Of a stretch of 64,000 bases of DNA, positions 1 through 64,000 are shown in pieces. Source of the stretch: Phocaeicola abscessus CCUG 55929 (GTDB lineage: Bacteria; Bacteroidota; Bacteroidia; Bacteroidales; Bacteroidaceae); contig NZ_HE997182.1 of NCBI RefSeq assembly GCF_000312445.1, forward strand, positions 370,689 to 434,688. Direction: 5' to 3'. The position numbers were made by a program, and so were the translations under genes. The notes under the pieces were generated by a model. That model saw nothing but the letters and a program-made list of their open reading frames with translations, searched no databases and was not told the DNA's origin. Within the stretch, counting starts at the first letter, position 1. The number at the start of each line of letters is the position of its first letter.

Positions 1-770
1 TTTCACTTGAAATCGCCGAACTATATAAAAACCGTTGGCAGGTTGAGCCAGATTGGAAAACATTTAAGGAAATAGGCACATCGTATGATTATAATAAAAT
101 GGTTGAATATTATGGATTTGACGAAATGCGTGATAATGGTGAGATTCATGAAGTATGGGTATGGACTTTCCCGTATGGAGGTATGTGGGAATCTCACATG
201 ATGGATAAAAATGCATTTTGGATTAATTCTGAACCAAATTCAAATCCCAGTTGTACAGAATTGTTAAGCATTATGGGATTGAGTTATGAAAGAGATTTGG
301 CTTGTGCGCTGGAAAGCTACGGACATCGTTTTGAGTCTACTATGATGCAGGTGTATGGTTGGTGGGATTATGATAATAAAAGTACAAAAGATGAGTTGAC
401 AATGTGGGAACGCTTTACTGGTTATGTAAAGAACTATGAAAAGTTTGACCCAGGAAAGTCTAATATTGGTAATATTCATTTCCCTCCTAATGGAGAGTTT
501 GATTACAATTGGAAAAACACAACAAAAGTTTGGACTTATGCTGATGAGTGGTTTAACTACCCAAATGTACAAGAGAAAAAGGCAAGATTAATAGATTGTT
601 CAGAATGGAATTGCGAGCACATTGGTTATATGAAATGGTGGTTTTCACATATTCCTCATTATGCAGGTGTAAATCCTAAAGATGGTAAATTGAATAATTG
701 GTGGCATTATGTAGTAAATTATAATGAAGCTGTAAAATTAGAAAAGACTTTAAGATTAAATAAGAAATGA
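1..770 (+). CDS. C-terminal part of an unnamed secreted protein (cut by window start)
   Basis: The reading frame is open from base 3 to the stop at 768-770, so the coding region enters from outside the window; the ATG at 99 is probably internal. About 255 residues are visible. They are rich in Trp, Tyr and Asn, with blocks such as EVWVWTFPYGGMWESHM, CALESYGHRFEST and MKWWFSHIPHYAG. These resemble a family of uncharacterised secreted proteins from polysaccharide-degrading bacteria, recalled from memory; no catalytic function is known to me. The stop overlaps the next start as ATGA, so it is translationally coupled to the glycosidase-like gene. The first 15 visible codons (SLEIAELYKNRWQVE) look like an IS4-type transposase segment, which may be a fusion or chance. 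Confidence 0.6.
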   Translation, partial: SLEIAELYKNRWQVEPDWKTFKEIGTSYDYNKMVEYYGFDEMRDNGEIHEVWVWTFPYGGMWESHMMDKNAFWINSEPNSNPSCTELLSIMGLSYERDLACALESYGHRFESTMMQVYGWWDYDNKSTKDELTMWERFTGYVKNYEKFDPGKSNIGNIHFPPNGEFDYNWKNTTKVWTYADEWFNYPNVQEKKARLIDCSEWNCEHIGYMKWWFSHIPHYAGVNPKDGKLNNWWHYVVNYNEAVKLEKTLRLNKK

Positions 771-3535
771 ATTACTTAAAAAAATATTCTTTGAGTTGCG
801 TAATAATAGCAAATGTAACATTTGCATACTCACAGTCTTTAAACAATACATTCCCTACGATTAAAGGGGCTGAGGGTTTGCCTTTGGTTTCTTATCAGAT
901 AGGTGAAGAGTTTTATACATCTGAGGATGAAAATACAAAACTAGAGTTGAAAACCCATTCAGTTCCTTATAATTGGGGATTAAAGGGAGTCATTGAATTT
1001 AAAAATGTTTCTTCCGACACTCTGAAATTACATAATGTGGTACCTTTAGGTGCTTCAGATGATCATGTGTATATTACAGGAAAAGGTGATCATTATCTGT
1101 CAAGAACCCATCTTTTTAGACCTGATTTTGCGCCGGTTAATGTTATTGTACCGGATAATGCTTGGGAATTAGGCTTTTCTGCTATAAAGGTAGCTGATGG
1201 TGAGTGTCTGGCTGCTCTTGTTCGTCGTGATAGAGCTTCTATCAAAAATGGGAAACGTGGACGTTTTGAGACAACTCTAAATCCAGGTGGTAGTGTATGT
1301 TATAATGTTTGGCTTAACTACTATCAGGGCAATGACTGGCATGAAGGTTTACGACTGATGTTCCAGAAACGATTCTTATATGATGTTGAACCAGGAATGT
1401 TCGATGATTCAATTTTGAAACGGGAAGACTTGAAGTGGTTCCGCAGTTGCTATGCTGTGAATCTGATGATGAACTGGGATAAACGTTTCTATGATTATAC
1501 AGATGGAAAGTTTCATGTAAGGGAGTATTTGGAAAAGATGAAGAGCCAAATGGGTGGATATGATGTATATGGTATCTGGCCTACTTGGCCTGCTTTGGGT
1601 ATGGACCAACGTAACCAGTGGGATATGTACCGTGATTTACCAGGTGGATATGCTCGTCTAAAAGAGATTTCTTCATTGTGCCATAGCCTAGGTACTAAAT
1701 TCTTTGTATGTTATAATCCATGGGATGGTAGCACACGCTCCAGTGAAGGACACTTTGATGGTATGACTACTATTACAAAAGCGGCTGATATAGACGGATT
1801 CGTACTAGATACTAAGGGTGGCTCCAGCGTTGAACTTCAGAGTGCTGCTGACGCAGCCCGACCAGGAGTGATTATGTACAGTGAGGGTATGGCTGTACCT
1901 GTTGATATGCAAGGAATACCTTCTGGACGTGTACATAATGCTTTGTATTATTGTCCGATGTTGAATCTTAACAAGTTTATTAAACCTGATTTTGCCATTT
2001 TCCGTGTGGCTGAGGAAAGAGCTGAACCAATAAGACGTGAGTTTAATGTTTCTTTTTTCAATGGTTACGGAACGGAAATCAACAGTTTTGGACCTGGTAA
2101 GTTTGAGTGGTCAGATGACCAGATGCGTTATTGGGGTAGCCTTCTACGCATCCAGCGAGAAAATGTAGAGAGTTTCTTGAACTTTGACTATACTCCTTTG
2201 CTACCGACACTGAAAGACAGTATTTATGTTAATGAATGGCCTTCTGACGAAAAAACAATTTATACAATTTATTCTTTATGTCCAGAGGGATATAGAGGCA
2301 ATCTGTTTGAAGTAAAACCTAAAGATGGATTCCATTTTGTAGATATTTACAGCCATGAAGAACTCTTACCTCAACAAGTAGGTGGTAAGTGGTATATTCC
2401 TACCATCTTGAATTCTTTCAATTCTTATGAGCTGGGTACTAATAATGAAAGTTCTGTGAGTGCCATTGCACATCTTCCAAAACTTATAACCTTAAACTTG
2501 AATGGTGATAAACTAACTGTTTCCAGTACAAAGGGTGACAAGATTCGTGTATGGGCTGGTATGCCTTCTTATGAAAAGCAACCTAAAGAACTTACTACGA
2601 ATAAACAGACACTGACATTATTGAATGAATTTCCAGGGTACGAGGGTAAATTTGTAATCCAGCTGTTTGATGGCGAGACTTTGCTTGATGAACAGATATT
2701 GATGATTAAGCCAGGTAGTGCTCGTCTTATATCAGAAGTGCAACCAACAGAACCGGCATCTAAGGCTCCCAAGGGTATGGTAACAATACCGTCTGGTAAT
2801 TTCCGTTGTGATGCATATCGTACAGGTGATTCATTTATTCCTTATCCGGAAGATCTTACTATGGAAGGAGAGAGTGTAGCTATGCCTAAATTCTATATGG
2901 ATATTTATCCGGTGACCAATAGCCAATATAAGGAGTTTCTTGATGCTACCGGATATGAACCTACTGATAAGACTAATTTTTTGAAACACTGGACAGATGG
3001 CAAGATTCCTGTGGGAATGGAAAACTATCCTGTAGTATATGTAACACTTGAAGATGCCCAGGCTTATGCTCAATGGGCAGGGAAACGTATTCCTACAGAG
3101 ATGGAATGGCAATATGCAGCACAGACTGAGAAAGGTAATGAATGGCCTTGGGTACAGAAAAAGCCGGTAAAGAGGGTAGAAGATTACATCACTAACACTT
3201 TGTCTGTATGGAAACTGGAAGGTATTGAGCCAGACCGATGTAACCTAGGTGATGGATCACTTTATCCTGTTGGTAAATACCCTAAGGGGAAAAATGCTTA
3301 TGGATTGTACGATCTGGTAGGATGTGTATGGCAACTGACTAATGATGTATATGACAATACGTCTTATCGGTATATTATGGTAAAGGGTGGAAGTTACTTC
3401 CTGCCATCTTCCAGTTTCTGGTATATACAAGGCGGTCCTCGTGAGTTGTATTTCAGACAGTTCTTGTTGCGCGTGTCACCTTCATTTGAGAGAAAGGCGA
3501 CTGTTGGTTTCCGTTGTGTGAAAGATGCAAAATAA
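767..3535 (+). CDS. Secreted glycosidase-like protein with C-terminal SUMF1/FGE-like domain
   Basis: A 922-residue exported protein. An N-terminal signal peptide ends near residue 23 (FAYSQ). Residues ~25-220 look like a beta-sandwich. Residues ~225-520 have the pattern of a TIM-barrel glycosidase, with candidate acidic residues Asp348 in VLDTKGG and Glu373 in MYSEGMA; these are guesses from position, not a family match. Residues ~671-920 are a formylglycine-generating-enzyme-like (SUMF1) fold: GMVTIPSGNF, YPVTNSQYKEFLDATGY, KRIPTEMEWQYAAQ, VKGGSYF, GFRCV. The paired active-site cysteines of true FGE are not visible, so this domain probably binds or scaffolds rather than modifies sulfatases. 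ATGA overlap with the upstream gene and 22 bp to the next indicate one operon for glycan breakdown. Confidence 0.65.
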   Translation: MNYLKKYSLSCVIIANVTFAYSQSLNNTFPTIKGAEGLPLVSYQIGEEFYTSEDENTKLELKTHSVPYNWGLKGVIEFKNVSSDTLKLHNVVPLGASDDHVYITGKGDHYLSRTHLFRPDFAPVNVIVPDNAWELGFSAIKVADGECLAALVRRDRASIKNGKRGRFETTLNPGGSVCYNVWLNYYQGNDWHEGLRLMFQKRFLYDVEPGMFDDSILKREDLKWFRSCYAVNLMMNWDKRFYDYTDGKFHVREYLEKMKSQMGGYDVYGIWPTWPALGMDQRNQWDMYRDLPGGYARLKEISSLCHSLGTKFFVCYNPWDGSTRSSEGHFDGMTTITKAADIDGFVLDTKGGSSVELQSAADAARPGVIMYSEGMAVPVDMQGIPSGRVHNALYYCPMLNLNKFIKPDFAIFRVAEERAEPIRREFNVSFFNGYGTEINSFGPGKFEWSDDQMRYWGSLLRIQRENVESFLNFDYTPLLPTLKDSIYVNEWPSDEKTIYTIYSLCPEGYRGNLFEVKPKDGFHFVDIYSHEELLPQQVGGKWYIPTILNSFNSYELGTNNESSVSAIAHLPKLITLNLNGDKLTVSSTKGDKIRVWAGMPSYEKQPKELTTNKQTLTLLNEFPGYEGKFVIQLFDGETLLDEQILMIKPGSARLISEVQPTEPASKAPKGMVTIPSGNFRCDAYRTGDSFIPYPEDLTMEGESVAMPKFYMDIYPVTNSQYKEFLDATGYEPTDKTNFLKHWTDGKIPVGMENYPVVYVTLEDAQAYAQWAGKRIPTEMEWQYAAQTEKGNEWPWVQKKPVKRVEDYITNTLSVWKLEGIEPDRCNLGDGSLYPVGKYPKGKNAYGLYDLVGCVWQLTNDVYDNTSYRYIMVKGGSYFLPSSSFWYIQGGPRELYFRQFLLRVSPSFERKATVGFRCVKDAK

Positions 3536-3557
3536 ATGCTACTAATAAGATTGGAAT

Positions 3558-6500
3558 ATGGTAAAAACATTGAATAATTTTTTTTTGTTATTTATCGCTT
3601 TGTTTTTGTTTGGTGCTTGTCAGCAAAAGCAAGTTATGGTAGGTTTGCTTGTTAGCGATGCTAACCGGCAAACTGCCGAGCTTACAGCTCTTTACGAGTA
3701 TATTGAATCTGGACAAAACATGCGATGCGAATATATTGAGGTGAACGATTCATCTCGATTGTATGGTTATGATATTGTGTGGTATCATAAGAATGATTCT
3801 ACAGGTGTATTAAAATCTGAAACTAAGCTTAAATCTCTCATAGTGGATTATGTCTCATCGGGGGGAAAGCTGATTTTGTCAATGGATGCTGTTGATTTGC
3901 TGAATGATTGGGATATAGAACCTGAACAAATCGCAGAAAAAAACTATCAGGCTGTAGACGAGGGCTTTGGTAGAAAGGTTGGTTTTCATGCTTACCGTGA
4001 GCATCCATTGTTCGATAAAATGTTTGGTGGTGCATATACTTGGCATGGTAAAAATGATAACACATGTCGAGTAAAAGGATTCTTTGGTGATAAATTTCCT
4101 AAAGCAGCAGGCAGTAGGGTTATAGGAACATTGTGGGAATATATATTTTATCATCCAGAGGATAAAATTTTGTGGGAAACCTCGTTAGGGAATGGTAAGA
4201 TCTTGTCAATTGGTGGTTTCCTATATTATTCAGAAGAGAATTTTCATAAGCAGATTCTTAAGCAGTTTACTCAAAACTGTCTTGATTATATGTCTGGAAA
4301 GCAGATGGAAAGTAAGACTATGTACTGGGAAAACAGAAAAGTTGATATAGTTCAAGGAGATCTCATTACAGGTAAGATTCATGCCAGTGCTCCAACTCCT
4401 TGGGGATTGTCTTCTGATACTGTCAACACTCTTTCTTGGAAAGCAGGAGAATCGACTATTGATTTGCCTTCTCAAAGGTCAATACTGATTGCCCAAGAAA
4501 GTGGAGGTATTGAGGAAATTTGGACTCACCCTATCCTTGCATTGCGTGACTATCGTGTTTGGCTTGATATAGAAGGACAGGACACATTGGTTTCGCTTAA
4601 TACCTGTCAACCAACCATTGAATTACGCCCTAATTCAATTATTCGTAATTATCGTAATGATATGCTTTCTCTGGAACTGAAAGAGATACTGGTTTCACAG
4701 GTTGATGCTCCGGTTACCGTAGCTCATTATGAATGGACGGGAGAGAAAATATGCAGAATCATAATTGATTGTAAGAGTAACCTTCGCTTTATGTGGCCTT
4801 ATGATGAACATACCTTGGGTAGCATATATTATAATTGGTCGCCAGAATCAAATATGCTGATGGTGTATGACGGAAATAAAGAATTTGTGTCGTTTGTTGG
4901 TTCAAATGTGCCAGGAAAGCTACTATTGTCTGGCCGTTATGATGGAATACTTTATAATGGTAAACAACCAGTTGGTAAGGATACGGATAAGTTGCAGATT
5001 GCAGCTTCGATGGCTTATGATGTACAGGGTGTGAAGGCTATGGACATGTTCCTTGTTGCCGGCAATGAAGGGGTTGACAATGCAATTGCTACTTACAGCG
5101 CTGTTGCTGAAAATCCTAGTCAAGTACTTGAAACAAGTCAGGCTTATTATGAGAAGTATCTTGATGAATGTGTTTCTGTCCATACTCCAGACTCTGTTTT
5201 CAACGACGGATTTAAATGGGCTACGCTTAGTTCTGCGCAGTTTATTGTCGAGACTCCAGGTATCGGTAAATCTCTTATGGCCGGTTATTCGTCTTCCCGC
5301 CGTGGTTGGGGAGGTGCACATAAAGTAAGTGGGCGTCCTGGATACGCATGGTATTTTGGGCGTGATGCAGTCTGGGCGGCTTTTACCTTTGCCGATATGG
5401 GTGACTTGCAGACTGTGCGTGATGTTTTGGAAACACTGATACGCTTTCAGCAGGTAGATGGGAAAATCTATCACGAACTGACATCCAGTGGTTCAGTGCA
5501 TTTCGATGCATCAGATGCTACGCCACTTTTTGTCAATCTTATGTCACGTTATGTAAAAGCTAGCGGTGACTTGAATTTTGTCAAGAAGCACATTGGGGCA
5601 GTAATAAAAGCTATGGATTACTGTTATTCTACAGATACAGATGGTGATCATCTTATTGAGATAACCAATGTGGGACATGGATGGCTTGAGAGGGGGGCAT
5701 TGTATGGATCTCATACAGAATTCTATCTTGTTGGTTTGTGGAATGCAGCTTTAAACGATGCTGCTTATCTGGCTGCTCTAGTAGGTGATACACAGCGTGA
5801 AGAGCAGTATAGAAAAGAAGCTGCAGCAGTAAACGAAATTATTAACAGCGAGTTCTGGAATGAAAAGGGATTCTTCAATTACGGTAAATTCAAGGATGGA
5901 AGTTATACAAAGGAATGTATTGTGTTAACATCTGTACCTGTCTATATGCAGGTTACGGATCAACAGAAATCACATCAAATGGTATCAGACTTCGCGTCTT
6001 CCCGCTATTCTGCTGATTGGGGAGTACGTATGATTGATGAAACAAATCCAATTTTTAATCCTCGTGCATATCATTATGGTAGTGTATGGCCATTGTTTAC
6101 AGGGTGGACAGCTCTGGCTGAATATCAGGTTGGCCGCTATAATCAGGGCTTCTCGCACATTATGTCGAATGTATTGAACTATAAAGGTCTTTCTTATGGT
6201 CGTATGCCTGAAGTGTTGAATGGATCCACATATCAGTCTTCAGGTGTTACATTACATCAGTGTTGGTCTGAAACGATGGTTCTTCAGCCAATTATTGAGG
6301 GAATGCTTGGATTTGTACCAGATGCAGTCAAGGGTTGCATTACATTAGCTCCACGTATCCCGTTTGACTGGGACACATTGCAGGCATCTAATCTGAAAGT
6401 TGGTGATAATTCTGTCTCTTTTGATATGAAACGTGATAAAGGGAAGATAACCTATTGCTTATCTTCAGACAAGCCAATAAAGATGAATTTTATCCCTGCT

Positions 6501-6929
6501 TTTGCACCAGGAACAATTGTTAATAAAGTGTTGGTTGATGGTAAGGAAACCTCTTATAGTGTGCTGGGAAACCGTGAGTATGTAGATTTGGCATTGGAAA
6601 CTCAGTTGGGAGAAGCTACAACTATTGAAGTTATGTACAGTGGTGGAGCAGCCGTATTGCCTCAGATTTCACCGTTGATTTATGGAAATACGTCCAACGG
6701 CGTGCGTGTAATGTCTCAGCAAGAAAATGAAGGTGTTCTGGAGACTGTGATAGAAGGACGAGCTGGTACATCTTCAACTATTCGTCTCTATTTGCCTGAT
6801 GGTTATAAGAAGATAGATGGTATAATAGATGAGATATCTGGAAATGAATCGGATATCCGGACATTTAGTGTATCCTTCGAAAAGTCCGAGGAACCTTATG
6901 TGACAAAGACTATTAAAGTTTCATTATAA
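3558..6929 (+). CDS. Lipoprotein: glutaminase-like (ThuA-type) domain plus six-hairpin glycosidase
   Basis: A 1123-residue protein. A lipobox (LFGAC, Cys21) predicts an outer-membrane or periplasmic lipoprotein. Residues ~28-250 resemble a class I glutaminase-like/ThuA-type fold (VGLLVSDANRQ, GGKLILSMDA, GNGKILSIGGF). Residues ~560-950 are an (alpha/alpha)6 glycosidase domain of the GH63/GH37/GH133 superfamily type. It shows AWYFGRDAVWAAFTFADMGD with Asp603 after the invariant Arg, HYGSVWPLFTGW, and RMPEVLNG with Glu885; Asp603 and Glu885 are plausible acid/base residues by analogy. A beta-rich tail follows. It sits between the SUMF1-like glycosidase and the GH127 enzyme, 12 bp before the latter, which suggests all act on one glycan. 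Substrate unknown. Confidence 0.65.
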   Translation: MVKTLNNFFLLFIALFLFGACQQKQVMVGLLVSDANRQTAELTALYEYIESGQNMRCEYIEVNDSSRLYGYDIVWYHKNDSTGVLKSETKLKSLIVDYVSSGGKLILSMDAVDLLNDWDIEPEQIAEKNYQAVDEGFGRKVGFHAYREHPLFDKMFGGAYTWHGKNDNTCRVKGFFGDKFPKAAGSRVIGTLWEYIFYHPEDKILWETSLGNGKILSIGGFLYYSEENFHKQILKQFTQNCLDYMSGKQMESKTMYWENRKVDIVQGDLITGKIHASAPTPWGLSSDTVNTLSWKAGESTIDLPSQRSILIAQESGGIEEIWTHPILALRDYRVWLDIEGQDTLVSLNTCQPTIELRPNSIIRNYRNDMLSLELKEILVSQVDAPVTVAHYEWTGEKICRIIIDCKSNLRFMWPYDEHTLGSIYYNWSPESNMLMVYDGNKEFVSFVGSNVPGKLLLSGRYDGILYNGKQPVGKDTDKLQIAASMAYDVQGVKAMDMFLVAGNEGVDNAIATYSAVAENPSQVLETSQAYYEKYLDECVSVHTPDSVFNDGFKWATLSSAQFIVETPGIGKSLMAGYSSSRRGWGGAHKVSGRPGYAWYFGRDAVWAAFTFADMGDLQTVRDVLETLIRFQQVDGKIYHELTSSGSVHFDASDATPLFVNLMSRYVKASGDLNFVKKHIGAVIKAMDYCYSTDTDGDHLIEITNVGHGWLERGALYGSHTEFYLVGLWNAALNDAAYLAALVGDTQREEQYRKEAAAVNEIINSEFWNEKGFFNYGKFKDGSYTKECIVLTSVPVYMQVTDQQKSHQMVSDFASSRYSADWGVRMIDETNPIFNPRAYHYGSVWPLFTGWTALAEYQVGRYNQGFSHIMSNVLNYKGLSYGRMPEVLNGSTYQSSGVTLHQCWSETMVLQPIIEGMLGFVPDAVKGCITLAPRIPFDWDTLQASNLKVGDNSVSFDMKRDKGKITYCLSSDKPIKMNFIPAFAPGTIVNKVLVDGKETSYSVLGNREYVDLALETQLGEATTIEVMYSGGAAVLPQISPLIYGNTSNGVRVMSQQENEGVLETVIEGRAGTSSTIRLYLPDGYKKIDGIIDEISGNESDIRTFSVSFEKSEEPYVTKTIKVSL

Positions 6930-6941
6930 ACTTATATTCTT

Positions 6942-8969
6942 ATGAAAAAAATATTGATACAAATGGGGGTATGTACAATGTTGACACTAGCTCCTCTTCA
7001 CGCTCAGGATGAACAGGGTTTATATTTGAATAATCGTTCACCTTTGCTTTCTAAACCTTATATGGAGTTGCCTATAGGTGCAGTTCGCCCAGAAGGTTGG
7101 CTGAAAGACCAAATGCAGCACATGTGCGATGGTATGACCGGAAACCTTGATGTGCTTTACGAAAAGGTGATGGGTAGTCGCAACGGATGGTTGGGTGGCG
7201 ATGGTGATGTTTGGGAGCGTGGCCCGTATTGGATAGACGGCTTATTACCGTTGGCCTATATTATGGACGATGATCAACTGAAAGAGAAAGTTCAACCTTG
7301 GGTGGAGTGGGTATTGCAAAGTCAGCAATCTGATGGATACTTCGGGCCTTATGAGGACCGTGCTCCTGAATCTGGCCTGCAACGTAATAATGCCCGTGAC
7401 TGGTGGCCTAAAATGGTGGTACTGAAGTTTATGAAACAGTATTATGATGCTACGGGTGATCAACGAGTAATACCATTCATGACAAACTACTTCAAGTATC
7501 AGCTGAAGGAGCTGCCAAATAAACCGCTTGACTATTGGACATTTTGGGGTAGGGAACGCGGTGGTGACAACCTGATGATTGTTTACTGGCTGTATAATAT
7601 TACTGGTGATAGCTTTTTGTTGGAACTGGGTGATCTGATTACCCAACAGACAACCGACTGGACGGGTGAATTCTTGCAAAGAGAAATGCTGACTAGCTTG
7701 TTTAGTGTGCATTGCGTAAACTTGGCACAAGCTATGAAGCAACCTATAATTCGTTACCAGGCTACGAAAGATAATAGACACATTAAGGCCATTGAGCAGG
7801 GTTATTCCGACTTGAAACGTGCGCATGGATGGCCTACTGGATTATATGGTGGTGATGAACTTCTGCATACTGGTAATCCTACGCAGGGTTCTGAGCTTTG
7901 TTCGGCAGTGGAGATGATGTTCTCGCTGGAGAAAATGGTGGAAATTACTGGACGTACTGATTGGGCAGACTGGTTGGAGCGTGTAACTTTCAATGCTCTA
8001 CCTACTCAGATTACTGATGCTTTTGATGCTCGTCAGTATTATCAGCAGCTCAATCAGGTACAGGTATCTAGACAGGATCGTAATTTTGTTACTTGTTACA
8101 ATGGTACAGACCAGGTGTTTGGCTTATTAGCTGGATATCCTTGCTGTACTTCTAATCTGCATCAAGGTTGGCCTAAATTTACCCGTAACCTATGGTTCGC
8201 TTCAGAGGATCGTGGATTGGCAGCTCTCTATTATTCACCTAGTACGGTTACTGCTAAAGTGGCTCACGGTGTCAATGTTCGTATAATAGAGGAGACGAAT
8301 TATCCATTTAGTGGAGATATCAGTTTTTCTTTCTCTATCTTGGATAAGAATATAAAAAAGGTGGCTTTCCCTTTCCATATGCGTATACCAGGGTGGTGTA
8401 AGAGAGCTATTATTCGTGTCAATGGGCATGATTGGGCTATTGGAACTGCTGGTGAAAACAGAAAAATATATCGTGAATGGAAGTCTGGTGATCGTGTAGA
8501 AGTGCAATTCCAGATGGAACTTTCTGTATCGCGCTGGTATGAAGGGGCAGCTGTTGTAGAAAGAGGTCCGTTAGTGTATGCTCTCAAGATTGGAGAGAAG
8601 TGGAATAAAGTGAATGATGACCGTAAGTTTGGTGACCGTTATGGTGACTGGTATTACGAGGTTTATCCAACCACCCCATGGAACTATTGTCTGATGGAGG
8701 AATCGTTGAAACCCAAAAATCTTAATAAGGCATTTAAAGTAGTGGAAAAGCCTTTGCAAGGATATCCTTGGAATCTTGAAAACGCTCCGATAGAAATCCA
8801 TGCTAAAGGAAAGCGTATGAATGAGTGGAGTATGTATAATGGTTCTGCAGGTCCTTTGCCTTACAGTACACAATATCAGATAAACACACTTCCTGAGGAA
8901 GATATTATTTTGGTACCTTATGGCTGTACAACACTACGTATTACGGAATTCCCTGTTACACGCAAGTAG
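6942..8969 (+). CDS. GH127-family beta-L-arabinofuranosidase-like enzyme (DUF1680 type)
   Basis: A 675-residue secreted glycosidase; the signal peptide ends near residue 21 (LHAQ). The (alpha/alpha)6 barrel is marked by GPYWIDGLLPLAY and QSDGYFGPYEDR. GH127 enzymes of the HypBA1 type use a zinc-bound cysteine nucleophile held by a Glu-x-Cys pair and a Cys-Cys pair. Both are present: GSELC (Glu318, Cys320) and YPCCTSN (Cys401, Cys402), with Glu306 in YGGDELLHT as the likely acid/base. Length and architecture fit GH127 or the related GH146 subgroup. It hydrolyses terminal L-arabinofuranose in the model enzymes; the actual substrate here is inferred. It is the last gene of the operon, followed by a terminator. 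Confidence 0.8.
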   Translation: MKKILIQMGVCTMLTLAPLHAQDEQGLYLNNRSPLLSKPYMELPIGAVRPEGWLKDQMQHMCDGMTGNLDVLYEKVMGSRNGWLGGDGDVWERGPYWIDGLLPLAYIMDDDQLKEKVQPWVEWVLQSQQSDGYFGPYEDRAPESGLQRNNARDWWPKMVVLKFMKQYYDATGDQRVIPFMTNYFKYQLKELPNKPLDYWTFWGRERGGDNLMIVYWLYNITGDSFLLELGDLITQQTTDWTGEFLQREMLTSLFSVHCVNLAQAMKQPIIRYQATKDNRHIKAIEQGYSDLKRAHGWPTGLYGGDELLHTGNPTQGSELCSAVEMMFSLEKMVEITGRTDWADWLERVTFNALPTQITDAFDARQYYQQLNQVQVSRQDRNFVTCYNGTDQVFGLLAGYPCCTSNLHQGWPKFTRNLWFASEDRGLAALYYSPSTVTAKVAHGVNVRIIEETNYPFSGDISFSFSILDKNIKKVAFPFHMRIPGWCKRAIIRVNGHDWAIGTAGENRKIYREWKSGDRVEVQFQMELSVSRWYEGAAVVERGPLVYALKIGEKWNKVNDDRKFGDRYGDWYYEVYPTTPWNYCLMEESLKPKNLNKAFKVVEKPLQGYPWNLENAPIEIHAKGKRMNEWSMYNGSAGPLPYSTQYQINTLPEEDIILVPYGCTTLRITEFPVTRK

Positions 8970-9114
8970 GGATTGTTTCTCCGTCAGTGTAGAATATTAA
9001 CTGTCTTTTAGAATGTTTTGCAATCTAGAGAAACACTCTAAACATAGATTGGGAAGAAGATTATCAAATATATATCTTTTTATATTGCTGTCCGATAAAA
9101 TTGATTAAATATTA

Positions 9115-9160
9115 AAAATACCACTCGGCCATTCTATATTCAATGGCCGAGTGGTATTTT
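9115..9160. terminator. Strong bidirectional terminator hairpin
   Basis: A perfect 19-bp inverted repeat (aatggccgagtggtatttt on the right arm, 9142-9160) with an 8-base loop at 9134-9141, flanked by A and T runs on either side. It ends the glycosidase operon and, on the other strand, the transposase-like remnant. The 8970-9114 stretch before it shows no gene. Confidence 0.85.
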
Positions 9161-9166
9161 GTTATT

Positions 9167-9373
9167 TCAAGTCTCATCAAAAAAGTGACAGTTGATAGTC
9201 TTCTTCATGATTCGCGTCAAAAGAGTTTCCCAATCCTTTTCCGGATGATTGAAAAGATTGTAGAAATCCACATAATACATAAGTGTAATTCTCATCATGG
9301 TTGCAAGGCCGGAAAATCTCCAGGAACGAGTCAGCCCCTTTTTCATTATTAAGTTTTTCTTCATTTTTGTCAC
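9167..9373 (-). pseudogene. Probable C-terminal remnant of a transposase
   Basis: A 65-69 codon frame ending in DFYNLFNHPEKDWETLL..., with RSWRFSGLATMMRITLMYYVD before it. The pattern (basic patch, hydrophobic helix, HPEKDW) reminds me of the C-terminal end of Bacteroidales IS4-type transposases, but I cannot confirm the family. It lacks any catalytic domain. A Bacteroidetes-type -7 box (TATCTTTG, minus strand, 9402-9395) lies just upstream, so a short real gene cannot be excluded. It ends at the strong hairpin 9115-9160. Confidence 0.4.
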
Positions 9374-9567
9374 AAAGGAGCAGATAACCGCTGCAAAGAT
9401 ACTTATTTTTACTCATTCTTTATGAAGCAAAGACAAAAAAGTTACGGGTATAGTTTTGGGTGTTTTGGTATTCTATACGGTCTACAAAAATATGGACCGG
9501 AAATTATATCAAATTATAACCATTGAACAAATTTCACACCAAACTTCTTGATTGGAAAAATATAGCA

Positions 9568-9684
9568 AATCATCCCTGCAATTGTTCTTAGTCCTTACCA
9601 ATTCACTTTGCAAAGATACGATTTTTATCTCAAACTAACGCCATGATTATAAGGCAAAAACAACTCATATCTACAATATTTTGA
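9568..9684. repeat. Copy A of a ~115-bp direct repeat
   Basis: By eye this segment aligns over its whole length with 12006-12119 in the same orientation. Shared blocks include ctgcaatt, attcac, atacgatttt, ctcaa and caat.ttttga. Both copies contain a TATnTTTG-like -7 box on the minus strand. The remainder of the 9374-9987 gap shows no credible gene: a 60-codon frame at 9780-9962 has no recognisable features. Confidence 0.6.
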
Positions 9685-9987
9685 ACCTTCTTTGGGAATG
9701 AATATGGCGATTTAAATCATTCTAAAGGCACACAAACACCGCCAATAGAGAAGATAGAACTTGCCTTATAGCTCTTTTCATGGGTGGTTTAGATATAAAT
9801 CGTACCATTCACAATGCAACTATAGCACCTTTGAGGAAATTTCTTTCTGCTCTCAATAAGGTGTTCGCTCATATCCTTGAAATAACCAATTCCAATTCGC
9901 TTCATCTGATTGTAAATACCGAAGATACAAGTTTATATAAACTAGTTAGGAGGCATTATTAGTTTGTGCGAATCTATTATTAGGTTT

Positions 9988-10800
9988 TCACTCTTCAAAT
10001 TGCATCATCTTTGCAACTTGAAGAAAATACTCATTTGACCAAATGTCAAGTTCAAGTGGATTTATTACGAATGATTCTACATCAGCCTTCACCATGTTGA
10101 TGTTGGTGTTGGCGAGCTTTAGCTTAAGAAGAACCATGAATTGTTCACGAGTCATATCTTCTCCATTGAATTGCAGGATACGTTCATGTAGATGCGTCCA
10201 GCTAAGCTTGATGCCTTGGCGCACATACCACTCAAAGTCATACCAGTCACGCCCCTTTACCCTATTCTTCCATGTACGGAATACGAGAGCGTGCATCTTA
10301 CCGGCAAAAAGGTCGGGTAAAGAGAAACAGCAAGTCATGAAAGAGTATGGCATCATCAGCAGTTTCTGTTCGGTATTAAAAAGCAATGGAGGTTCTGTGT
10401 CCACTTCAATCTTAATCTTTAGGCTCTTCTCATGCTGAAAAGTCAGATTATAAACATCGGTTGTATCTTTTAGAAATGCAGATTCCACCTTGCCAAAACT
10501 ATGTTTATCTTTCTTTGTAATCTCTACTGTTCTTCCAACAATCTCAAACTCCTTGACAATGGCAGGGAAGAACTGCTCGAAATTGAAATCTGGTTCTTCT
10601 GTCAATAGAGAGAAGTCCATATCTTCAGAGAAACGCTGTAACCCATGGAAGATGCGAAGGCATGTACCACCATAAAAGGCGGCATGCTCAAAGAAACCAG
10701 CGCGGTAAAGACCAGCCAAGGCTACTTGTTGCATTACTTCGTAGTTGGCCTTACGATCTTGTTCCGCATATCGAGAAAGCATTTGTTCATATATTGTCAT
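9988..10800 (-). CDS. abiEii: Type IV TA toxin, AbiEii nucleotidyltransferase
   Basis: A 270-residue protein of the AbiEii/AbiGii nucleotidyltransferase family. The core motif GGTCLRIFHGL followed by RFSEDMDFSL holds the catalytic pair of aspartates after Gly-Gly-Thr. A downstream Lys-Asp region (PDLFAGKMHALVFR, VKGRDWYDFEWY) matches the family's second conserved block. Such toxins transfer nucleotides to RNA targets such as tRNA acceptor ends and cause abortive infection or growth arrest. Its start overlaps the antitoxin stop as TAATG, so the toxin is translated after, and coupled to, the antitoxin. It lies in the AT-rich accessory segment. Confidence 0.9.
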   Translation of the reverse strand: MTIYEQMLSRYAEQDRKANYEVMQQVALAGLYRAGFFEHAAFYGGTCLRIFHGLQRFSEDMDFSLLTEEPDFNFEQFFPAIVKEFEIVGRTVEITKKDKHSFGKVESAFLKDTTDVYNLTFQHEKSLKIKIEVDTEPPLLFNTEQKLLMMPYSFMTCCFSLPDLFAGKMHALVFRTWKNRVKGRDWYDFEWYVRQGIKLSWTHLHERILQFNGEDMTREQFMVLLKLKLANTNINMVKADVESFVINPLELDIWSNEYFLQVAKMMQFEE

Positions 10801-11402
10801 TATCTCAATATTTTAGCTATGTTCAACATTGCTTGTTTTTTTTTACTCACCTCGGCATATTCCTCAAATCTTTCTGGCTTAAGCTTGATGAACTCTTCCA
10901 TGTCAATGCGGAGGTAATCTTTAAGATAGGAAATTGTCTCGTTCTTGTAACGAAGTCTCACACCTGTTGAAAGTATAATCAAGTCGGCTAGAGCCTTCTC
11001 GGGCGTAGCTATCTGATAGCACACTCCATTATCTTCGTGTAAGTTGATACCCAGTCGATAGTAGTCGAGGGGGAGGATATCATAAGAGAATCTACCTAAC
11101 TGATTATCGAAGATACGTGAGCGGTTGGTGCATACCGATGTAGTAGCATATACATGTTCGGGAATCAAACCATAGAGTCTCAATGCAGACTCTTTCGATA
11201 CATAAGACGGTCCATAGATATGGTTGGCTATTAAGGCTAAATTATAAGATGATGAAGCCTTTACAAACAAACCTCGCTTCAAGCGCACAATATCACCAGC
11301 CTTTTCCATTTCCAATATCTTCTGCATTGGAGCCTTGAAGTCTGTCAGATACGATGTCAACACATTAGCAGTCATCGGTATGTTTGGTATATTTAGCGTC
11401 AT
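10800..11402 (-). CDS. abiEi: Type IV TA antitoxin, AbiEi family
   Basis: A 200-residue partner of the AbiEii toxin. The N-terminal ~60 residues form a winged-helix-like segment (LTSYLTDFKAPMQKILEMEK, DIVRLKRGLFVK). The rest is the AbiEi C-terminal antitoxin domain: YVSKESALRLYGLIPE, VYATTSVCTNRSR, CYQIATPEKALADLI. In studied AbiE systems this protein represses its own promoter and blocks the toxin without direct contact. A consensus -7 box at 11440-11433 lies 31 bp before the ATG. The gene order antitoxin-toxin and the TAATG overlap are standard. Confidence 0.88.
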   Translation of the reverse strand: MTLNIPNIPMTANVLTSYLTDFKAPMQKILEMEKAGDIVRLKRGLFVKASSSYNLALIANHIYGPSYVSKESALRLYGLIPEHVYATTSVCTNRSRIFDNQLGRFSYDILPLDYYRLGINLHEDNGVCYQIATPEKALADLIILSTGVRLRYKNETISYLKDYLRIDMEEFIKLKPERFEEYAEVSKKKQAMLNIAKILR

Positions 11403-11432
11403 AAACTATGTCTCTCATTCGTTCTTTCGATG

Positions 11433-11440
11433 CAAAGGTA
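11433..11440 (-). promoter_or_regulatory. -7 box (TACCTTTG) for abiEi-abiEii
   Basis: Perfect Bacteroidetes TAnnTTTG box on the minus strand. A TTGG sits about 19 nt upstream, the expected -33 spacing. It predicts a short leader before the abiEi ATG at 11402. Confidence 0.7.
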
Positions 11441-11549
11441 GTCATTTTTATGCATGTTGCCAAGAAACATTCTGCATTTCGTGCAGAAACATGACTGCTT
11501 TTCTATTGAAAAATAGTTTTTTAGAAACCGATGAGAAGCTAAGGCGACT

Positions 11550-11950
11550 TTATTCTCCCCAATTGCTGCGGTCGAGATTTCGATATCCGATGGCTTCTGC
11601 CAAGTGGTGGGTTTGTATATTATCGCTTCCTTCAAGGTCGGCAATGGTTCGTGCTACCTTTAGGATACGAGTGTATGCACGTGCCGATAAGTCTAACTTT
11701 GTCATAGCCTTATGAAGCAGCAGTAAGCCATCTTTGTCAGGCTCTGCATATTTATGGATTAGTCTTGACGTCATTTGTGCATTACAAAAAACATCCTTCA
11801 CCTCTTTGAACCTTTCTGTCTGGATATTACGTGCAGCTATGACTCGCTTGCGGATTTCACTGCTTTGTTCACCTTGCGCTGTATTCGAGATATAGGTGTT
11901 ATCTCAATCTGCAAATCTAAACAGTCAAGTAAAAGAAGGTCTAGAAATAT
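11550..11950 (-). pseudogene. Decayed C-terminal fragment of a second comM
   Basis: The last ~80 codons (11800-11550) read CNAQMTSRL...AMTKLDLSARAYTRILKV...HLAEAIGYRNLDRS, clearly homologous to the C terminus of the intact comM 1.7 kb away. By eye about two thirds of residues match. Upstream the similarity continues but changes frame: EQSSEIRKRVIAARNIQ near 11860 and LDLQIEITP near 11900. So the fragment is frameshifted and has lost the N-terminal two thirds including the ATPase core. It is AT-rich like its surroundings and points the same way as the intact gene. Confidence 0.8.
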
Positions 11951-12005
11951 CTGTTATCTTTTGAAGGCATCCACCACAAGGCTTTATGCTCTAATTAACT
12001 ATGAA

Positions 12006-12119
12006 AATCACCTCTGCAATTCTTTCAAGTTCTTATTAATTCACATTTCAAAAATACGATTTTCTCAAGTTAACACCTTGACTACAAGGGAAAAAGAAAT
12101 CATAACTGCAATGCTTTGA
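12006..12119. repeat. Copy B of the ~115-bp direct repeat
   Basis: Same orientation and length as 9568-9684, roughly three quarters identical by eye, with a TATTTTTG-like minus-strand -7 box at the matching place. The two copies bracket abiEi/abiEii and the comM remnant, 2.4 kb apart. The 12120-12360 stretch after it has short frames (for example VRVTEFAKKMGY) that I do not recognise. Confidence 0.6.
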
Positions 12120-12360
12120 GTCTAAATTTTTTAGCATATCCAAACTTACAAATAATTAGAAAAGTGGTGCATAGACTATGAAGGATATATTTGAATCGAC
12201 TCCTCTGGTAAACGAACAAGTAAATCCATTATATACCCAAGAAGAGAGCATACCAGAAGGGAAAAAACTATATCTGCTGAAGTGATGATTGATACTGCAC
12301 GATCTAATCACGTGAGGGTAACTGAATTTGCAAAGAAAATGGGCTACGTCCAGATAGAGA

Positions 12361-12641
12361 ATGGCTTCTTCTCTAGAAACTATAATGAACGTTCCAGCTC
12401 AAAATAGACCTAGTCTGGAAATAGCCATCGCTAAAATGATAGATGTTGAAATATTAAATAGAAGAGACCGAAAAACAAAGATGTATCTTAAAACTAGTTG
12501 TCTGAGATATACTAATGCACATATAGAAGATATCATATGTGGAGCAGATCGAAACAACTGCCAATGAACAAATGGTATGACTATATTGGTGATCCTACGC
12601 TAGCTGATGCGATTCTTGATAGACTCGTAGCTAAAATATAA
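12361..12641 (+). pseudogene. istB: IS21-family istB remnant with internal deletion
   Basis: Two parts of an IstB helper ATPase are joined. Codons from 12361 give SLETIMNVPAQNRPSLEIAI, then KMIDVEILNRRDRKTKMYLK and RYTNAHIEDI, the N-terminal domain. A different frame from 12540 gives SKQLPMNKWYDYIGDPTLAD followed by AILDRLVAKI and a stop, the C-terminal signature. The central ATPase part with Walker A and B (about 140 residues in intact IstB) is missing and the two parts are out of frame. No istA is recognisable upstream. Confidence 0.8.
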
Positions 12642-12683
12642 TAGAATTTCGAGACGATTCTATGCGAAAAAAAGAAAAATAGC

Positions 12684-12691
12684 TACATTTG
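12684..12691 (+). promoter_or_regulatory. -7 box (TACATTTG) upstream of the small outer-membrane protein
   Basis: Matches TAnnTTTG and lies 127 bp before the ATG at 12818. No clear -33 element is seen, so confidence is moderate. Confidence 0.45.
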
Positions 12692-12817
12692 CAATTAACA
12701 AGAAAAAACTGAGAATCATGGTATCGTTTGCAGTGATACGGTGCTACTACACCTTTATCGGCATTTTGCGTCACAACAAAACTATAAAAGATTTATTAAA
12801 TTAAAATTTACATTGTT

Positions 12818-13331
12818 ATGAAAAAGAATTTGTTTCTTATTTATGCTTGTTCTTTGTGTTATAGTAGTTAGAGCACAAGATAAAGTAAACAAACATCAAT
12901 TTTCTGTAGAAGCAGGAGTTGGAGGAAATGGCGTTGCATCAATGGATTTAGGGTTGAGGTATCAAATAAACTTTCACCCTAATATTGCATGGGATGTCTT
13001 AACTGTTAAAGGTATCAGCAGTTTTGATAATTTCCCAACTGATGATTTGTTAGTGGAAGCTATGTCTGGTTTGCGCCTAACATCACCATCATTTAATGGA
13101 CTAAAAGCTTATGCTACAGGAAAAGTTGGATATGGTAACTATTGTACCAGTACTGATGAATCTGGATTTGTATTCGAAGTAGGAGGAGGTTTGTATTTAA
13201 CAAAACATTTTTATGTAGGCTATGCTTTTAATCAAATATCATATGATACAGATGTAAGAGTTGGGAAAAAAAACGAGACAGTTAGCGTAAAAGGAAAATA
13301 CCATGCGTGTCGTATAGGTTTCACTTTTTAA
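12818..13331 (+). pseudogene. Small outer-membrane beta-barrel protein, frameshifted in the signal peptide
   Basis: The mature part (frame of 12843-13331) is a ~150-residue protein with alternating residues, repeated glycines and an aromatic end (ACRIGFTF), typical of a small porin-like beta-barrel. It begins with VIVVRAQDK, the end of a signal peptide. The missing start of that signal peptide, ATGAAAAAGAATTTG at 12818, is in another frame; removing one base in the cttatttatg stretch (12837-12842) would join them. Either the gene is inactivated, the sequence has an error, or translation begins at the ATG at 12843 with a poor signal peptide. Function unknown. A terminator follows. Confidence 0.55.
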
Positions 13332-13366
13332 TTGATAATAAGAATTATCGAATTGATAAAATACAG

Positions 13367-13404
13367 AGAGACATAGGAGTTTATTTTTTTGCTCCTATGC
13401 CTCT
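13367..13404 (+). terminator. Terminator hairpin after the beta-barrel gene
   Basis: Left arm agagacataggag and right arm ctcctatgcctct pair with one mismatch around a T-rich loop, followed by tcttt. It lies 35 bp after the stop at 13331. From here to 13544 no gene is seen. Confidence 0.65.
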
Positions 13405-13544
13405 TTCTTTGTCAGAGTTGTATATTGAGGAATATGAACTGACATGTTTATTACATGACTCCGTTTTTTAGATTATGATAATTTGTTGTTTTAGTTAGAT
13501 GATAAGACTCTATTTGGGAAGTTCTATAATAGTACTATTCTTTA

Positions 13545-15083
13545 TTATCCACCCCAGCTTCTTCTGTCAAGACTGCGATAAGAGATGGCTTCGGCTAAAT
13601 GAGCGGTTCTGATCTGTTCGCTCCCTTCCATGTCGGCGATGGTGCGCGAGACTTTCAAGATACGATCGTACGCCCGAGCCGAAAGGTCTAGCTTCGTCAT
13701 GGCCGACTTCAGCAAGCGAAGTCCCGTCTCATCCGGCTTGGCGAATTGCCGAAGCAACCTGCTCTCCATTTGCGCATTGCAGTAGATGCCGGGGTAAGCC
13801 TCGAACCGCTCTTCCTGTATCTTTCTCGCCCGGAGAACTCTGGCCCTGATGGTCGCGCTGTTCTCTCCGCATCTGTCTTCCGACAGCTTCTCGAAGGGGA
13901 CGGGAACGATCTCTATCTGAATATCGATCCGGTCTAACAAGGGGCCCGAAATTTTGTTCAAGTATCTTTGAATTTGACTTTGCGCGCAAACACACCGACG
14001 GGCGGGATGGTTGTGATATCCGCAAGGGCACGGATTCATCGAGGCGATCAGCATGAAGCCGGCTGGATAGTCCAAACTGTATTTGGCCCTCGATACGGTA
14101 ATGCGCCGGTCTTCCAAGGGTTGCCGTAGCACTTCGAGCACACTTCGGTTAAATTCCGGAAGTTCGTCGAGATAGAGAATGCCGTTATGCGCCAAGCTGA
14201 TTTCGCCGGGTTGCGGAGTCGTCCCCCCGCCCACCATCGCCACCTGCGAAATAGTATGATGTGGGCTCCTGAACGGGCGGGTCGTGATCAGGGAAGAATC
14301 CTTTCCCAGCTTCCCCGCCACCGAATGGATTTTCGTGGTTTCCAAGCTCTCCGCCAGGGAGAGCGGGGGTAAAATCGTCGGTAAACGCTTGGCCATCATC
14401 GATTTCCCGCTGCCCGGGCTGCCGATCATGATCAAATTATGCCCTCCCGAAGCCGCTACTTCCAACGCGCGTTTCACAGACTCCTGTCCCCTTACATCTG
14501 AGAAGTCGGAAGAGAACGTGCACTGATGCCGGTAAAATTCCTCCCGCGTGTTGGCCACCGTGGGTGTCAAGCTACGTTGGGCGTTGAAGAATTCGATCAC
14601 TTCCTTGATGTTTTCGACACCCAGGATATCGATCCGGTCTACCACCGCCGCCTCCCGTGCATTTTGCCGGGGGAGGATGAGCCCTTTGAAACCGCTGTTC
14701 CTCGCCTCAATGGCAATGGGAAGCGCCCCCCTTATCGGCTGAAGGCCTCCGTCCAGTCCTAATTCTCCGACGATCATGTACTGAGCGAGTTTCTCTTCGG
14801 CGACGAGTCGGGTAGAAGCCAGTATGCCGATAGCCAACGGAAGATCGTAGGCCGAACCTTCTTTCTTTATATCTGCCGGAGCCATATTGACCACGATCTG
14901 GCAAGAAGGATACTTAAATCCGTTGACCTGCAAGGCGGAATAAATGCGTTCATGGCTCTCCTTCACGGCCGAATCGGGCAAGCCGACCAAAAAGAACTTG
15001 ATGCCGCGCGAGCTATTCACTTCGATGGTGACGATGGTGGCGTCGATGCCCTGCAAGGCTGCGCCGTAAACTTTTACAAGCAT
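13545..15083 (-). CDS. comM: ComM/YifB family Mg-chelatase-like AAA+ ATPase
   Basis: A 512-residue, full-length ComM. Residues 1-~165 are the Lon-protease-like (S5 fold) N-terminal domain, starting MLVKVYGAALQGIDA. The AAA+ core has Walker A GSPGSGKS at 221-228 and Walker B LYLDELPEF. A cysteine cluster (CPCGYHNHPARRCVC) precedes LLDRIDIQIEI and the C-terminal Mg-chelatase lid. ComM is a hexameric helicase that promotes branch migration during natural transformation. In Acinetobacter the gene is a known insertion site for genomic islands. Here a decayed second 3' end lies 1.6 kb downstream and the base composition changes at the 3' end of this gene. Confidence 0.92.
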   Translation of the reverse strand: MLVKVYGAALQGIDATIVTIEVNSSRGIKFFLVGLPDSAVKESHERIYSALQVNGFKYPSCQIVVNMAPADIKKEGSAYDLPLAIGILASTRLVAEEKLAQYMIVGELGLDGGLQPIRGALPIAIEARNSGFKGLILPRQNAREAAVVDRIDILGVENIKEVIEFFNAQRSLTPTVANTREEFYRHQCTFSSDFSDVRGQESVKRALEVAASGGHNLIMIGSPGSGKSMMAKRLPTILPPLSLAESLETTKIHSVAGKLGKDSSLITTRPFRSPHHTISQVAMVGGGTTPQPGEISLAHNGILYLDELPEFNRSVLEVLRQPLEDRRITVSRAKYSLDYPAGFMLIASMNPCPCGYHNHPARRCVCAQSQIQRYLNKISGPLLDRIDIQIEIVPVPFEKLSEDRCGENSATIRARVLRARKIQEERFEAYPGIYCNAQMESRLLRQFAKPDETGLRLLKSAMTKLDLSARAYDRILKVSRTIADMEGSEQIRTAHLAEAISYRSLDRRSWGG

Positions 15084-15116
15084 AGTATGTTAGTCCAGAG
15101 AGTTGTTTATAAATGG

Positions 15117-16164
15117 TTATCTGTTTCTTAGCAGTCTTTTCCGTTGTGTTTCGTTCTCTTTATCCTGTTTCGTCAATTCTCTTACTTTCCGTACGATGGC
15201 CTCGCGGGCGATATGGCGGTCTACGATCCGCCTGGTTTTATCGAGCAAAAAAATGGGTCGGCAATGTCGAAAGCCCGACTTGAGCGGCCAGATTCCCCTT
15301 CCATCCCTTGAAATCGCAGACTTGTTTCCATTGTACGGTGTCTCTTTGGCCGATCGCATCCGTCCAGGCTTTGCGGTCCAGATCGAGCGAGACGCTGACC
15401 GCCGTGAACTTTTCCTTTCTCAGTTCCTGGATCACGGATGCCAAAGAATCCTGCTCCTCCACGCTCTGTCGGTCCCAGCTGGCCCAAAAACTGAGGAGGA
15501 CATACCGGTCTCTGAGCGTATGGAAGTCGATATATTTCCCGTTGCTGTCCGGTTCTCGAAGAAGATCGACATAGGCTTTCTCCCGTTTCTCCGACTCCTT
15601 GGCCTTTGCCAATAAATCCGAAAGGTAGCGGGTATCCTGCACATTTCCGCTCAGGGATTCGATCAGCTCAACGATGTGTTTATAGTCCGGCGCGCTGTCG
15701 TGGGCATAAAACTCGTCTATCAGGCAAACATTCGCATAAGAGCGGGGATGCGAACGAATAAACGTATCGACGGCCGCTTTCACGGGCAGGTTCGCTACTT
15801 CCCTCTTCTTAAGTGCATAAAGCATCTCGCCCAGCAGGTTATTCTCGCCCTCTCCCTTTAAGACGAATAGCCTGTTATTCCCCTTGACCGTCGCTTTCTT
15901 GCCTTTCTCCACGATGATCGGAATCCTCTCCCCGTTATCGAGCAGGAGGCGGAAGATGCTCAACGTATCCGGCCGAAGCGTGAGTTCGATCTTTCCTTGC
16001 TTTGCCACCAACGTGTCGAAGCGGTATTCGGGGGTTATGTAGTAGAGGAACAGGGTGTCGGTAGTCAACCCTTCCAATTTTCCTTCCAGCGTAAACGTGT
16101 TCTTCCCGCCGCAAGCGGTGAGAAGCGATAGCTGCGCGAGGAAGAGGAGGCCGTATGCTTTCAT
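15117..16164 (-). pseudogene. TlpA-like thioredoxin-fold lipoprotein, frameshifted near the C terminus
   Basis: From the ATG at 16164 (lipobox LLTAC after MKAYGLLFLAQLS) the frame runs through a DUF4369-like N-terminal domain and a thioredoxin-like domain, then hits a stop at 15238 after LSTLPTHFFAR. A run of seven T on the coding strand (15248-15254) sits at that point. Removing one T restores THFLLDKT.RIVDRHIARE and a normal C terminus ending at 15117. It could be a mutation, a sequencing error or slippage. The redox site is also lost: the expected WxxC is FWASWDRQS, with no CxxC, so even the restored protein would not be a thiol oxidoreductase. Upstream M codons (to 16329) precede a repeat and are unlikely starts. 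Confidence 0.75.
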
Positions 16165-16326
16165 GTCGATGTAGTTTGTTGCGAAATTAACTATTTTAAG
16201 CCAATATCGCATCATAAAATCGGATATTTTGCAGACGAAAGCCGGGAAGGCGGCTTTTTCCGCCCCGATCGTTCCTCGCTCCTCCGAAGCTGCCGGGCAA
16301 TCTTCGGAAAGAGACTGAACTCCCTT

Positions 16327-16388
16327 CAAAAAGATACTAATCTTTCTTCAAAAAGAAACTAATCTTTTTCCGAAAAGATACTAATCTT
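16327..16388. repeat. Three tandem copies of a palindromic ~23-bp unit
   Basis: The core AAAGATACTAATCTTT recurs at about 16329, 16351 (one change, GAAACT) and 16374, spaced 22-23 bp, each an imperfect palindrome AAAGAT-n4-ATCTTT. It lies in the 396-bp gap upstream of the TlpA-like gene and could be a repeated operator. Apart from this and the terminator at 16497, the gap holds nothing recognisable. Confidence 0.75.
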
Positions 16389-16496
16389 CTGTAAAGAATT
16401 GCCGAACTATTTTAAAAAAAACTTCCGACCGAATTTCGAAGCCGTTCCGACAGGGCTTCCGACGATTGCCGTTCTCTTCCGGACAGGCCATAAAAG

Positions 16497-16530
16497 AGAG
16501 GGAAGAACGCGGGCAGGCGTTCTTCCCTCT
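16497..16530 (-). terminator. Terminator of the TPR lipoprotein gene
   Basis: Perfect 14-bp stem (agagggaagaacgc / gcgttcttccctct) with a 6-base loop, followed on the minus strand by ctttta. It starts 30 bp after the stop of the minus-strand gene ending at 16561. Confidence 0.8.
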
Positions 16531-16560
16531 TCGGTGTTATGACGAGTCGATTCCGGTTGG

Positions 16561-18237
16561 TTATTTTATTTCGTCGGCATATTTGGCGAATTCGCGGTCA
16601 GCTGCTGCCTTAGCGGCAAGAGAGGGATCTTTCATCACCGCCCGCTGCATGGCGCTCTTGACCAACGAGGCGTTGTTCGTGCGGGCACCGACGATCGCCA
16701 TCAAGTAATCGGTCATTGCATCGGGGTTTTTAATGCTTTCCAACGTGCTCTTCGCCTTGTTGTAATCCTTGACCAGGATCTGTGCTTGCGCGGCGCTGTT
16801 GGTAGCCGCATTGCCGAACGCATTCACGGCTTTCTGATACTGTCCTTGTTTGATATACAGATTGCCCAACGCTTCGTTGGCGGCACTGGCGCCGGTGGCT
16901 TTGCCTAAATAAGCTTCGGCGGCGGGGACATGGTTCTTCGCCAATTCCACCAGTCCTAAGTTCGCGTTGACTTCGGCGGCATTCGCATTCAGTGAGGCGG
17001 CTTTTTGGAAGAACGATTGCGCCATATCGATGTCACCGGCTGCATAAGCCAGTTCGCCCAAGTTGTTGTAGGCGCGGTAATCGTTCGGGTAACGTTCTTT
17101 CGTCTTATTATAAATGGCTTCTTTGCGAGCGTTATCGTTGGTCAGGGTAGCGGCGTACAGAAGTTCCTCTACGTTCAGCACTTTGGGATCGGTGTCGAAG
17201 GCTTCGTTGATCTCGTCGTCGGAACGGCCGATGATCTCGTAATTCGCGGTCAGCCGAGCGCGGCGCAGCTGGGGCAAGATCTCGTCGGCCAACGTTTTAT
17301 ATACGGAAGAGATGTTCTTGATTTCGGTTTCCCGCTGCTGCGGATCGCTGTACATGGACAGGACGCGCAGTATCAAGTCCTTGTCTTGCAGATTGGATTT
17401 GGAAACCAGCTCCTTGAAACCTTCCCAGTCTTGAGCGGTATAGTTGGCATCCAGATTGGCATCGATCTTCGCCTTCTTCAGCTGTCTGGCCATGTATTTC
17501 TCGGTATTGCTTTCGCGACTCTTCGCCAGGTCCGTATTCAAACTTACGCCGCCGTCGGGCGAAGCGTATGCGGAAACTTCGATATTGTCGATCCTATAAT
17601 TCTTGGTATCGCTGTTCAATTCCGCCACTTTCTTGTGGAAATTTTTGATATCTTCCGAGTTCAGTTCGCTGTTGCGCAGATTCGCCTGTTGGATGAGGAA
17701 CATGATGTTCGCCTGTTCGGCTTGCTTGATGATGCGCTGATACGCGTCGTCGGCATGCGAGGCATGAGCGCTGTTTACTGTCGGGAGTTCGGAAGTGGCG
17801 ATCACACCGTCGGCGATTTTAACCGAAGGAATGGCGTACGACTTCCTTCCTTTGGTGATGACGAAATCCAGATAAAGTTCCGAGTTGGCCATCTCGGGCA
17901 CATAGTCGAATGAGGTCTTCATCGTATAGTCACCACCCATTTTATAGGAGATGGTTTGACCGTTCCCTTCTACCTTTTCCCCCTGAAATAGAGCGGGCTG
18001 GCCTTTCGCTTGGCCGCCATTCCATCTTAACACCGGGGTTACTTGTACGGAGGCATTCTTCTTCATATACTTTTCCGGAAACCGGCCATTAATGGTTACG
18101 GGAACTGTTCCGCCCACCGCTTCGAGGATTTGCGGGTTCGTCGTGAAGTAGTCGGACGATAAGGCTCCCATCTTTCCGCAAGCGGAAAATACGACGATCA
18201 TTACTGCCATCAAAGGCAAATACATTTTTTTAATCAT
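16561..18237 (-). CDS. Lipoprotein with OmpA-like segment and TPR repeats
   Basis: A 558-residue lipoprotein with lipobox VVFSAC (Cys20). Residues ~25-150 are beta-rich. Residues ~190-330 include IEVSAYASPDGGVSLNTDLA followed by SRESNTEKYM, resembling the OmpA-type peptidoglycan-binding pattern (SPDG, then N and R at the usual spacing). From ~360 on there are TPR units: YPNDYRAYNNLGELAYAAGD, then NAAEVNANLGLVELAKN and ANEALGNLYIKQGQYQKA. It may link the outer membrane and peptidoglycan or serve as an envelope scaffold; this is inference. It is transcribed alone from a -7 box at 18302-18295 and ends at a strong hairpin. Confidence 0.75.
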   Translation of the reverse strand: MIKKMYLPLMAVMIVVFSACGKMGALSSDYFTTNPQILEAVGGTVPVTINGRFPEKYMKKNASVQVTPVLRWNGGQAKGQPALFQGEKVEGNGQTISYKMGGDYTMKTSFDYVPEMANSELYLDFVITKGRKSYAIPSVKIADGVIATSELPTVNSAHASHADDAYQRIIKQAEQANIMFLIQQANLRNSELNSEDIKNFHKKVAELNSDTKNYRIDNIEVSAYASPDGGVSLNTDLAKSRESNTEKYMARQLKKAKIDANLDANYTAQDWEGFKELVSKSNLQDKDLILRVLSMYSDPQQRETEIKNISSVYKTLADEILPQLRRARLTANYEIIGRSDDEINEAFDTDPKVLNVEELLYAATLTNDNARKEAIYNKTKERYPNDYRAYNNLGELAYAAGDIDMAQSFFQKAASLNANAAEVNANLGLVELAKNHVPAAEAYLGKATGASAANEALGNLYIKQGQYQKAVNAFGNAATNSAAQAQILVKDYNKAKSTLESIKNPDAMTDYLMAIVGARTNNASLVKSAMQRAVMKDPSLAAKAAADREFAKYADEIK

Positions 18238-18294
18238 GGGTTACTCTATTTTTTATGGTTTATCTATAAATAAATTCTCCGTCTTTTATCAGGA

Positions 18295-18302
18295 CAAAGA
18301 TA
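18295..18302 (-). promoter_or_regulatory. -7 box (TATCTTTG) for the TPR lipoprotein gene
   Basis: Perfect TAnnTTTG box on the minus strand, 58 bp before the ATG at 18237. Confidence 0.65.
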
Positions 18303-18379
18303 GGAAAAACATTTCCGAATCACTCGACCAGAGTCTCTTTTTTCTGCAAATTATATTAAAAAGAGTAAAACGGAACGGG

Positions 18380-19303
18380 TTATCGGCATCGTTCTTCGTG
18401 GAATTTAATGTTTCGGGGGTGATGGTCGATGATTTCGCTTCGAAGCAGGTTGCGGTCTATATGGGTATATATTTCGGTGGTTCCGATGCTTTCATGCCCC
18501 AACATCGCCTGGATGGCTCGGAGGTTGGCGCCGCCTTCCAGCAAATGCGTCGCAAAAGAATGCCGGAAGGTATGGGGGCTGATCGCCTTCCTCAAACCGA
18601 TGCGGGCCGCCAACTCCTTGATGATGTGAAAAACCATGATACGGGAGATGTTCTTTCCAAATTTGCTGATGAAGACATAGTCCTCATAACCGGGCCTGAT
18701 GCGTTGGTGGTTGCGGTCGTCGAAATACAGGGTTATTTCTCGGATCGCTTTCTGCGAAATGGGCACCAGGCGTTGTTTGTCGCCTTTCCCTTCCACCTTG
18801 ATGAAGCCGTCGTCGAGATATAAGTCGGAGATTTTCAGGCGACAAAGCTCCGAGACTCGAAGTCCGCAGCTATATAACGTCTCCAAGATCGCCCGGTTCC
18901 GTTGCCCCTCTTTGGCTGTCCGATCGATGACTTCTATCAGGTTGTCGATCTCTTCGACGGACAGGATTTCCGGCAAATGGAATCCGATTCGAGGCGATTC
19001 CAAAAGTTCCGTCGGATCGTTTTCCAGGTAATCTTCCAGCAAAAGGAAATGATAGAAGGAGCGAATACCGGACAGGATCCTCGCCTGAGATTTCGCATGG
19101 AGGCCTATGTCCTTCAAAGCTGCCGAGAACGTTTCCAAATCTTCCAATCCGACTTCGAGCGGCGACTTCTTCTCGATCGAGAGGTAGTGCATGAGTTTGG
19201 TCAAATCCGTCAGATAAGCCTCGACCGTATGGCCGGAAAGCGATTTCTCCAGCTTCAAATATTGCCTGTATTTCGCTAATATCTTGTTTGTTTCTTCGCT
19301 CAT
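18380..19303 (-). CDS. xerD: Tyrosine recombinase XerD
   Basis: From the ATG at 19303 (MSEETNKILAKYRQYLKLEK) the protein is 307 residues, the normal XerD length; a frame extending to 19510 runs through the divergent promoter and aroQ and is rejected. The N-terminal SAM-like domain recognises the core site. The catalytic domain shows the Arg of CGLRVSELCRL, the Lys of KVEGKGDKQR, HTFRHSFATHLLEGG, LGHESIGTTEIYTH with the tyrosine nucleophile. With XerC it resolves chromosome dimers at dif. An integron- or phage-type integrase is less likely given the closeness to XerD and the housekeeping setting. Divergent from aroQ with a shared 63-bp promoter region. Confidence 0.88.
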   Translation of the reverse strand: MSEETNKILAKYRQYLKLEKSLSGHTVEAYLTDLTKLMHYLSIEKKSPLEVGLEDLETFSAALKDIGLHAKSQARILSGIRSFYHFLLLEDYLENDPTELLESPRIGFHLPEILSVEEIDNLIEVIDRTAKEGQRNRAILETLYSCGLRVSELCRLKISDLYLDDGFIKVEGKGDKQRLVPISQKAIREITLYFDDRNHQRIRPGYEDYVFISKFGKNISRIMVFHIIKELAARIGLRKAISPHTFRHSFATHLLEGGANLRAIQAMLGHESIGTTEIYTHIDRNLLRSEIIDHHPRNIKFHEERCR

Positions 19304-19318
19304 TCTCATTTCTTTTGC

Positions 19319-19326
19319 TAACTTTG
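19319..19326 (+). promoter_or_regulatory. -7 box (TAACTTTG) for aroQ
   Basis: Consensus box 40 bp before the aroQ ATG, in the aroQ/xerD divergent region. Confidence 0.7.
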
Positions 19327-19336
19327 CTTCGAAATA

Positions 19337-19344
19337 CAAATTTA
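19337..19344 (-). promoter_or_regulatory. -7 box (TAAATTTG) for xerD
   Basis: Consensus box on the minus strand, 33 bp before the xerD ATG at 19303. The two divergent boxes overlap in territory, so the promoters probably interfere with each other. It also rules out the longer xerD frame. Confidence 0.65.
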
Positions 19345-19366
19345 GAAAAACTTCAGAGAGTTTGCC

Positions 19367-19807
19367 ATGATGAAGATTCAAATTATTAACGGTCCGAACA
19401 TCAACTTGCTGGGAAAACGGGAACCCGGCATTTACGGCAGCAGATCGTTCGATGACTACCTGAACGAACTGCGGAAAGCTTATCCTCAAATCGAATTGGA
19501 TGCCTTTCAATCGAACTTCGAAGGTGCAATGATCGACAAGTTGCAGGAAGCAGGCTTCGCTTCCAAGGGGATCGTCTTAAACGCCGGCGCATACACGCAC
19601 ACTTCCATTGCGTTGCAGGACACGATTCGGGCTATCCCAGCGCCAGTGGTTGAGGTGCATATTTCGAATGTCTATCGACGGGAAGAATACCGACATACCT
19701 CCCTGATTTCCTGTGCGTGTCTGGGCGTGATCTGCGGTTTCGGATTAGATTCCTACCGCTTAGGCGTGGAGGCTTTGTTAAAGAGAGCAGAAGTTCGACA
19801 ACGATGA
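19367..19807 (+). CDS. aroQ: Type II 3-dehydroquinate dehydratase
   Basis: A 146-residue enzyme that dehydrates 3-dehydroquinate to 3-dehydroshikimate in the shikimate pathway. Type II signatures are present: IINGPNINLLGKREPGIYG with the catalytic Tyr, LNAGAYTHTSIALQD (usually NPGAYTH; here Ala replaces Pro), and VEVHISNVYRREEYRHTS with the catalytic His. The ATG at 19370 is an equally possible start. Its stop overlaps the following methyltransferase start as ATGA, so the two are coupled. Confidence 0.93.
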   Translation: MMKIQIINGPNINLLGKREPGIYGSRSFDDYLNELRKAYPQIELDAFQSNFEGAMIDKLQEAGFASKGIVLNAGAYTHTSIALQDTIRAIPAPVVEVHISNVYRREEYRHTSLISCACLGVICGFGLDSYRLGVEALLKRAEVRQR

Positions 19808-20442
19808 AAGAAACCGATCCGATAGACGACTACATCCTTTCGCATATCGATCGGGAAGACGATTATCTAAATGCGTTGTATCGGGCTACTCATCTGAAAC
19901 TCCTGCGTCCGCGGATGGCTTCCGGCCATTTGCAAGGTCGAATGCTCAAGATGTTTGTGGAGATGATCCGTCCTCGTCAGGTGTTAGAAATCGGCACCTA
20001 CAGCGGTTACTCCGCGCTTTGCATGGCAGAGGGCTTGAAAGAGGGAGCGATGCTGCATACGTTCGAAATCAATGACGAACAGGAAGAATTTACTCGCCCT
20101 TGGCTCGAACGGTCTGCGTACGCAGACAGGATAACCCTTTACATGGGCGACGTATTGACGTTGCTGCCCGACATGAATATCGTCTTCGATATGGCTTTCA
20201 TCGACGGAAACAAACGTAACTATGAGGATTATTATGAATTGGTGTTGAAAAAATTGAGAGCCGGCGGCTTTATCTTCGCCGATAACACATTATGGGACGG
20301 CCATATACTGACAGAACCGGCAAAAAACGACCCACAAACTTCAGGCATTAGAAAATTCAACGACCGGGTGGCGGCCGACCAGCGGGTGGAAAAGGTAATC
20401 CTTCCTCTGCGCGACGGTTTGACCATCATCCGAAAAAAGTAA
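19804..20442 (+). CDS. SAM-dependent O-methyltransferase (family 3, TrmR-like)
   Basis: A 212-residue class I methyltransferase. The SAM-binding motif is QVLEIGTYSGYSALCMAEGL, followed by the acidic end of strand 2 (LHTFEINDEQ), then FDMAFIDGNKRNYEDYYELV and GGFIFADNTLWDG, which hold the metal-binding acidic residues typical of the catechol O-methyltransferase-like family. Bacterial relatives include TrmR, which methylates 5-hydroxyuridine in tRNA; that role fits the trhP gene 3 kb away, which makes 5-hydroxyuridine, but is inference. The start at 19804 overlaps the aroQ stop; the longer frame from 19717 lies inside aroQ. Confidence 0.85.
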   Translation: MKETDPIDDYILSHIDREDDYLNALYRATHLKLLRPRMASGHLQGRMLKMFVEMIRPRQVLEIGTYSGYSALCMAEGLKEGAMLHTFEINDEQEEFTRPWLERSAYADRITLYMGDVLTLLPDMNIVFDMAFIDGNKRNYEDYYELVLKKLRAGGFIFADNTLWDGHILTEPAKNDPQTSGIRKFNDRVAADQRVEKVILPLRDGLTIIRKK

Positions 20443-20446
20443 CGAT

Positions 20447-20782
20447 ATGGATTCGAAAAGACAAAATAAAATTGCTCGATTATTGCAGAAAGAACTCGGC
20501 AACATCTTCTTGATACAAGCCAAATCGATGAAGCACATCATCATCACCGTAACGGAAGTACGCGTAAGCGCCGACTTGAGCGTGGCCAAGGCTTATCTGA
20601 GCGTTTTCCCTTCGGAACGCGGACAGGAAATCATTCAGCACGTAACCGATAATGTACGGTCGATACGGTACGAGCTGGGTACTCGTGTCCGTTTTCAGTT
20701 ACGGATCATACCGGAACTGAAGTTCTTTTTGGATGAATCACTGGATAAACTCGAGCACATCGACGAACTCTTGAAAAAGTAA
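20447..20782 (+). CDS. rbfA: 30S ribosome-binding factor A
   Basis: A 111-residue RbfA with the KH-like fold: RQNKIARLLQKELGNIF, then ITVTEVRVSADLSVAKAYLSV, IRYELGTRVRFQLRIIPELK and FFLDESLDKLEHIDELL. It binds the 30S subunit to help 16S rRNA 5'-end maturation and cold adaptation. It starts 4 bp after the methyltransferase gene and is followed 6 bp later by the permease gene, so it is in the aroQ operon. Confidence 0.9.
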   Translation: MDSKRQNKIARLLQKELGNIFLIQAKSMKHIIITVTEVRVSADLSVAKAYLSVFPSERGQEIIQHVTDNVRSIRYELGTRVRFQLRIIPELKFFLDESLDKLEHIDELLKK

Positions 20783-20788
20783 ACCGCA

Positions 20789-22024
20789 GTGAATGTCTCC
20801 TTCTACATTGCCAGACGTTATCTGCTTTCCAAAAAATCGCACAACGCTATCAATGTGATTTCGGGCATTTCCGTTTGCGGAGTCGCGCTGGCCACCGTGG
20901 CATTGATATGCACCTTATCCGTTTTTAACGGCTTTCGCGATTTGGTCGCCACGTTCTTTACGGCTTTCGATCCCGAACTGAAAGTCTGCGTTGCAACGGG
21001 AAAAGTATTCGACGGCGAAGATCCGCGCATTCAATCCCTCCGAGAGTTGCCGGAAATCGCTGTACTCTCTAAAGTGCTCGAAGAAAATGCAATGGTGCAA
21101 TACAAGGATCGTCAGACAATGGCGGTCATAAAAGGAGTAGAAGACAACTACGAAGAAGTAGCTCCCATCGACAGCATCCTATTCGGAAAGGGAGAGCCGG
21201 TGCTTCACGACGACGTGGCAAACTATGCAATTCCCGGAGTAGAATTGATCTCCTCTTTAAATACCGGCATCCATTTCCTCGATCCGCTTACGGTCTACGC
21301 TCCCAAACGCGGAAGCAAAATCAATGTAGCCAATCCTTCCGCCGGTTTTATGACAGAACGCTTATTTTCGTCCGGATTAATCTTTGCCGTAAACCAGCAG
21401 AAATACGACGCTTCCTACATTCTTACTTCGCTGCAGTTCGCCCGGCAACTTTTTCAATACGATAAGGAAGTGAGTTCCGTCGCGATCCGGCTAAAAGAGA
21501 ACGTCCACGTACGTCAAGCGAAAAGAAAGATACAACGGCTTTTGGGAAGTGACTTCATCGTTCAGGATCGCTATGAACAGCAAGCTGATACGTTCCGCAT
21601 CATGGAAGTAGAAAAGTTGATTTCTTATCTTTTCCTGACGTTCATCTTGGTTATCGCATGCTTCAATATCATCGGTTCTCTTTCAATGCTGATCATCGAT
21701 AAAAAAGCGGACGTCATCACCTTGCGCAATCTCGGAGCCAACGACAAACTCATCACCCGGATATTCCTGTTCGAAGGGCGTTTGATTTTGCTCTTCGGAG
21801 CGATCATCGGGGTTGTTTTAGGTTTAACGCTTTGTTTCCTTCAACAAGCATTCGGCCTTCTTTCCTTAGGAGATGGAAGCTCGGCAGGATTCGTCGTCGA
21901 CGCTTATCCCGTCAGCGTCCATTCGACTGACGTCGTCTTAGTGCTTGCAACCGTATTGTTCGTCGGATTTATTGCCGTATGGTATCCGATACGGTATCTC
22001 AGCAAAAGATTACTTTCTAAATAG
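20789..22024 (+). CDS. FtsX-like ABC permease (LolC/LolE type)
   Basis: A 411-residue inner-membrane protein with a GTG start. The N-terminal MNVSFYIARRYLLSKKSHNA and first membrane helix (ISGISVCGVALATVALICTL) are typical of LolC/LolE. A ~230-residue periplasmic domain follows, then three C-terminal membrane segments of the FtsX fold (LISYLFLTFILVIACFNIIG, LILLFGAIIGVVLGLTL, VVLVLATVLFVGFIAVWYPI). It would move lipoproteins from the inner membrane to LolA with a LolD ATPase, which is not in the window. Bacteroidales often have a single LolC/E-type permease gene beside rbfA. Confidence 0.82.
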   Translation: MNVSFYIARRYLLSKKSHNAINVISGISVCGVALATVALICTLSVFNGFRDLVATFFTAFDPELKVCVATGKVFDGEDPRIQSLRELPEIAVLSKVLEENAMVQYKDRQTMAVIKGVEDNYEEVAPIDSILFGKGEPVLHDDVANYAIPGVELISSLNTGIHFLDPLTVYAPKRGSKINVANPSAGFMTERLFSSGLIFAVNQQKYDASYILTSLQFARQLFQYDKEVSSVAIRLKENVHVRQAKRKIQRLLGSDFIVQDRYEQQADTFRIMEVEKLISYLFLTFILVIACFNIIGSLSMLIIDKKADVITLRNLGANDKLITRIFLFEGRLILLFGAIIGVVLGLTLCFLQQAFGLLSLGDGSSAGFVVDAYPVSVHSTDVVLVLATVLFVGFIAVWYPIRYLSKRLLSK

Positions 22025-22074
22025 AAGATCTCCGGATGATCGACACTTTCTCCCTCTCCATGAGATTACAAAGA

Positions 22075-23079
22075 TCATATCGCATCGGTTTTCAGTAAGT
22101 CGGGAGATTGCCGGTTAACATCGTCGAGGACGGCAAACAATTCATCGACCGTCTCTGCGCGTAACATCTTGATCCGCGTATCCCGAAAGTTAGGAATTCC
22201 TTTAAATAAAGGCGAAGCCGCTAAATGGCGACGAACATGCAAAATGCCTCTCCGCTCGCCCAATAAGTCCACGCTCTCGGCAATCTCTTGGCGCAATACA
22301 TCGAGTCGCCACTCGAAAGATAAGGATGGCAGTTCTTCGCCCGTCTGCAAAAAATGTTTCACCTCCTTAAATATCCACGGGCGTCCGAAGCTGGCTCGCC
22401 CGATCATGATGGCATCTACGTTGTATCTGTCAAAACATTCTCTCGCCCGCTGAGGGGTTGCGATATCTCCGTTGCCTATGACGGGAATGTACAGGCGGGG
22501 GTTTTCCTTTACCTTACTGATCCAGGTCCAGTCCGCTTCGCCTCTATACATCTGCGCTCTCGTTCTTCCATGAACGGTCAAAGCCGCTATGCCGCAGTCT
22601 TGCAATCGTTCGGCCAAATCTACTATGATTCTATGTTCATCATCCCATCCTAAACGTGTTTTTACCGTAACGGGCAGGTTCACTGCTTTCACAACGGCTC
22701 CGGTCATCTCCAACATCTTGGGAACATGCTGTAACATGCCGGCTCCAGCTCCTTTCCTCGCCACGCGTTTCACCGGACAACCGAAATTCAGATCCAGGAT
22801 GTCGGGGTTCGCTTCTTCCACCATCTTGGCCGCTTCGACCATGGTTTCCGTATCTTTCCCGTAGATCTGAATGGCCACAGGACGCTCTTCGTCATTGATA
22901 TGCAACTTCCGCAGAGTCTTTTCTACCGACCGGATCAGCGCATCCGACGAAATAAACTCCGTATATACCAAGTCCGCCCCGAAGCGCTTGCACATCAATC
23001 TGAAAGCCGGATCGGTCACATCTTCCATCGGTGCCAAGCATACCGGATATGGACCCAAGTCGATATCTTTGATTTTCAT
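22075..23079 (-). CDS. dusB: tRNA-dihydrouridine synthase (Dus family, DusB-like)
   Basis: A flavin TIM-barrel enzyme reducing uridine to dihydrouridine in tRNA. Motifs: LAPMEDVTDPAFRLMCKRFG, LDLNFGCPVKRVARKGAGAG with the catalytic Cys, PVTVKTRLGWDDEH, LTVHGRTRAQMY and VIGNGDI for flavin binding. The start at 23079 (MKIKDIDLGPYPV) is chosen over the ATG at 23103, which lies inside the -7 box at 23108-23101. About 334 residues, the usual size. Convergent with the permease gene and divergent from trhP, another tRNA uridine-modifying gene. Confidence 0.9.
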   Translation of the reverse strand: MKIKDIDLGPYPVCLAPMEDVTDPAFRLMCKRFGADLVYTEFISSDALIRSVEKTLRKLHINDEERPVAIQIYGKDTETMVEAAKMVEEANPDILDLNFGCPVKRVARKGAGAGMLQHVPKMLEMTGAVVKAVNLPVTVKTRLGWDDEHRIIVDLAERLQDCGIAALTVHGRTRAQMYRGEADWTWISKVKENPRLYIPVIGNGDIATPQRARECFDRYNVDAIMIGRASFGRPWIFKEVKHFLQTGEELPSLSFEWRLDVLRQEIAESVDLLGERRGILHVRRHLAASPLFKGIPNFRDTRIKMLRAETVDELFAVLDDVNRQSPDLLKTDAI

Positions 23080-23100
23080 TCTTTTGTCCTTTCCTCCCTG

Positions 23101-23108
23101 CAAAAGTA
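23101..23108 (-). promoter_or_regulatory. -7 box (TACTTTTG) for dusB
   Basis: Consensus box on the minus strand, 22 bp before the dusB ATG at 23079. It lies only 12 bp from the divergent trhP box. Confidence 0.7.
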
Positions 23109-23120
23109 CGGAAAAACTCC

Positions 23121-23128
23121 TACCTTTG
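23121..23128 (+). promoter_or_regulatory. -7 box (TACCTTTG) for trhP
   Basis: Perfect consensus. Because transcription should begin about 6 nt downstream, the ATG at 23130 would be lost, so the start at 23151 is chosen for the gene. Confidence 0.75.
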
Positions 23129-23150
23129 CATGTGGATCAGAATAAAAACA

Positions 23151-24437
23151 ATGAACGACCGTATAAAAGACTTTGAGATCATGGCACCTATCGGCTCGCG
23201 GGAATCGCTCGCCGCAGCGATTCAGGCCGGCGCCGACTCGATCTACTTCGGTATCGAGAGCTTGAACATGCGCGCTCATTCCACCCATACTTTCACTCTC
23301 GACGACTTGAAAGAAATAACCGAGATTTGCGCTGCCCATGCCGTCAAGAGTTATCTTACGGTCAACACGATTATTTACGATGAGGACATCGCACTCATGC
23401 GAAAGATCGTCGATACGGCGAAAGCGGCACATATCAGCGCTGTGATTGCCTGCGATATCGCCGTCATGAATTATTGTTACGAAGTGGGACAAGAGGTGCA
23501 CCTGTCCACCCAACTGAATATCAGCAACACCGAAGCATTGAAGTTCTATGCACGTTTTGCCGATGTCGTCGTCTTGGCGCGCGAGTTGAACCTCAGGCAA
23601 GTCAAAACGATATACGATACCATCCGGAAAGAACAGATCCGCGGCCCGAAGGGAGAATTGATCCGAATAGAGATGTTCTGTCACGGCGCGCTATGTATGG
23701 CCATCTCCGGGAAATGTTATTTGAGCTTGCACAACCTCAACGCGTCGGCTAATCGCGGAGCTTGCATGCAGGTTTGCCGACGGGCTTATACAGTGAAGGA
23801 TCGCGAAAGCGACATCGAACTGGATGTGGACAACCAATATATCATGTCTCCCAAAGATTTGAAGACCATCAGATTTATGGACGAGATGATAGAGGCAGGC
23901 GTCCGGGTGTTCAAGATCGAAGGTCGCGCACGTAGCCCGGAGTACGTACGCACCGTGGTGGAATGTTATAAGGAAGCCATCGAATCTTACCTTGAGAACA
24001 CCTTTACGGAAGAAAAAAAATCGGCTTGGGACGAGCGGCTGAAAACGGTTTTCAATCGAGGGTTTTGGAACGGTTACTATTTAGGACAACGCTTGGGGGA
24101 ATGGAGCGAGAATTACGGCTCGGAAGCTACGGAGCGCAAAGTCTACGTCGGTTCGGGAGTGAAATATTTCTCGAATATCGGCGTAGCAGAATTCATTGTC
24201 GAAGCAGCCGAAATGAAAATAGGCGATAAACTGTTGATCACCGGCCCGACAAGCGGGGCGATCTTCCTTACTCTGGAAGAAGCCCGCGTCGATTTAAAAC
24301 CCGTCCAAACGGTTCATAAAGGAGAACACGTTTCCTTTAAAGTTCCGGAAAAGATCCGCCCCAGCGACAAATTATACAAATTAGTTCTTTCGGAAGAAAT
24401 TAAAAGAAAGCCGGGCAACCGAGCCTTCTCCGTTTAA
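23151..24437 (+). CDS. trhP: U32-family protein, tRNA hydroxylation protein TrhP-like
   Basis: A 428-residue peptidase-U32-family protein (MNDRIKDFEIMAPIGSRESL). It has the family's signature FCHGALCMAISGKCYLS and a cysteine set (SANRGACMQVCRRAY) able to hold an Fe-S cluster, then MSPKDLKTIRFMDEM and a C-terminal small beta domain. By size and motifs it fits TrhP (YegQ), which hydroxylates tRNA U34 from prephenate, better than RlhA or UbiU/V. The divergent neighbour dusB and the TrmR-like methyltransferase nearby give a tRNA-modification context. Followed by a 326-bp intergenic region. Confidence 0.82.
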   Translation: MNDRIKDFEIMAPIGSRESLAAAIQAGADSIYFGIESLNMRAHSTHTFTLDDLKEITEICAAHAVKSYLTVNTIIYDEDIALMRKIVDTAKAAHISAVIACDIAVMNYCYEVGQEVHLSTQLNISNTEALKFYARFADVVVLARELNLRQVKTIYDTIRKEQIRGPKGELIRIEMFCHGALCMAISGKCYLSLHNLNASANRGACMQVCRRAYTVKDRESDIELDVDNQYIMSPKDLKTIRFMDEMIEAGVRVFKIEGRARSPEYVRTVVECYKEAIESYLENTFTEEKKSAWDERLKTVFNRGFWNGYYLGQRLGEWSENYGSEATERKVYVGSGVKYFSNIGVAEFIVEAAEMKIGDKLLITGPTSGAIFLTLEEARVDLKPVQTVHKGEHVSFKVPEKIRPSDKLYKLVLSEEIKRKPGNRAFSV

Positions 24438-24454
24438 AGCGATACATAAAAAAT

Positions 24455-24527
24455 GGAGTACCGCTGTACTCCAACCTTTGTTAACCTTAAATCTAATACT
24501 ATGAAAAAAATCACAATACAAATGTAA
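24455..24527 (+). other. Hairpin plus 8-codon mini-ORF downstream of trhP
   Basis: A 7-bp hairpin (ggagtac-cgct-gtactcc, 24455-24472) is followed by aacctttgttaacctt and a short frame at 24501-24527 reading MKKITIQM then TAA. The hairpin may be the trhP terminator. The text around ttaaccttaaatc and the ATG looks conserved-element-like rather than random, but I cannot name it. The rest of the 24438-24763 gap shows only the terminator at 24712. Confidence 0.4.
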
Positions 24528-24711
24528 GCTTCTTCCGTGCTCTCTACAAAAAAAGAACCAGAAAAAACGGCTATATTAATATTATTTCACGAAAACAAGG
24601 TTTTTACTTATCAAAACGAAAGCCATCCGACACTAATGCCGGCGATCGGTAATTTCGCCGTAAGCCTTCGAAGACAGAATACCTCTTGCCCCGTGCCACC
24701 TAATAAAACAG

Positions 24712-24740
24712 GAAAGTGTGCCTATTGTCGACACACTTTC
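24712..24740 (-). terminator. Terminator of the frdCAB operon
   Basis: Perfect 9-bp stem gaaagtgtg / cacactttc with an 11-base loop, followed on the minus strand by cctgttttatt. It begins 24 bp past the frdB stop. Confidence 0.75.
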
Positions 24741-24763
24741 TCGTTCCCAAGGATCTTCGTAGA

Positions 24764-25519
24764 TTAATCTTTCAGCTTGGCGCAAATAAATTCGCGGTTC
24801 AACCGAGCGATATTGCTGACGGAAACATTTTTGGGACATTCCGCCTCGCAGGCACGGGTATTCGTACAGTTACCGAAACCCAATTCGTCCATCTTGGCCA
24901 ACATGGCTTTAGCGCGACGCGGCGCCTCTATCTTTCCTTGCGGAAGCAATGCCAGCTGGCTGACTTTAGCCGAGACAAAAAGCATGGCCGAACCGTTTTT
25001 ACAAGCGGCTACACAGGCACCGCAACCGATGCAGGCCGCTGCATCCATCGCCTCATCGGCATCCTTCTTGGGAATAGGAATGGCATTGGCATCCGGAACA
25101 CCGCCCGTATTCACAGAAATATAGCCACCGGCTTGCATAATCTTATCGTAGGCCGTACGGTCGACCATCAGGTCGCGGATAACAGGGAAACCTGCCGAAC
25201 GCCATGGTTCTACGGTAATCGTATCGCCGTCGTTGAAGCGACGCATATAAATCTGACAGGTCGTGGCACCGGTTGCCGGACCATGCGGATGGCCATTGAT
25301 ATACATGGAACACATGCCGCAGATGCCCTCGCGGCAATCATGATCGAATACGATCGGTTCCTTACCTTCGTCCACAAGCTGCTGGTTTAAGATATCCATC
25401 ATCTCCAGGAAAGAGGTATCACCGGGGATGTCTTTCATTTGGAACGTATCAAAGTGCCCTTTTTCCTTCGGACCTCTTTGTCGCCAAACTTTAAGCGTAA
25501 AACTTATATTTTTATCCAT
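24764..25519 (-). CDS. frdB: Fumarate reductase/succinate dehydrogenase iron-sulfur subunit
   Basis: A 251-residue subunit carrying electrons between the flavin and the membrane quinol site. Three clusters can be read: [2Fe-2S] [19 protein letters not shown] with a further Cys in GATTCQ, [4Fe-4S] [14 protein letters not shown], and [3Fe-4S] [14 protein letters not shown]. It is the third gene of a C-A-B operon, 21 bp after frdA. In anaerobic Bacteroidales the complex mainly works as a menaquinol:fumarate reductase, making succinate. Confidence 0.93.
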
Positions 25520-25540
25520 GATTTCTATTCGATTAAATGA

Positions 25541-27499
25541 TTAAGACTTATAGTTACGAGTTTGAACCTTGATATACTGATAGTTCAAATCTTCCTTCAT
25601 CAATTCCGGTTCTACACCTTCGCCTTTGTATTTCCAACAAGCAACGTAAGAGAAATTGGCATCGTCGCGTTCGGCTTCGCCTTCCGGCGTCTGATGCTCT
25701 TCCCGGAAATGTCCGCCGCAAGATTCTTCCCGATTCAAAGCGTCGTAAGCCATCAATTCGCCGATTTCGATAAAGTCGGCCAAACGAATAGCCTTTTCGA
25801 GTTCGACATTCAGGTCTTCGGCATTACCTGGAACACGGAGATCGTTCCAGAATATCTTTCTTATGTCTTTCAACTTAGCCAAAGCAGTAGTCAGAGACTC
25901 TTTCGTACGTCCCATCCCGACGTATTCCCACATGACATGCCCCAGTTCCTTGTGAATAGAATCGACCGAGCGCGTGCCCTTGATGTTCATTAACTTCTGA
26001 ATCTTATCCTTAACGGCTTTCTCCGCTTCCTCGAATTCAGGTAGTTCGACAGAGAAGCGCGGAACCTGAATCTGATCGGACAGATAGTTTTGAATGGTAT
26101 AAGGCAGAATAAAGTAACCGTCGGCCAGTCCTTGCATCAAAGCGGAAGCGCCTAACCGATTCGCTCCGTGATCCGAGAAATTGGCTTCGCCGATAGCAAA
26201 TAAACCTTTTATGGACGTCATCAATTCATAGTCCACCCAAATACCGCCCATCGTATAGTGAATGGCCGGGAAGATCATCATCGGATTATGATAGGGATTC
26301 ACATCGGTAATCTCCTCGTACATATCGAACAGGTTTCCATAGCGCTGTTTCACGACGTCTACGCCCAAACGGGCTATCGCGTATTTGAAATCCAGGAATA
26401 CCGCTAACCCCGTGTTATTCACGCCGAAACCCTTGTCGCAACGTTCCTTTGCAGCACGAGACGCCACATCGCGAGGAACCAGGTTACCGAATGCTGGATA
26501 GCGCCGCTCCAAATAGAAATCGCGGTCCTCGTCGGGGATGTCATTGGGATCCAAGGTGCCCGCTTGTAATTTTTTTGCATCTTCGAGCTTCTTGGGCACC
26601 CAGATTCGGCCGTCATTACGAAGTGATTCCGACATCAGGGTTAATTTGGATTGCTTATCGCCGTGGACAGGAATACAAGTCGGATGAATCTGAGCAAAGC
26701 AGGGATCGGCAAACCATGCGCCTTTCCGGTAACATTGCATGGCGGCAGAGCCGTTCGAAGCCATCGCATTGGTGGAGAGAAAGTAGGCGTTTCCATAACC
26801 GCCCGTACCGATGACAACGGCATGAGCGGCAAAGCGCTCGATCTTGCCTGTCACCAAATTGCGGGCAATGATGCCGCGAGCACGTTCAACTCCCTCCTTA
26901 TCCCGAATGAGCACCACGTCCAACATCTCGTAGCGGGTATACAACTTCACCGTACCGAGATGGACCTGCCGACTCAAAGCGGAATAAGCCCCCAACAGCA
27001 ACTGTTGTCCGGTTTGTCCGCGGGCGTAAAATGTACGCGAGACCTGTACGCCGCCGAACGAACGATTCGCTAACGTCCCGCCATATTCACGAGCGAACGG
27101 AACGCCTTGTGCCACACATTGGTCGATGATAGCGGCCGAGACTTCAGCCAACCGATACACATTCGCTTCGCGGGAACGATAGTCGCCGCCTTTGATGGTA
27201 TCATAGAACAACCGATAGACAGAATCTCCGTCGTTTTGATAATTTTTGGCAGCGTTAATCCCTCCTTGCGCCGCAATAGAATGAGCGCGGCGAGGAGAAT
27301 CCTGAATGCAGAAGTTCAAAACATTAAAGCCTTGCGCTCCCAGAGAAGCTGCTGCGGATGCGCCTGCCAATCCCGTTCCGACGATAATGATATCTAAACG
27401 ACGTTTATTAGCAGGATTTACTAATTTCTGATGAGCTTTATAGTTAGTCCATTTCTCAGCCAAGGGACCTTCAGGTATTTTTGAATTTATAGTAGTCAT
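25541..27499 (-). CDS. frdA: Fumarate reductase/succinate dehydrogenase flavoprotein subunit
   Basis: A 652-residue flavoprotein. The FAD dinucleotide-binding motif is [40 protein letters not shown] holds the His expected to bind FAD covalently. Active-site segments are [28 protein letters not shown] and [13 protein letters not shown], with a C-terminal [20 protein letters not shown] that contains substrate-contacting residues. The length is that of the Bacteroidetes/Chlamydia-type long FrdA/SdhA. Catalyses fumarate reduction (or succinate oxidation) on the cytoplasmic side of the inner membrane. Confidence 0.94.
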
Positions 27500-27543
27500 A
27501 TTTTTACGATTTTATCGATTAAAAAATTCAACGGGTCAAGTCT

Positions 27544-28215
27544 TCAAAAAGACTCGAAGTAGAATACAAGCACAACGATTATAAAGCCTAAAATAAGCAA
27601 AGTGGTATAAATTTTCCCGATAACTTCCCACCGTTTCATCCAAATCTGATTGTTCCAACCGAGCGTATGCATCGCGCTCCAGAATCCATGAGACAAGTGG
27701 AACCACAAAGCCACTAACCAAACGACATACAATGCGACATAGAGCCAGCAACTGAACGTTTGCTGAATATAGCCGTAACCGTCCGTCGCATCCAAACCTC
27801 CCAGAAGAGGATTGCCGATCAATTCCGCAAACATCATGTTATACCAGAAATTGAACAGGTGGAGCAACAGTCCGAGCACGATAACAATTCCCAGCACAAA
27901 CATGTTTTGTGACGCCCATTCTACCGATTTCGGCCGATCGGTCACGGCATAACGGTCTGTCCCGCGTGCGGCACGGTTCTGCCATGTCAACCAGAGAGCA
28001 TAGATGATGTGAACCACCGCTAATGCTGCCAATCCGACCGTCCCTACCAATGCATACCAATTGGCACCCAAAAATCCGCAAATAGCATTGTAGGCATTCC
28101 CGGAAAACAAGGCTACCAGATTCATCGACAAGTGAAACGTCAGAAACAGGATAAGGGCGAGACCTGTTATGCTCATCACCACTTTCCTTCCAATAGATGA
28201 ATTACTTAACCACAT
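27544..28215 (-). CDS. frdC: Fumarate reductase cytochrome b subunit
   Basis: A 223-residue membrane anchor with five hydrophobic segments, starting MWLSNSSIGRKVVMSITGLA, of the diheme b558 type (B. subtilis SdhC/Wolinella FrdC-like). Candidate heme-ligand histidines lie in FLTFHLSMN, AVVHIIYALW, LLLHLFNFW and LWFHLSHGFWSAMHTLGW. It is the first gene of the frdCAB operon, transcribed from a -7 box at 28292-28285. Confidence 0.9.
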   Translation of the reverse strand: MWLSNSSIGRKVVMSITGLALILFLTFHLSMNLVALFSGNAYNAICGFLGANWYALVGTVGLAALAVVHIIYALWLTWQNRAARGTDRYAVTDRPKSVEWASQNMFVLGIVIVLGLLLHLFNFWYNMMFAELIGNPLLGGLDATDGYGYIQQTFSCWLYVALYVVWLVALWFHLSHGFWSAMHTLGWNNQIWMKRWEVIGKIYTTLLILGFIIVVLVFYFESF

Positions 28216-28284
28216 AAATGATCGAATTTAAATTATGAATTATTAAATTACTAAACTCAAGTCACATCTTATGAATCAATAACG

Positions 28285-28292
28285 CAAAATTA
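28285..28292 (-). promoter_or_regulatory. -7 box (TAATTTTG) for frdCAB
   Basis: Consensus box on the minus strand, 70 bp before the frdC ATG. Nothing else is seen in the 28216-28419 gap. Confidence 0.6.
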
Positions 28293-28419
28293 AACGAAAG
28301 ATCTCTATAACGCAAGGAATTATAGAAATATTTCTTTAATTCTGTTTGATGGGAACACGACTTTCTTTTCTCACATTTATTATTCATAACTGTCCATTGC
28401 TGAAAGTTCCTTTCGCTTT

Positions 28420-30045
28420 TTACCGTCCAACCGGTCGGTCATTTTTTATAAAGAGTTGATCGAACTCTTTTTCTTTCAGCAAATTCAATGCTTTCTTTAC
28501 GCTTAGATTAGCTTCGTTGATTATCTGATAATACTCGCTCGTATTCCATAAATCTCTTGCTATTAAAGCTTTCAACTGCAATTTCATCAAAGGGAGCGAT
28601 TTTCGGTACTCGTCTTCATTTTTACAGGTAATTCCCTCTTTCTTTGCCAAATCGATCAGTTGTCGGATCATGCCGTCGGTAATTTCGAAGCGGCGGTTGA
28701 AATCTTCCAATTTCTTATACTTTTCAACCCATTCATTACGGTAGGCATCAATCAATTGAAAATGATACCTCAACAAGACGCCTTTCAACGCTATTCGGCG
28801 ATGATAGGCGGTATACATGGTCGTATCCACCGGAACAAAGTAGTCGGGCATAATTCCACCGCCGCCATAAACGGTACGGCGTAATTTCAAGGTCTGATAC
28901 TTCAACGAATCGGGAAAGTGGATACTGTCTGCATTTATCATTTCGCCGCTGTTATACCGTTTCAGCAACTCTTCATTGTAGTCTGCCAGGTTCTTGCCAT
29001 ACGTTTTTTGAATACAACGCCCGGATGGAGTATAATACCGAGCCACCGTTAAGCGAATCATTGAACCGTCCGGCAAATCGATAGGTCGTTGCACCAACCC
29101 TTTGCCGAAGCTCCTCCTCCCGACGATAATTCCTCTATCCCAATCTTGAACGGCACCCGTGACTATTTCGCTCGCCGAAGCGGTATACTCGTCGATCAGT
29201 ATAATCAATCTCCCCTTCTGCAACAAGCCTGTTCCTTTTGCGCGGAATTCGCTTCGTGGATTCTTCCGCCCTTCGGTATAGACAATCAGTTCTTTCTTTC
29301 CTAAAAACTCATTCGTCATATCGATGGCCGCTTCCAAATAGCCTCCTCCATTGCCTTGCAAGTCCAGTATCAGATCTTTCATCCCTTCTCTCTGCAAATG
29401 TTGGAGGACTTCCCGAAACTCTTTATGCGTGGTGGCAGCAAAACGACTGATTTTGACATACCCTGTTCTCTTGTTGATAAGATACGAAGCGTCAATACTA
29501 TAAACCGGTATTTTGTCCCTTTTGATCGTAAAGTCCAACAATCCGTCCACTCCTCTGCGCAAGACTTTCACATTGACTTTCGTGCCTTTCGGGCCACGGA
29601 GTTTACGCATAATCTTTTCAGTTCGCAGTTTCGTGCCCGCTATCGTCGTGTCGTTCACCGTGACAATCCGGTCGCCCGCCAATATGCCTATTTTTTCAGA
29701 AGGCCCTCCCGCTATCGGCTGAATCACCAGCAACGTATCTTCCACCATGCTAAACTGTATACCTATGCCATCGAACTTTCCTTGTAAGGGCTCCGTCAGT
29801 TCTCTTACTTCTTGGGGGTCGGAATAAGTAGAATGCGGGTCCAATTGTTCCAGCATCTTGATGATGGCACTGTCGACCAATTGCGCCTCATCGACCGAAT
29901 CGACGTAGAGATTCGCTATGGCATACTCGGCCATCTGCAATTTATTCGACGGTTTATTCAAAAAAGAATGTTTCTGGGCATTCATCGCGTGGATGGAGCA
30001 CAACGAAACCAGCAGGCACCATATTATTCTTCTCTTACATTTCAT
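28420..30045 (-). CDS. S41-family C-terminal processing protease
   Basis: A 541-residue secreted peptidase. The signal peptide ends near residue 23 (HAMNAQ). A PDZ domain spans ~90-170 (LQGKFDGIGIQFSMVEDTLL, GDRIVTVNDTTIAG). The catalytic domain holds the nucleophile Ser in IDEYTASASEIVTGA and the general-base Lys in GRRSFGKGLVQ. A ~190-residue C-terminal helical extension follows. Probably a periplasmic tail-specific protease; the substrate is unknown. Its start overlaps the coaD stop by 11 bp, so it ends a GNAT-parE-coaD-S41 operon. Confidence 0.87.
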   Translation of the reverse strand: MKCKRRIIWCLLVSLCSIHAMNAQKHSFLNKPSNKLQMAEYAIANLYVDSVDEAQLVDSAIIKMLEQLDPHSTYSDPQEVRELTEPLQGKFDGIGIQFSMVEDTLLVIQPIAGGPSEKIGILAGDRIVTVNDTTIAGTKLRTEKIMRKLRGPKGTKVNVKVLRRGVDGLLDFTIKRDKIPVYSIDASYLINKRTGYVKISRFAATTHKEFREVLQHLQREGMKDLILDLQGNGGGYLEAAIDMTNEFLGKKELIVYTEGRKNPRSEFRAKGTGLLQKGRLIILIDEYTASASEIVTGAVQDWDRGIIVGRRSFGKGLVQRPIDLPDGSMIRLTVARYYTPSGRCIQKTYGKNLADYNEELLKRYNSGEMINADSIHFPDSLKYQTLKLRRTVYGGGGIMPDYFVPVDTTMYTAYHRRIALKGVLLRYHFQLIDAYRNEWVEKYKKLEDFNRRFEITDGMIRQLIDLAKKEGITCKNEDEYRKSLPLMKLQLKALIARDLWNTSEYYQIINEANLSVKKALNLLKEKEFDQLFIKNDRPVGR

Positions 30046-30505
30046 TTCGATCTAATTTTACGCCTTTCGGCAAGAATGCCGTCACATCTTTGCCGAAAAC
30101 CCACAATTCTCTTACGGCAGAAGAACTGACGCAAGCCAAATCCGGCTCCGTAAGCAGCAGAATCGTTTCAATGCCCGACAAACGTTTATTCATATCCGCC
30201 ATCTCTTTTTCGTATTCAAAATCTTTGATCGATCGGACTCCCCGAATGATAAATTCCGCCTTTTGTTCCTTTGCGAAATCCACCGTCAAGCCTCCATACG
30301 ATATCACCTTTACACGCGGGTTATCGGCGTATACCCGTCGAATCATGTCAACGCGCCGCTCGACAGAAAAAAGAGTTTCTTTATGTACGTTACGTTCGAT
30401 CACACTGACGACGATTTCATCCATAAAAGCCAAGGCCCGGTTTACTATCGACTCGTGCCCGACGGTAAACGGATCGAATGTCCCTGTAAACAATGCTCTT
30501 TTCAT
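30035..30505 (-). CDS. coaD: Phosphopantetheine adenylyltransferase
   Basis: A 156-residue enzyme of coenzyme A synthesis, joining 4'-phosphopantetheine and ATP to give dephospho-CoA. [20 protein letters not shown] carries the TxGH nucleotidyltransferase motif, [10 protein letters not shown] and [14 protein letters not shown] bind substrate, and [10 protein letters not shown] is the ISSTxVR-like motif. ATGA overlap with parE upstream and overlap with the S41 protease downstream show tight coupling. Confidence 0.93.
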
Positions 30506-32460
30506 GCTTCGATCAAATCTTCCGTCAGATCTTCTTCCACGACTAAATTATCGATGATGAATCCCTGGCGTTCCATCGTATTTTTTCCCATATAGAATTC
30601 CAGCAGTTCTTTTACCTGATCCGTCCTGCGCAAAGTAACCTGTTCCAGACGGATATCTTTTCCGATAAAGAACCTGAATTCGTCCGGCGAGATTTCTCCC
30701 AACCCTTTGAATCGGGTAATTTCCGGATCCGGCCCAAGGTTTTTGATCGCTCGTTGACGCTCTTCCTCGGTATAACAATAGAGCGTGATAAAATCGCTCT
30801 TTTTTTCATTCGTATCCCGTTTCGCATCTACTTCAGCGATGATTTTCTTGTTCCTGATTTTCGTCCTGCGATTTCTGATACGAAACAAAGGAGTCTGCAA
30901 GATATACACGTGCCCTTTCTTTATCAGATCCGGAAAGAATTGCAGAAAGAAAGTGATCATCAGCAAGCGAATATGCATTCCGTCCACATCGGCATCGGTA
31001 GCTACGATCACTTTGTTATAGCGCAAGCCTTCCAAGCCTTCTTCAATATTCAATGCGGCTTGCAGCAAATTGAATTCTTCATTCTCGTAGACGACTTTCT
31101 TGGTCAGGCCGAAAGAATTCAGGGGTTTGCCCCGCAAGCTGAATACGGCTTGCGTATTGACGTCTCTGCTCTTCGTGATCGAGCCGCTGGCGGAATCGCC
31201 CTCTGTAATGAAGAGGCAGCTTTCTTCCTGCTGTCCGCCGCGAGTATCGCTCAAATGCACTCGACAATCGCGAAGTTTTCTGTTATGGAGATTGGCTTTC
31301 TTCGCTCGCTCGCGAGCTAATTTCGTGATGCCGTCGATCGCTTTGCGTTCTCTTTCCGAAGCCTGTATCTTCTGCATCATGATTTCGGCCGTATCGGGAT
31401 GCTTATGCAAAAAATTATCCACCTCCGTCTTGACGAAATCGCTGATAAACTTATTCACGGAAGGACCTTCCGGGCCCATATTTGTCGAGCCGAGCTTTAT
31501 CTTCGTCTGGCTTTCGAACAGGGGTTCCTGGACGTTGATGGCAATGGCCGCCACCAAGCCGTTGCGGATATCGGCGTAATCCAAATTCTTACTAAAGAAT
31601 TCCTTAACGGTTCTGGCCAAATGTTCTTTAAAGGCGCTTTGATGAGTGCCTCCCTGCGTGGTATGCTGGCCGTTGACAAACGAATAATACTCTTCGCCAT
31701 ATTGATTCGTATGCGTAAAGGCTATTTCGATATCCTCTCCTTTCAAGTGAACGATATCATAGATGCCGGTTTCGGTCATCGTATCGTTCAGCATATCCGC
31801 CAAACCGTTGCGGGAAACGATTTTTTTGCCGTTGAAAATGATCGATAGACCGGCATTGAGATAAGTATAATTCCGAAGCATCGTCTCCACGAACTCCGGA
31901 TTATAGCTGTAACCGGCAAACAAGGTCTGGTCCGGTTCGAAAAAGACATACGTGCCCGTCTGCCCCGCGGCATCTTCAGACTTGTCTTCCCATAGTTCGC
32001 CTTTTGCAAATCGAAGTTCGCGCACCTTTCCGTCCCGATAACTCCGAACGAGGAAATCGGCACTCAATGCATTGACGGCTTTCAGGCCGACCCCGTTCAA
32101 TCCGACGCTTTTCTTAAACGCCTTGCTGTCATACTTGGCCCCGGTGTTCAACACGGAGACGGCTTCGGTCAACTTGCCCTGCGGAATCCCGCGACCGTAA
32201 TCCCTGACGCCGACCCGAAGGTTATCCTCGATGGTAATTTCTATCTTACTGCCGGCATTCATTTTGAATTCATCGATACTGTTATCGATGACTTCTTTCA
32301 ACAGCACATAAATACCGTCTTCCATATGCGAGCCGTCACCCAGCTTGCCGATATACATGCCGGGACGTGTCCTGACATGTTCCATATCGGTCAGATGCCG
32401 GATATTGTCATCATCGTAGATGATATGTTCGTCCATGGCTTTTTCGTTCTCCCTCATCAT
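30502..32460 (-). CDS. parE: DNA topoisomerase IV subunit B
   Basis: A 652-residue type IIA topoisomerase ATPase subunit. The GHKL ATPase has [20 protein letters not shown] and [17 protein letters not shown]. The transducer domain ends near residue 390. The TOPRIM domain has [14 protein letters not shown] and [20 protein letters not shown]. The C terminus ([13 protein letters not shown]) lacks the insert seen in many GyrB proteins, and the linked coaD and GNAT genes suit a parE rather than gyrB call; its partner parC is not in the window. Starts at 32457 or 32436 are also possible. Confidence 0.85.
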
Positions 32461-32475
32461 GATCGTCTCTTCTTA

Positions 32476-33612
32476 TCATCCAATATCTTTTCGAAAAGCG
32501 CGGCGGCGCTTGTGCTGAATATGTTCAAAATAGGCCCACTGCGCCTGCACTTTTGTGTTTTGCTCCAATTCGGGATTACTTTCCCCGTACCTAAACCCCA
32601 GCTTCTGGTAGATGGGGATCAAATCGTAAAACAGCAAGGCATTGACACCCTTGCTCTGATATTCCGGTTTGACGGCAACCAATAATAGATCCAGCGTCGT
32701 CGGACGCTTAAGGAATAAGGCCTTCAACAGGTAGAACCAGCCCAAAGGGAATAATTTTCCCTTAGCTTTCTGCAAGGCCTCCGACAAAGAGGCCATCGAA
32801 ACACCGACGGCGATCAACTCGCCGTGCTCATTTTCTACCAACGTGACCATTTGCAAATCCAGGATATTCAAATAAGTCTTCACGTACTCATCGATCTGCC
32901 CCTGAGTCATTTGGGAATACCCGTAGAGCGGAGCGTAAGCTTCGTTAATCAAGTCGAAAATCTTCTGGCCGTAATTCCCTTCTCGAATTTCTTTTCTGCT
33001 ACGAAGCTTTTTAATCTTCAACCGATATCGCTGCAAGAGCATTTCCGAAAGCCGTTGATGTTTCTCCGGCAGCTGATCGGGAACCAGAATTTTGTACTCC
33101 ACCCAATCCGCATCCTTCACATAGCCTAAAGCTTCCATGTGACGCGGATAATACGGATAATTGTAAATGGTCGCCATCGTGCTCAGTTGATCGAATCCCT
33201 CGATCAGCATCCCTTCGGCATCCAAATCGGTAAATCCCAGCGGACCGACGATGGCAGTCATGCCTCTTTCTTTGCCCCATCGGACAACGGTATCGAGCAA
33301 TGCCTCCGAAACCGCCCTGTCGTCCACGAAATCGATCCAGCCAAAACGAACTTCCTTCTTATTCCACGTCTCATTCGCCCGTTTATTGATAATGGCGGCC
33401 ACCCGACCGACCAATACATCATGCTCGTAAGCCAGAAAATACTCCGCCTCGCAGAACTCGAAGGCTGCATTCTTCTTCGGATCGTAAGTACGCAACATGT
33501 CTTCGTACAAATCCGGTACGGAATAAGGATTATGCTTATACAATTCATAGTTGAACCGGATGAACGTTTTCAATTCTTTCCGATTCGAGACCCGCTTAAT
33601 GGTTATAGCCAT
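32476..33612 (-). CDS. GNAT-like N-acetyltransferase family protein
   Basis: A 378-residue protein of a Bacteroidetes family of long GNAT-like proteins. The N-terminal half has YFLAYEHDVLVGRVAAIINK and GWIDFVDD; the C-terminal half has LLLVAVKPEYQSKGVNALLF followed by LGFRYGESNPELEQN, the acetyl-CoA-binding GNAT pattern. Substrate unknown. It lies 15 bp before parE and is probably the first gene of that operon; a TATCTTTA box on the minus strand at 33644-33637 is a near-consensus promoter. Confidence 0.7.
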   Translation of the reverse strand: MAITIKRVSNRKELKTFIRFNYELYKHNPYSVPDLYEDMLRTYDPKKNAAFEFCEAEYFLAYEHDVLVGRVAAIINKRANETWNKKEVRFGWIDFVDDRAVSEALLDTVVRWGKERGMTAIVGPLGFTDLDAEGMLIEGFDQLSTMATIYNYPYYPRHMEALGYVKDADWVEYKILVPDQLPEKHQRLSEMLLQRYRLKIKKLRSRKEIREGNYGQKIFDLINEAYAPLYGYSQMTQGQIDEYVKTYLNILDLQMVTLVENEHGELIAVGVSMASLSEALQKAKGKLFPLGWFYLLKALFLKRPTTLDLLLVAVKPEYQSKGVNALLFYDLIPIYQKLGFRYGESNPELEQNTKVQAQWAYFEHIQHKRRRAFRKDIG

Positions 33613-33795
33613 AACAATATATCAAATTCGTGGTAAAGATACGAGTTTTTTTCCATTCAAGACAATTTTCGTTTTTTTTCATTGCCGACCCATCGGGAAA
33701 GCCTCCAGCCTCCGACAGCCCCACCCTGTCGACAGAAAGGCCCTCTTCGTTTACGGTTTGCGAAAAACATTTTGCAAAAGTAGCGGAATTATTCG

Positions 33796-33803
33796 TACTT
33801 TTG
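33796..33803 (+). promoter_or_regulatory. -7 box (TACTTTTG) for the SpmA-SpmB fusion gene
   Basis: Consensus box 27 bp before the ATG at 33830; it supports that start over the longer frame from 33551, which overlaps the divergent gene. Confidence 0.7.
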
Positions 33804-33829
33804 CCCAAACGGAACGAAAAACCATCATT

Positions 33830-35062
33830 ATGGCGCTCAACTACATCTGGATTGCTTTTTTCCTCATCGCTTTCATCGCAGCGCTGATCAGGCTGGTGTG
33901 CTTCGGCGACATGCAAGTCTTTACCGACATCATCAATGCTACCTTCAGCGCTTCGAAGACGGCTTTCGAAATCTCGCTGGGTTTAACTGGCGTGCTGTCG
34001 TTATGGTTGGGAATCATGAAGATAGGAGAAAGCGGTGGAGTCGTCCGGAAGTTCGCCCATCTGCTGAGCCCCCTGTTCACGAAACTTTTTCCGGAGATCC
34101 CCCCAGGTCATCCCGTCATGGGAAGTATTTTCATGAACATCGCCGCCAACATGTTGGGGCTCGACAACGCGGCGACGCCCCTGGGACTGAAGGCGATGGA
34201 GGGCCTGCAAACGTTGAACCCGAACAAGACGACGGCCAGCAATGCCATGATCATGTTCTTGGTGCTGAACACTTCGGGACTGACCCTCGTCCCTATCGGC
34301 ATCATGGTTTATCGGGTCCAGCAGGGTGCCGCCCAACCGACCGATATCTTCATCCCCATCCTGTTGGCGACATTCGTTTCCACACTAGCGGGCATCGTGG
34401 CGGTGAGCATTTACCAGAGGATTCAGCTACTGAACCGGACAGTGCTGCTTTTCTTAGGCGGAGTGAGCCTCTTTTTCGCCGCGCTCGTCTATGGCTGTTC
34501 CCTGCTCTCGCAAACCGATCTGAACACCTACGCCACATTGGCGGCCAATCTGCTGCTCTTTACCATCATCGTATCTTTTATCCTGGCCGGCATCCGCCGG
34601 AAAATCAATCTATACGATACCTTTATCGAAGGATCCAAAGAGGGTTTCCACACAGCCGTGCGCATTATTCCGTATCTGATCGCCATACTGGTAGCCATTG
34701 CCGTGTTCCGCGCTTCGGGAGCGATGGAGTACTTCATAAACGGTATCGGCAAAGCCGCGGCCCTTTGCGGACTGCCGACCGACTTCGTGCCGTCGCTTCC
34801 CACCGCTTTAATGAAACCCCTGAGCGGAAGCGGCGCCCGAGGCATGATGCTCGATGCGATGGCGACCTACGGGGCCGATTCGTTTGTCGGACGCCTCTCG
34901 TGCATCTTTCAAGGCTCTACGGATACGACATTTTACATCCTGGCCGTTTATTTCGGGAGCGTAAATATCGCCAAGACACGCCACGCCCTCCCATGCGGTT
35001 TGATCGCCGATTTTGCCGGCATCGTCGCAGCTATCTTCATCGGATACCTTTTCTTCGGATGA
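33830..35062 (+). CDS. Fused SpmA-SpmB-type membrane protein (nucleoside recognition domains)
   Basis: A 410-residue polytopic membrane protein. The N-terminal half matches the SpmA pattern (FSASKTAFEISLGLTGVLSL, GHPVMGSIFMNIAANMLGLD, NAATPLGLKAM). The C-terminal half matches SpmB (EGSKEGFHTAVRIIPYLIAI, LPTALMKPLSGSGARGMMLD, GSTDTTFYILAVYFGSVNI). SpmA and SpmB are separate spore-core dehydration proteins in Bacillus; Bacteroidales do not sporulate, so the role is another, possibly solute or nucleoside transport (Gate domains). Single-gene transcription unit. Confidence 0.85.
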   Translation: MALNYIWIAFFLIAFIAALIRLVCFGDMQVFTDIINATFSASKTAFEISLGLTGVLSLWLGIMKIGESGGVVRKFAHLLSPLFTKLFPEIPPGHPVMGSIFMNIAANMLGLDNAATPLGLKAMEGLQTLNPNKTTASNAMIMFLVLNTSGLTLVPIGIMVYRVQQGAAQPTDIFIPILLATFVSTLAGIVAVSIYQRIQLLNRTVLLFLGGVSLFFAALVYGCSLLSQTDLNTYATLAANLLLFTIIVSFILAGIRRKINLYDTFIEGSKEGFHTAVRIIPYLIAILVAIAVFRASGAMEYFINGIGKAAALCGLPTDFVPSLPTALMKPLSGSGARGMMLDAMATYGADSFVGRLSCIFQGSTDTTFYILAVYFGSVNIAKTRHALPCGLIADFAGIVAAIFIGYLFFG

Positions 35063-35126
35063 CGCGACAAACGGATACGACGCAACGGCCATCCCCTGGC
35101 AAAAGCCTCGAAACATTTAAAAAATG

Positions 35127-35196
35127 CCTTTGACCGGCTTAGCAAGCTTCAAAAAGTTATTTTGGACCCTTTGACTGACTTAGCAACCATTAAAAA
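35127..35196. repeat. Two imperfect 29-bp direct repeats
   Basis: cctttgaccggcttagcaag at 35127 and cctttgactgacttagcaac at 35168 each continue into a ...caaaaa/ttaaaaa end; they are 41 bp apart. They lie between spmAB and rlmL in otherwise featureless sequence. Confidence 0.55.
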
Positions 35197-35277
35197 CGGA
35201 AGCGGAAGTAGCAGGTATTCGGAAAAATCTCCTCCCTATTTTATCTATTTCCGCACAGAGAATAAGCAAAATTACAC

Positions 35278-35285
35278 TATCTTTG
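35278..35285 (+). promoter_or_regulatory. -7 box (TATCTTTG) for the rlmL operon
   Basis: Consensus box 36 bp before the rlmL ATG at 35322; it probably drives the seven genes to 43132. Confidence 0.72.
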
Positions 35286-35321
35286 CAGCGACATACCGTA
35301 ATCACGTAATTATCATCGACG

Positions 35322-36722
35322 ATGAACGAAGAATTCGAGCTTATAGCCAAAACCTTTCAAGGATTGGAAGAGGTATTGGCAAAAGAACTCATGGAGTTGG
35401 GAGCCCATAACGTACGAACAGGCAGACGGATGGTTTCCTTTACCGGTGATAAAGCCATGCTGTATAAGGCAAACTTCTGCTTGCGCACCGCTATCCGGAT
35501 TTTAAAACCGATCACACATTTTCAGGCCAACGATGCGGACAACGTATACGAGATGGTAAAGACAACTGTCCGGTGGAAAGATTATCTCGATACGGAAAGA
35601 ACCTTCGCCGTGGAAGCGGTAGTATACTCGGAAAACTTCCGGCATTCCAAATTCGTGGCCTATCGCGTAAAGGATGCCATTGCCGATTATTTTTGCGAAC
35701 TGACGGGAAAACGTCCTTCCGTCAGCGTGACAAATCCGGATATCTTGATCCATATTCACATCGCCGAAGACGATTGCACGCTATCGTTAGACAGTTCGGG
35801 CGAATCGTTGCATCGACGCGGATACCGCCAGAAATCGGTCGACGCTCCGCTGAACGAAGTACTGGCGGCAGGGATGATCCTGATGACCGGCTGGCGCGGC
35901 GAATGCGATTTGATCGATCCGATGTGCGGCTCGGGCACCATCCTCATCGAAGCGGCGTTGATCGCTAAAAATATCGCGCCGGGTATCTTTCGCAAAGGTT
36001 TCGCTTTCGAGAAGTGGAACGATTTCGATCAAGACCTGTTCGACGAGATCTACAACGATGACTCCGCCGAGAGGGCCTTCGCCCACCACATTTACGGATA
36101 CGACAACAACCCGAAAGCCATCGTCGTGGCCACGCACAACGTCAAAGCAGCGGGCCTGAGCAAAGCCGTCGCACTGAAACTCCAATCGTTTCAACAATTC
36201 GAACAACCGGCCGCAAAGAGCCTGATCATCACCAATCCCCCCTACGGAGAACGGATCGCTTCGGACGATCTGTTAGGACTGTACCAAATGATCGGCGAAC
36301 GGCTGAAGCACGCCTTCGTCGGAAACGACGCATGGATTCTAAGCTACAAGGAAGAATGCTTCAACGAAATCGGACTGAAACCTTCCGACCGTATCTCCCT
36401 CTACAACGGCGCGTTGGCTTGCGAATTCCGCAAATACCAAATCTTCAGCGGGAAATACGCGGAGTTCTGCTCGAGTCGGCCGGAAAAGCAGTTCAAAACG
36501 AACCGCAACACATTCCGCCCTCATCGTTTAGGAGAGAAACGGAACGACTTCGGCAAAGAACGCCGCACCAGCTACAGAGCCCAGCAAGAAGAAAGAAAAG
36601 AAGGAAAAAGAGAAAAGCCGATGTCGTACCCCGAACGCAAGAGGATGGAAAGAGCGAACGGGAAGAAGGCCAACCGACCTTCCGAAACACAATATACGAG
36701 GAAAAGAAATAATCAGGATTAA
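35322..36722 (+). CDS. rlmL: 23S rRNA (guanine-N2)-methyltransferase, RlmL N-terminal type
   Basis: A 466-residue THUMP-methyltransferase. Residues 1-~160 are the ferredoxin-like and THUMP RNA-binding part. The Rossmann methyltransferase has LIDPMCGSGTILIEAALIAK and the amino-methyltransferase motif IITNPPYGERI (NPPY). It resembles the RlmL N-terminal half that makes m2G2445 in 23S rRNA, without the RlmK half. The last ~85 residues are a highly basic, low-complexity tail (KRMERANGKKANRP) likely to bind RNA. The S9 peptidase gene starts 3 bp later. Confidence 0.85.
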   Translation: MNEEFELIAKTFQGLEEVLAKELMELGAHNVRTGRRMVSFTGDKAMLYKANFCLRTAIRILKPITHFQANDADNVYEMVKTTVRWKDYLDTERTFAVEAVVYSENFRHSKFVAYRVKDAIADYFCELTGKRPSVSVTNPDILIHIHIAEDDCTLSLDSSGESLHRRGYRQKSVDAPLNEVLAAGMILMTGWRGECDLIDPMCGSGTILIEAALIAKNIAPGIFRKGFAFEKWNDFDQDLFDEIYNDDSAERAFAHHIYGYDNNPKAIVVATHNVKAAGLSKAVALKLQSFQQFEQPAAKSLIITNPPYGERIASDDLLGLYQMIGERLKHAFVGNDAWILSYKEECFNEIGLKPSDRISLYNGALACEFRKYQIFSGKYAEFCSSRPEKQFKTNRNTFRPHRLGEKRNDFGKERRTSYRAQQEERKEGKREKPMSYPERKRMERANGKKANRPSETQYTRKRNNQD

Positions 36723-36725
36723 CGA

Positions 36726-38879
36726 ATGAAAAGAGCACTTTACTTATTAGCTTCATTAACGATGGTGTCAGCTGCAGCTTTTGCGCAAACGAAAAAAAGC
36801 TTTACATTAGAAGACCTGCTGCCGGGCGGTAAAAACTTTTACAACCTGCTCCCCCAAAACAACCACGGACTGACATGGTGGAACAACCGCCTGATGGATT
36901 GCGACGTGGACGATATCAAGACCATCGACCCGAAAGACGGTAAAGAGACCATATTCATCACCGTCGACGAAGTAAACCGGATATTGGAAACCGCCGGATT
37001 GGATAAAACCCATCAACTGCACTACGCCTCGTTCCCATATACGAAGAAACTGATGCTGCTGAGCGAGCCTAAAAACCAAATCCTTGTCGATCTGGATAAA
37101 AAAGAGGTAATATGGCACCAACCTATCGACGAAAAAGCAAAGAATAAGGACTGGAATCCCACAAGCCGGGCGCTGGCTTACACCCTGGACAATAACCTGT
37201 ACGTCACCACGCGCGAAGGTGAACGACAACAGGTGACCAAAGAACCCGACGGCATCGTGTGTGGTCAAAGCGTCCACCGCAACGAGTTCGGCATCCACAA
37301 GGGCACGTTCTGGAGCCCGAAAGGCAAGCTGTTGGCTTTCTACCGGATGGACCAATCGATGGTGACGGACTATCCTCAAGTAAATACCGCCGCGCGCATC
37401 GCCGTCTTGGAGCCGGACAAGTATCCGATGGCCGGAATGACGAGCCACAAAGTGACTATCGGCATCTATAACCCGGCGACCCGACAGACGATCTATCTGC
37501 AAACAGGCGACCCGACAGACCGCTACTTCACCAATCTCGCATGGAGTCCCGATGAGCTGCACCTCTACGTCATCGAACTGAACAGGGAACAGAACCAGGC
37601 CCAATTGGTCCGATACGACGCCGTTTCGGGAGAAAAGGAAGCGGTCTTGTTAGAAGAAACGCATCCCAAGTATGTGGAACCCTTGCATCCGATCGTATTC
37701 GTACCGTGGAATCAGCATCAATTCATTTATCAAAGTCAAAGAGACGGATTCAATCACTTATACCTGTACGATACGACAGGAAAATGCATCAAACAATTGA
37801 CCAAAGGCGACTGGGTGGTCCAAGATATCGTCGGATTCAACAGCAAGACGAAAGAAGCGATCGTCATGACGACGGAAATCTCTCCCTTGCAAAGCAACGC
37901 CTACGCCGTCGATATAACGAACGGAAAAAGGCGTTTGATCGGTGCGGGAGAAGGCGTGCACCACGTAAAGTTATCGACCGAAGGCGACTATGTGATCGAT
38001 CACTATCAATCCCATGAGATTCCCCGTCGGATAGACCTCGTATCCGTCAGCGGCAAAAAGAAATCCGTGAACTTGCTGACTTCCTCCGACCCGATGGACG
38101 AATACAATATGCCCGAGATCACCTTGGGTACTCTGCAGGCAGCCGACGGGAAAACACCGGTCTACTATCGGCTTGTCAAGCCGGTAAACTTCGATCCCAC
38201 CAAGAAATATCCGGCCGTGATATACGTTTACGGCGGGCCCCATGCCCAACTGATTCGCGACGTTCGCAACTACGGCGCCGGAGGATGGGACATCTACATG
38301 GCTCAGTCGGGCTATGTCATGCTGACGGTCGATAACCGGGGAAGCGAAAACCGCGGCTTGGAGTTCGAGAACTGCACGTTCCGCCAACTCGGTACGGAAG
38401 AAATGAAAGATCAAATGAAAGGCGTCGATTTCCTGAAATCATTGCCGTATGTGGATGCTGACCGCATAGGAGTTCACGGATGGAGTTTCGGCGGGTTCAT
38501 GACCGCCAACCTCATGCTTACCTACAACGACGTGTTTAAAGTCGGTGTAGCCGGAGGCCCCGTCATCGACTGGCAATATTACGAAGTCATGTACGGGGAA
38601 CGTTACATGGATACTCCCCAAACGAATCCGGAAGGGTATGAGAAGGCGAATCTGAAACTTCGTGCGCAAAATCTCAAGGGACGGTTGGAAATAATCATCG
38701 GAGCCAACGATCCGACCGTCGTGCCCCAGCATGCGATTACTTTCCTTCGAGCGTGTATCGATGCGGAGGTTCAACCGGATTTCTTCGTCTATCCGGGAGA
38801 CGGACATAACATGTTCGGGCGCGACAGGGTGCACCTGTACACCCGCATCACCCGCTACTTCGAGGAACATTTAAAATGA
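36726..38879 (+). CDS. S9-family dipeptidyl-peptidase IV-like protease
   Basis: A 717-residue exported serine peptidase; signal peptide to about residue 21 (AAAFAQ). An eight-bladed beta-propeller covers ~30-470. The alpha/beta-hydrolase domain has the nucleophile Ser587 in GWSFGGFMT, Asp662 in GANDPTV and His694 in [14 protein letters not shown]-type enzyme cleaves X-Pro (or X-Ala) dipeptides from peptide N termini in the periplasm. Seven base pairs separate it from purD, in the same operon as rlmL. Confidence 0.92.
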
Positions 38880-38886
38880 AATAAAC

Positions 38887-40155
38887 ATGAAATTACTTTT
38901 GTTAGGTTCCGGCGGGCGGGAACATGCGCTGGCATGGAAAATAGCCCAAAGTCCGAAAACGGAAAAACTATATATTGCTCCCGGCAATGCGGGAACGGCT
39001 TCGGTCGGCGAGAACGTAGCCGTCGGGGTCGACGACTTCGAGGCCATCAGACGGTTTGTCCTCGCTTCGGGTATCGACATGGTCGTCGTCGGGCCGGAAG
39101 TTCCCTTGGTAAAAGGTATAACCGATTTCTTTCGGAACGATCACGCGTTGCGACATATTCCCGTGATCGGCCCCTCCCAGGCCGGCGCTCAGTTGGAAGG
39201 GAGTAAGGAATTCGCCAAGCGCTTCATGAATCGGCACCGCATACCTACCGCCAAATACCGGGCGTTCACCGCCGAAACGATAGCAGAAGGATTCGCCTTT
39301 CTCGAAACGCTGGCGCCTCCCTACGTCTTGAAAGCCGACGGATTGGCGGCGGGAAAGGGTGTACGGATCCTACCGACCCTCGACGAGGCGAAAAAAGAAC
39401 TGAAAGAGATGCTCGGCGGCATGTTCGGCACTGCCTCTTCGACGGTAGTTATCGAAGAATTCTTAAGCGGCACGGAATGTTCGGTCTTCATTCTGACCGA
39501 CGGCAAGCACTACCAGATCCTCCCTGAAGCAAAGGATTACAAACGGATAGGAGAAGGCGACAAAGGTCCGAACACGGGAGGGATGGGCAGCGTTTCGCCC
39601 GTCCCCTTCGCCGACAAGACATGGATGCAGAAGGTAGAAGACCGCATCATCCGTCCCACCGTAAAAGGTCTCTCCGACGAAGGCATCGATTACCGAGGAT
39701 TCATCTTCTTCGGACTCATCGATGTGAAGGGCAATCCGATGGTGATCGAATACAACGTCAGAATGGGAGACCCGGAGACGGAATCGGTCATGCTCCGCAT
39801 CAAAAGTGATCTGGTCGACCTGTTCGAGGGGGTAGCCCACGGCGACTTGGAGACGAAGTCTTTAGAGACGGATTCCCGTTCCGTCGTTTGCGTAATGCTG
39901 GTGTCGGGCGGATACCCCGAACAGTACGAAAAAGGCTTCGAAATAACCGGATTGGATCGGCTCACGGACAGCATCGCGTTCCACGCCGGCACTTCCTTCA
40001 AAGAAGGGAAGACGGTGACGAGCGGCGGCAGAGTGATCGCCGTCAGTTCGTACGGAACCGACAAAACGGAAGCCTCTGCACGATCTTTCGCCGCAGCAAA
40101 GGAAATAAACTTCGAAAAGAAATACTTCCGTTCCGACATCGGAGCGGATCTGTGA
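38887..40155 (+). CDS. purD: Phosphoribosylamine-glycine ligase
   Basis: A 422-residue ATP-grasp enzyme making GAR in purine synthesis. Motifs: [66 protein letters not shown] and [20 protein letters not shown]. Full normal length. It lies between a peptidase gene and a membrane protein gene, spaced 7 and 14 bp. Confidence 0.95.
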
Positions 40156-40169
40156 CTTGCCCGCAAAAG

Positions 40170-41093
40170 ATGACCGCAGGAAAAAGATATCAACGCGAGG
40201 TCACGACGGGAAATTTATCCTTTCTCGTCGCCATTCTCTCGTGCATCGTACTGTGGAGTGTCCGTTTCGATTCGATCGGTTATGCGGGCAGTCTGTCGAT
40301 CTATGTGCTCGTGGGTTACATCCTGACAGAACTGAATACCAGATTCAGTTTGATAAGGACCAGAACCGCCCTGCCGGTTTCTCTGTATTGGATCATCGTG
40401 GCCATCTGTTCGTTCCTTCATCCTTTCAAGGCGATCAACCTCGTACCGTTGGCATTCATCTTGGCTATCCATCAGCTTTTCTCAAGTTATGAGAACGAGA
40501 AAAGTATCGGGAATACATTCAATTCTTTCTTCTTTCTGAGTGCGGGCAGCATGGTCTTCCCTCCGTTACTATACTTCGTCCTTCCCTTTTTATTCGGAAT
40601 GAAGCGCTTCCGCTCCCTGACGGTGAAAACGTTTTTCGCCGCACTTTCAGGAACAGCACTCCCGTATTGGTTTTTATTCGGATATGCTTTTCTTTCCGAC
40701 AAACCGGAACTGTTCGCAGGGTCGCTCCGATCGTTATGCACCGTCCTTTCGCCCGATTACGGCGGAATCTCCGTCAACCACGTCGTTGCTTTCGCCATTG
40801 TCACTTTCTTTTCGTTGACCGGCAGCATTCATTACCTGCTCGTCTCCTATCAGGACAAGACGCAGATTCGGATCTATTATTCCTTCCTCCTCCTTATCGA
40901 GGTTTGTATCTATGCCTTGGGTTACTTCCAGCCGCAACATTTTCAGCAGTTACTGTCAATGCAACTCATCATCGTCTCTCTTCTGATGAGTCATTGGTTG
41001 GTACTGTCGAAAACCCGATTTTCCGCGATAGCGTTGACGGTTACGTTAATCCTATTGGTATTATGGGCTATATTTGATGTATGGATGCGATAA
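40170..41093 (+). CDS. Unnamed polytopic membrane protein
   Basis: A 307-residue protein from the ATG at 40170 (MTAGKRYQREVTTGNLSFLV), with about eight hydrophobic helices and few charged loops. I do not recognise a family with certainty; similar proteins occur next to purD in Bacteroidales in my recollection. A GTG at 40152 is an alternative start. Its end overlaps the DedA-like gene start by 13 bp, so it is co-expressed with it. Confidence 0.7.
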   Translation: MTAGKRYQREVTTGNLSFLVAILSCIVLWSVRFDSIGYAGSLSIYVLVGYILTELNTRFSLIRTRTALPVSLYWIIVAICSFLHPFKAINLVPLAFILAIHQLFSSYENEKSIGNTFNSFFFLSAGSMVFPPLLYFVLPFLFGMKRFRSLTVKTFFAALSGTALPYWFLFGYAFLSDKPELFAGSLRSLCTVLSPDYGGISVNHVVAFAIVTFFSLTGSIHYLLVSYQDKTQIRIYYSFLLLIEVCIYALGYFQPQHFQQLLSMQLIIVSLLMSHWLVLSKTRFSAIALTVTLILLVLWAIFDVWMR

Positions 41094-41545
41094 TGCCGTT
41101 TCTCACCGATTGGGGATATGTGGGGCTCTTCCTCGCTTCGTTTATTGCAGGAAGCGTCGTGCCTTTCAGCTCCGAAGCCGTCCTCATCGCATGCATCGGT
41201 CCGTTGCAACTGTCTCCTCTCTCCTGTTTAACGGCTGCCACGCTGGGGAATGTCAGCGGAGGAATGACTTGTTACTGGATAGGGCATCTGGGCAAAACGG
41301 AGTGGATAGAGAAATACTTGCATGTGAACCAACAAAAGCGGGAAAAGGCCGAGCGTTTCGTCCGCGGGGAAGGAGCGTGGATGGCTTTCTTCGCCTTCAT
41401 CCCCATCTTAGGAAGCGCCATCAGCATTGTGCTGGGCATGATGAGGGCCAATCTCTGGGGGGTTGCGCTGTCGATGACTGTCGGGAAGGCGATTCGCTAT
41501 GCCATTATTATTTGGGGAACATTACAAACACACTCTCTCTTTTAA
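41081..41545 (+). CDS. DedA/YqaA-family membrane protein
   Basis: A 154-residue membrane protein. The pattern GYVGLFLASFIAGSVVPFSS followed by EAVLIA, then LGNVSGGMTCYWIGHLGK, and the arginine-containing membrane segment before IPILGSAISIVLGMMR match the short YqaA subgroup of DedA/SNARE-associated proteins. DedA proteins are implicated in lipid-carrier flipping and envelope integrity; the exact role of YqaA is unknown. It is coupled to the genes on both sides. Confidence 0.83.
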   Translation: MDAIMPFLTDWGYVGLFLASFIAGSVVPFSSEAVLIACIGPLQLSPLSCLTAATLGNVSGGMTCYWIGHLGKTEWIEKYLHVNQQKREKAERFVRGEGAWMAFFAFIPILGSAISIVLGMMRANLWGVALSMTVGKAIRYAIIIWGTLQTHSLF

Positions 41546-41549
41546 CAGT

Positions 41550-42419
41550 ATGGGAAAAAGAAATCTTTTATTCGGCCTCGTCCTGTTCGGTTTGACGGCA
41601 TGCAGACACCAGCCTTCCGACCGGCAAAAGACAATCGCCGTTACGCTGGAACCGCTGCGGTATTTTACGGAAGCCATTGCCGGCGACCGGTATCGCGTAA
41701 CGAGCATGGTTCCAGAAGGAGCTGGCCCAGAAACCTACGACCCGACTCCGCAACAACTGATCGATCTCTCGCGAAGCGAAGCTTACTTCCGCATCGGATA
41801 CATCGGCTTCGAATTGAACTGGATGGACAAACTGAAAGCGAACGCTCCGCACCTGTCTGTCTTCGACACCTCGGAGGGAATCGAGCTGATCGCGAACGAA
41901 ACCTCCCACCATGCTCGCCATCACGGCCCGTATATCGAACCGCATGTATGGAACTCCGCCCGAAATGCGGTGATCATCGCCGACAACATTTGTCGCGCTC
42001 TATGTACCATCGATGCGGCGAACAAAACGTACTATACTCATCGATTGGACAGTCTGCAGCGGACGATTCAGTATACCGACAGCGTCATACGGGTTTACTT
42101 GCAACAGGCCGACTCTGTCTTCCTCATCTTCCATCCCGCCCTGAGCTATTTCGCCCGCGATTACGGACTGACGCAAATCGCTATCGAACACGAGGGGAAA
42201 GAACCCCCGTCAGCCTATCTGCAAGCCCTTGTCAAAGAAGGAAAGGAGAGGCGGGCACGTGTCGTCTTCATTCAAAAGGAATTCGACACCCGAAACGCGC
42301 AGCTCATTGCCGACGAAATGGGATTGTCCGTCGTTCAGATCAACCCTTTGAGTTATCGTTGGCCAAAAGAAATGATTCACATCGCCCAATCGCTGGCGCA
42401 TATCCCACAAACAAGATGA
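41550..42419 (+). CDS. znuA: Zinc/manganese ABC transporter substrate-binding lipoprotein
   Basis: A 289-residue cluster-9 metal-binding lipoprotein, lipobox GLTAC (Cys18). It has a His-rich loop (SHHARHHGPYIEPHVW). Comparing with E. coli ZnuA, the ligand positions are Glu61 in GAGPETYDPTPQQ (usually His), His132 in EPHVWNSARN, His195 in FHPALSYFARDYGL, and Asn265 in INPLSYRW (usually Asp). Two of four ligands therefore differ and metal preference may be altered. It overlaps the ATPase gene as ATGA; the metal is inferred. Confidence 0.85.
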   Translation: MGKRNLLFGLVLFGLTACRHQPSDRQKTIAVTLEPLRYFTEAIAGDRYRVTSMVPEGAGPETYDPTPQQLIDLSRSEAYFRIGYIGFELNWMDKLKANAPHLSVFDTSEGIELIANETSHHARHHGPYIEPHVWNSARNAVIIADNICRALCTIDAANKTYYTHRLDSLQRTIQYTDSVIRVYLQQADSVFLIFHPALSYFARDYGLTQIAIEHEGKEPPSAYLQALVKEGKERRARVVFIQKEFDTRNAQLIADEMGLSVVQINPLSYRWPKEMIHIAQSLAHIPQTR

Positions 42420-43132
42420 ACAGTCGACCCTGCATCGAAATAAAAGCGCTCACGGCAACCTACGGAAACAGAACCGTTCTGACCGACATCGACCTGACGG
42501 TGTTCGAGCGGGATTTTCTCCTCATCACCGGCCCGAACGGGGGCGGGAAGACGACGCTGATCAAACATCTCCTCGGGCTGAAAAAGCCGGCGGCAGGGAC
42601 GATCACTTTTTTCAGGGACGGGAAATCGACGGATAGCTTGACGATGGGCTACCTCCCCCAATACCACCGTATCGACAAGAAATTCCCCATCACAGTGTAC
42701 GAAACGATCCTCTCCGGGCTGGGCGGACGGAAATCGCTGTGGAAACCGTTTACGAAAGCGCAGCATGAACAGGTGAAAAAGATCATCGTCCGCATGGGAT
42801 TGGAAGGATCGGAACAAAAAGCGATCGGCGAACTGAGCGGCGGACAGATTCAACGCGCCCTGCTCGGCAGAGCGATCGTCTCCGAACCCGAGGCACTCCT
42901 CTTAGACGAGCCGGATACCTACATCGACCAAGCATTCCGTTCGCAGCTCTATTCCCTGTTGGAAGAAATCAATCGTCGCAGTGCCATCATCCTCGTCAGT
43001 CACGATATAAACGCCCTTGCGCCCTTGGCGAAATCCCTCGTCTATGTAAATCACTCGCTGGAACGTCGCCTGCCGGAAGAACGAACGGGCAGGATAGAAG
43101 CCGAAGAAAGGAAGAATTTCACCGCTGGATAA
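42416..43132 (+). CDS. znuC: Zinc/manganese ABC transporter ATP-binding protein
   Basis: A 238-residue ABC ATPase. Walker A GPNGGGKTTLIKHLLG, Q-loop LPQYHRID, signature ELSGGQIQRALLGRAIV, Walker B ALLLDEPDTYID and H-loop LVSHDIN are complete. The N-terminal IEIKALTATYGNRTVLTDID is typical of ZnuC/MntB-type importers. The start at 42416 overlaps the substrate-binding gene. No permease gene (ZnuB type) follows; the next gene is a DUF2723 protein with its own promoter, so the permease must be elsewhere. Confidence 0.9.
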   Translation: MNSRPCIEIKALTATYGNRTVLTDIDLTVFERDFLLITGPNGGGKTTLIKHLLGLKKPAAGTITFFRDGKSTDSLTMGYLPQYHRIDKKFPITVYETILSGLGGRKSLWKPFTKAQHEQVKKIIVRMGLEGSEQKAIGELSGGQIQRALLGRAIVSEPEALLLDEPDTYIDQAFRSQLYSLLEEINRRSAIILVSHDINALAPLAKSLVYVNHSLERRLPEERTGRIEAEERKNFTAG

Positions 43133-43175
43133 CACTAAATAACAGACTTGCCGCATAAAAACAGATTTTTCTGTT

Positions 43176-43183
43176 TACCTTTG
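43176..43183 (+). promoter_or_regulatory. -7 box (TACCTTTG) for the DUF2723 gene
   Basis: Consensus box 32 bp before the ATG at 43216. Confidence 0.7.
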
Positions 43184-43215
43184 TCCCTTGCAATTAATTG
43201 AACAGATGAAGTTTC

Positions 43216-46200
43216 ATGAAACACTACCAGTTTTTAAATAATCTGACGGGCTGGATCGTCTTTGCCGTGGCAGCGTTCACCTACTGCCTGACCATAGAGC
43301 CGACCGCCAGCTTTTGGGACTGTCCCGAATTCATCACGACCGGGTATAAATTGGAAGTCGGCCACCCTCCCGGCGCACCGATCTTCATGTTGACGGCCAA
43401 CCTTTTCAGCCAGTTTGCGAGCGACCCGTCGCAAGTGGCGCGGATGGTAAATATAATGAGCGCGCTGATGAGCGCCGGATGTATTTTGTTCCTATTCTGG
43501 ACCATTACGCATCTGGTACGCCGTTTAGTTTGCCCCGAGCGGCATGAGATGTCCGTCGCTCAATTGATCACGATCCTCGCCTCCGGCGTAGTCGGTGCTT
43601 TGGCTTACACGTGGAGCGACACGTTCTGGTTCAGTGCCGTCGAAGGCGAAGTATATGCCTATTCGAGCCTCTTCACCGCCGCCGTGTTCTGGTTGATCCT
43701 GAAATGGGAAAGCGTCGCCGATCGGCCGCACTCCGACCGTTACTTGGTATTGATCGCCTACCTCACGGGGCTCTCCATCGGAGTTCATCTGCTGAACTTG
43801 CTCTGTATTCCCGCCATCGTTTTGGTGTGGTATTACCGCACGCATCCCGCTGCGAATATAAAAGGGAGTCTGTCGGCGCTGATCGTATCCGCCATCCTCG
43901 TGGCCGTCGTCCTTTACGGGATCGTTCCGGGCGTTACGAAAGTGGGTGGCTGGTTCGAGCTCCTCTTTGTCAACGGGTTCGGTCTGCCCTTCAATACGGG
44001 ATTGATCGTATACATCATTTTGCTGGCCTCAACGTTAATCTGGGGCATTTCCGAAACTTACACGGAAAAGAGCCGGAAGCGGATGAACCTCGCCTTCCTT
44101 TTTGCCATCGCTTTGATAGGCATTCCTTTCTACGGCTACGGAGCAACGTCTCTGCTGATCGGAGCGATCGTCCTCGCCGCCCTAACGGTCGTCTTATCCG
44201 GTAAGATCAAGGTGTGGAACCCCGACGCAAGGATGATGAACACCGCCCTACTCTGCGTCACGATGATCCTGGTGGGATACTCTTCCTATGCGCTGATCGT
44301 CATCCGTTCGACGGCGAATACTCCCATGGATCAGAACTCGCCGGAGGACATCTTTACCCTGGGAGAATACTTGGGCAGAGAACAATACGGGACACGGCCG
44401 CTGTTCTACGGACCGACTTACGCCTCGAAACCCGCCATCCAACATGTCGAGGGAGGTTATCAGTACGACATCGTCGAAGGCGCTCCCGTGTATCAACGGA
44501 AAGAGAAAGCCACGGAACACGAAAAGGACAGCTACGAGGTCGTACGCCACAAATCGGAATACAAGTATGCGCAAAACATGCTGTTTCCGCGCATCTACGA
44601 AGAGAAATACGCGCAGGCTTACGAAGAATGGTTGGGCGGCGTGACGGGGAAGCAGGTTCCTTACGATCAGGCGGGAGAGATCTCCATGATCAAAATTCCT
44701 ACCCAATGGGATAATCTGCGATTCTTCTTCACCTACCAAGTCAATTTCATGTATTGGCGTTACTTCATGTGGAATTTCGTTGGCCGGCAGAACAACATAC
44801 AAGGTCAAGGCGAGATAGAGCATGGAAATTGGATAAGCGGAATCGGCCCCTTGGATAATTTCCTGGTAGGGGATCAGACCCTATTGCCGAGCGAACTGAA
44901 AAACAACAAGGGACGCAACGTCTTTTACGGTTTACCCCTACTGCTCGGACTGATCGGCCTGTTCTGGCAAGCCTATAAAACGCATCGGCGAACAGACCGT
45001 ACGGGTAACGTGCACGAAGACCCCGTCGGCATCCGCCAGTTCTGGGTGGTGTTCTTCCTCTTCTTCATGACCGGCTTGGCCATTGTACTATACCTGAATC
45101 AAACGCCTCAACAGGTCCGCGAGCGGGATTACGCGTACGCCGGGTCGTTCTACGCCTTCGCCATCTGGATCGGCATGGCGGTTCCCGCTATCGCCAGTTG
45201 GTTGCAAAAGAAAATCGAGGGGCGAGCGGCCGCCATCCTCGCATCCGTCCTGTGCGTGTTGGTACCCATTCAAATGGTTTCCCAAACGTGGGACGATCAC
45301 GACCGCAGCAACCGGTATACTTGCCGCGACTTCGGGCAGAACTACCTGAACAGTACGCAGGAGAAAGGAAACCCGATCATCTTCACCAACGGCGACAACG
45401 ATACCTTCCCTCTGTGGTACAATCAGGAGACGGAAGGTCAGCGCACCGACGTCCGCGTGTGCAACCTCAGCTATTTGCAGACGGACTGGTACATCGATCA
45501 GATGAAACGTCCGGCCTACGACTCTCCTTCCGTCCCGATCGACTGGAGCCGGTTGGAATATGTCTCAGGGCACAACGAAGCCGTTCAGATCCAGCCAAAC
45601 ATGATGAAGCATCTCGACGAATATTATCGAAAAAATCCGGAAGAAGCCGTGAAGAACTTCGGCGAGAATCCGTACGAACTGAAAAATATCCTCGAACATT
45701 GGATCCGTCACCCGCAGGACGAAGGATTGCGGATCGTCCCGACAGACAGCATCGTCGTCCGCGTGGATAAAGAAGCCGTGAAGCGTTCGGGCATGCTGAT
45801 TCCTGACTCGTTGCACGGCGTAATTCCGGATTACATGCACCTTTCTCTGAAAGGAAAACGCGTGCTCTACAAGAGCGAGCTGATGATGCTCGAGATGTTG
45901 GCGAATACCAATTGGGAACGCCCCCTCTACATCGCAATTACGGTCGGCAGCGAAAATCACCTCAACTTGGGCAATAACTTTATGTTAGAAGGACTGGCCT
46001 ATCGCCTCACGCCATTCAACAGCAAAGAGACAAAGACGAGCATCGACGCGGACAAGATGTACGACAACCTGATGCACAAATTCAAGTTCGGCGGAATCGA
46101 TAATCCCGACGTTTATTTAGATGAAACGACCTTGCGAATGTGCGACACGCACCGGAGGATGTTCGTCACGCTCTCCTCGGAACTGATCAAGCGGGAAGAA

Positions 46201-46611
46201 AAGGAGAAAGCGCTCGAAGTACTGGATTACAGTCTGAAAGTGATTCCTCCCGCTACCGTTCCTCACGATTATATCTACAGCAGTTCGAAAGAAATGGCCG
46301 AAAATTATATCGCTTTAGGGCATCCGGAAAAAGCCTTGCCTATCCTGGAGGAAATGGCCAACAACGCCGTGGAATACATTTCCTGGTACGAGAGCCTGGA
46401 CGAACAACGCTTCCGGGACTCATACGAAACGTGCATCCGCTACATTTACATGCTCGACGAAATCAATAAGAGCTATGCCAAATTAGCGCTCGCACCCAAT
46501 GCAGAAAAGGAAAATATCTATACGAAAAGTGCGGTGCACTATTCCCGAATATTCGACACGCTGTACGAAACGTTCAACAAGCGTATAGGAGCGAACAAAA
46601 GAGAAAAATAA
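43216..46611 (+). CDS. DUF2723 membrane protein (GT117-type O-mannosyltransferase family)
   Basis: An 1131-residue protein. The N-terminal ~340 residues hold about ten membrane helices and the family block EPTASFWDCPEFITTGYKLE followed by VGHPPGAPIF. A further membrane part lies near 570-700 (FFLFFMTGLAIVLYLNQTPQ, RERDYAYAGSFYAFAIW). A periplasmic part contains GDNDTFPLWYNQETEG and a helical, TPR-like end. DUF2723 proteins are widespread in Bacteroidetes and have been linked to periplasmic protein O-glycosylation (GT-C fold); the Asp-Cys-Pro-Glu block may hold the catalytic acid. It precedes a polysaccharide deacetylase by 23 bp. Confidence 0.9.
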   Translation: MKHYQFLNNLTGWIVFAVAAFTYCLTIEPTASFWDCPEFITTGYKLEVGHPPGAPIFMLTANLFSQFASDPSQVARMVNIMSALMSAGCILFLFWTITHLVRRLVCPERHEMSVAQLITILASGVVGALAYTWSDTFWFSAVEGEVYAYSSLFTAAVFWLILKWESVADRPHSDRYLVLIAYLTGLSIGVHLLNLLCIPAIVLVWYYRTHPAANIKGSLSALIVSAILVAVVLYGIVPGVTKVGGWFELLFVNGFGLPFNTGLIVYIILLASTLIWGISETYTEKSRKRMNLAFLFAIALIGIPFYGYGATSLLIGAIVLAALTVVLSGKIKVWNPDARMMNTALLCVTMILVGYSSYALIVIRSTANTPMDQNSPEDIFTLGEYLGREQYGTRPLFYGPTYASKPAIQHVEGGYQYDIVEGAPVYQRKEKATEHEKDSYEVVRHKSEYKYAQNMLFPRIYEEKYAQAYEEWLGGVTGKQVPYDQAGEISMIKIPTQWDNLRFFFTYQVNFMYWRYFMWNFVGRQNNIQGQGEIEHGNWISGIGPLDNFLVGDQTLLPSELKNNKGRNVFYGLPLLLGLIGLFWQAYKTHRRTDRTGNVHEDPVGIRQFWVVFFLFFMTGLAIVLYLNQTPQQVRERDYAYAGSFYAFAIWIGMAVPAIASWLQKKIEGRAAAILASVLCVLVPIQMVSQTWDDHDRSNRYTCRDFGQNYLNSTQEKGNPIIFTNGDNDTFPLWYNQETEGQRTDVRVCNLSYLQTDWYIDQMKRPAYDSPSVPIDWSRLEYVSGHNEAVQIQPNMMKHLDEYYRKNPEEAVKNFGENPYELKNILEHWIRHPQDEGLRIVPTDSIVVRVDKEAVKRSGMLIPDSLHGVIPDYMHLSLKGKRVLYKSELMMLEMLANTNWERPLYIAITVGSENHLNLGNNFMLEGLAYRLTPFNSKETKTSIDADKMYDNLMHKFKFGGIDNPDVYLDETTLRMCDTHRRMFVTLSSELIKREEKEKALEVLDYSLKVIPPATVPHDYIYSSSKEMAENYIALGHPEKALPILEEMANNAVEYISWYESLDEQRFRDSYETCIRYIYMLDEINKSYAKLALAPNAEKENIYTKSAVHYSRIFDTLYETFNKRIGANKREK

Positions 46612-46634
46612 CGGCAGATCTCAACGACGTCGAC

Positions 46635-47246
46635 ATGTTTATCGAACAACCGCCCCTATTGCTCCGCTGGATTTATCCACGCGCTCTCTGGCGCATGGAC
46701 AAACACGTTAAAGCCGTTTATCTCACGTTCGACGACGGACCGATACCGGAAATCACTCCCTGGGTGCTGGATCTGTTAGACAGATACCGGATGAAAGCGA
46801 CCTTTTTCTTGGTCGGAGACAACGTGAGAAAACATCCGGAAGAATACCGGATGATCGTGGAGCGGGGACATCGCGTCGGGAACCATACGTATAACCACAT
46901 CCAGGGCCTGCACTACCTGAGCAAACATTATCTCGCCAATGTAGAGAAGGCGAACGAACTGATCCATACCGACTTGTTCCGTCCGCCGCATGGTTTCATG
47001 CGTTGGACGGAATACATGATCCTTCGCAATAAATACCGGATGGTCATGTGGGACGTGGTCACTCGGGATTACAGCAAACGCCTCGACGGAGCGGAAGTCT
47101 TCGAGAAGGTAAAGAAATATGTCCGCAACGGATCGATCATTACCTTCCATGACTCTCTCAAATCGGAGAGAAACATGAAATATGCATTGCCGCGCTCCAT
47201 CGATTGGCTGTTGGAACAGGGCTATGAATTCAAAATTTTCGATTGA
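46635..47246 (+). CDS. Polysaccharide deacetylase (NodB domain, CE4)
   Basis: A 203-residue NodB-homology protein. The CE4 motifs are TFDDGP (31-36, catalytic Asp33, metal Asp34), GNHTYNH with metal ligands His84 and His88, FRPPHG (115-120), MWDVVTRDYS and ITFHDS. It lacks a signal peptide, so it is cytoplasmic or membrane-associated through its N-terminal IEQPPLLLRWIYP. The substrate may be a peptidoglycan or lipid-linked sugar; unknown. Convergent with dacB; the 47247-47419 gap shows no gene or clear terminator. Confidence 0.9.
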   Translation: MFIEQPPLLLRWIYPRALWRMDKHVKAVYLTFDDGPIPEITPWVLDLLDRYRMKATFFLVGDNVRKHPEEYRMIVERGHRVGNHTYNHIQGLHYLSKHYLANVEKANELIHTDLFRPPHGFMRWTEYMILRNKYRMVMWDVVTRDYSKRLDGAEVFEKVKKYVRNGSIITFHDSLKSERNMKYALPRSIDWLLEQGYEFKIFD

Positions 47247-47419
47247 ACATCTTTGCGCAAACCGCCGCCGACCGGGATCAGCGTACTTTCACCGAAACGA
47301 GGATCGAAGGCGAAGATAAAACCGTTAGCCACCTGAAAAATCATCAAACAGCTAAACGAGGAATAGGGAATATCCTCCGCACTTTCAACTTCTTCCGAAA
47401 AGATTCCTTCTCATCCCAC

Positions 47420-48823
47420 TTACTTGGCCAATTCGATGCAAATTTTATCCTGAACGGCGCGCGCGCTCCTCAGTTGCATGATATTCTGATGGATGATGAC
47501 GAATGCCAACTGGTGTCCGTCGACAGCTTTTATAAAGCCCGCCAGAGAGCTTACGCCTTTTACCGAGCCGGTTTTGGCATGCACGTTATACTGCGCTTTC
47601 GTGCCTTTCATTCGATGCTTTAAGGTCCCGTCGACACCGGCTATCGGCAATGCGTCATAAAAAGGCAAGAATATATCCCGGTGATAATAGGCGTATTTCA
47701 GATATTCCAGCATCAGGCGAGGAGAGATGTAATTATACAAAGAAACCCCGCTGCCGTCTGCGATATGATAGAGATCGGGATTCATCCCTATCGCTCCGTC
47801 CATGAACGTGTTTATGGCATCCGTACCGTCCTGGGCCGTCAGCCGTTTGCGGTTGAATTGATTCGCCGCCAGCTGATAGAACATGGATTCGGCACAGAGG
47901 TTGTCGCTTTCTTTCAAGGCTTGCTTCAACACCTCGCGTAAAGGACGGCTCCAGGTAAAAAAGGTCGTAATCTCTCTCTCCGCCGTCGGAGCCGGACAAT
48001 CTGCTAAAGCGATATGCGAGACGGATACCCCCCGATCATGAAGACGATTCAAGAATGTCCGAAGGAAAAATCTCTCCGACGAGACGACGCTCAAACTCTC
48101 TTTCACCGTTCGGGTCACATTGCCCGTCACGGAAATGATGTTCCCGTTGCTCAGCCAATTACGCGTAATCTTCAGTCTTCCGGCATTCGGATCATCGCTT
48201 ATCGCCCGATTATCGACCCGATAATAGTCGGAAAAAGGCTTACAATCGACAGCCGCTCTCGTTCCCCGTTCTCGAGGCGAGACCGTCACGTCGACACATC
48301 CTCCGTTCAGCATCAAAGGAGAGAGGTAGGGCTGGAACGAATAAGGCGCATCGTCCCACGACCAACCCGGTCCCCAATAAACGGAGTCCATCATCGAGAC
48401 GTCGGCAGCCAGCGTATCGGTTATAACACGTATTCCGTTCGCGATGACCGCATCCGCTAACCGATTCAGATCTTCGTCCGAAAATAACGGATCGAAGCCG
48501 CCCACCACGAACAGACTTCCATGCAAGGTGTCCTGCCGAATCGTTCCGGTATAACAGAGTTTCGTATCGTACGAAAAATTCTCTCCCAACCTTGCCAAAG
48601 CAGTAACCGAAGTGATGATCTTTTCAACGGAAGCAGGACGGAAAAGTTTCTCATCCTGATAAGCATACAGCAATTTCCCCTCGGTCAGATCAAAGACGGT
48701 AACACCTGTTTCGGACATCTTCAACGCATCCGATCGCACCCATGCGTCCAAGCGCTCCGAAAGCGGCTGGGCGTTCAGCAGATTGGCGGCGAGCACAAAA
48801 AGAGCGGCGAGTACTTGTTTCAT
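47420..48823 (-). CDS. dacB: D-alanyl-D-alanine carboxypeptidase/endopeptidase (PBP4)
   Basis: A 467-residue penicillin-binding protein of class C (PBP4). Signal peptide MKQVLAALFVLAANLLNA. Serine-penicillin-binding motifs: SxxK in FRPASVEKIITS, SxN in KESDNLCAESMFYQLA, and KTG in HAKTGSVKGVSSLAG. The insert domains between the first two motifs match PBP4. It trims peptidoglycan cross-links and stem peptides in the periplasm. The lpdA stop lies directly before the ATG (48824/48823), so it is co-transcribed with lpdA. Confidence 0.92.
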   Translation of the reverse strand: MKQVLAALFVLAANLLNAQPLSERLDAWVRSDALKMSETGVTVFDLTEGKLLYAYQDEKLFRPASVEKIITSVTALARLGENFSYDTKLCYTGTIRQDTLHGSLFVVGGFDPLFSDEDLNRLADAVIANGIRVITDTLAADVSMMDSVYWGPGWSWDDAPYSFQPYLSPLMLNGGCVDVTVSPRERGTRAAVDCKPFSDYYRVDNRAISDDPNAGRLKITRNWLSNGNIISVTGNVTRTVKESLSVVSSERFFLRTFLNRLHDRGVSVSHIALADCPAPTAEREITTFFTWSRPLREVLKQALKESDNLCAESMFYQLAANQFNRKRLTAQDGTDAINTFMDGAIGMNPDLYHIADGSGVSLYNYISPRLMLEYLKYAYYHRDIFLPFYDALPIAGVDGTLKHRMKGTKAQYNVHAKTGSVKGVSSLAGFIKAVDGHQLAFVIIHQNIMQLRSARAVQDKICIELAK

Positions 48824-50164
48824 CTATAATTCGCGGAAAATTTCACCTGCCGTAGGATGAGGAAAGACGTAACGCTTCCATTCTGCTACTTTCGAACGAT
48901 TTTCTACGGCCATCCCTGCCAGGATAATCAATTCCGAAGCCGGATTGCCCAGGATGTGCGCGCCAAGCACCGTGTCATCCTCTGCAACCAACAATTTGCA
49001 AAGGCCGTTCACGCCCTCGTTCTCTGCGACAAAACGGCCGGAAAAAGTCATCGGCAGCTTCACAACCCTGTAAGCGACGCCATCCCGCTGAGCGTCTTCC
49101 TCCGTCAAACCGACTCCCGCTATCTCCGGATTGGTATAGACGACGCTCGGAACAGCTCGATAGTTCATCCGCTCGGGGACTCCAAGGATGTGATGGACGG
49201 CTACTTCCGCTTCTCTCACGGCCGTGTGCGCCAATAGCGATACGCCGTTCAAATCGCCGCAGACATAAACTCCCCTGACCGAAGATTCCAAATGCTCGTC
49301 CACTTTGATATTCCGACCGTTCAGTTCCACGTTCAAATTCTCCAAACCGAATCCTCGCATGACGGGACGACGCCCTACGCTCATCAAGAGTTTCTCGGCA
49401 ACCACTGATCCCGACCCTTCCGCATTCTCATACGAGACGGTAATGCCGCTTTCGCCCGAAGCGACCCCCACGACCTTTACTCCCAACAGGAAGCGTACTC
49501 CGCGTTTCGCATACTCGCCCTGCAACATGGCAGACAGCTCGCGATCCATCGGCCCGATGAGCTTATCCAACATCTCGATCACCGTGACCTGCACGCCCAA
49601 AGAGGAGAAGAACGAAGCAAACTCCATCCCGATCACGCCGCCGCCGATAATAGCTAAGGATGCAGGGATTTCCGTATTCTCCAACGCTTCCCGATGCGTC
49701 CAATAAGGCACCTTATCCATGCCGGGAATGGGAGGTACGAACGTCTCGCTACCGGTACAAAGCAATAAGTTTTCACACTCGTAGAATTCCTCACCGCATC
49801 GAATCGTGTTCTTATCGACGATCCGCGCTTCTCCCTCCACCATCGTCACGTTCGCGGCTTTCAAGCGGGCCTTGATACCCAATACCAATTTGCGGACCAC
49901 TTTCGCCTTTCGCTTCATGATCTGCTCCAGGTCGCAAGTAGCTTCAGGGACGATTACCCCGTACGGTCTGGCATGTTTGGCATAGTCGTAAATCTTCGCC
50001 GAATAAAGCAATGCCTTGGTCGGAATACAGCCTTCGTTCAGACAAACCCCTCCCATCTTTCCTTTCTCGAAAAGCACGACACGCAGCCCGGCTCTTCCGG
50101 CACACTCGGCTGCCGTATATCCCGCAGGACCGCCGCCGACAATAGCTAATTGATAGTTAGACAT
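48824..50164 (-). CDS. lpdA: Dihydrolipoamide dehydrogenase
   Basis: A 446-residue class I flavoprotein disulfide reductase from the ATG at 50164 (MSNYQLAIVGGGPAGYTAAE). It has the redox-active pair in GGVCLNEGCIPTKALL, a NAD-binding IIGGGVIGMEFASFFSSLGV, the FAD motif GVYVCGDLNG, and the C-terminal FPHPTAGEIFREL holding the catalytic His-Glu. It re-oxidises lipoamide in 2-oxoacid dehydrogenase, glycine cleavage or branched-chain complexes; no partner genes are nearby. Upstream Met codons to 50224 are less likely starts. Confidence 0.92.
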   Translation of the reverse strand: MSNYQLAIVGGGPAGYTAAECAGRAGLRVVLFEKGKMGGVCLNEGCIPTKALLYSAKIYDYAKHARPYGVIVPEATCDLEQIMKRKAKVVRKLVLGIKARLKAANVTMVEGEARIVDKNTIRCGEEFYECENLLLCTGSETFVPPIPGMDKVPYWTHREALENTEIPASLAIIGGGVIGMEFASFFSSLGVQVTVIEMLDKLIGPMDRELSAMLQGEYAKRGVRFLLGVKVVGVASGESGITVSYENAEGSGSVVAEKLLMSVGRRPVMRGFGLENLNVELNGRNIKVDEHLESSVRGVYVCGDLNGVSLLAHTAVREAEVAVHHILGVPERMNYRAVPSVVYTNPEIAGVGLTEEDAQRDGVAYRVVKLPMTFSGRFVAENEGVNGLCKLLVAEDDTVLGAHILGNPASELIILAGMAVENRSKVAEWKRYVFPHPTAGEIFREL

Positions 50165-50285
50165 AGCGCTAAAGGTTAAATCGTTATTTAATCCATTCAT
50201 TTCTCTTCCGCAACACGGGCACAAGATACGAAAATTATATGGCTTTCCCTTTTATTCGATAAAAGAAGTTCATCGAAAACCTGAC

Positions 50286-50646
50286 CGGACACGTCCCGAA
50301 CCCCGTCGGCGAGGTTGTTTATCCCGTCGGATAGGTAGTACAACCTATCCGGATACGTCCGGAACGTCAAATTTGAGGTTGTCTAACGTATCCGGCGAGG
50401 TCCGGAACGTCAAATTTGAGGTTATCCAACGTATCCGGCGGGGTCCAGAACGTATCCGACGGGATCCGGGACGTCAACGAACAGGTTACCCAACGTATCC
50501 GACGAGGTCCGGAACGTCAAATTTGAGGTTATCCAACGTATCCGGCGGGGTTCGGGACGTGTCCGACGGGGTCCGGAACGTCGACGGACAGGTTACCCAA
50601 CGTGTCCGACGGGGTTCGGAACGTCGACGGACAGGTTGCACCACGT
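50286..50646. repeat. Array 1: about 17 modules of 21-22 bp, non-coding
   Basis: The stretch falls into consecutive modules of 21-22 bp starting at 50286, 50307, 50328, 50349, 50370, 50391, 50412, 50433, 50454, 50475, 50497, 50518, 50540, 50561, 50582, 50604 and 50625. Typical module cores are cgacggggtccggaacgt and aaatttgaggttatccaacg. Many modules end in AACGT and carry GGTT or GGTC in the middle. Pairs form a 43-bp higher-order unit. There are no unique spacers, so it is not CRISPR. It lies between the divergent lpdA and ybeY. A 98-codon frame across it only translates the repeat. Confidence 0.9.
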
Positions 50647-50847
50647 CGACGAATCGATCTCGTACCTAAACGGTAGAGATTTTTATCCCCTTTGAAGCAA
50701 ACACGTATTCCTTATGCGAGATCTACACTTTTCAAGGAATACCGTTTGCATTGATACTGGAGCTCGTATTGAATGATGCTGATAAACATCGAAAAAAGAA
50801 AGGATAAATATATGTTCAAACCCTTTTCGTGCATTAAGAAAAATGGG

Positions 50848-50855
50848 TAACTTTG
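50848..50855 (+). promoter_or_regulatory. -7 box (TAACTTTG) for ybeY
   Basis: Consensus box 19 bp before the ybeY ATG at 50875. Confidence 0.7.
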
Positions 50856-50874
50856 GCGTACAAATGCAAACATT

Positions 50875-51309
50875 ATGATCAGTTATCAAAGCGAAGATAT
50901 CGGAATGCCCGCCATAAGCCGAGCAAAAATAACCGAATGGATCAAACGGGTGGCCGCTTCCTACGAAAAAAAAATAGGAACCATTGCTTACATTTTCTGT
51001 TCGGATGAGAAAATCTTAGCCATCAACCGCCAATATCTGCAACATGATTACTATACGGATATCATCACTTTCGACTACTGTACAGGTTCCAGCCTCTCGG
51101 GCGATATTTTCATCAGTTTGGATACCGTACGCTCCAATGCAGAGCTCTTCGGGCAAACCTACGACAGAGAGCTGCATCGGGTTCTCGTTCACGGCATTCT
51201 CCACCTTTGCGGAATCAATGACAAAGGTCCGGGCGAACGCGAAATCATGGAAGCAGCAGAAAACAAGGCCCTGTCCCTGCTCGAATCGGGGAACGTTTCA
51301 AACGGTTGA
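50875..51309 (+). CDS. ybeY: rRNA maturation RNase YbeY
   Basis: A 144-residue metal-dependent endoribonuclease for 16S rRNA 3'-end processing and ribosome quality control. Signatures: FCSDEKILAINRQYLQHDYY, TDIITFDYC, SGDIFISLDTV and HGILHLCGINDKGPGE. The usual HGxLHLxGyDH ends here in NDK instead of DH, as I recall for Bacteroidetes members, so the third metal ligand differs from the E. coli enzyme. It has its own promoter and is separated from mnmG by a second promoter. Confidence 0.9.
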   Translation: MISYQSEDIGMPAISRAKITEWIKRVAASYEKKIGTIAYIFCSDEKILAINRQYLQHDYYTDIITFDYCTGSSLSGDIFISLDTVRSNAELFGQTYDRELHRVLVHGILHLCGINDKGPGEREIMEAAENKALSLLESGNVSNG

Positions 51310-51355
51310 ACGGATTTTATAAAGGCGGAAACGACCGGATTACGCTAACTTTTCG

Positions 51356-51363
51356 TAATTTTG
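51356..51363 (+). promoter_or_regulatory. -7 box (TAATTTTG) for mnmG
   Basis: Consensus box 25 bp before the ATG at 51388. It overlaps the alternative TTG at 51361, which is therefore rejected as a start. Confidence 0.68.
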
Positions 51364-51387
51364 CACGGTAAAAACAAAGGGATATTC

Positions 51388-53259
51388 ATGGAGTTCAACT
51401 ACGATGTCATAGTTATCGGCGCCGGCCATGCCGGATGCGAAGCCGCCAGCGCTGCCGCCAATCTCGGTGCAAAAACGTGTCTGATCACCATGGACATGAA
51501 CAAGATCGCCCAGATGAGCTGCAATCCGGCCATCGGAGGTATTGCCAAAGGGCAAATCGCTCGGGAGGTAGACGCATTGGGAGGTTATATGGGTATCGTT
51601 ACAGACCGTACCGCCATTCAATTTCGGATGTTGAACCGCTCGAAAGGTCCGGCCATGTGGAGCCCGCGGGCACAATGCGACAGAGGAAAATACATATGGA
51701 CCTGGCGGGAAATATTGGAGAATACTCCCCACCTTACTATCTGGCAAGACACCGCAGAGGAATTATTGACTGAGAACGGCGAAGCGACTGGCATTACTAC
51801 CCTCTGGGGAGTTACATTCAAAGCTAAATGCGTCATCCTCACGGCAGGGACATTCCTGAACGGACTGATGCACATCGGAAGAAAAAAAGTCCCGGGAGGC
51901 AGAACGGCCGAACCGGCCTCGTACCGCCTTACGGAGTCGATCGCCAAGAACGGCATTTCTGCGGGAAGGATGAAGACGGGCACTCCCGTCCGCATCGACG
52001 GTCGAAGCGTTCATTTCGAGGAAATGGAACCTCAATCGGGAGAAAATGACTTCCACCGTTTCTCATTCTTAAGCGAACCTCGCAAACTGAAACAATTAGA
52101 TTGCTGGACATGCTTCACCAACAAAGAGGTACACGACATCCTCCGGAAAGGACTTCCCGACTCTCCGCTGTACAACGGACAGATCAAAAGCATCGGCCCT
52201 CGGTATTGTCCGAGCATAGAGACAAAGCTTTTCACTTTTCCTGACAAGGCGCAACATCAGCTGTTCTTAGAGCCGGAAGGAGAGACGACCCATGAGATGT
52301 ACCTCAACGGATTCTCTTCTTCTCTACCGATCGATATACAAATCCATGCCCTGAAAAAGATTCCCGCTTTCAAAGATCTGGTCGTTTTCCGCCCCGGTTA
52401 TGCCATCGAATATGATTTCTTTGATCCTACACAGCTTCAACACACGCTGGAGTCTAAAATCGTCAGGAATCTATTCCTCGCCGGACAAGTCAACGGCACC
52501 ACAGGCTATGAAGAAGCCGCCGGACAGGGAATTATAGCCGGTATCAACGCTGCCGTCAACTGCTTCGGCGGCAAGCCCTTCGTCTTAGGTCGCGACGAAG
52601 CATATATCGGAGTTTTGATCGACGATCTGGTAACCAAGGGCGTGGACGAGCCGTACCGCATGTTCACGTCCAGGGCTGAATACAGAATCCTGCTCCGTCA
52701 AGACGATGCCGATATGCGTCTGACGGAACGATCTTATCGAATAGGCTTAGCGAAACAAGACCGGTATGAGAGGATGCACAGCAAGAAAGAGGCCATAAAG
52801 TCGATTGTCGAATTCGCCGAATCTTATCCGATCAAAGCTTCATGGGTGAACGATGCTCTCGAGAAATTAGGAACTTCCCCCCTGCTCCGCGGCTGCAAAC
52901 TGATCGATCTTATCAACCGTCCTCAAATTACGCTGACCCGCATCGCCGAATATATTCCCGCATTCAACGAAGTACTGGATCAGCTGACAGACAGAAAAGA
53001 GGAAATCATCGAAGCCGCCGAAGTGCAAATGAAATATCAGGGTTACATTCATCGCGAACGGATTATAGCAGATAAAATCCATCGGTTAGAATCCATTCGG
53101 ATAAAAGGGAAATTCGATTATGACCGACTCAACTCCCTCACGATCGAAGCCCGGCAGAAGCTGAAAAAGATAGATCCGGTAACCCTCGCGCAAGCCAGCC
53201 GAATCCCCGGAATATCGCCGAGCGATATCAACGTATTGCTGGTTCTGTTAGGGAGATAG
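51388..53259 (+). CDS. mnmG: tRNA uridine 5-carboxymethylaminomethyl modification enzyme MnmG (GidA)
   Basis: A 623-residue FAD protein from the ATG at 51388 (MEFNYDVIVIGAGHAGCEAA). The dinucleotide fold is followed by MSCNPAIGGIAKGQIAREVD and MWSPRAQCDR, then NGTTGYEEAAGQGIIAG and MFTSRAEYRILLRQDDADMR, with the helical C-terminal domain ending IPGISPSDINVLLVLLGR. With MnmE it modifies the wobble U34 of several tRNAs. Full length and complete. It heads the mnmG-apt-uvrC-dtd-mazG-deoC run, with a parS site in the gap before apt. Confidence 0.95.
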   Translation: MEFNYDVIVIGAGHAGCEAASAAANLGAKTCLITMDMNKIAQMSCNPAIGGIAKGQIAREVDALGGYMGIVTDRTAIQFRMLNRSKGPAMWSPRAQCDRGKYIWTWREILENTPHLTIWQDTAEELLTENGEATGITTLWGVTFKAKCVILTAGTFLNGLMHIGRKKVPGGRTAEPASYRLTESIAKNGISAGRMKTGTPVRIDGRSVHFEEMEPQSGENDFHRFSFLSEPRKLKQLDCWTCFTNKEVHDILRKGLPDSPLYNGQIKSIGPRYCPSIETKLFTFPDKAQHQLFLEPEGETTHEMYLNGFSSSLPIDIQIHALKKIPAFKDLVVFRPGYAIEYDFFDPTQLQHTLESKIVRNLFLAGQVNGTTGYEEAAGQGIIAGINAAVNCFGGKPFVLGRDEAYIGVLIDDLVTKGVDEPYRMFTSRAEYRILLRQDDADMRLTERSYRIGLAKQDRYERMHSKKEAIKSIVEFAESYPIKASWVNDALEKLGTSPLLRGCKLIDLINRPQITLTRIAEYIPAFNEVLDQLTDRKEEIIEAAEVQMKYQGYIHRERIIADKIHRLESIRIKGKFDYDRLNSLTIEARQKLKKIDPVTLAQASRIPGISPSDINVLLVLLGR

Positions 53260-53266
53260 AAAACCC

Positions 53267-53282
53267 TGTTTCACGTGAAACA
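53267..53282. other. parS site, ParB/Spo0J-binding centromere element
   Basis: TGTTTCACGTGAAACA is a perfect 16-bp palindrome and an exact match to the bacterial parS consensus (TGTTNCACGTGAAACA). It sits in the 56-bp gap between the mnmG stop and the apt start. parS sites cluster near replication origins and load ParB-CTP clamps for chromosome segregation. Confidence 0.9.
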
Positions 53283-53315
53283 AACAAATTAAAGAAGAAC
53301 GATAAAATACGGATT

Positions 53316-53852
53316 ATGAATACAGAAAAACTTTTGGCCAACGTCAGAATCATTCCCGATTTTCCTATAAAAGGAATCTTATTCTACGACGTAACGACCT
53401 TATTCAAAAATGCGGAATGCCTTAAAATCATGACGGACGACCTATACGACTATTACAAGCATAAAGGCATCACCAAGGTGGTGGGCATAGAATCGCGCGG
53501 ATTCGTTTTAGGAGGAGCCATAGCCGAGCGACTGGGTGCGGGACTAATTATGGCGAGGAAGCCGGGAAAATTGCCGGCCGACGTGTTGGAAGAAACGTAC
53601 GACAAGGAATATGGAACAGACACGATCCAGATACATAGAGATGCGCTAAAAGGAACCGATATCGTCCTGTTGCACGACGATCTCTTAGCCACGGGGGGCA
53701 CGATGGCCGCAGCGGAACGTTTGGTAAAAAAATTCGGTGTAAAGAAAATCTATGTCAACTTCATCATCGAAATAAAAGACTTAAAAGGACGCGACGTCTT
53801 CCCCAAAGATACAGACATTTATACGCTCCTATCTGTCAGCGAACACCATTAA
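53316..53852 (+). CDS. apt: Adenine phosphoribosyltransferase
   Basis: A 178-residue type I phosphoribosyltransferase making AMP from adenine and PRPP. Motifs: FPIKGILFYDVTTLFKN, VGIESRGFVLGGAIAERLGA, MARKPGKLPADVLEETYDKE, and the PRPP loop IVLLHDDLLATGGTMAAAER. Normal length. The parS site lies 33 bp upstream; uvrC begins 13 bp after the stop. Confidence 0.93.
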   Translation: MNTEKLLANVRIIPDFPIKGILFYDVTTLFKNAECLKIMTDDLYDYYKHKGITKVVGIESRGFVLGGAIAERLGAGLIMARKPGKLPADVLEETYDKEYGTDTIQIHRDALKGTDIVLLHDDLLATGGTMAAAERLVKKFGVKKIYVNFIIEIKDLKGRDVFPKDTDIYTLLSVSEHH

Positions 53853-53865
53853 ACGACAGTTGCCG

Positions 53866-55698
53866 ATGAAAGAAAAAGAGGAGGAAAGAAAAAGGATGGA
53901 TTATCTCTGGGGAATTATTCACAATCTCCCGGAAAGCCCTGGAATCTACCAGTACAGGAACGAAGAAGGAACCATCATATACGTCGGAAAGGCTAAAAAC
54001 CTGAAACGCAGAGTCTCTTCCTACTTCAACAAAGGGCAACAGAGCGCAAAGACACGAATGCTGGTAAGCAAGATACAGGATATCCGGTATATCGTAGTGA
54101 ATACGGAAGAAGACGCTTTACTCTTGGAGAACAATCTGATAAAACGTTATAAACCCCGATACAATGTCTTATTAAAGGATGACAAAACATATCCGTCGAT
54201 CTGCGTAAGCAACGAATATTTTCCTCGAATAGTTAAAACACGACGAATTATCAAAAACGGATCGACGTATTATGGCCCGTACAGTCATCCGCAAATAATG
54301 TACACCGCATTGAACCTGATCAAGAAACTATATCCTCTGCGCACATGCCGCTTAAACCTCACACCGGAAGGCATAAGGCAGGGGAAATTTAAAGAATGCT
54401 TAGAATATCATTTGGGAAATTGTAAGGCGCCGTGTATCGGAAAACAGTCTCAAGAAGAATACATGAAAAATATTCTTGAAATAAAAAATATTCTCAAAGG
54501 AGATATACAGGTAGTAAGCGATATACTGAAAGACGAAATGTACAGACTTTCAGACGAATTGAAATTCGAAGAGGCGCAAATCATGAAGGAGCGTCACGAA
54601 CTGTTAGAGAACTATCGCTCGAAGAGCGAAGTGGTCCATTCGAGCATTCATAACGTAGATGTATTCTCCATCGAAATGGACGAGAAATCAGCATACATAA
54701 ATTACCTGCACATAGTCAAAGGAAGCATCAATCAAGCGTTTACCTTCGAATACAAAATCCGACTGAACGAAACCAAAGAAGAGCTCCTCCAATTGGGTAT
54801 TGTCGAAATGCGTGAACGCTATCGCAGCGTTTCGAAAGAGATCATCGTACCTTTTAAATTAGACATGGAAATGGACGGAGTAATGTTTACCATCCCGCAA
54901 CGAGGAGAGAAAAAACACCTGCTCGACCTGTCCATAATGAATGTCAAACAGTACAAAATCGACCGGTTAAAACAAGCCGATAAACTGAATCCGGAACAAA
55001 AGAAGGTGCGAATACTGACCGAGATAAAAAATCAACTTCACATGGAAAAATTGCCCGCCCAGATAGAATGTTTCGATAATTCGAACATTCAAGGGAGTGA
55101 TGCCGTGGCTGCCTGCGTAGTATTCAAAATGGGTAAACCGAGTAAAAAGGATTATCGAAGATATACCATCAAAACGGTGGAAGGCCCCGACGATTACGCC
55201 TCGATGAAAGAAGTAATCTCCAGAAGATACCGCCGATTAATGAATGAACATCTCCCCTTACCCGATTTAATCATTACGGATGGGGGAAAGGGACAGATGG
55301 AAGTCGTAAGAGAAATCATGGAAGACGAATTGCACCTGAATATTCCGATTGCAGGCTTGGCAAAAGACAATCGTCACCGTACCCACGAGCTGCTATATGG
55401 ATTTCCTCCGCAAGTCATCGGCATCCAACAAGATACTCCGCTCTTCCACTTATTGGCAAATATACAAGAAGAGGTACACCGATTCGCCATTACTTTTCAT
55501 CGGGAAAAACGAAGCAAACGACAAATCGCTTCCGCGCTCGATCAGATTCAGGGAATCGGGGAAAAACGAAAAAATGCCCTCTTGAAAACATTCAAAAGCA
55601 TAGCAAGGATCAAGATGGCTCAGGAAGACGAGATTGCGAAAATAATCGGCCCTGCTGCTGCCAGAAAGGTGTTAAACGGATTAAATAAAGAAGAATAA
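53866..55698 (+). CDS. uvrC: UvrABC excinuclease subunit C
   Basis: About 610 residues with the complete UvrC layout. The GIY-YIG nuclease is SPGIYQYRNEEGTIIYVGKA at ~26-45. The Cys-containing linker is GNCKAPCIGKQS. The UVR domain is SDELKFEEAQIMKERHELLE. The RNase H-like second nuclease has CFDNSNIQGSDAVAACVVF and LIITDGGKGQMEVVREIM. Helix-hairpin-helix motifs end the protein (IQGIGEKRKNALLKTF). It makes both incisions in nucleotide excision repair. The ATG at 53896 is an alternative start. Confidence 0.95.
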   Translation: MKEKEEERKRMDYLWGIIHNLPESPGIYQYRNEEGTIIYVGKAKNLKRRVSSYFNKGQQSAKTRMLVSKIQDIRYIVVNTEEDALLLENNLIKRYKPRYNVLLKDDKTYPSICVSNEYFPRIVKTRRIIKNGSTYYGPYSHPQIMYTALNLIKKLYPLRTCRLNLTPEGIRQGKFKECLEYHLGNCKAPCIGKQSQEEYMKNILEIKNILKGDIQVVSDILKDEMYRLSDELKFEEAQIMKERHELLENYRSKSEVVHSSIHNVDVFSIEMDEKSAYINYLHIVKGSINQAFTFEYKIRLNETKEELLQLGIVEMRERYRSVSKEIIVPFKLDMEMDGVMFTIPQRGEKKHLLDLSIMNVKQYKIDRLKQADKLNPEQKKVRILTEIKNQLHMEKLPAQIECFDNSNIQGSDAVAACVVFKMGKPSKKDYRRYTIKTVEGPDDYASMKEVISRRYRRLMNEHLPLPDLIITDGGKGQMEVVREIMEDELHLNIPIAGLAKDNRHRTHELLYGFPPQVIGIQQDTPLFHLLANIQEEVHRFAITFHREKRSKRQIASALDQIQGIGEKRKNALLKTFKSIARIKMAQEDEIAKIIGPAAARKVLNGLNKEE

Positions 55699-55705
55699 AT
55701 TAAGT

Positions 55706-56158
55706 ATGCGAATCGTCATTCAAAGAGTAAGCAGCGCTGCAGTAACCGTCCACGACATTTGCAAATCGTCGATCCGGGAAGGTTTTGTAATTCTGGTCGG
55801 AATAGAGGAAGCCGACACGCGAGAAGATGCGGATTGGCTAAGCAAAAAAATAGTAAACTTAAGAGTCTTCGATGATGAGCAAGGAGTTATGAACAAATCC
55901 ATCGTAGAAACAGGCGGCAACATCTTGCTGATCAGCCAATTTACGCTGCACGCATCGTACAGAAAAGGCAACCGTCCGTCTTATATCAAGGCTGCCAAAC
56001 ACGAAATCGCCGTTCCTCTCTATACATATTTCATCAAGCGATTAAACGAAGATTTGGGAAAACCGATCCAAACAGGTGAATTCGGCGCCGATATGAAAGT
56101 CACATTGGTTAATGATGGCCCCGTAACCATTTGTATGGACTCTAAAAACAAAGAGTAA
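55706..56158 (+). CDS. dtd: D-aminoacyl-tRNA deacylase
   Basis: A 150-residue DTD enzyme that removes D-amino acids (and glycine) mischarged on tRNA. It has MRIVIQRVSSAAVTV, GFVILVGIEEADTREDADWL, the SQFTL motif (LLISQFTLHASYRKGNRPSY) and the cross-subunit Gly-cis-Pro-type VNDGPVTICMDS. Full length. It starts 7 bp after uvrC and is followed 5 bp later by a 49-codon gene. Confidence 0.94.
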   Translation: MRIVIQRVSSAAVTVHDICKSSIREGFVILVGIEEADTREDADWLSKKIVNLRVFDDEQGVMNKSIVETGGNILLISQFTLHASYRKGNRPSYIKAAKHEIAVPLYTYFIKRLNEDLGKPIQTGEFGADMKVTLVNDGPVTICMDSKNKE

Positions 56159-56163
56159 AACGG

Positions 56164-56313
56164 ATGAAACAGTATATCGAATACATCAATTCTGCAATCG
56201 TGGCATCATTAATGCTGAAAGATGTTTTAAATACGGGAATTTTTGTCTATATTGTCGTGATTTTAACCGTCATGCCGAGTATGCTTGCACTCATCACCTT
56301 ATACAAATTATGA
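56164..56313 (+). CDS. Small membrane protein, 49 residues
   Basis: ATG at 56164 to TGA at 56311-56313. It begins MKQYIEYINSAIVASLMLKD and has a strongly hydrophobic segment (GIFVYIVVILTVMPSMLALI), one or two membrane helices. The gaps to dtd (5 bp) and to the mazG-like ATG (1 bp) are operon-tight, which is the main evidence that it is real. I do not recognise a family. The alternative, a longer mazG-like start at 56285, would overlap its end. Confidence 0.55.
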   Translation: MKQYIEYINSAIVASLMLKDVLNTGIFVYIVVILTVMPSMLALITLYKL

Positions 56314-56314
56314 T

Positions 56315-56653
56315 ATGAAGAACGAACTGACACTCGAGGAAGCTCAAAGACAAGTCGACGATTGGGTCAAGACTTATGGCGTGCGTTATTTTAGCGAATT
56401 GACCAACATGACAATTCTTACGGAAGAGGTAGGCGAATTAGCACGCATCATGGCCAGAAAGTACGGTGACCAATCATTTAAACTCGGCGAAAAAGACAAT
56501 CTTTCCGATGAAATGGCTGATATCCTGTGGGTCTTGCTTTGCATAGCCAACCAAACGGGAGTCGATCTGACGGAAGCTTTCGAACAAAACTTGAAAAAGA
56601 AAACCGAGAGAGATAAAGAAAGACATATAAACAATCTAAAATTAAAAGCGTAA
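56315..56653 (+). CDS. MazG-like nucleotide pyrophosphohydrolase
   Basis: A 112-residue all-alpha NTP pyrophosphohydrolase. The metal-binding EExxE...ExxD pattern is in LTEEVGELARIMARKYGDQS and NLSDEMADILWVLLCIANQT. Such enzymes hydrolyse (d)NTPs to monophosphates, often damaged or excess ones. The ATG at 56315 (MKNELTLEEAQRQVDDW) is preferred over 56285 because of the upstream small gene. Its stop overlaps the deoC start as TAATG. Confidence 0.85.
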   Translation: MKNELTLEEAQRQVDDWVKTYGVRYFSELTNMTILTEEVGELARIMARKYGDQSFKLGEKDNLSDEMADILWVLLCIANQTGVDLTEAFEQNLKKKTERDKERHINNLKLKA

Positions 56654-57588
56654 TGGAACATACTCACGATCACACCCGAAAACATGATCATGCACCCGAA
56701 GAATGGCACAACAAGTATACGGAAGCACTTGCCATGTATAATACCCACCTCCATGACGACGAAGTAGCACACATTTTACATCATCTCGTTGAAGAGCATG
56801 CTGCAGAAAACGATACCGTCGAAGTAAAGAAACTGCTATTCAACTGTATAGACCTGACTACCCTGAAAACTACCGACACAGACGTAAGCGTCATGAACTT
56901 TACCAAGAAGGTCAACGACTTTGATAATGACTATCCCGACATGGAGAATGTCGCAGCGATTTGCGTTTATCCTAATTTTGCGGAAATAGTCCGCGACACG
57001 CTCGAAGTCGACAGCGTGAACATTGCTTGCGTCAGCGGAGGCTTCCCGTCCGCTCAAACATTCATGGAAGTGAAAGTAGCGGAAACGGCTATGGCCCTAC
57101 ACGAAGGAGCAGACGAAATAGACATCGTAATCCCCGTAGGCAAGTTCCTCCACGGAGAATACCGCGAAATGTGCGATGAAATCAACGAATTGAAAGAAGT
57201 TTGCGGCGGACATATCTTAAAAGTCATCCTCGAAACCGGTGCGCTTCAAACCGCAACGAATATCAAAAAAGCGGCACTCCTCGCCATGTATTCGGGCGCC
57301 GACTTTATCAAGACCTCAACCGGAAAGGATATCCCCGGAGCCTCCCCGTTCGCCGCATTGGTAATGTGCGATGCGATAGAGGAATACTATAAGAAAACTG
57401 GTCGGAAGGTGGGTTTCAAACCGGCAGGAGGCATTAATACGGTTCGCGATGCCGTCGTATACTATACCATCGTCAAAGAGGTCTTGGGTACAGAGTGGCT
57501 GGATAACAAACTGTTCCGCCTGGGTACCAGTCGACTGGCAAATCTCCTTCTCTCCGATATTTTCGGTAAAGAAACGAAATGCTTCTAA
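56653..57588 (+). CDS. deoC: Deoxyribose-phosphate aldolase
   Basis: A 311-residue class I aldolase splitting deoxyribose 5-phosphate to glyceraldehyde 3-phosphate and acetaldehyde. The Schiff-base lysine is in ADFIKTSTGKDIPGASPFAA (first Lys) and the supporting Lys in KVGFKPAGGIN; LKVILETGALQTATNIKKAA precedes. It is longer than the E. coli enzyme because of an N-terminal ~60-residue extension opening with a His-rich stretch (MEHTHDHTRKHDHAPEEWH), which could bind metal. The TAATG overlap couples it to the MazG-like gene; together they may handle surplus deoxynucleotides. Confidence 0.92.
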   Translation: MEHTHDHTRKHDHAPEEWHNKYTEALAMYNTHLHDDEVAHILHHLVEEHAAENDTVEVKKLLFNCIDLTTLKTTDTDVSVMNFTKKVNDFDNDYPDMENVAAICVYPNFAEIVRDTLEVDSVNIACVSGGFPSAQTFMEVKVAETAMALHEGADEIDIVIPVGKFLHGEYREMCDEINELKEVCGGHILKVILETGALQTATNIKKAALLAMYSGADFIKTSTGKDIPGASPFAALVMCDAIEEYYKKTGRKVGFKPAGGINTVRDAVVYYTIVKEVLGTEWLDNKLFRLGTSRLANLLLSDIFGKETKCF

Positions 57589-57674
57589 GTGGCAAAGAAA
57601 TTCGGACAGAGAAACTCGAGCGATATTAGCCAACCGGCGAGGTTTTCACTTAACAAAAACCGGCGCGCATAAGC

Positions 57675-58649
57675 TTATTTTTCCCGATCGACCACAAAGT
57701 CGATATAGGCGGTAAGCGTTTCGCAAATATCGTCGGAGACCATCTCTTTCAACATTCCTACTGCACGATCCCGATATTCGTGCATGATCTTGTTGGCATA
57801 ATCAATACCCCCATTGGATTTGACAATGTCGACGAAATGGGAGATCTCACCCGCTGAAGCCTTTAAAGAACGGATACGCAACGCAATTTCGCGAACGGAA
57901 GCATCTTCCGTGTGATTAATGACATATAAGGCCGGTAAAGTTAATTTTCCCTCGTGCATATCATTTTCTGTCGGCTTTCCTATCTCAGGCGAGGGATAAT
58001 AATCGAAGATGTCATCCTTAATCTGGAAGGCAAGCCCCACCAATTCGCCGAAATTGTACACTTTACCCACCTTTTCTTCAGGCGCACCGGTCGAAATGGC
58101 TCCTACTGCAGCGCAAGATGAAAAGAGGGCGGCGGTTTTCTTCCTGATGACATCAAAATAGACCTTTTCATCGAAAGAAGTGCTTTGTACATTCGTTAGC
58201 TGGATGATCTCGCCTTCGGCCAAATTCTGCCCTAAGCGAGCAATCACGTCGACAATCTGCGTCGAATTCGTTAAAGCAGCATGTTTCAAGGAGTTGGATA
58301 AGATATAATCGCCGACCAGCACAGAAATTTTGTTATCGTAAACAGCATTCACGGAAGGTTGTCCGCGACGCTCATCGCTTTCATCGACCACATCATCGTG
58401 CAACAGACTGGCCGTATGCAAGAGTTCCAAAGAGATCGAAGCATGGAATACGGTTTCCGTCACATCGCCCAAGCCCTTCGCAACGAGCAAAGTGAGGATC
58501 GGGCGCAACATCTTTCCATTCCGCTGTTTAATATGAATTAAGACCTCATTAAGCAAGGGATTGGAACTTTGCAACGAAGAATCGAAAAGAGCTTTAAATG
58601 CACCAAACTCTTTCATTATGGGCGCTTTGATGAGTTGCAGCTTATCCAT
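57675..58649 (-). CDS. Trans-polyprenyl diphosphate synthase (octaprenyl type)
   Basis: A 324-residue isoprenoid synthase. The first aspartate-rich motif is LLHDDVVDESDERRGQPSVN and the second FQIKDDIFDYYPS; KRNGKMLRPILTLLVAKGLG is not far from the N terminus. It builds the long side chain of menaquinone, most likely; chain length cannot be read with certainty. Divergent from polA, with a -7 box at 58673-58666. Confidence 0.88.
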   Translation of the reverse strand: MDKLQLIKAPIMKEFGAFKALFDSSLQSSNPLLNEVLIHIKQRNGKMLRPILTLLVAKGLGDVTETVFHASISLELLHTASLLHDDVVDESDERRGQPSVNAVYDNKISVLVGDYILSNSLKHAALTNSTQIVDVIARLGQNLAEGEIIQLTNVQSTSFDEKVYFDVIRKKTAALFSSCAAVGAISTGAPEEKVGKVYNFGELVGLAFQIKDDIFDYYPSPEIGKPTENDMHEGKLTLPALYVINHTEDASVREIALRIRSLKASAGEISHFVDIVKSNGGIDYANKIMHEYRDRAVGMLKEMVSDDICETLTAYIDFVVDREK

Positions 58650-58665
58650 GAAGTAAATTTGAGTA

Positions 58666-58673
58666 CAAAAATA
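58666..58673 (-). promoter_or_regulatory. -7 box (TATTTTTG) for the polyprenyl synthase gene
   Basis: Consensus box on the minus strand 17 bp before the ATG at 58649. Confidence 0.6.
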
Positions 58674-58738
58674 GTAATAAAAGCCGGAATACTGTATTTT
58701 ATTATTAAATTTACCCTGAAATCAAACTAATTTTTAGC

Positions 58739-61633
58739 ATGGAACGACTGTTTCTCCTCGATGCATACGCATTGATATATCGCGCATACTATGCATTCAT
58801 CAAAAATCCACGTATCAACTCAAAAGGCTTCAACACTTCTGCGGTACTCGGCTTCGTAAATACTTTAGAAGATGTTTTACGCAAAGAACAACCTACTCAT
58901 ATCGGTATCGCATTCGATCCGCCCGGACCGACGTTTCGTCATGAAGCATACCCGGAATACAAGGCTCAACGGGAAGAGACGCCGGAAGTGATTCGTCTGT
59001 CGGTGCCTATCATCAAAGAGATAATCCGGGCATATCGCATCCCCATCTTAGAAGTTCCGAAGTATGAGGCCGACGATATTATCGGGACACTTGCCACCGA
59101 AGCGGGGGCGGCAGGAATAAAAACGTACATGATGACTCCTGATAAGGACTACGGGCAATTGGTGAAAGAAAACGTATTCATGTACCGCCCGCAATACGGA
59201 GATAAAGGTTTCGAGGTTTTAGGAGTCGTTGAAATCGAGAAAAAATACGGTTTAAAACGCCCGTCCCAAATGATCGACTTGTTAGGTCTGATGGGAGACG
59301 CTTCCGATAATATTCCGGGATGTCCGGGCGTGGGCGAGAAGACCGCACAAAAGCTCCTTCAGGAATACGATTCGATAGAGAATTTATTGGAACATGCAGA
59401 CCAGCTGAAAGGGGTATTGAAGAAGAAAATAGAAGAGAACAAAGAAATGATCACGTTCTCGAAATTCTTAGCGACGATCAAAACAGACGTTCCTATCGAA
59501 CTCAATATGGAAGAACTGAAGATAGAACAGCCCGACGAAGAGAAGCTGAAGCATCTCTTTGACGAGATGGAATTCCGAAATTTGCAAACTCGGGTATTTC
59601 AACGGAATGCATCCGTCGGTCCGGTTGTCGAATCCGTCCAAACAGAGAAAAAGAACAGTCAGCTCCTCTTCGATCGGCAACCGACCCTCTTCGATCCGAT
59701 GCTTTCGTTTTTCGATCAACCGCAGAACGAACGGCAAGGAGAACAGCAAAAGGCTCCAGTTCAAGGAGATTTGTTTGCAGAATTCCCGACCGATAGGGAA
59801 GAAGATTTGAAAAATCGCACGCTCGATAGTTTAAAAACGTTAAACGCGACGTATAAACTCATTGAAAATGAAGCCGAAAGGAGAGAATTGATTCAAAATT
59901 TGTTGACAATGGATCGAATCAGTTTAGACACGGAAACGACGAACATCGACCCTTTCTATGCAGAATTAGTCGGACTAAGCTTCTCCTACAAAGAAAACGA
60001 AGCGTTTTACGTTCCCATCCCCGCCAAACAATCGGAGGCTCAACAACTGATAGAAGAATTCCGTCCGGTCTACGAAAACGAAAAATCATTGAAAATAGGC
60101 CAGAATATCAAGTATGACATGACCGTTCTCGAAAACTATGGCATTCGCCTCAAAGGAAAATTATTCGATACGATGGTCGCTCACTACATTCTTCAACCCG
60201 AGCTGCGCCACAACATGGATTATTTGGCCAAGATATATCTTCACTATCAAACTATTCATATTGACGAACTGATCGGGCCGAAGGGGAAAGATCAAAAAAA
60301 TATGCGGGATTTGTTCCCTCGAGAAGTATACGAATACGCCTGCGAAGATGCGGATGTGACCTTGAAATTGAAAAACGTGCTGGAAGGAGAACTGAAGAAG
60401 TATAAAGCCGAACCGTTGTTCTATGAGATAGAAATGCCGCTAATCCCCGTTCTTGCGAAGATGGAGAGAAACGGGGTTCGAATCGATACCGAAGTACTAA
60501 GACAAACCTCGAAAGAATATACCGAACGTATGACTCAGTTGGAAGAGGAAGTACATCGGTTAGCCGGTACGGATTTCAATATCGCTTCTCCCAAACAGGT
60601 AGGCGAAGTGTTGTTCGACAAGATGCACATCATCGACAAAGCAAAGAAAACGAAAAGCGGTCAGTATGTTACCAGCGAGGAAGTGCTCGAGAGTTTAAGA
60701 AGTAAGCACGAAATCGTCGGGAAGATTTTGGAGCATCGCGGCTTAAAGAAATTAGTAGGAACCTATATCGACGCATTGCCTCTTTTAATAAACCCGAAAG
60801 ACGGAAGAATACACACCTCGTTCAACCAAACCGTCACTGCCACAGGAAGGCTTTCTTCGAGTAACCCCAACCTGCAGAACATACCGGTAAGAAACGAAGA
60901 CGGAAAAGAAATACGAAAAGCTTTCATTCCGGATGACGGCTGCGAATTTTTATCCGTCGACTATTCGCAAATAGAATTGCGGATAATGGCGCATCTGAGC
61001 GGAGATAAAAATATGATAGAAGCTTTTATGGAAGGAAACGATATTCATGCCGCCACCGCCGCCAAAATCTTCAAGAGGCCTCTCGAGGCAGTCAGCAAAG
61101 AAGAACGAAGAAAGGCGAAAACAGCCAATTTCGGCATCATATACGGCATATCCGCTTTCGGGTTAGCCGGCCGAATGGGAGTATCGCGCACAGAAGCCAA
61201 ACAGCTTATCGACGACTATTTCAAAACATATCCGCAAATTAAGGAGTATATGGATAAAAGCATCCAAAAGGCCCGGATAAACGGCTATATCGAAACGATT
61301 TCGGGAAGACGGCGTTATCTGCCGGATATCAATTCGCATAATTCCGTCGTCAGAGGTTATGCAGAACGGAATGCCATCAATGCTCCCATACAAGGCAGTG
61401 CAGCCGACATCATCAAGGTTGCAATGATTCGGATCTGTCAGAAATTTCAATCCGAAAGATTGAAGTCTAAAATGATTCTCCAAGTCCATGACGAATTAAA
61501 CTTCAGCGTTTATCCAGACGAGAGAGAAAAAGTCAGTCAAATTGTAATCGATGAAATGGAAAAGGCTTACACCATGAAAGTTCCGTTAAGAGTAGACAGC
61601 GGTTGGGGAAGCAATTGGTTAGAAGCGCACTGA
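58739..61633 (+). CDS. polA: DNA polymerase I
   Basis: A 964-residue, three-domain Pol I. The 5'-3' exonuclease covers ~1-290 (KYEADDIIGTLATEAG, MMTPDKDYGQLVKENVFMYR). The 3'-5' exonuclease (~375-555) keeps its DxE motif in ISLDTETTNIDPFYAE and the later CEDADVTLKL, so it should proofread. The polymerase has LSVDYSQIELRIMAHLSGD (motif A), KTANFGIIYGISAFGLAGR (motif B) and ILQVHDELNFSV (motif C). A variable linker near 295-365 is rich in Gln and Phe. Works in Okazaki-fragment processing and repair. Confidence 0.96.
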   Translation: MERLFLLDAYALIYRAYYAFIKNPRINSKGFNTSAVLGFVNTLEDVLRKEQPTHIGIAFDPPGPTFRHEAYPEYKAQREETPEVIRLSVPIIKEIIRAYRIPILEVPKYEADDIIGTLATEAGAAGIKTYMMTPDKDYGQLVKENVFMYRPQYGDKGFEVLGVVEIEKKYGLKRPSQMIDLLGLMGDASDNIPGCPGVGEKTAQKLLQEYDSIENLLEHADQLKGVLKKKIEENKEMITFSKFLATIKTDVPIELNMEELKIEQPDEEKLKHLFDEMEFRNLQTRVFQRNASVGPVVESVQTEKKNSQLLFDRQPTLFDPMLSFFDQPQNERQGEQQKAPVQGDLFAEFPTDREEDLKNRTLDSLKTLNATYKLIENEAERRELIQNLLTMDRISLDTETTNIDPFYAELVGLSFSYKENEAFYVPIPAKQSEAQQLIEEFRPVYENEKSLKIGQNIKYDMTVLENYGIRLKGKLFDTMVAHYILQPELRHNMDYLAKIYLHYQTIHIDELIGPKGKDQKNMRDLFPREVYEYACEDADVTLKLKNVLEGELKKYKAEPLFYEIEMPLIPVLAKMERNGVRIDTEVLRQTSKEYTERMTQLEEEVHRLAGTDFNIASPKQVGEVLFDKMHIIDKAKKTKSGQYVTSEEVLESLRSKHEIVGKILEHRGLKKLVGTYIDALPLLINPKDGRIHTSFNQTVTATGRLSSSNPNLQNIPVRNEDGKEIRKAFIPDDGCEFLSVDYSQIELRIMAHLSGDKNMIEAFMEGNDIHAATAAKIFKRPLEAVSKEERRKAKTANFGIIYGISAFGLAGRMGVSRTEAKQLIDDYFKTYPQIKEYMDKSIQKARINGYIETISGRRRYLPDINSHNSVVRGYAERNAINAPIQGSAADIIKVAMIRICQKFQSERLKSKMILQVHDELNFSVYPDEREKVSQIVIDEMEKAYTMKVPLRVDSGWGSNWLEAH

Positions 61634-61841
61634 ACTGCATTTCCGAATATTATCATTCCCTTCAGTTTCATGGTTATAAAAACAAATCGATCGGTCTATA
61701 CAAGAGCTATTCTGCCCGTCTTTCCCTTCTCGTCGCCATTTTAAACAGGCGTACGTGTAAAAAGGCTATAACGTTGCAATAAAACGACAAGCTAAACACA
61801 ACTCACCGGAAAATCACCGGGGATCGGATAGTATTTCCTTC

Positions 61842-62062
61842 CGTTGACGTCCGATAACCCGACGACGGGGTTGTACAACCTCAACGATGAGGTTCGGAAC
61901 CTAAACGGACACGTCTCGAACCCCGTCGGATACGTCCGGAATAGATCCGACGCGGTTGTTTATACCGCCATTGACGTCCGATAACCCGACGACGGGGTTG
62001 TACAACCTCAACGGATCTATATTTAACCCCAACGGAGAGGTTACCCGACCCCAGCGATGGGA
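61842..62062. repeat. Array 2: about 10 modules of 21 bp, non-coding
   Basis: Consecutive 21-bp modules start at 61842, 61863, 61884, 61905, 61926, 61947, 61968, 61989, 62010 and 62031. A two-module block (gacgtccgataacccgacg, then ggggttgtacaacctcaacg) occurs at 61846 and again, exact, at 61973. Several modules contain the palindrome GGTTGTACAACC. The 21 bp at 61906-61926 differ by one base from 50286-50306 in array 1. The array lies between polA and ychF; the other parts of the 61634-62268 gap show no gene. Confidence 0.88.
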
Positions 62063-62225
62063 TCCAGAATGTCGTTGCGGCCATTTCCTGCAAACAGGAT
62101 AGCGAATGAAGTACTACGGCCCTCTGCGAACAATGTTTTCGCCAAAACTTCACGTCGGAGGCGACCTTCGGAATTCCTTACGTATATTATTTTGATCAAC
62201 GTGGGCTTATTTATCACATTTACAT

Positions 62226-62233
62226 TATCTTTG
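62226..62233 (+). promoter_or_regulatory. -7 box (TATCTTTG) for ychF
   Basis: Consensus box 35 bp before the ychF ATG. Confidence 0.72.
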
Positions 62234-62268
62234 CAGTCTATGAGAAGAAACCCCAAAAGAAATAAATT

Positions 62269-63375
62269 ATGGCTTTACAATGCGGCATCGTCGGGCTTCC
62301 CAATGTAGGAAAGTCAACGCTGTTCAATTGTTTGTCGAACGCAAAAGCTCAAGCGGCAAACTTCCCTTTCTGCACCATCGAACCGAATGTGGGCGTGATA
62401 ACCGTTCCCGACGAGAGATTAAATAAATTAGCGGAATTGGTTCATCCCGGACGTATCGTTCCGGCGACGGTCGAAATCGTCGATATTGCCGGATTGGTAA
62501 AAGGAGCAAGTAAAGGCGAAGGGCTCGGAAACAAATTCCTCGCGAACATTCGCGAAACCGATGCGATCATCCATGTCTTACGCTGTTTCGACGATGACAA
62601 TATCGCGCACGTAGACGGAAATATCGATCCGATTCGCGATAAGGAGGAGATCGATGCAGAACTTCAATTAAAAGATTTGGAAACCGTTGAAAGCCGTATT
62701 TCGAAAGTTCTGAAACAAGCCCAAAGCGGCGACAAGGAGGCAAAGAAAACATACGAGATCTTAACACAATATCAAAAGGTGTTGGAAGAAGGGAAATCGG
62801 CTCGTACCCTTACCTTCGACGACGAAGAAAGCCGACATATCGCTCACGACTTATTCCTCTTGACGAACAAACCCGTCCTTTACGTTTGCAATGTCGACGA
62901 CGCCAGTGCGGCAACAGGCAACAGTTACGTGGAGCAAGTCCGCAAAGCGGTCGAAGAAGAGCATGCGGAGTTATTGGTGGCGGCTGCAAAGACAGAGGCC
63001 GACATCGCCGAATTAGAAACGTATGAAGACCGTCAGCTATTCCTTCAGGAAATCGGATTGACAGAGTCCGGAGCCAACCGATTAATCAAGGCAGCCTTCC
63101 GGCTTTTGAATTTAGAAACATTCATTACCGCCGGCGAAATGGAAGTGAAGGCTTGGACATACCGGAAGGGGTGGAAAGCCCCGCAATGCGCCGGAATCAT
63201 TCACACCGATTTCGAAAAGGGCTTCATACGGGCAGAAGTGATCAAATACGAGGATTACCTCCACTACGGATCCGAAAACGCCGTAAAAGAAGCGGGAAAA
63301 ATGGCTATCGAAGGCAAGGAATACGTCGTACAGGACGGAGATATCATGCATTTCCGCTTCAACGTTTCCAAATAA
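62269..63375 (+). CDS. ychF: Redox-regulated ATPase YchF (Obg-family)
   Basis: A 368-residue OLA1/YchF protein. G1 GIVGLPNVGKSTLFNCLSNA, switch/G3 VDIAGLVKGASKGEGLGNKF and the altered G4 NVDD (in LYVCNVDDAS instead of NKxD) that gives ATP preference. The coiled-coil arm covers ~125-200 and the C-terminal TGS domain ends VQDGDIMHFRFNVSK. It associates with ribosomes and stress responses. Normal length and single promoter. Confidence 0.95.
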   Translation: MALQCGIVGLPNVGKSTLFNCLSNAKAQAANFPFCTIEPNVGVITVPDERLNKLAELVHPGRIVPATVEIVDIAGLVKGASKGEGLGNKFLANIRETDAIIHVLRCFDDDNIAHVDGNIDPIRDKEEIDAELQLKDLETVESRISKVLKQAQSGDKEAKKTYEILTQYQKVLEEGKSARTLTFDDEESRHIAHDLFLLTNKPVLYVCNVDDASAATGNSYVEQVRKAVEEEHAELLVAAAKTEADIAELETYEDRQLFLQEIGLTESGANRLIKAAFRLLNLETFITAGEMEVKAWTYRKGWKAPQCAGIIHTDFEKGFIRAEVIKYEDYLHYGSENAVKEAGKMAIEGKEYVVQDGDIMHFRFNVSK

Positions 63376-63545
63376 GAATGTTCACGCGACTTCCGTGAAG
63401 TCGAAAACATCTCTCTCCCGCAAGCAGCTCCGTTTGTCATCATACAAAAAATAGGGATTACCTTTCAAACCTGCACCTGATGCAAGCAAGAAAAAGGATC
63501 TTCGACGAGAACTTTCTCTTTTGAAAAGTTGCAAAACGCCGGGGT

Positions 63546-64000
63546 CTACTTACCTTTCACGATCTTTTTAATATCGTTCAATTTATTCAACGCTTCGATC
63601 GGCGTGAGATGATCGACTTCTAAATTCAAGATTTCATCCCGTATCTGGCAAAGTACCGGATCGTCCAGTTGGAAAAAGCTCAACTGAATGCCATCTTCCT
63701 GCTTTGTCCGAACGACAGAATCGGAAGACGATCCCAATCCCTCTCTACTCGTGGAATTCTCCAATTGATGCAGAATTTCATTAGCGCGTTCGACAATGCT
63801 CTTCGGCATGCCCGCCATCTTGGCCACATGGATTCCGAAAGAATGTTCGCTCCCGCCCTTTTGTAATTTTCGCAGGAATATCACTTTGTTGTCAACTTCC
63901 TTTACGGCCACATTGTAGTTCCGAATGCGCGCAAACGATTTCTCCATCTCGTTCAACTCATGATAGTGCGTAGCGAATAACGTTCTCGCGCGCGCTTTCG
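63546..64000 (-). CDS. mutS: DNA mismatch repair protein MutS, C-terminal part (cut by window end)
   Basis: The frame runs from beyond the window end (64000) to the stop at 63546. It reads [19 protein letters not shown], then [40 protein letters not shown], the end of the MutS ATPase domain, followed by the helix-turn-helix and a C-terminal tail ([20 protein letters not shown]). The upstream mismatch-binding domains and Walker motifs lie outside. Convergent with ychF; the 63376-63545 gap shows only a weak 7-bp hairpin at 63387-63403. Confidence 0.93.

Follow-up and report, generated by a model that had tools for sequence, protein, structure and literature searches.

The DNA between lpdA and ybeY in the 64,000-nucleotide stretch analysed here (the window) carries a tandem array of short palindromic modules, and it is one of about thirty related arrays dispersed over the intergenic DNA of this genome. 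The grammar of the arrays is ACST, 8 bp, ASGT, then 5 or 6 bp. The reading we prefer, to which we give a probability of roughly 0.45, is that 16-bp dyads set two helical turns apart would be read as duplex DNA by a putative dimeric protein. The parts of the region, its neighbours and a second array in the window are as follows.

50278 to 50653, plus strand: satellite array, about 17 modules with the grammar ACST-N8-ASGT-N5/6
50261 to 50280, plus strand: left leader AAAAGAAGTTCATCGAAAAC, common to the left ends of arrays L012 and L028
50299 to 50361, plus strand: conserved core; 20 of the 29 arrays can be aligned over it
50362 to 50637, plus strand: right repeat block, 21- and 22-bp modules mixed
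50638 to 50674, plus strand: degenerate tail that includes an ATCKATYTY variant; by eye, several other arrays also end on the right with this variant
48824 to 50164, minus strand: lpdA (dihydrolipoyl dehydrogenase family; PF07992, PF02852), left neighbour, transcribed away from the array
50875 to 51309, plus strand: ybeY (PF02130), right neighbour, transcribed away from the array
about 61841 to 62075 (end approximate), plus strand: second, more degenerate array of the same family, place C1:432594 of the genome search

A sequence-only reading of this DNA had placed the array at 50286-50646, which is nearly right, with about 17 modules of 21-22 bp, AACGT and GGTT/GGTC cores, pairing into 43-bp units and no spacers, all of which is borne out by measurement. 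Autocorrelation over 50278-50653 reaches 0.725 at 107 bp, 0.631 at 43, 0.571 at 64, 0.452 at 86, 0.439 at 21 and 0.381 at 22, each above the maximum (0.369) of all 500 dinucleotide-preserving shuffles over lags 5-119. The 21-22-bp peak, whose absence would have spoken against the earlier reading, is thereby present. TRF reports periods of 21, 22, 43, 64 and 107, where 43 is an alternation of 21 and 22 and the two longest are further sums. The array has 57.7% G+C against 46.7% in the window. What needed correction in that reading is the anatomy: the unit is a 16-bp dyad, ACST-N8-ASGT, plus a 5- or 6-bp linker, and all 26 token steps of the array are in phase over the 364 bp measured. The row of modules is also not uniform, since a core of about 63 bp (about 50299-50361), common to 19 others among 29 arrays and often having a repeat block to its left, is set apart and contains the near-perfect palindrome GGATAGGT(A/T)GTACAACCTATCC. 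The leader aligns with those of L012 and L028 over 29-33 bp at 93-100% identity, and occurs in 3 of 29 arrays overall. The second array of the window had been missed.

The modules abut without unique spacers, and a CRISPR array is rejected on that ground. A 98-aa open frame does cross the lpdA-ybeY array, and open frames of 82-165 aa cross 12 of the 29, yet 21- and 22-bp units mix so that frames are not kept; a coding origin is rejected on that ground, these frames are treated as spurious, and the earlier statement that the array has no coding sense stands.

To see how far the family extends, the available 2,536,876 bases of the organism's own genome (85% complete) were searched, giving 68 matches that we group into about 31 places, 2 of them inside the window, which shows the repeat to be interspersed. 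A profile of the 43-bp unit was run on 30 loci, namely the 29 places outside the window and the lpdA-ybeY array. Arrays were found in 29; L036 (C4:249947) has 0 profile matches and was excluded, and the second array of the window is outside this set of 29 measured arrays, which total 9,521 bp with a median of 306. As to whether the arrays sit only between genes, 28 of the 29 lie between flanking frames with an overlap of at most 23 bp once array-crossing frames are set aside; for the remaining one, L035, the overlap with a frame of 541 aa is about 80 bp, and no context class is assigned. Many related tandem arrays at unrelated intergenic loci are what is meant by an interspersed intergenic satellite, and that is the pattern seen here. 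Orientation along the contigs is mixed by eye.

The setting between two divergent genes had entered the earlier reading as a divergent promoter region, and it is the one point in favour of a local operator array controlling the lpdA-ybeY pair. The comparison of loci does not support such a role. Gene context is convergent for 10 arrays, divergent for 7, tandem for 11 and unclassed for 1, so copies at all three kinds of site make the lpdA-ybeY setting look incidental. About 30 more copies stand beside other genes, and the lpdA-ybeY gap of G053, one of the three closest relatives by the lpdA-ybeY-mnmG region, lacks the own-genome family and has by eye a single-core element of a different family (family A, below). 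The arrays are no promoter feature of lpdA or ybeY, and we regard local control of this gene pair as very improbable. No promoter-like site was found at 50150-50900 by a scan of sigma-70 type, a type that does not cover Bacteroidetes promoters. Upstream of ybeY, and outside the array, there is a TAACTTTG box at 50848-50855 that we take to fit the Bacteroidetes -7 motif.

The regularity of the grammar can be put in numbers. Across the 29 arrays, 648 of 664 tetramer-to-tetramer steps are in phase, meaning a step of 12, 9, 10 or the listed sums of these, against 164 of 1,555 once the letters are shuffled. Half-sites keep a rigid distance (12 in 249 cases, 11 in 6 and 13 in 0), and the linker step is variable (9 in 61, 10 in 205). 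Many arrays are tripartite, with a left block of units of about 22 bp, a palindromic core and, to its right, a block in which 21- and 22-bp units mix. In 8 arrays that we class as degenerate, the division into young and degenerate arrays being made by eye, 36 cores represent 34 distinct sequences. With duplicates collapsed, as in all module conservation and pairing counts, the 42 distinct modules of these arrays have T at +15 in 41 and G at +14 in 34, and the intervening letters vary. Within the core shared by 20 arrays, tetramer positions vary by 0.041 against 0.108 elsewhere (one-sided p = 0.018). Because tetramer conservation is measured on modules anchored by neighbouring tetramers, in arrays that were found with a dimer profile, part of this regularity comes from sampling, and the G053 spacings given below share this limit.

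A palindromic unit may be symmetric either because it folds or because a dimer binds it, and the positions where C or G can face each other across a dyad bear on this choice. If the symmetry served hairpin stems, facing letters should pair. In degenerate cores they are complementary in 18 cases and not in 17 (Fisher p 1.0), in degenerate linkers 17 versus 24 (p 0.34), in younger cores 22 versus 28 (p 0.56), and in younger linkers 46 versus 34 (p 0.096). RNAalifold on the module alignment gives no consensus pairs. Local hairpin pairing is thus unsupported as the cause of the symmetry, and, judged from these sequence comparisons, duplex half-sites for a putative dimeric protein fit it better. 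The array as a whole does fold far better than shuffles, with z of -7.2 and -6.9 on the two strands, which is accounted for by its parts being mutually inverted; strong folding on both strands nevertheless counts against the duplex reading and leaves room for single-strand roles. One such role is that of an RNA-level element whose tandem hairpins would terminate transcription or protect mRNA ends. Beyond the folding, this would suit the somewhat enriched convergent gaps (10 of 28 classed arrays, compared with 75 of the genus sample's 417 gaps of 100 bp or more; p = 0.043), a convergent excess in that genus sample too (14 of 43 arrays, p = 0.027, from 47 arrays of which 4 have no gene on one side in the sample), and a family of other species, AAACG-N6-CGTTT, that often has by eye a TTCG loop. 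It fares badly with the unpaired facing positions and the missing consensus pairs, with the arrays that lie between divergent and tandem genes, and with the direction of the neighbours, as a hand count on the array strand has the left gene directed towards the array in 14 of 28 cases and the right gene in 17 of 28. Nor is there a terminator-like site at 50150-50900, or a match above the gathering score over the lpdA-ybeY array when the window is searched with Rfam 15. We consider an RNA-level element improbable. Rfam matches the window at one place only, 24443-24514 on the minus strand, with FopS, an sRNA family of Bacteroidetes.

The distribution among relatives is patchy. The lpdA-ybeY array has no BLAST match in 39 relatives, and a module profile, R1, run with stricter filters that lose weak matches, matches 0 of 60 other genomes of the genus against 119 matches in the own genome. 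An exact core pattern has 6 matches in genome contigs of scattered taxa, a set that may not include the own record, and we take these for chance. Positions were compared for four own loci, among which rpoC-DUF3467 is not comparable, too small a set for a conclusion on positional conservation between species. In the gap between tRNA-Gln and rsfS (a DUF349 gene flanks the tRNA on its far side) the own genome holds an array within 387 bp, against 46 bp in G074, which by eye hold a terminator-like hairpin and nothing more. This locus was recovered from 2 of seven genomes searched, the other being G067, in which the tRNA-Gln and rsfS matches are 42 bp apart by match positions. A further own array lies between an S41 peptidase and a RecF/SMC-type gene, a gap that is readable in five of seven relatives searched, and in all five (G053, G067, G074, G003 and G073) there is another gene at that place, identified in G053 as 5-formyltetrahydrofolate cyclo-ligase (PF01812). 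As regards a target-site duplication at filled against empty sites, a mark of BrickBuilt-like MITEs, the nearest species are about 74% identical in the compared genes, and flanks beside the gap do not align. We read the arrays at these two loci as probable gains in the own lineage, as against loss in the relatives.

A likeness does turn up at greater distance. Over 393 genomes of the order, R1 matches 6: the own one, two with one weak match each, and three species that belong to a single genus of another family (11 matches in G153, 14 in G255 and 3 in G340), from each of which one locus was inspected (L313-L315). The G255 array mixes 21- and 22-bp units, has the linkers CCG, GGAT, GTAC, GCAC and GCAT, of which the first three are own linkers on the opposite strand, and aligns with an own array at 73.6% over 246 columns. 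BLAST gives 127 bits for the G255 array and 80 for the G340 array, whereas tetramer-preserving shuffles (200 each) reach at most 52.7 and 42.8, and five arrays of other 22-bp families, as shorter queries, score 0-21. The likeness of G255 and G340 therefore exceeds the tetramers. Common descent, horizontal transfer or a shared reader with a longer code may each be its source. In L313 and L315 the homologous arrays of G255 and G340 stand, by eye, beside apparently the same gene, presumably of GH57 type, so that array position may be conserved within the distant genus.

The pitch, as opposed to the letters, is more widely shared. Period 21-22 accounts for 47 of 75 noncoding TRF arrays in 11 genus samples and, outside the family, for 1 of the 7 arrays that four genomes yield (p = 0.018), where the genus samples are non-random, several being stretches on contigs matched earlier, where the own sample takes in the window, and where G038 (2.4 kb) is left out. 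By sample the counts are own 8/13, G053 17/19, G067 7/8, G074 3/6, G073 and G014 together 4/5, G003 3/10, G017 3/5, G011 2/5, G008 0/2, and G004 and G045 0/1 each. The repeat distances in noncoding DNA are as follows: 22, 44 and 66 dominate in G053, G067 has 55, 21, 22 and 44, G003 has 22 and 44 behind a strong 63-66 signal that may be CRISPR, and G011 peaks at 16 with little at 22. G053 has two families of its own. Family A, TCAC-N4-GTGA, occupies 28 distinct places with a spacing of 22 bp in 80 of 80 steps; family B, TSAT-NCGN-ATSA, taken from the best 30 places after scoring 40 of 191 candidates, is spaced 22 bp in 107 of 110 steps and 44 in the remaining three. Counted between exact core matches, 187 of the 190 spacings of both families are exactly 22, and 57 of 59 loci are intergenic, a locus count in which one family-A place appears twice (L224 and L235). 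The third family mentioned above, AAACG-N6-CGTTT, has 6-bp linkers by eye and matches 15 of 61 genus genomes, the own genome not being among the 15.

Unrelated sequences on the same pitch in several related bacteria suggest that geometry may matter more than letters. Generalized, this would make the arrays a class of phased dyad satellites, with one or more unrelated half-site families per species on a two-turn pitch, along which a rapidly co-diverging putative protein, or a set of paralogues, would assemble side by side to organise the chromosome. We think this generalization rather unlikely. A consensus dyad score finds palindromy (p <= 0.05) in only 14 of the 48 arrays of 21-22 bp that were listed, a point against the dyad platform that we prefer.

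Some known kinds of repeat resemble the arrays, and the comparison determines how much novelty to claim. Porphyromonas gingivalis, probably of the same order as the window organism, carries the nearest one. This is the BrickBuilt MITE, described as 19 dispersed, always intergenic arrays making up 0.44% of the genome, each a gapless tandem of 23-nt repeats that vary in number and are non-identical (PMC4596501). The arrays here share the dispersed, intergenic, gapless tandem form; the BrickBuilt consensus AGAYCATARTATCCTCTCRTRTG lacks the ACST-N8-ASGT grammar, and the modules here differ from it by eye, its period is 23 and not a mix of 21 and 22, and it has a leader and a tail with IS5-like terminal inverted repeats, of which none was found here (PMC4596501). 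An all-against-all comparison of 400-bp flanks found no terminal inverted repeat common to the 29 arrays, only a common leader in 3 and a common unique tail in 2 (L012 and L023), and IS ends or a MITE are rejected as the identity of the arrays for lack of a common inverted end.

REP/BIME elements fall into GTAG and CGTC superfamilies. A REP is a palindrome of 20-40 bp that carries an unpaired tag, GTAG or CGTC; most CGTC elements form head-to-head dimers, rarely grouped, and placement is mostly between convergent or unidirectional genes (PMC3733652). Small palindromic units, many intergenic copies, several types per genome and some species-specific families are points in common, and gapless arrays, unpaired facing C/G positions and a RAYT that was not found are points of difference (PMC3733652). 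Tested for a paired REP-type stem, facing C/G positions pair about as often as they do not, the module alignment gives no consensus structure, and the letters CGTC occur frequently in the modules. The Y1/RAYT transposase (Y1_Tnp, PF01797) gives 0 matches in the own genome, 85% complete, and matches in 6 of 14 genomes of a control search; a RAYT-driven REP is rejected on that absence.

A survey of prokaryotic satellites describes dispersed families of short repeats (10-30 nt), for which transposition is suggested, as in Burkholderia and Methanosarcina; where the repeats are longer than 30 nt, it finds transposed non-coding families in just two species (PMC6749651). A unit of 21-22 nt belongs to the short class, so the rarity stated for the longer repeats does not carry over. 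The survey's main text does not contain 'Bacteroid', '21 nt', '22 nt' or 'helical', and the passages seen do not describe a phased dyad grammar (PMC6749651); likewise, among the titles and abstract openings listed by literature searches, there is no description of 21-22-bp phased palindromic arrays in Bacteroidales. With BrickBuilt nearest in kind but different, REPs different and short-repeat satellites known, we file the arrays as a variant of the already known interspersed intergenic satellite, of the BrickBuilt/REP kind, lineage-specific and patchy in distribution, which is our best reading of what they are.

Phages and plasmids were considered as a source. The window array with its flanks has no plasmid match and in phages only a 44-bp match to lpdA, the G255 array has no match in either, and exact patterns give 0, 2 and 0 matches in viral contigs, the 2 being isolated and without arrays. 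One weak plasmid match is in Streptomyces. A phage or plasmid origin is rejected. The Streptomyces plasmid, NZ_CP107925.1, carries at 582-746 of the retrieved locus (L318) a 22-bp array, GCGGGGTCCGGGGCGCAGCCCG, that is 99% regular and has no gene annotation; it is G+C-rich and shows the same 22-bp pitch in another phylum.

A further question is whether anything reads the satellite. The arrays could be a purely selfish or neutral minisatellite-bearing mobile repeat, like BrickBuilt or REP, with a period that continues the founding unit and no host protein as reader; an enzyme that has since been lost or goes unrecognised would have spread it, and slippage would have amplified it. The interspersed intergenic copies agree with this, as do the patchy distribution, the absence of an array where a relative is comparable (46 bp in G074 against 387 at tRNA-Gln-rsfS), the leaders and tails common to some loci, and the runs of near-identical modules inside L027 and L028. 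Copying and homogenisation can preserve a pattern that nothing reads, and recent copying can look like conservation; this is among the strongest counterpoints to the platform reading. Against a selfish repeat, no common terminal inverted repeat is seen among the 29 arrays and no PF01797 enzyme in the 85%-complete genome; also, the account leaves unexplained why unrelated families of related species keep the 22-bp pitch, and why diverged arrays keep their tetramers. We hold a selfish or neutral repeat to be a serious possibility, well short of even odds.

Three points carry most weight for the platform reading: half-sites keep a rigid distance, C/G positions that face each other go unpaired, and unrelated families share a pitch. 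The earlier proposal of a multi-site protein-binding array is supported by the geometry, in which phased dyads have half-sites a rigid 12 bp apart and C/G positions that do not pair, and which fits such an array better than an RNA element. As the dyads recur at close to two helical turns, they all lie on the same helix face. A putative dimeric DNA-binding protein would read each dyad as duplex DNA; phasing would let dimers sit side by side; recognition would keep the tetramers while the letters between them drift; and slippage or gene conversion would make the arrays longer, with some copying route to disperse them. Plasmid iterons and centromere repeats are likewise tandem helix-phased sites on which a protein reads one face. 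Iterons are direct repeats at one origin, and the arrays here are dyads dispersed over a chromosome, so the likeness is in geometry only. The likeliest role is that of a chromosomal multi-site platform, serving organisation or acting as a sink for the putative protein, rather than lpdA/ybeY control.

If geometry is selected while letters turn over, the arrays would point to an unrecognised chromosome-organising system, for which they would offer a simple biochemical handle, in that a single PCR product carries at least ten sites on the same face of the helix. Should they be selfish, they still belong to a dense, dispersed class of satellites: 200 kb of G053 DNA contain 17 noncoding arrays of period 21-22. 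For comparison, the survey, which required at least four repeats, reports a density above 4 satellites per Mb for just 18 of 119 bacteria (PMC6749651). As 7 of the 19 period-22 TRF rows in the G053 sample reach four copies, that comparison is rough.

Several smaller observations concern arrays of other sequence. At 16301-16419 the window has a different 22-bp array, A+T-rich and called noncoding, with a unit near TCTTCAAAAAGATACTAATCTT, and at 35103-35196 a 41-bp tandem array of 2.3 copies, near twice 20.5 bp; period 41 occurs in 3 of 13 noncoding arrays of the own-genome sample. Two further 22-bp families of the own genome are AAATTGTCTGCGCAGAGAATTT-like (L171 15249-15373 and L175 3744-3856, with a strong dyad in L175) and TGCCTATGAAATTTCGATTTCG-like (L179 14369-14410 and L180 7466-7524). 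In G053, several family-B arrays among L241-L254 end by eye in inverted caps, AAGTGATNCG ... CGNATCACTT, and some of these satellites may thus have defined ends. Family-A arrays (L212-L225) are often flanked, also by eye, by B-like modules and an GTTGCCGTATTCATCAGAAGA-like segment, so composite elements exist.
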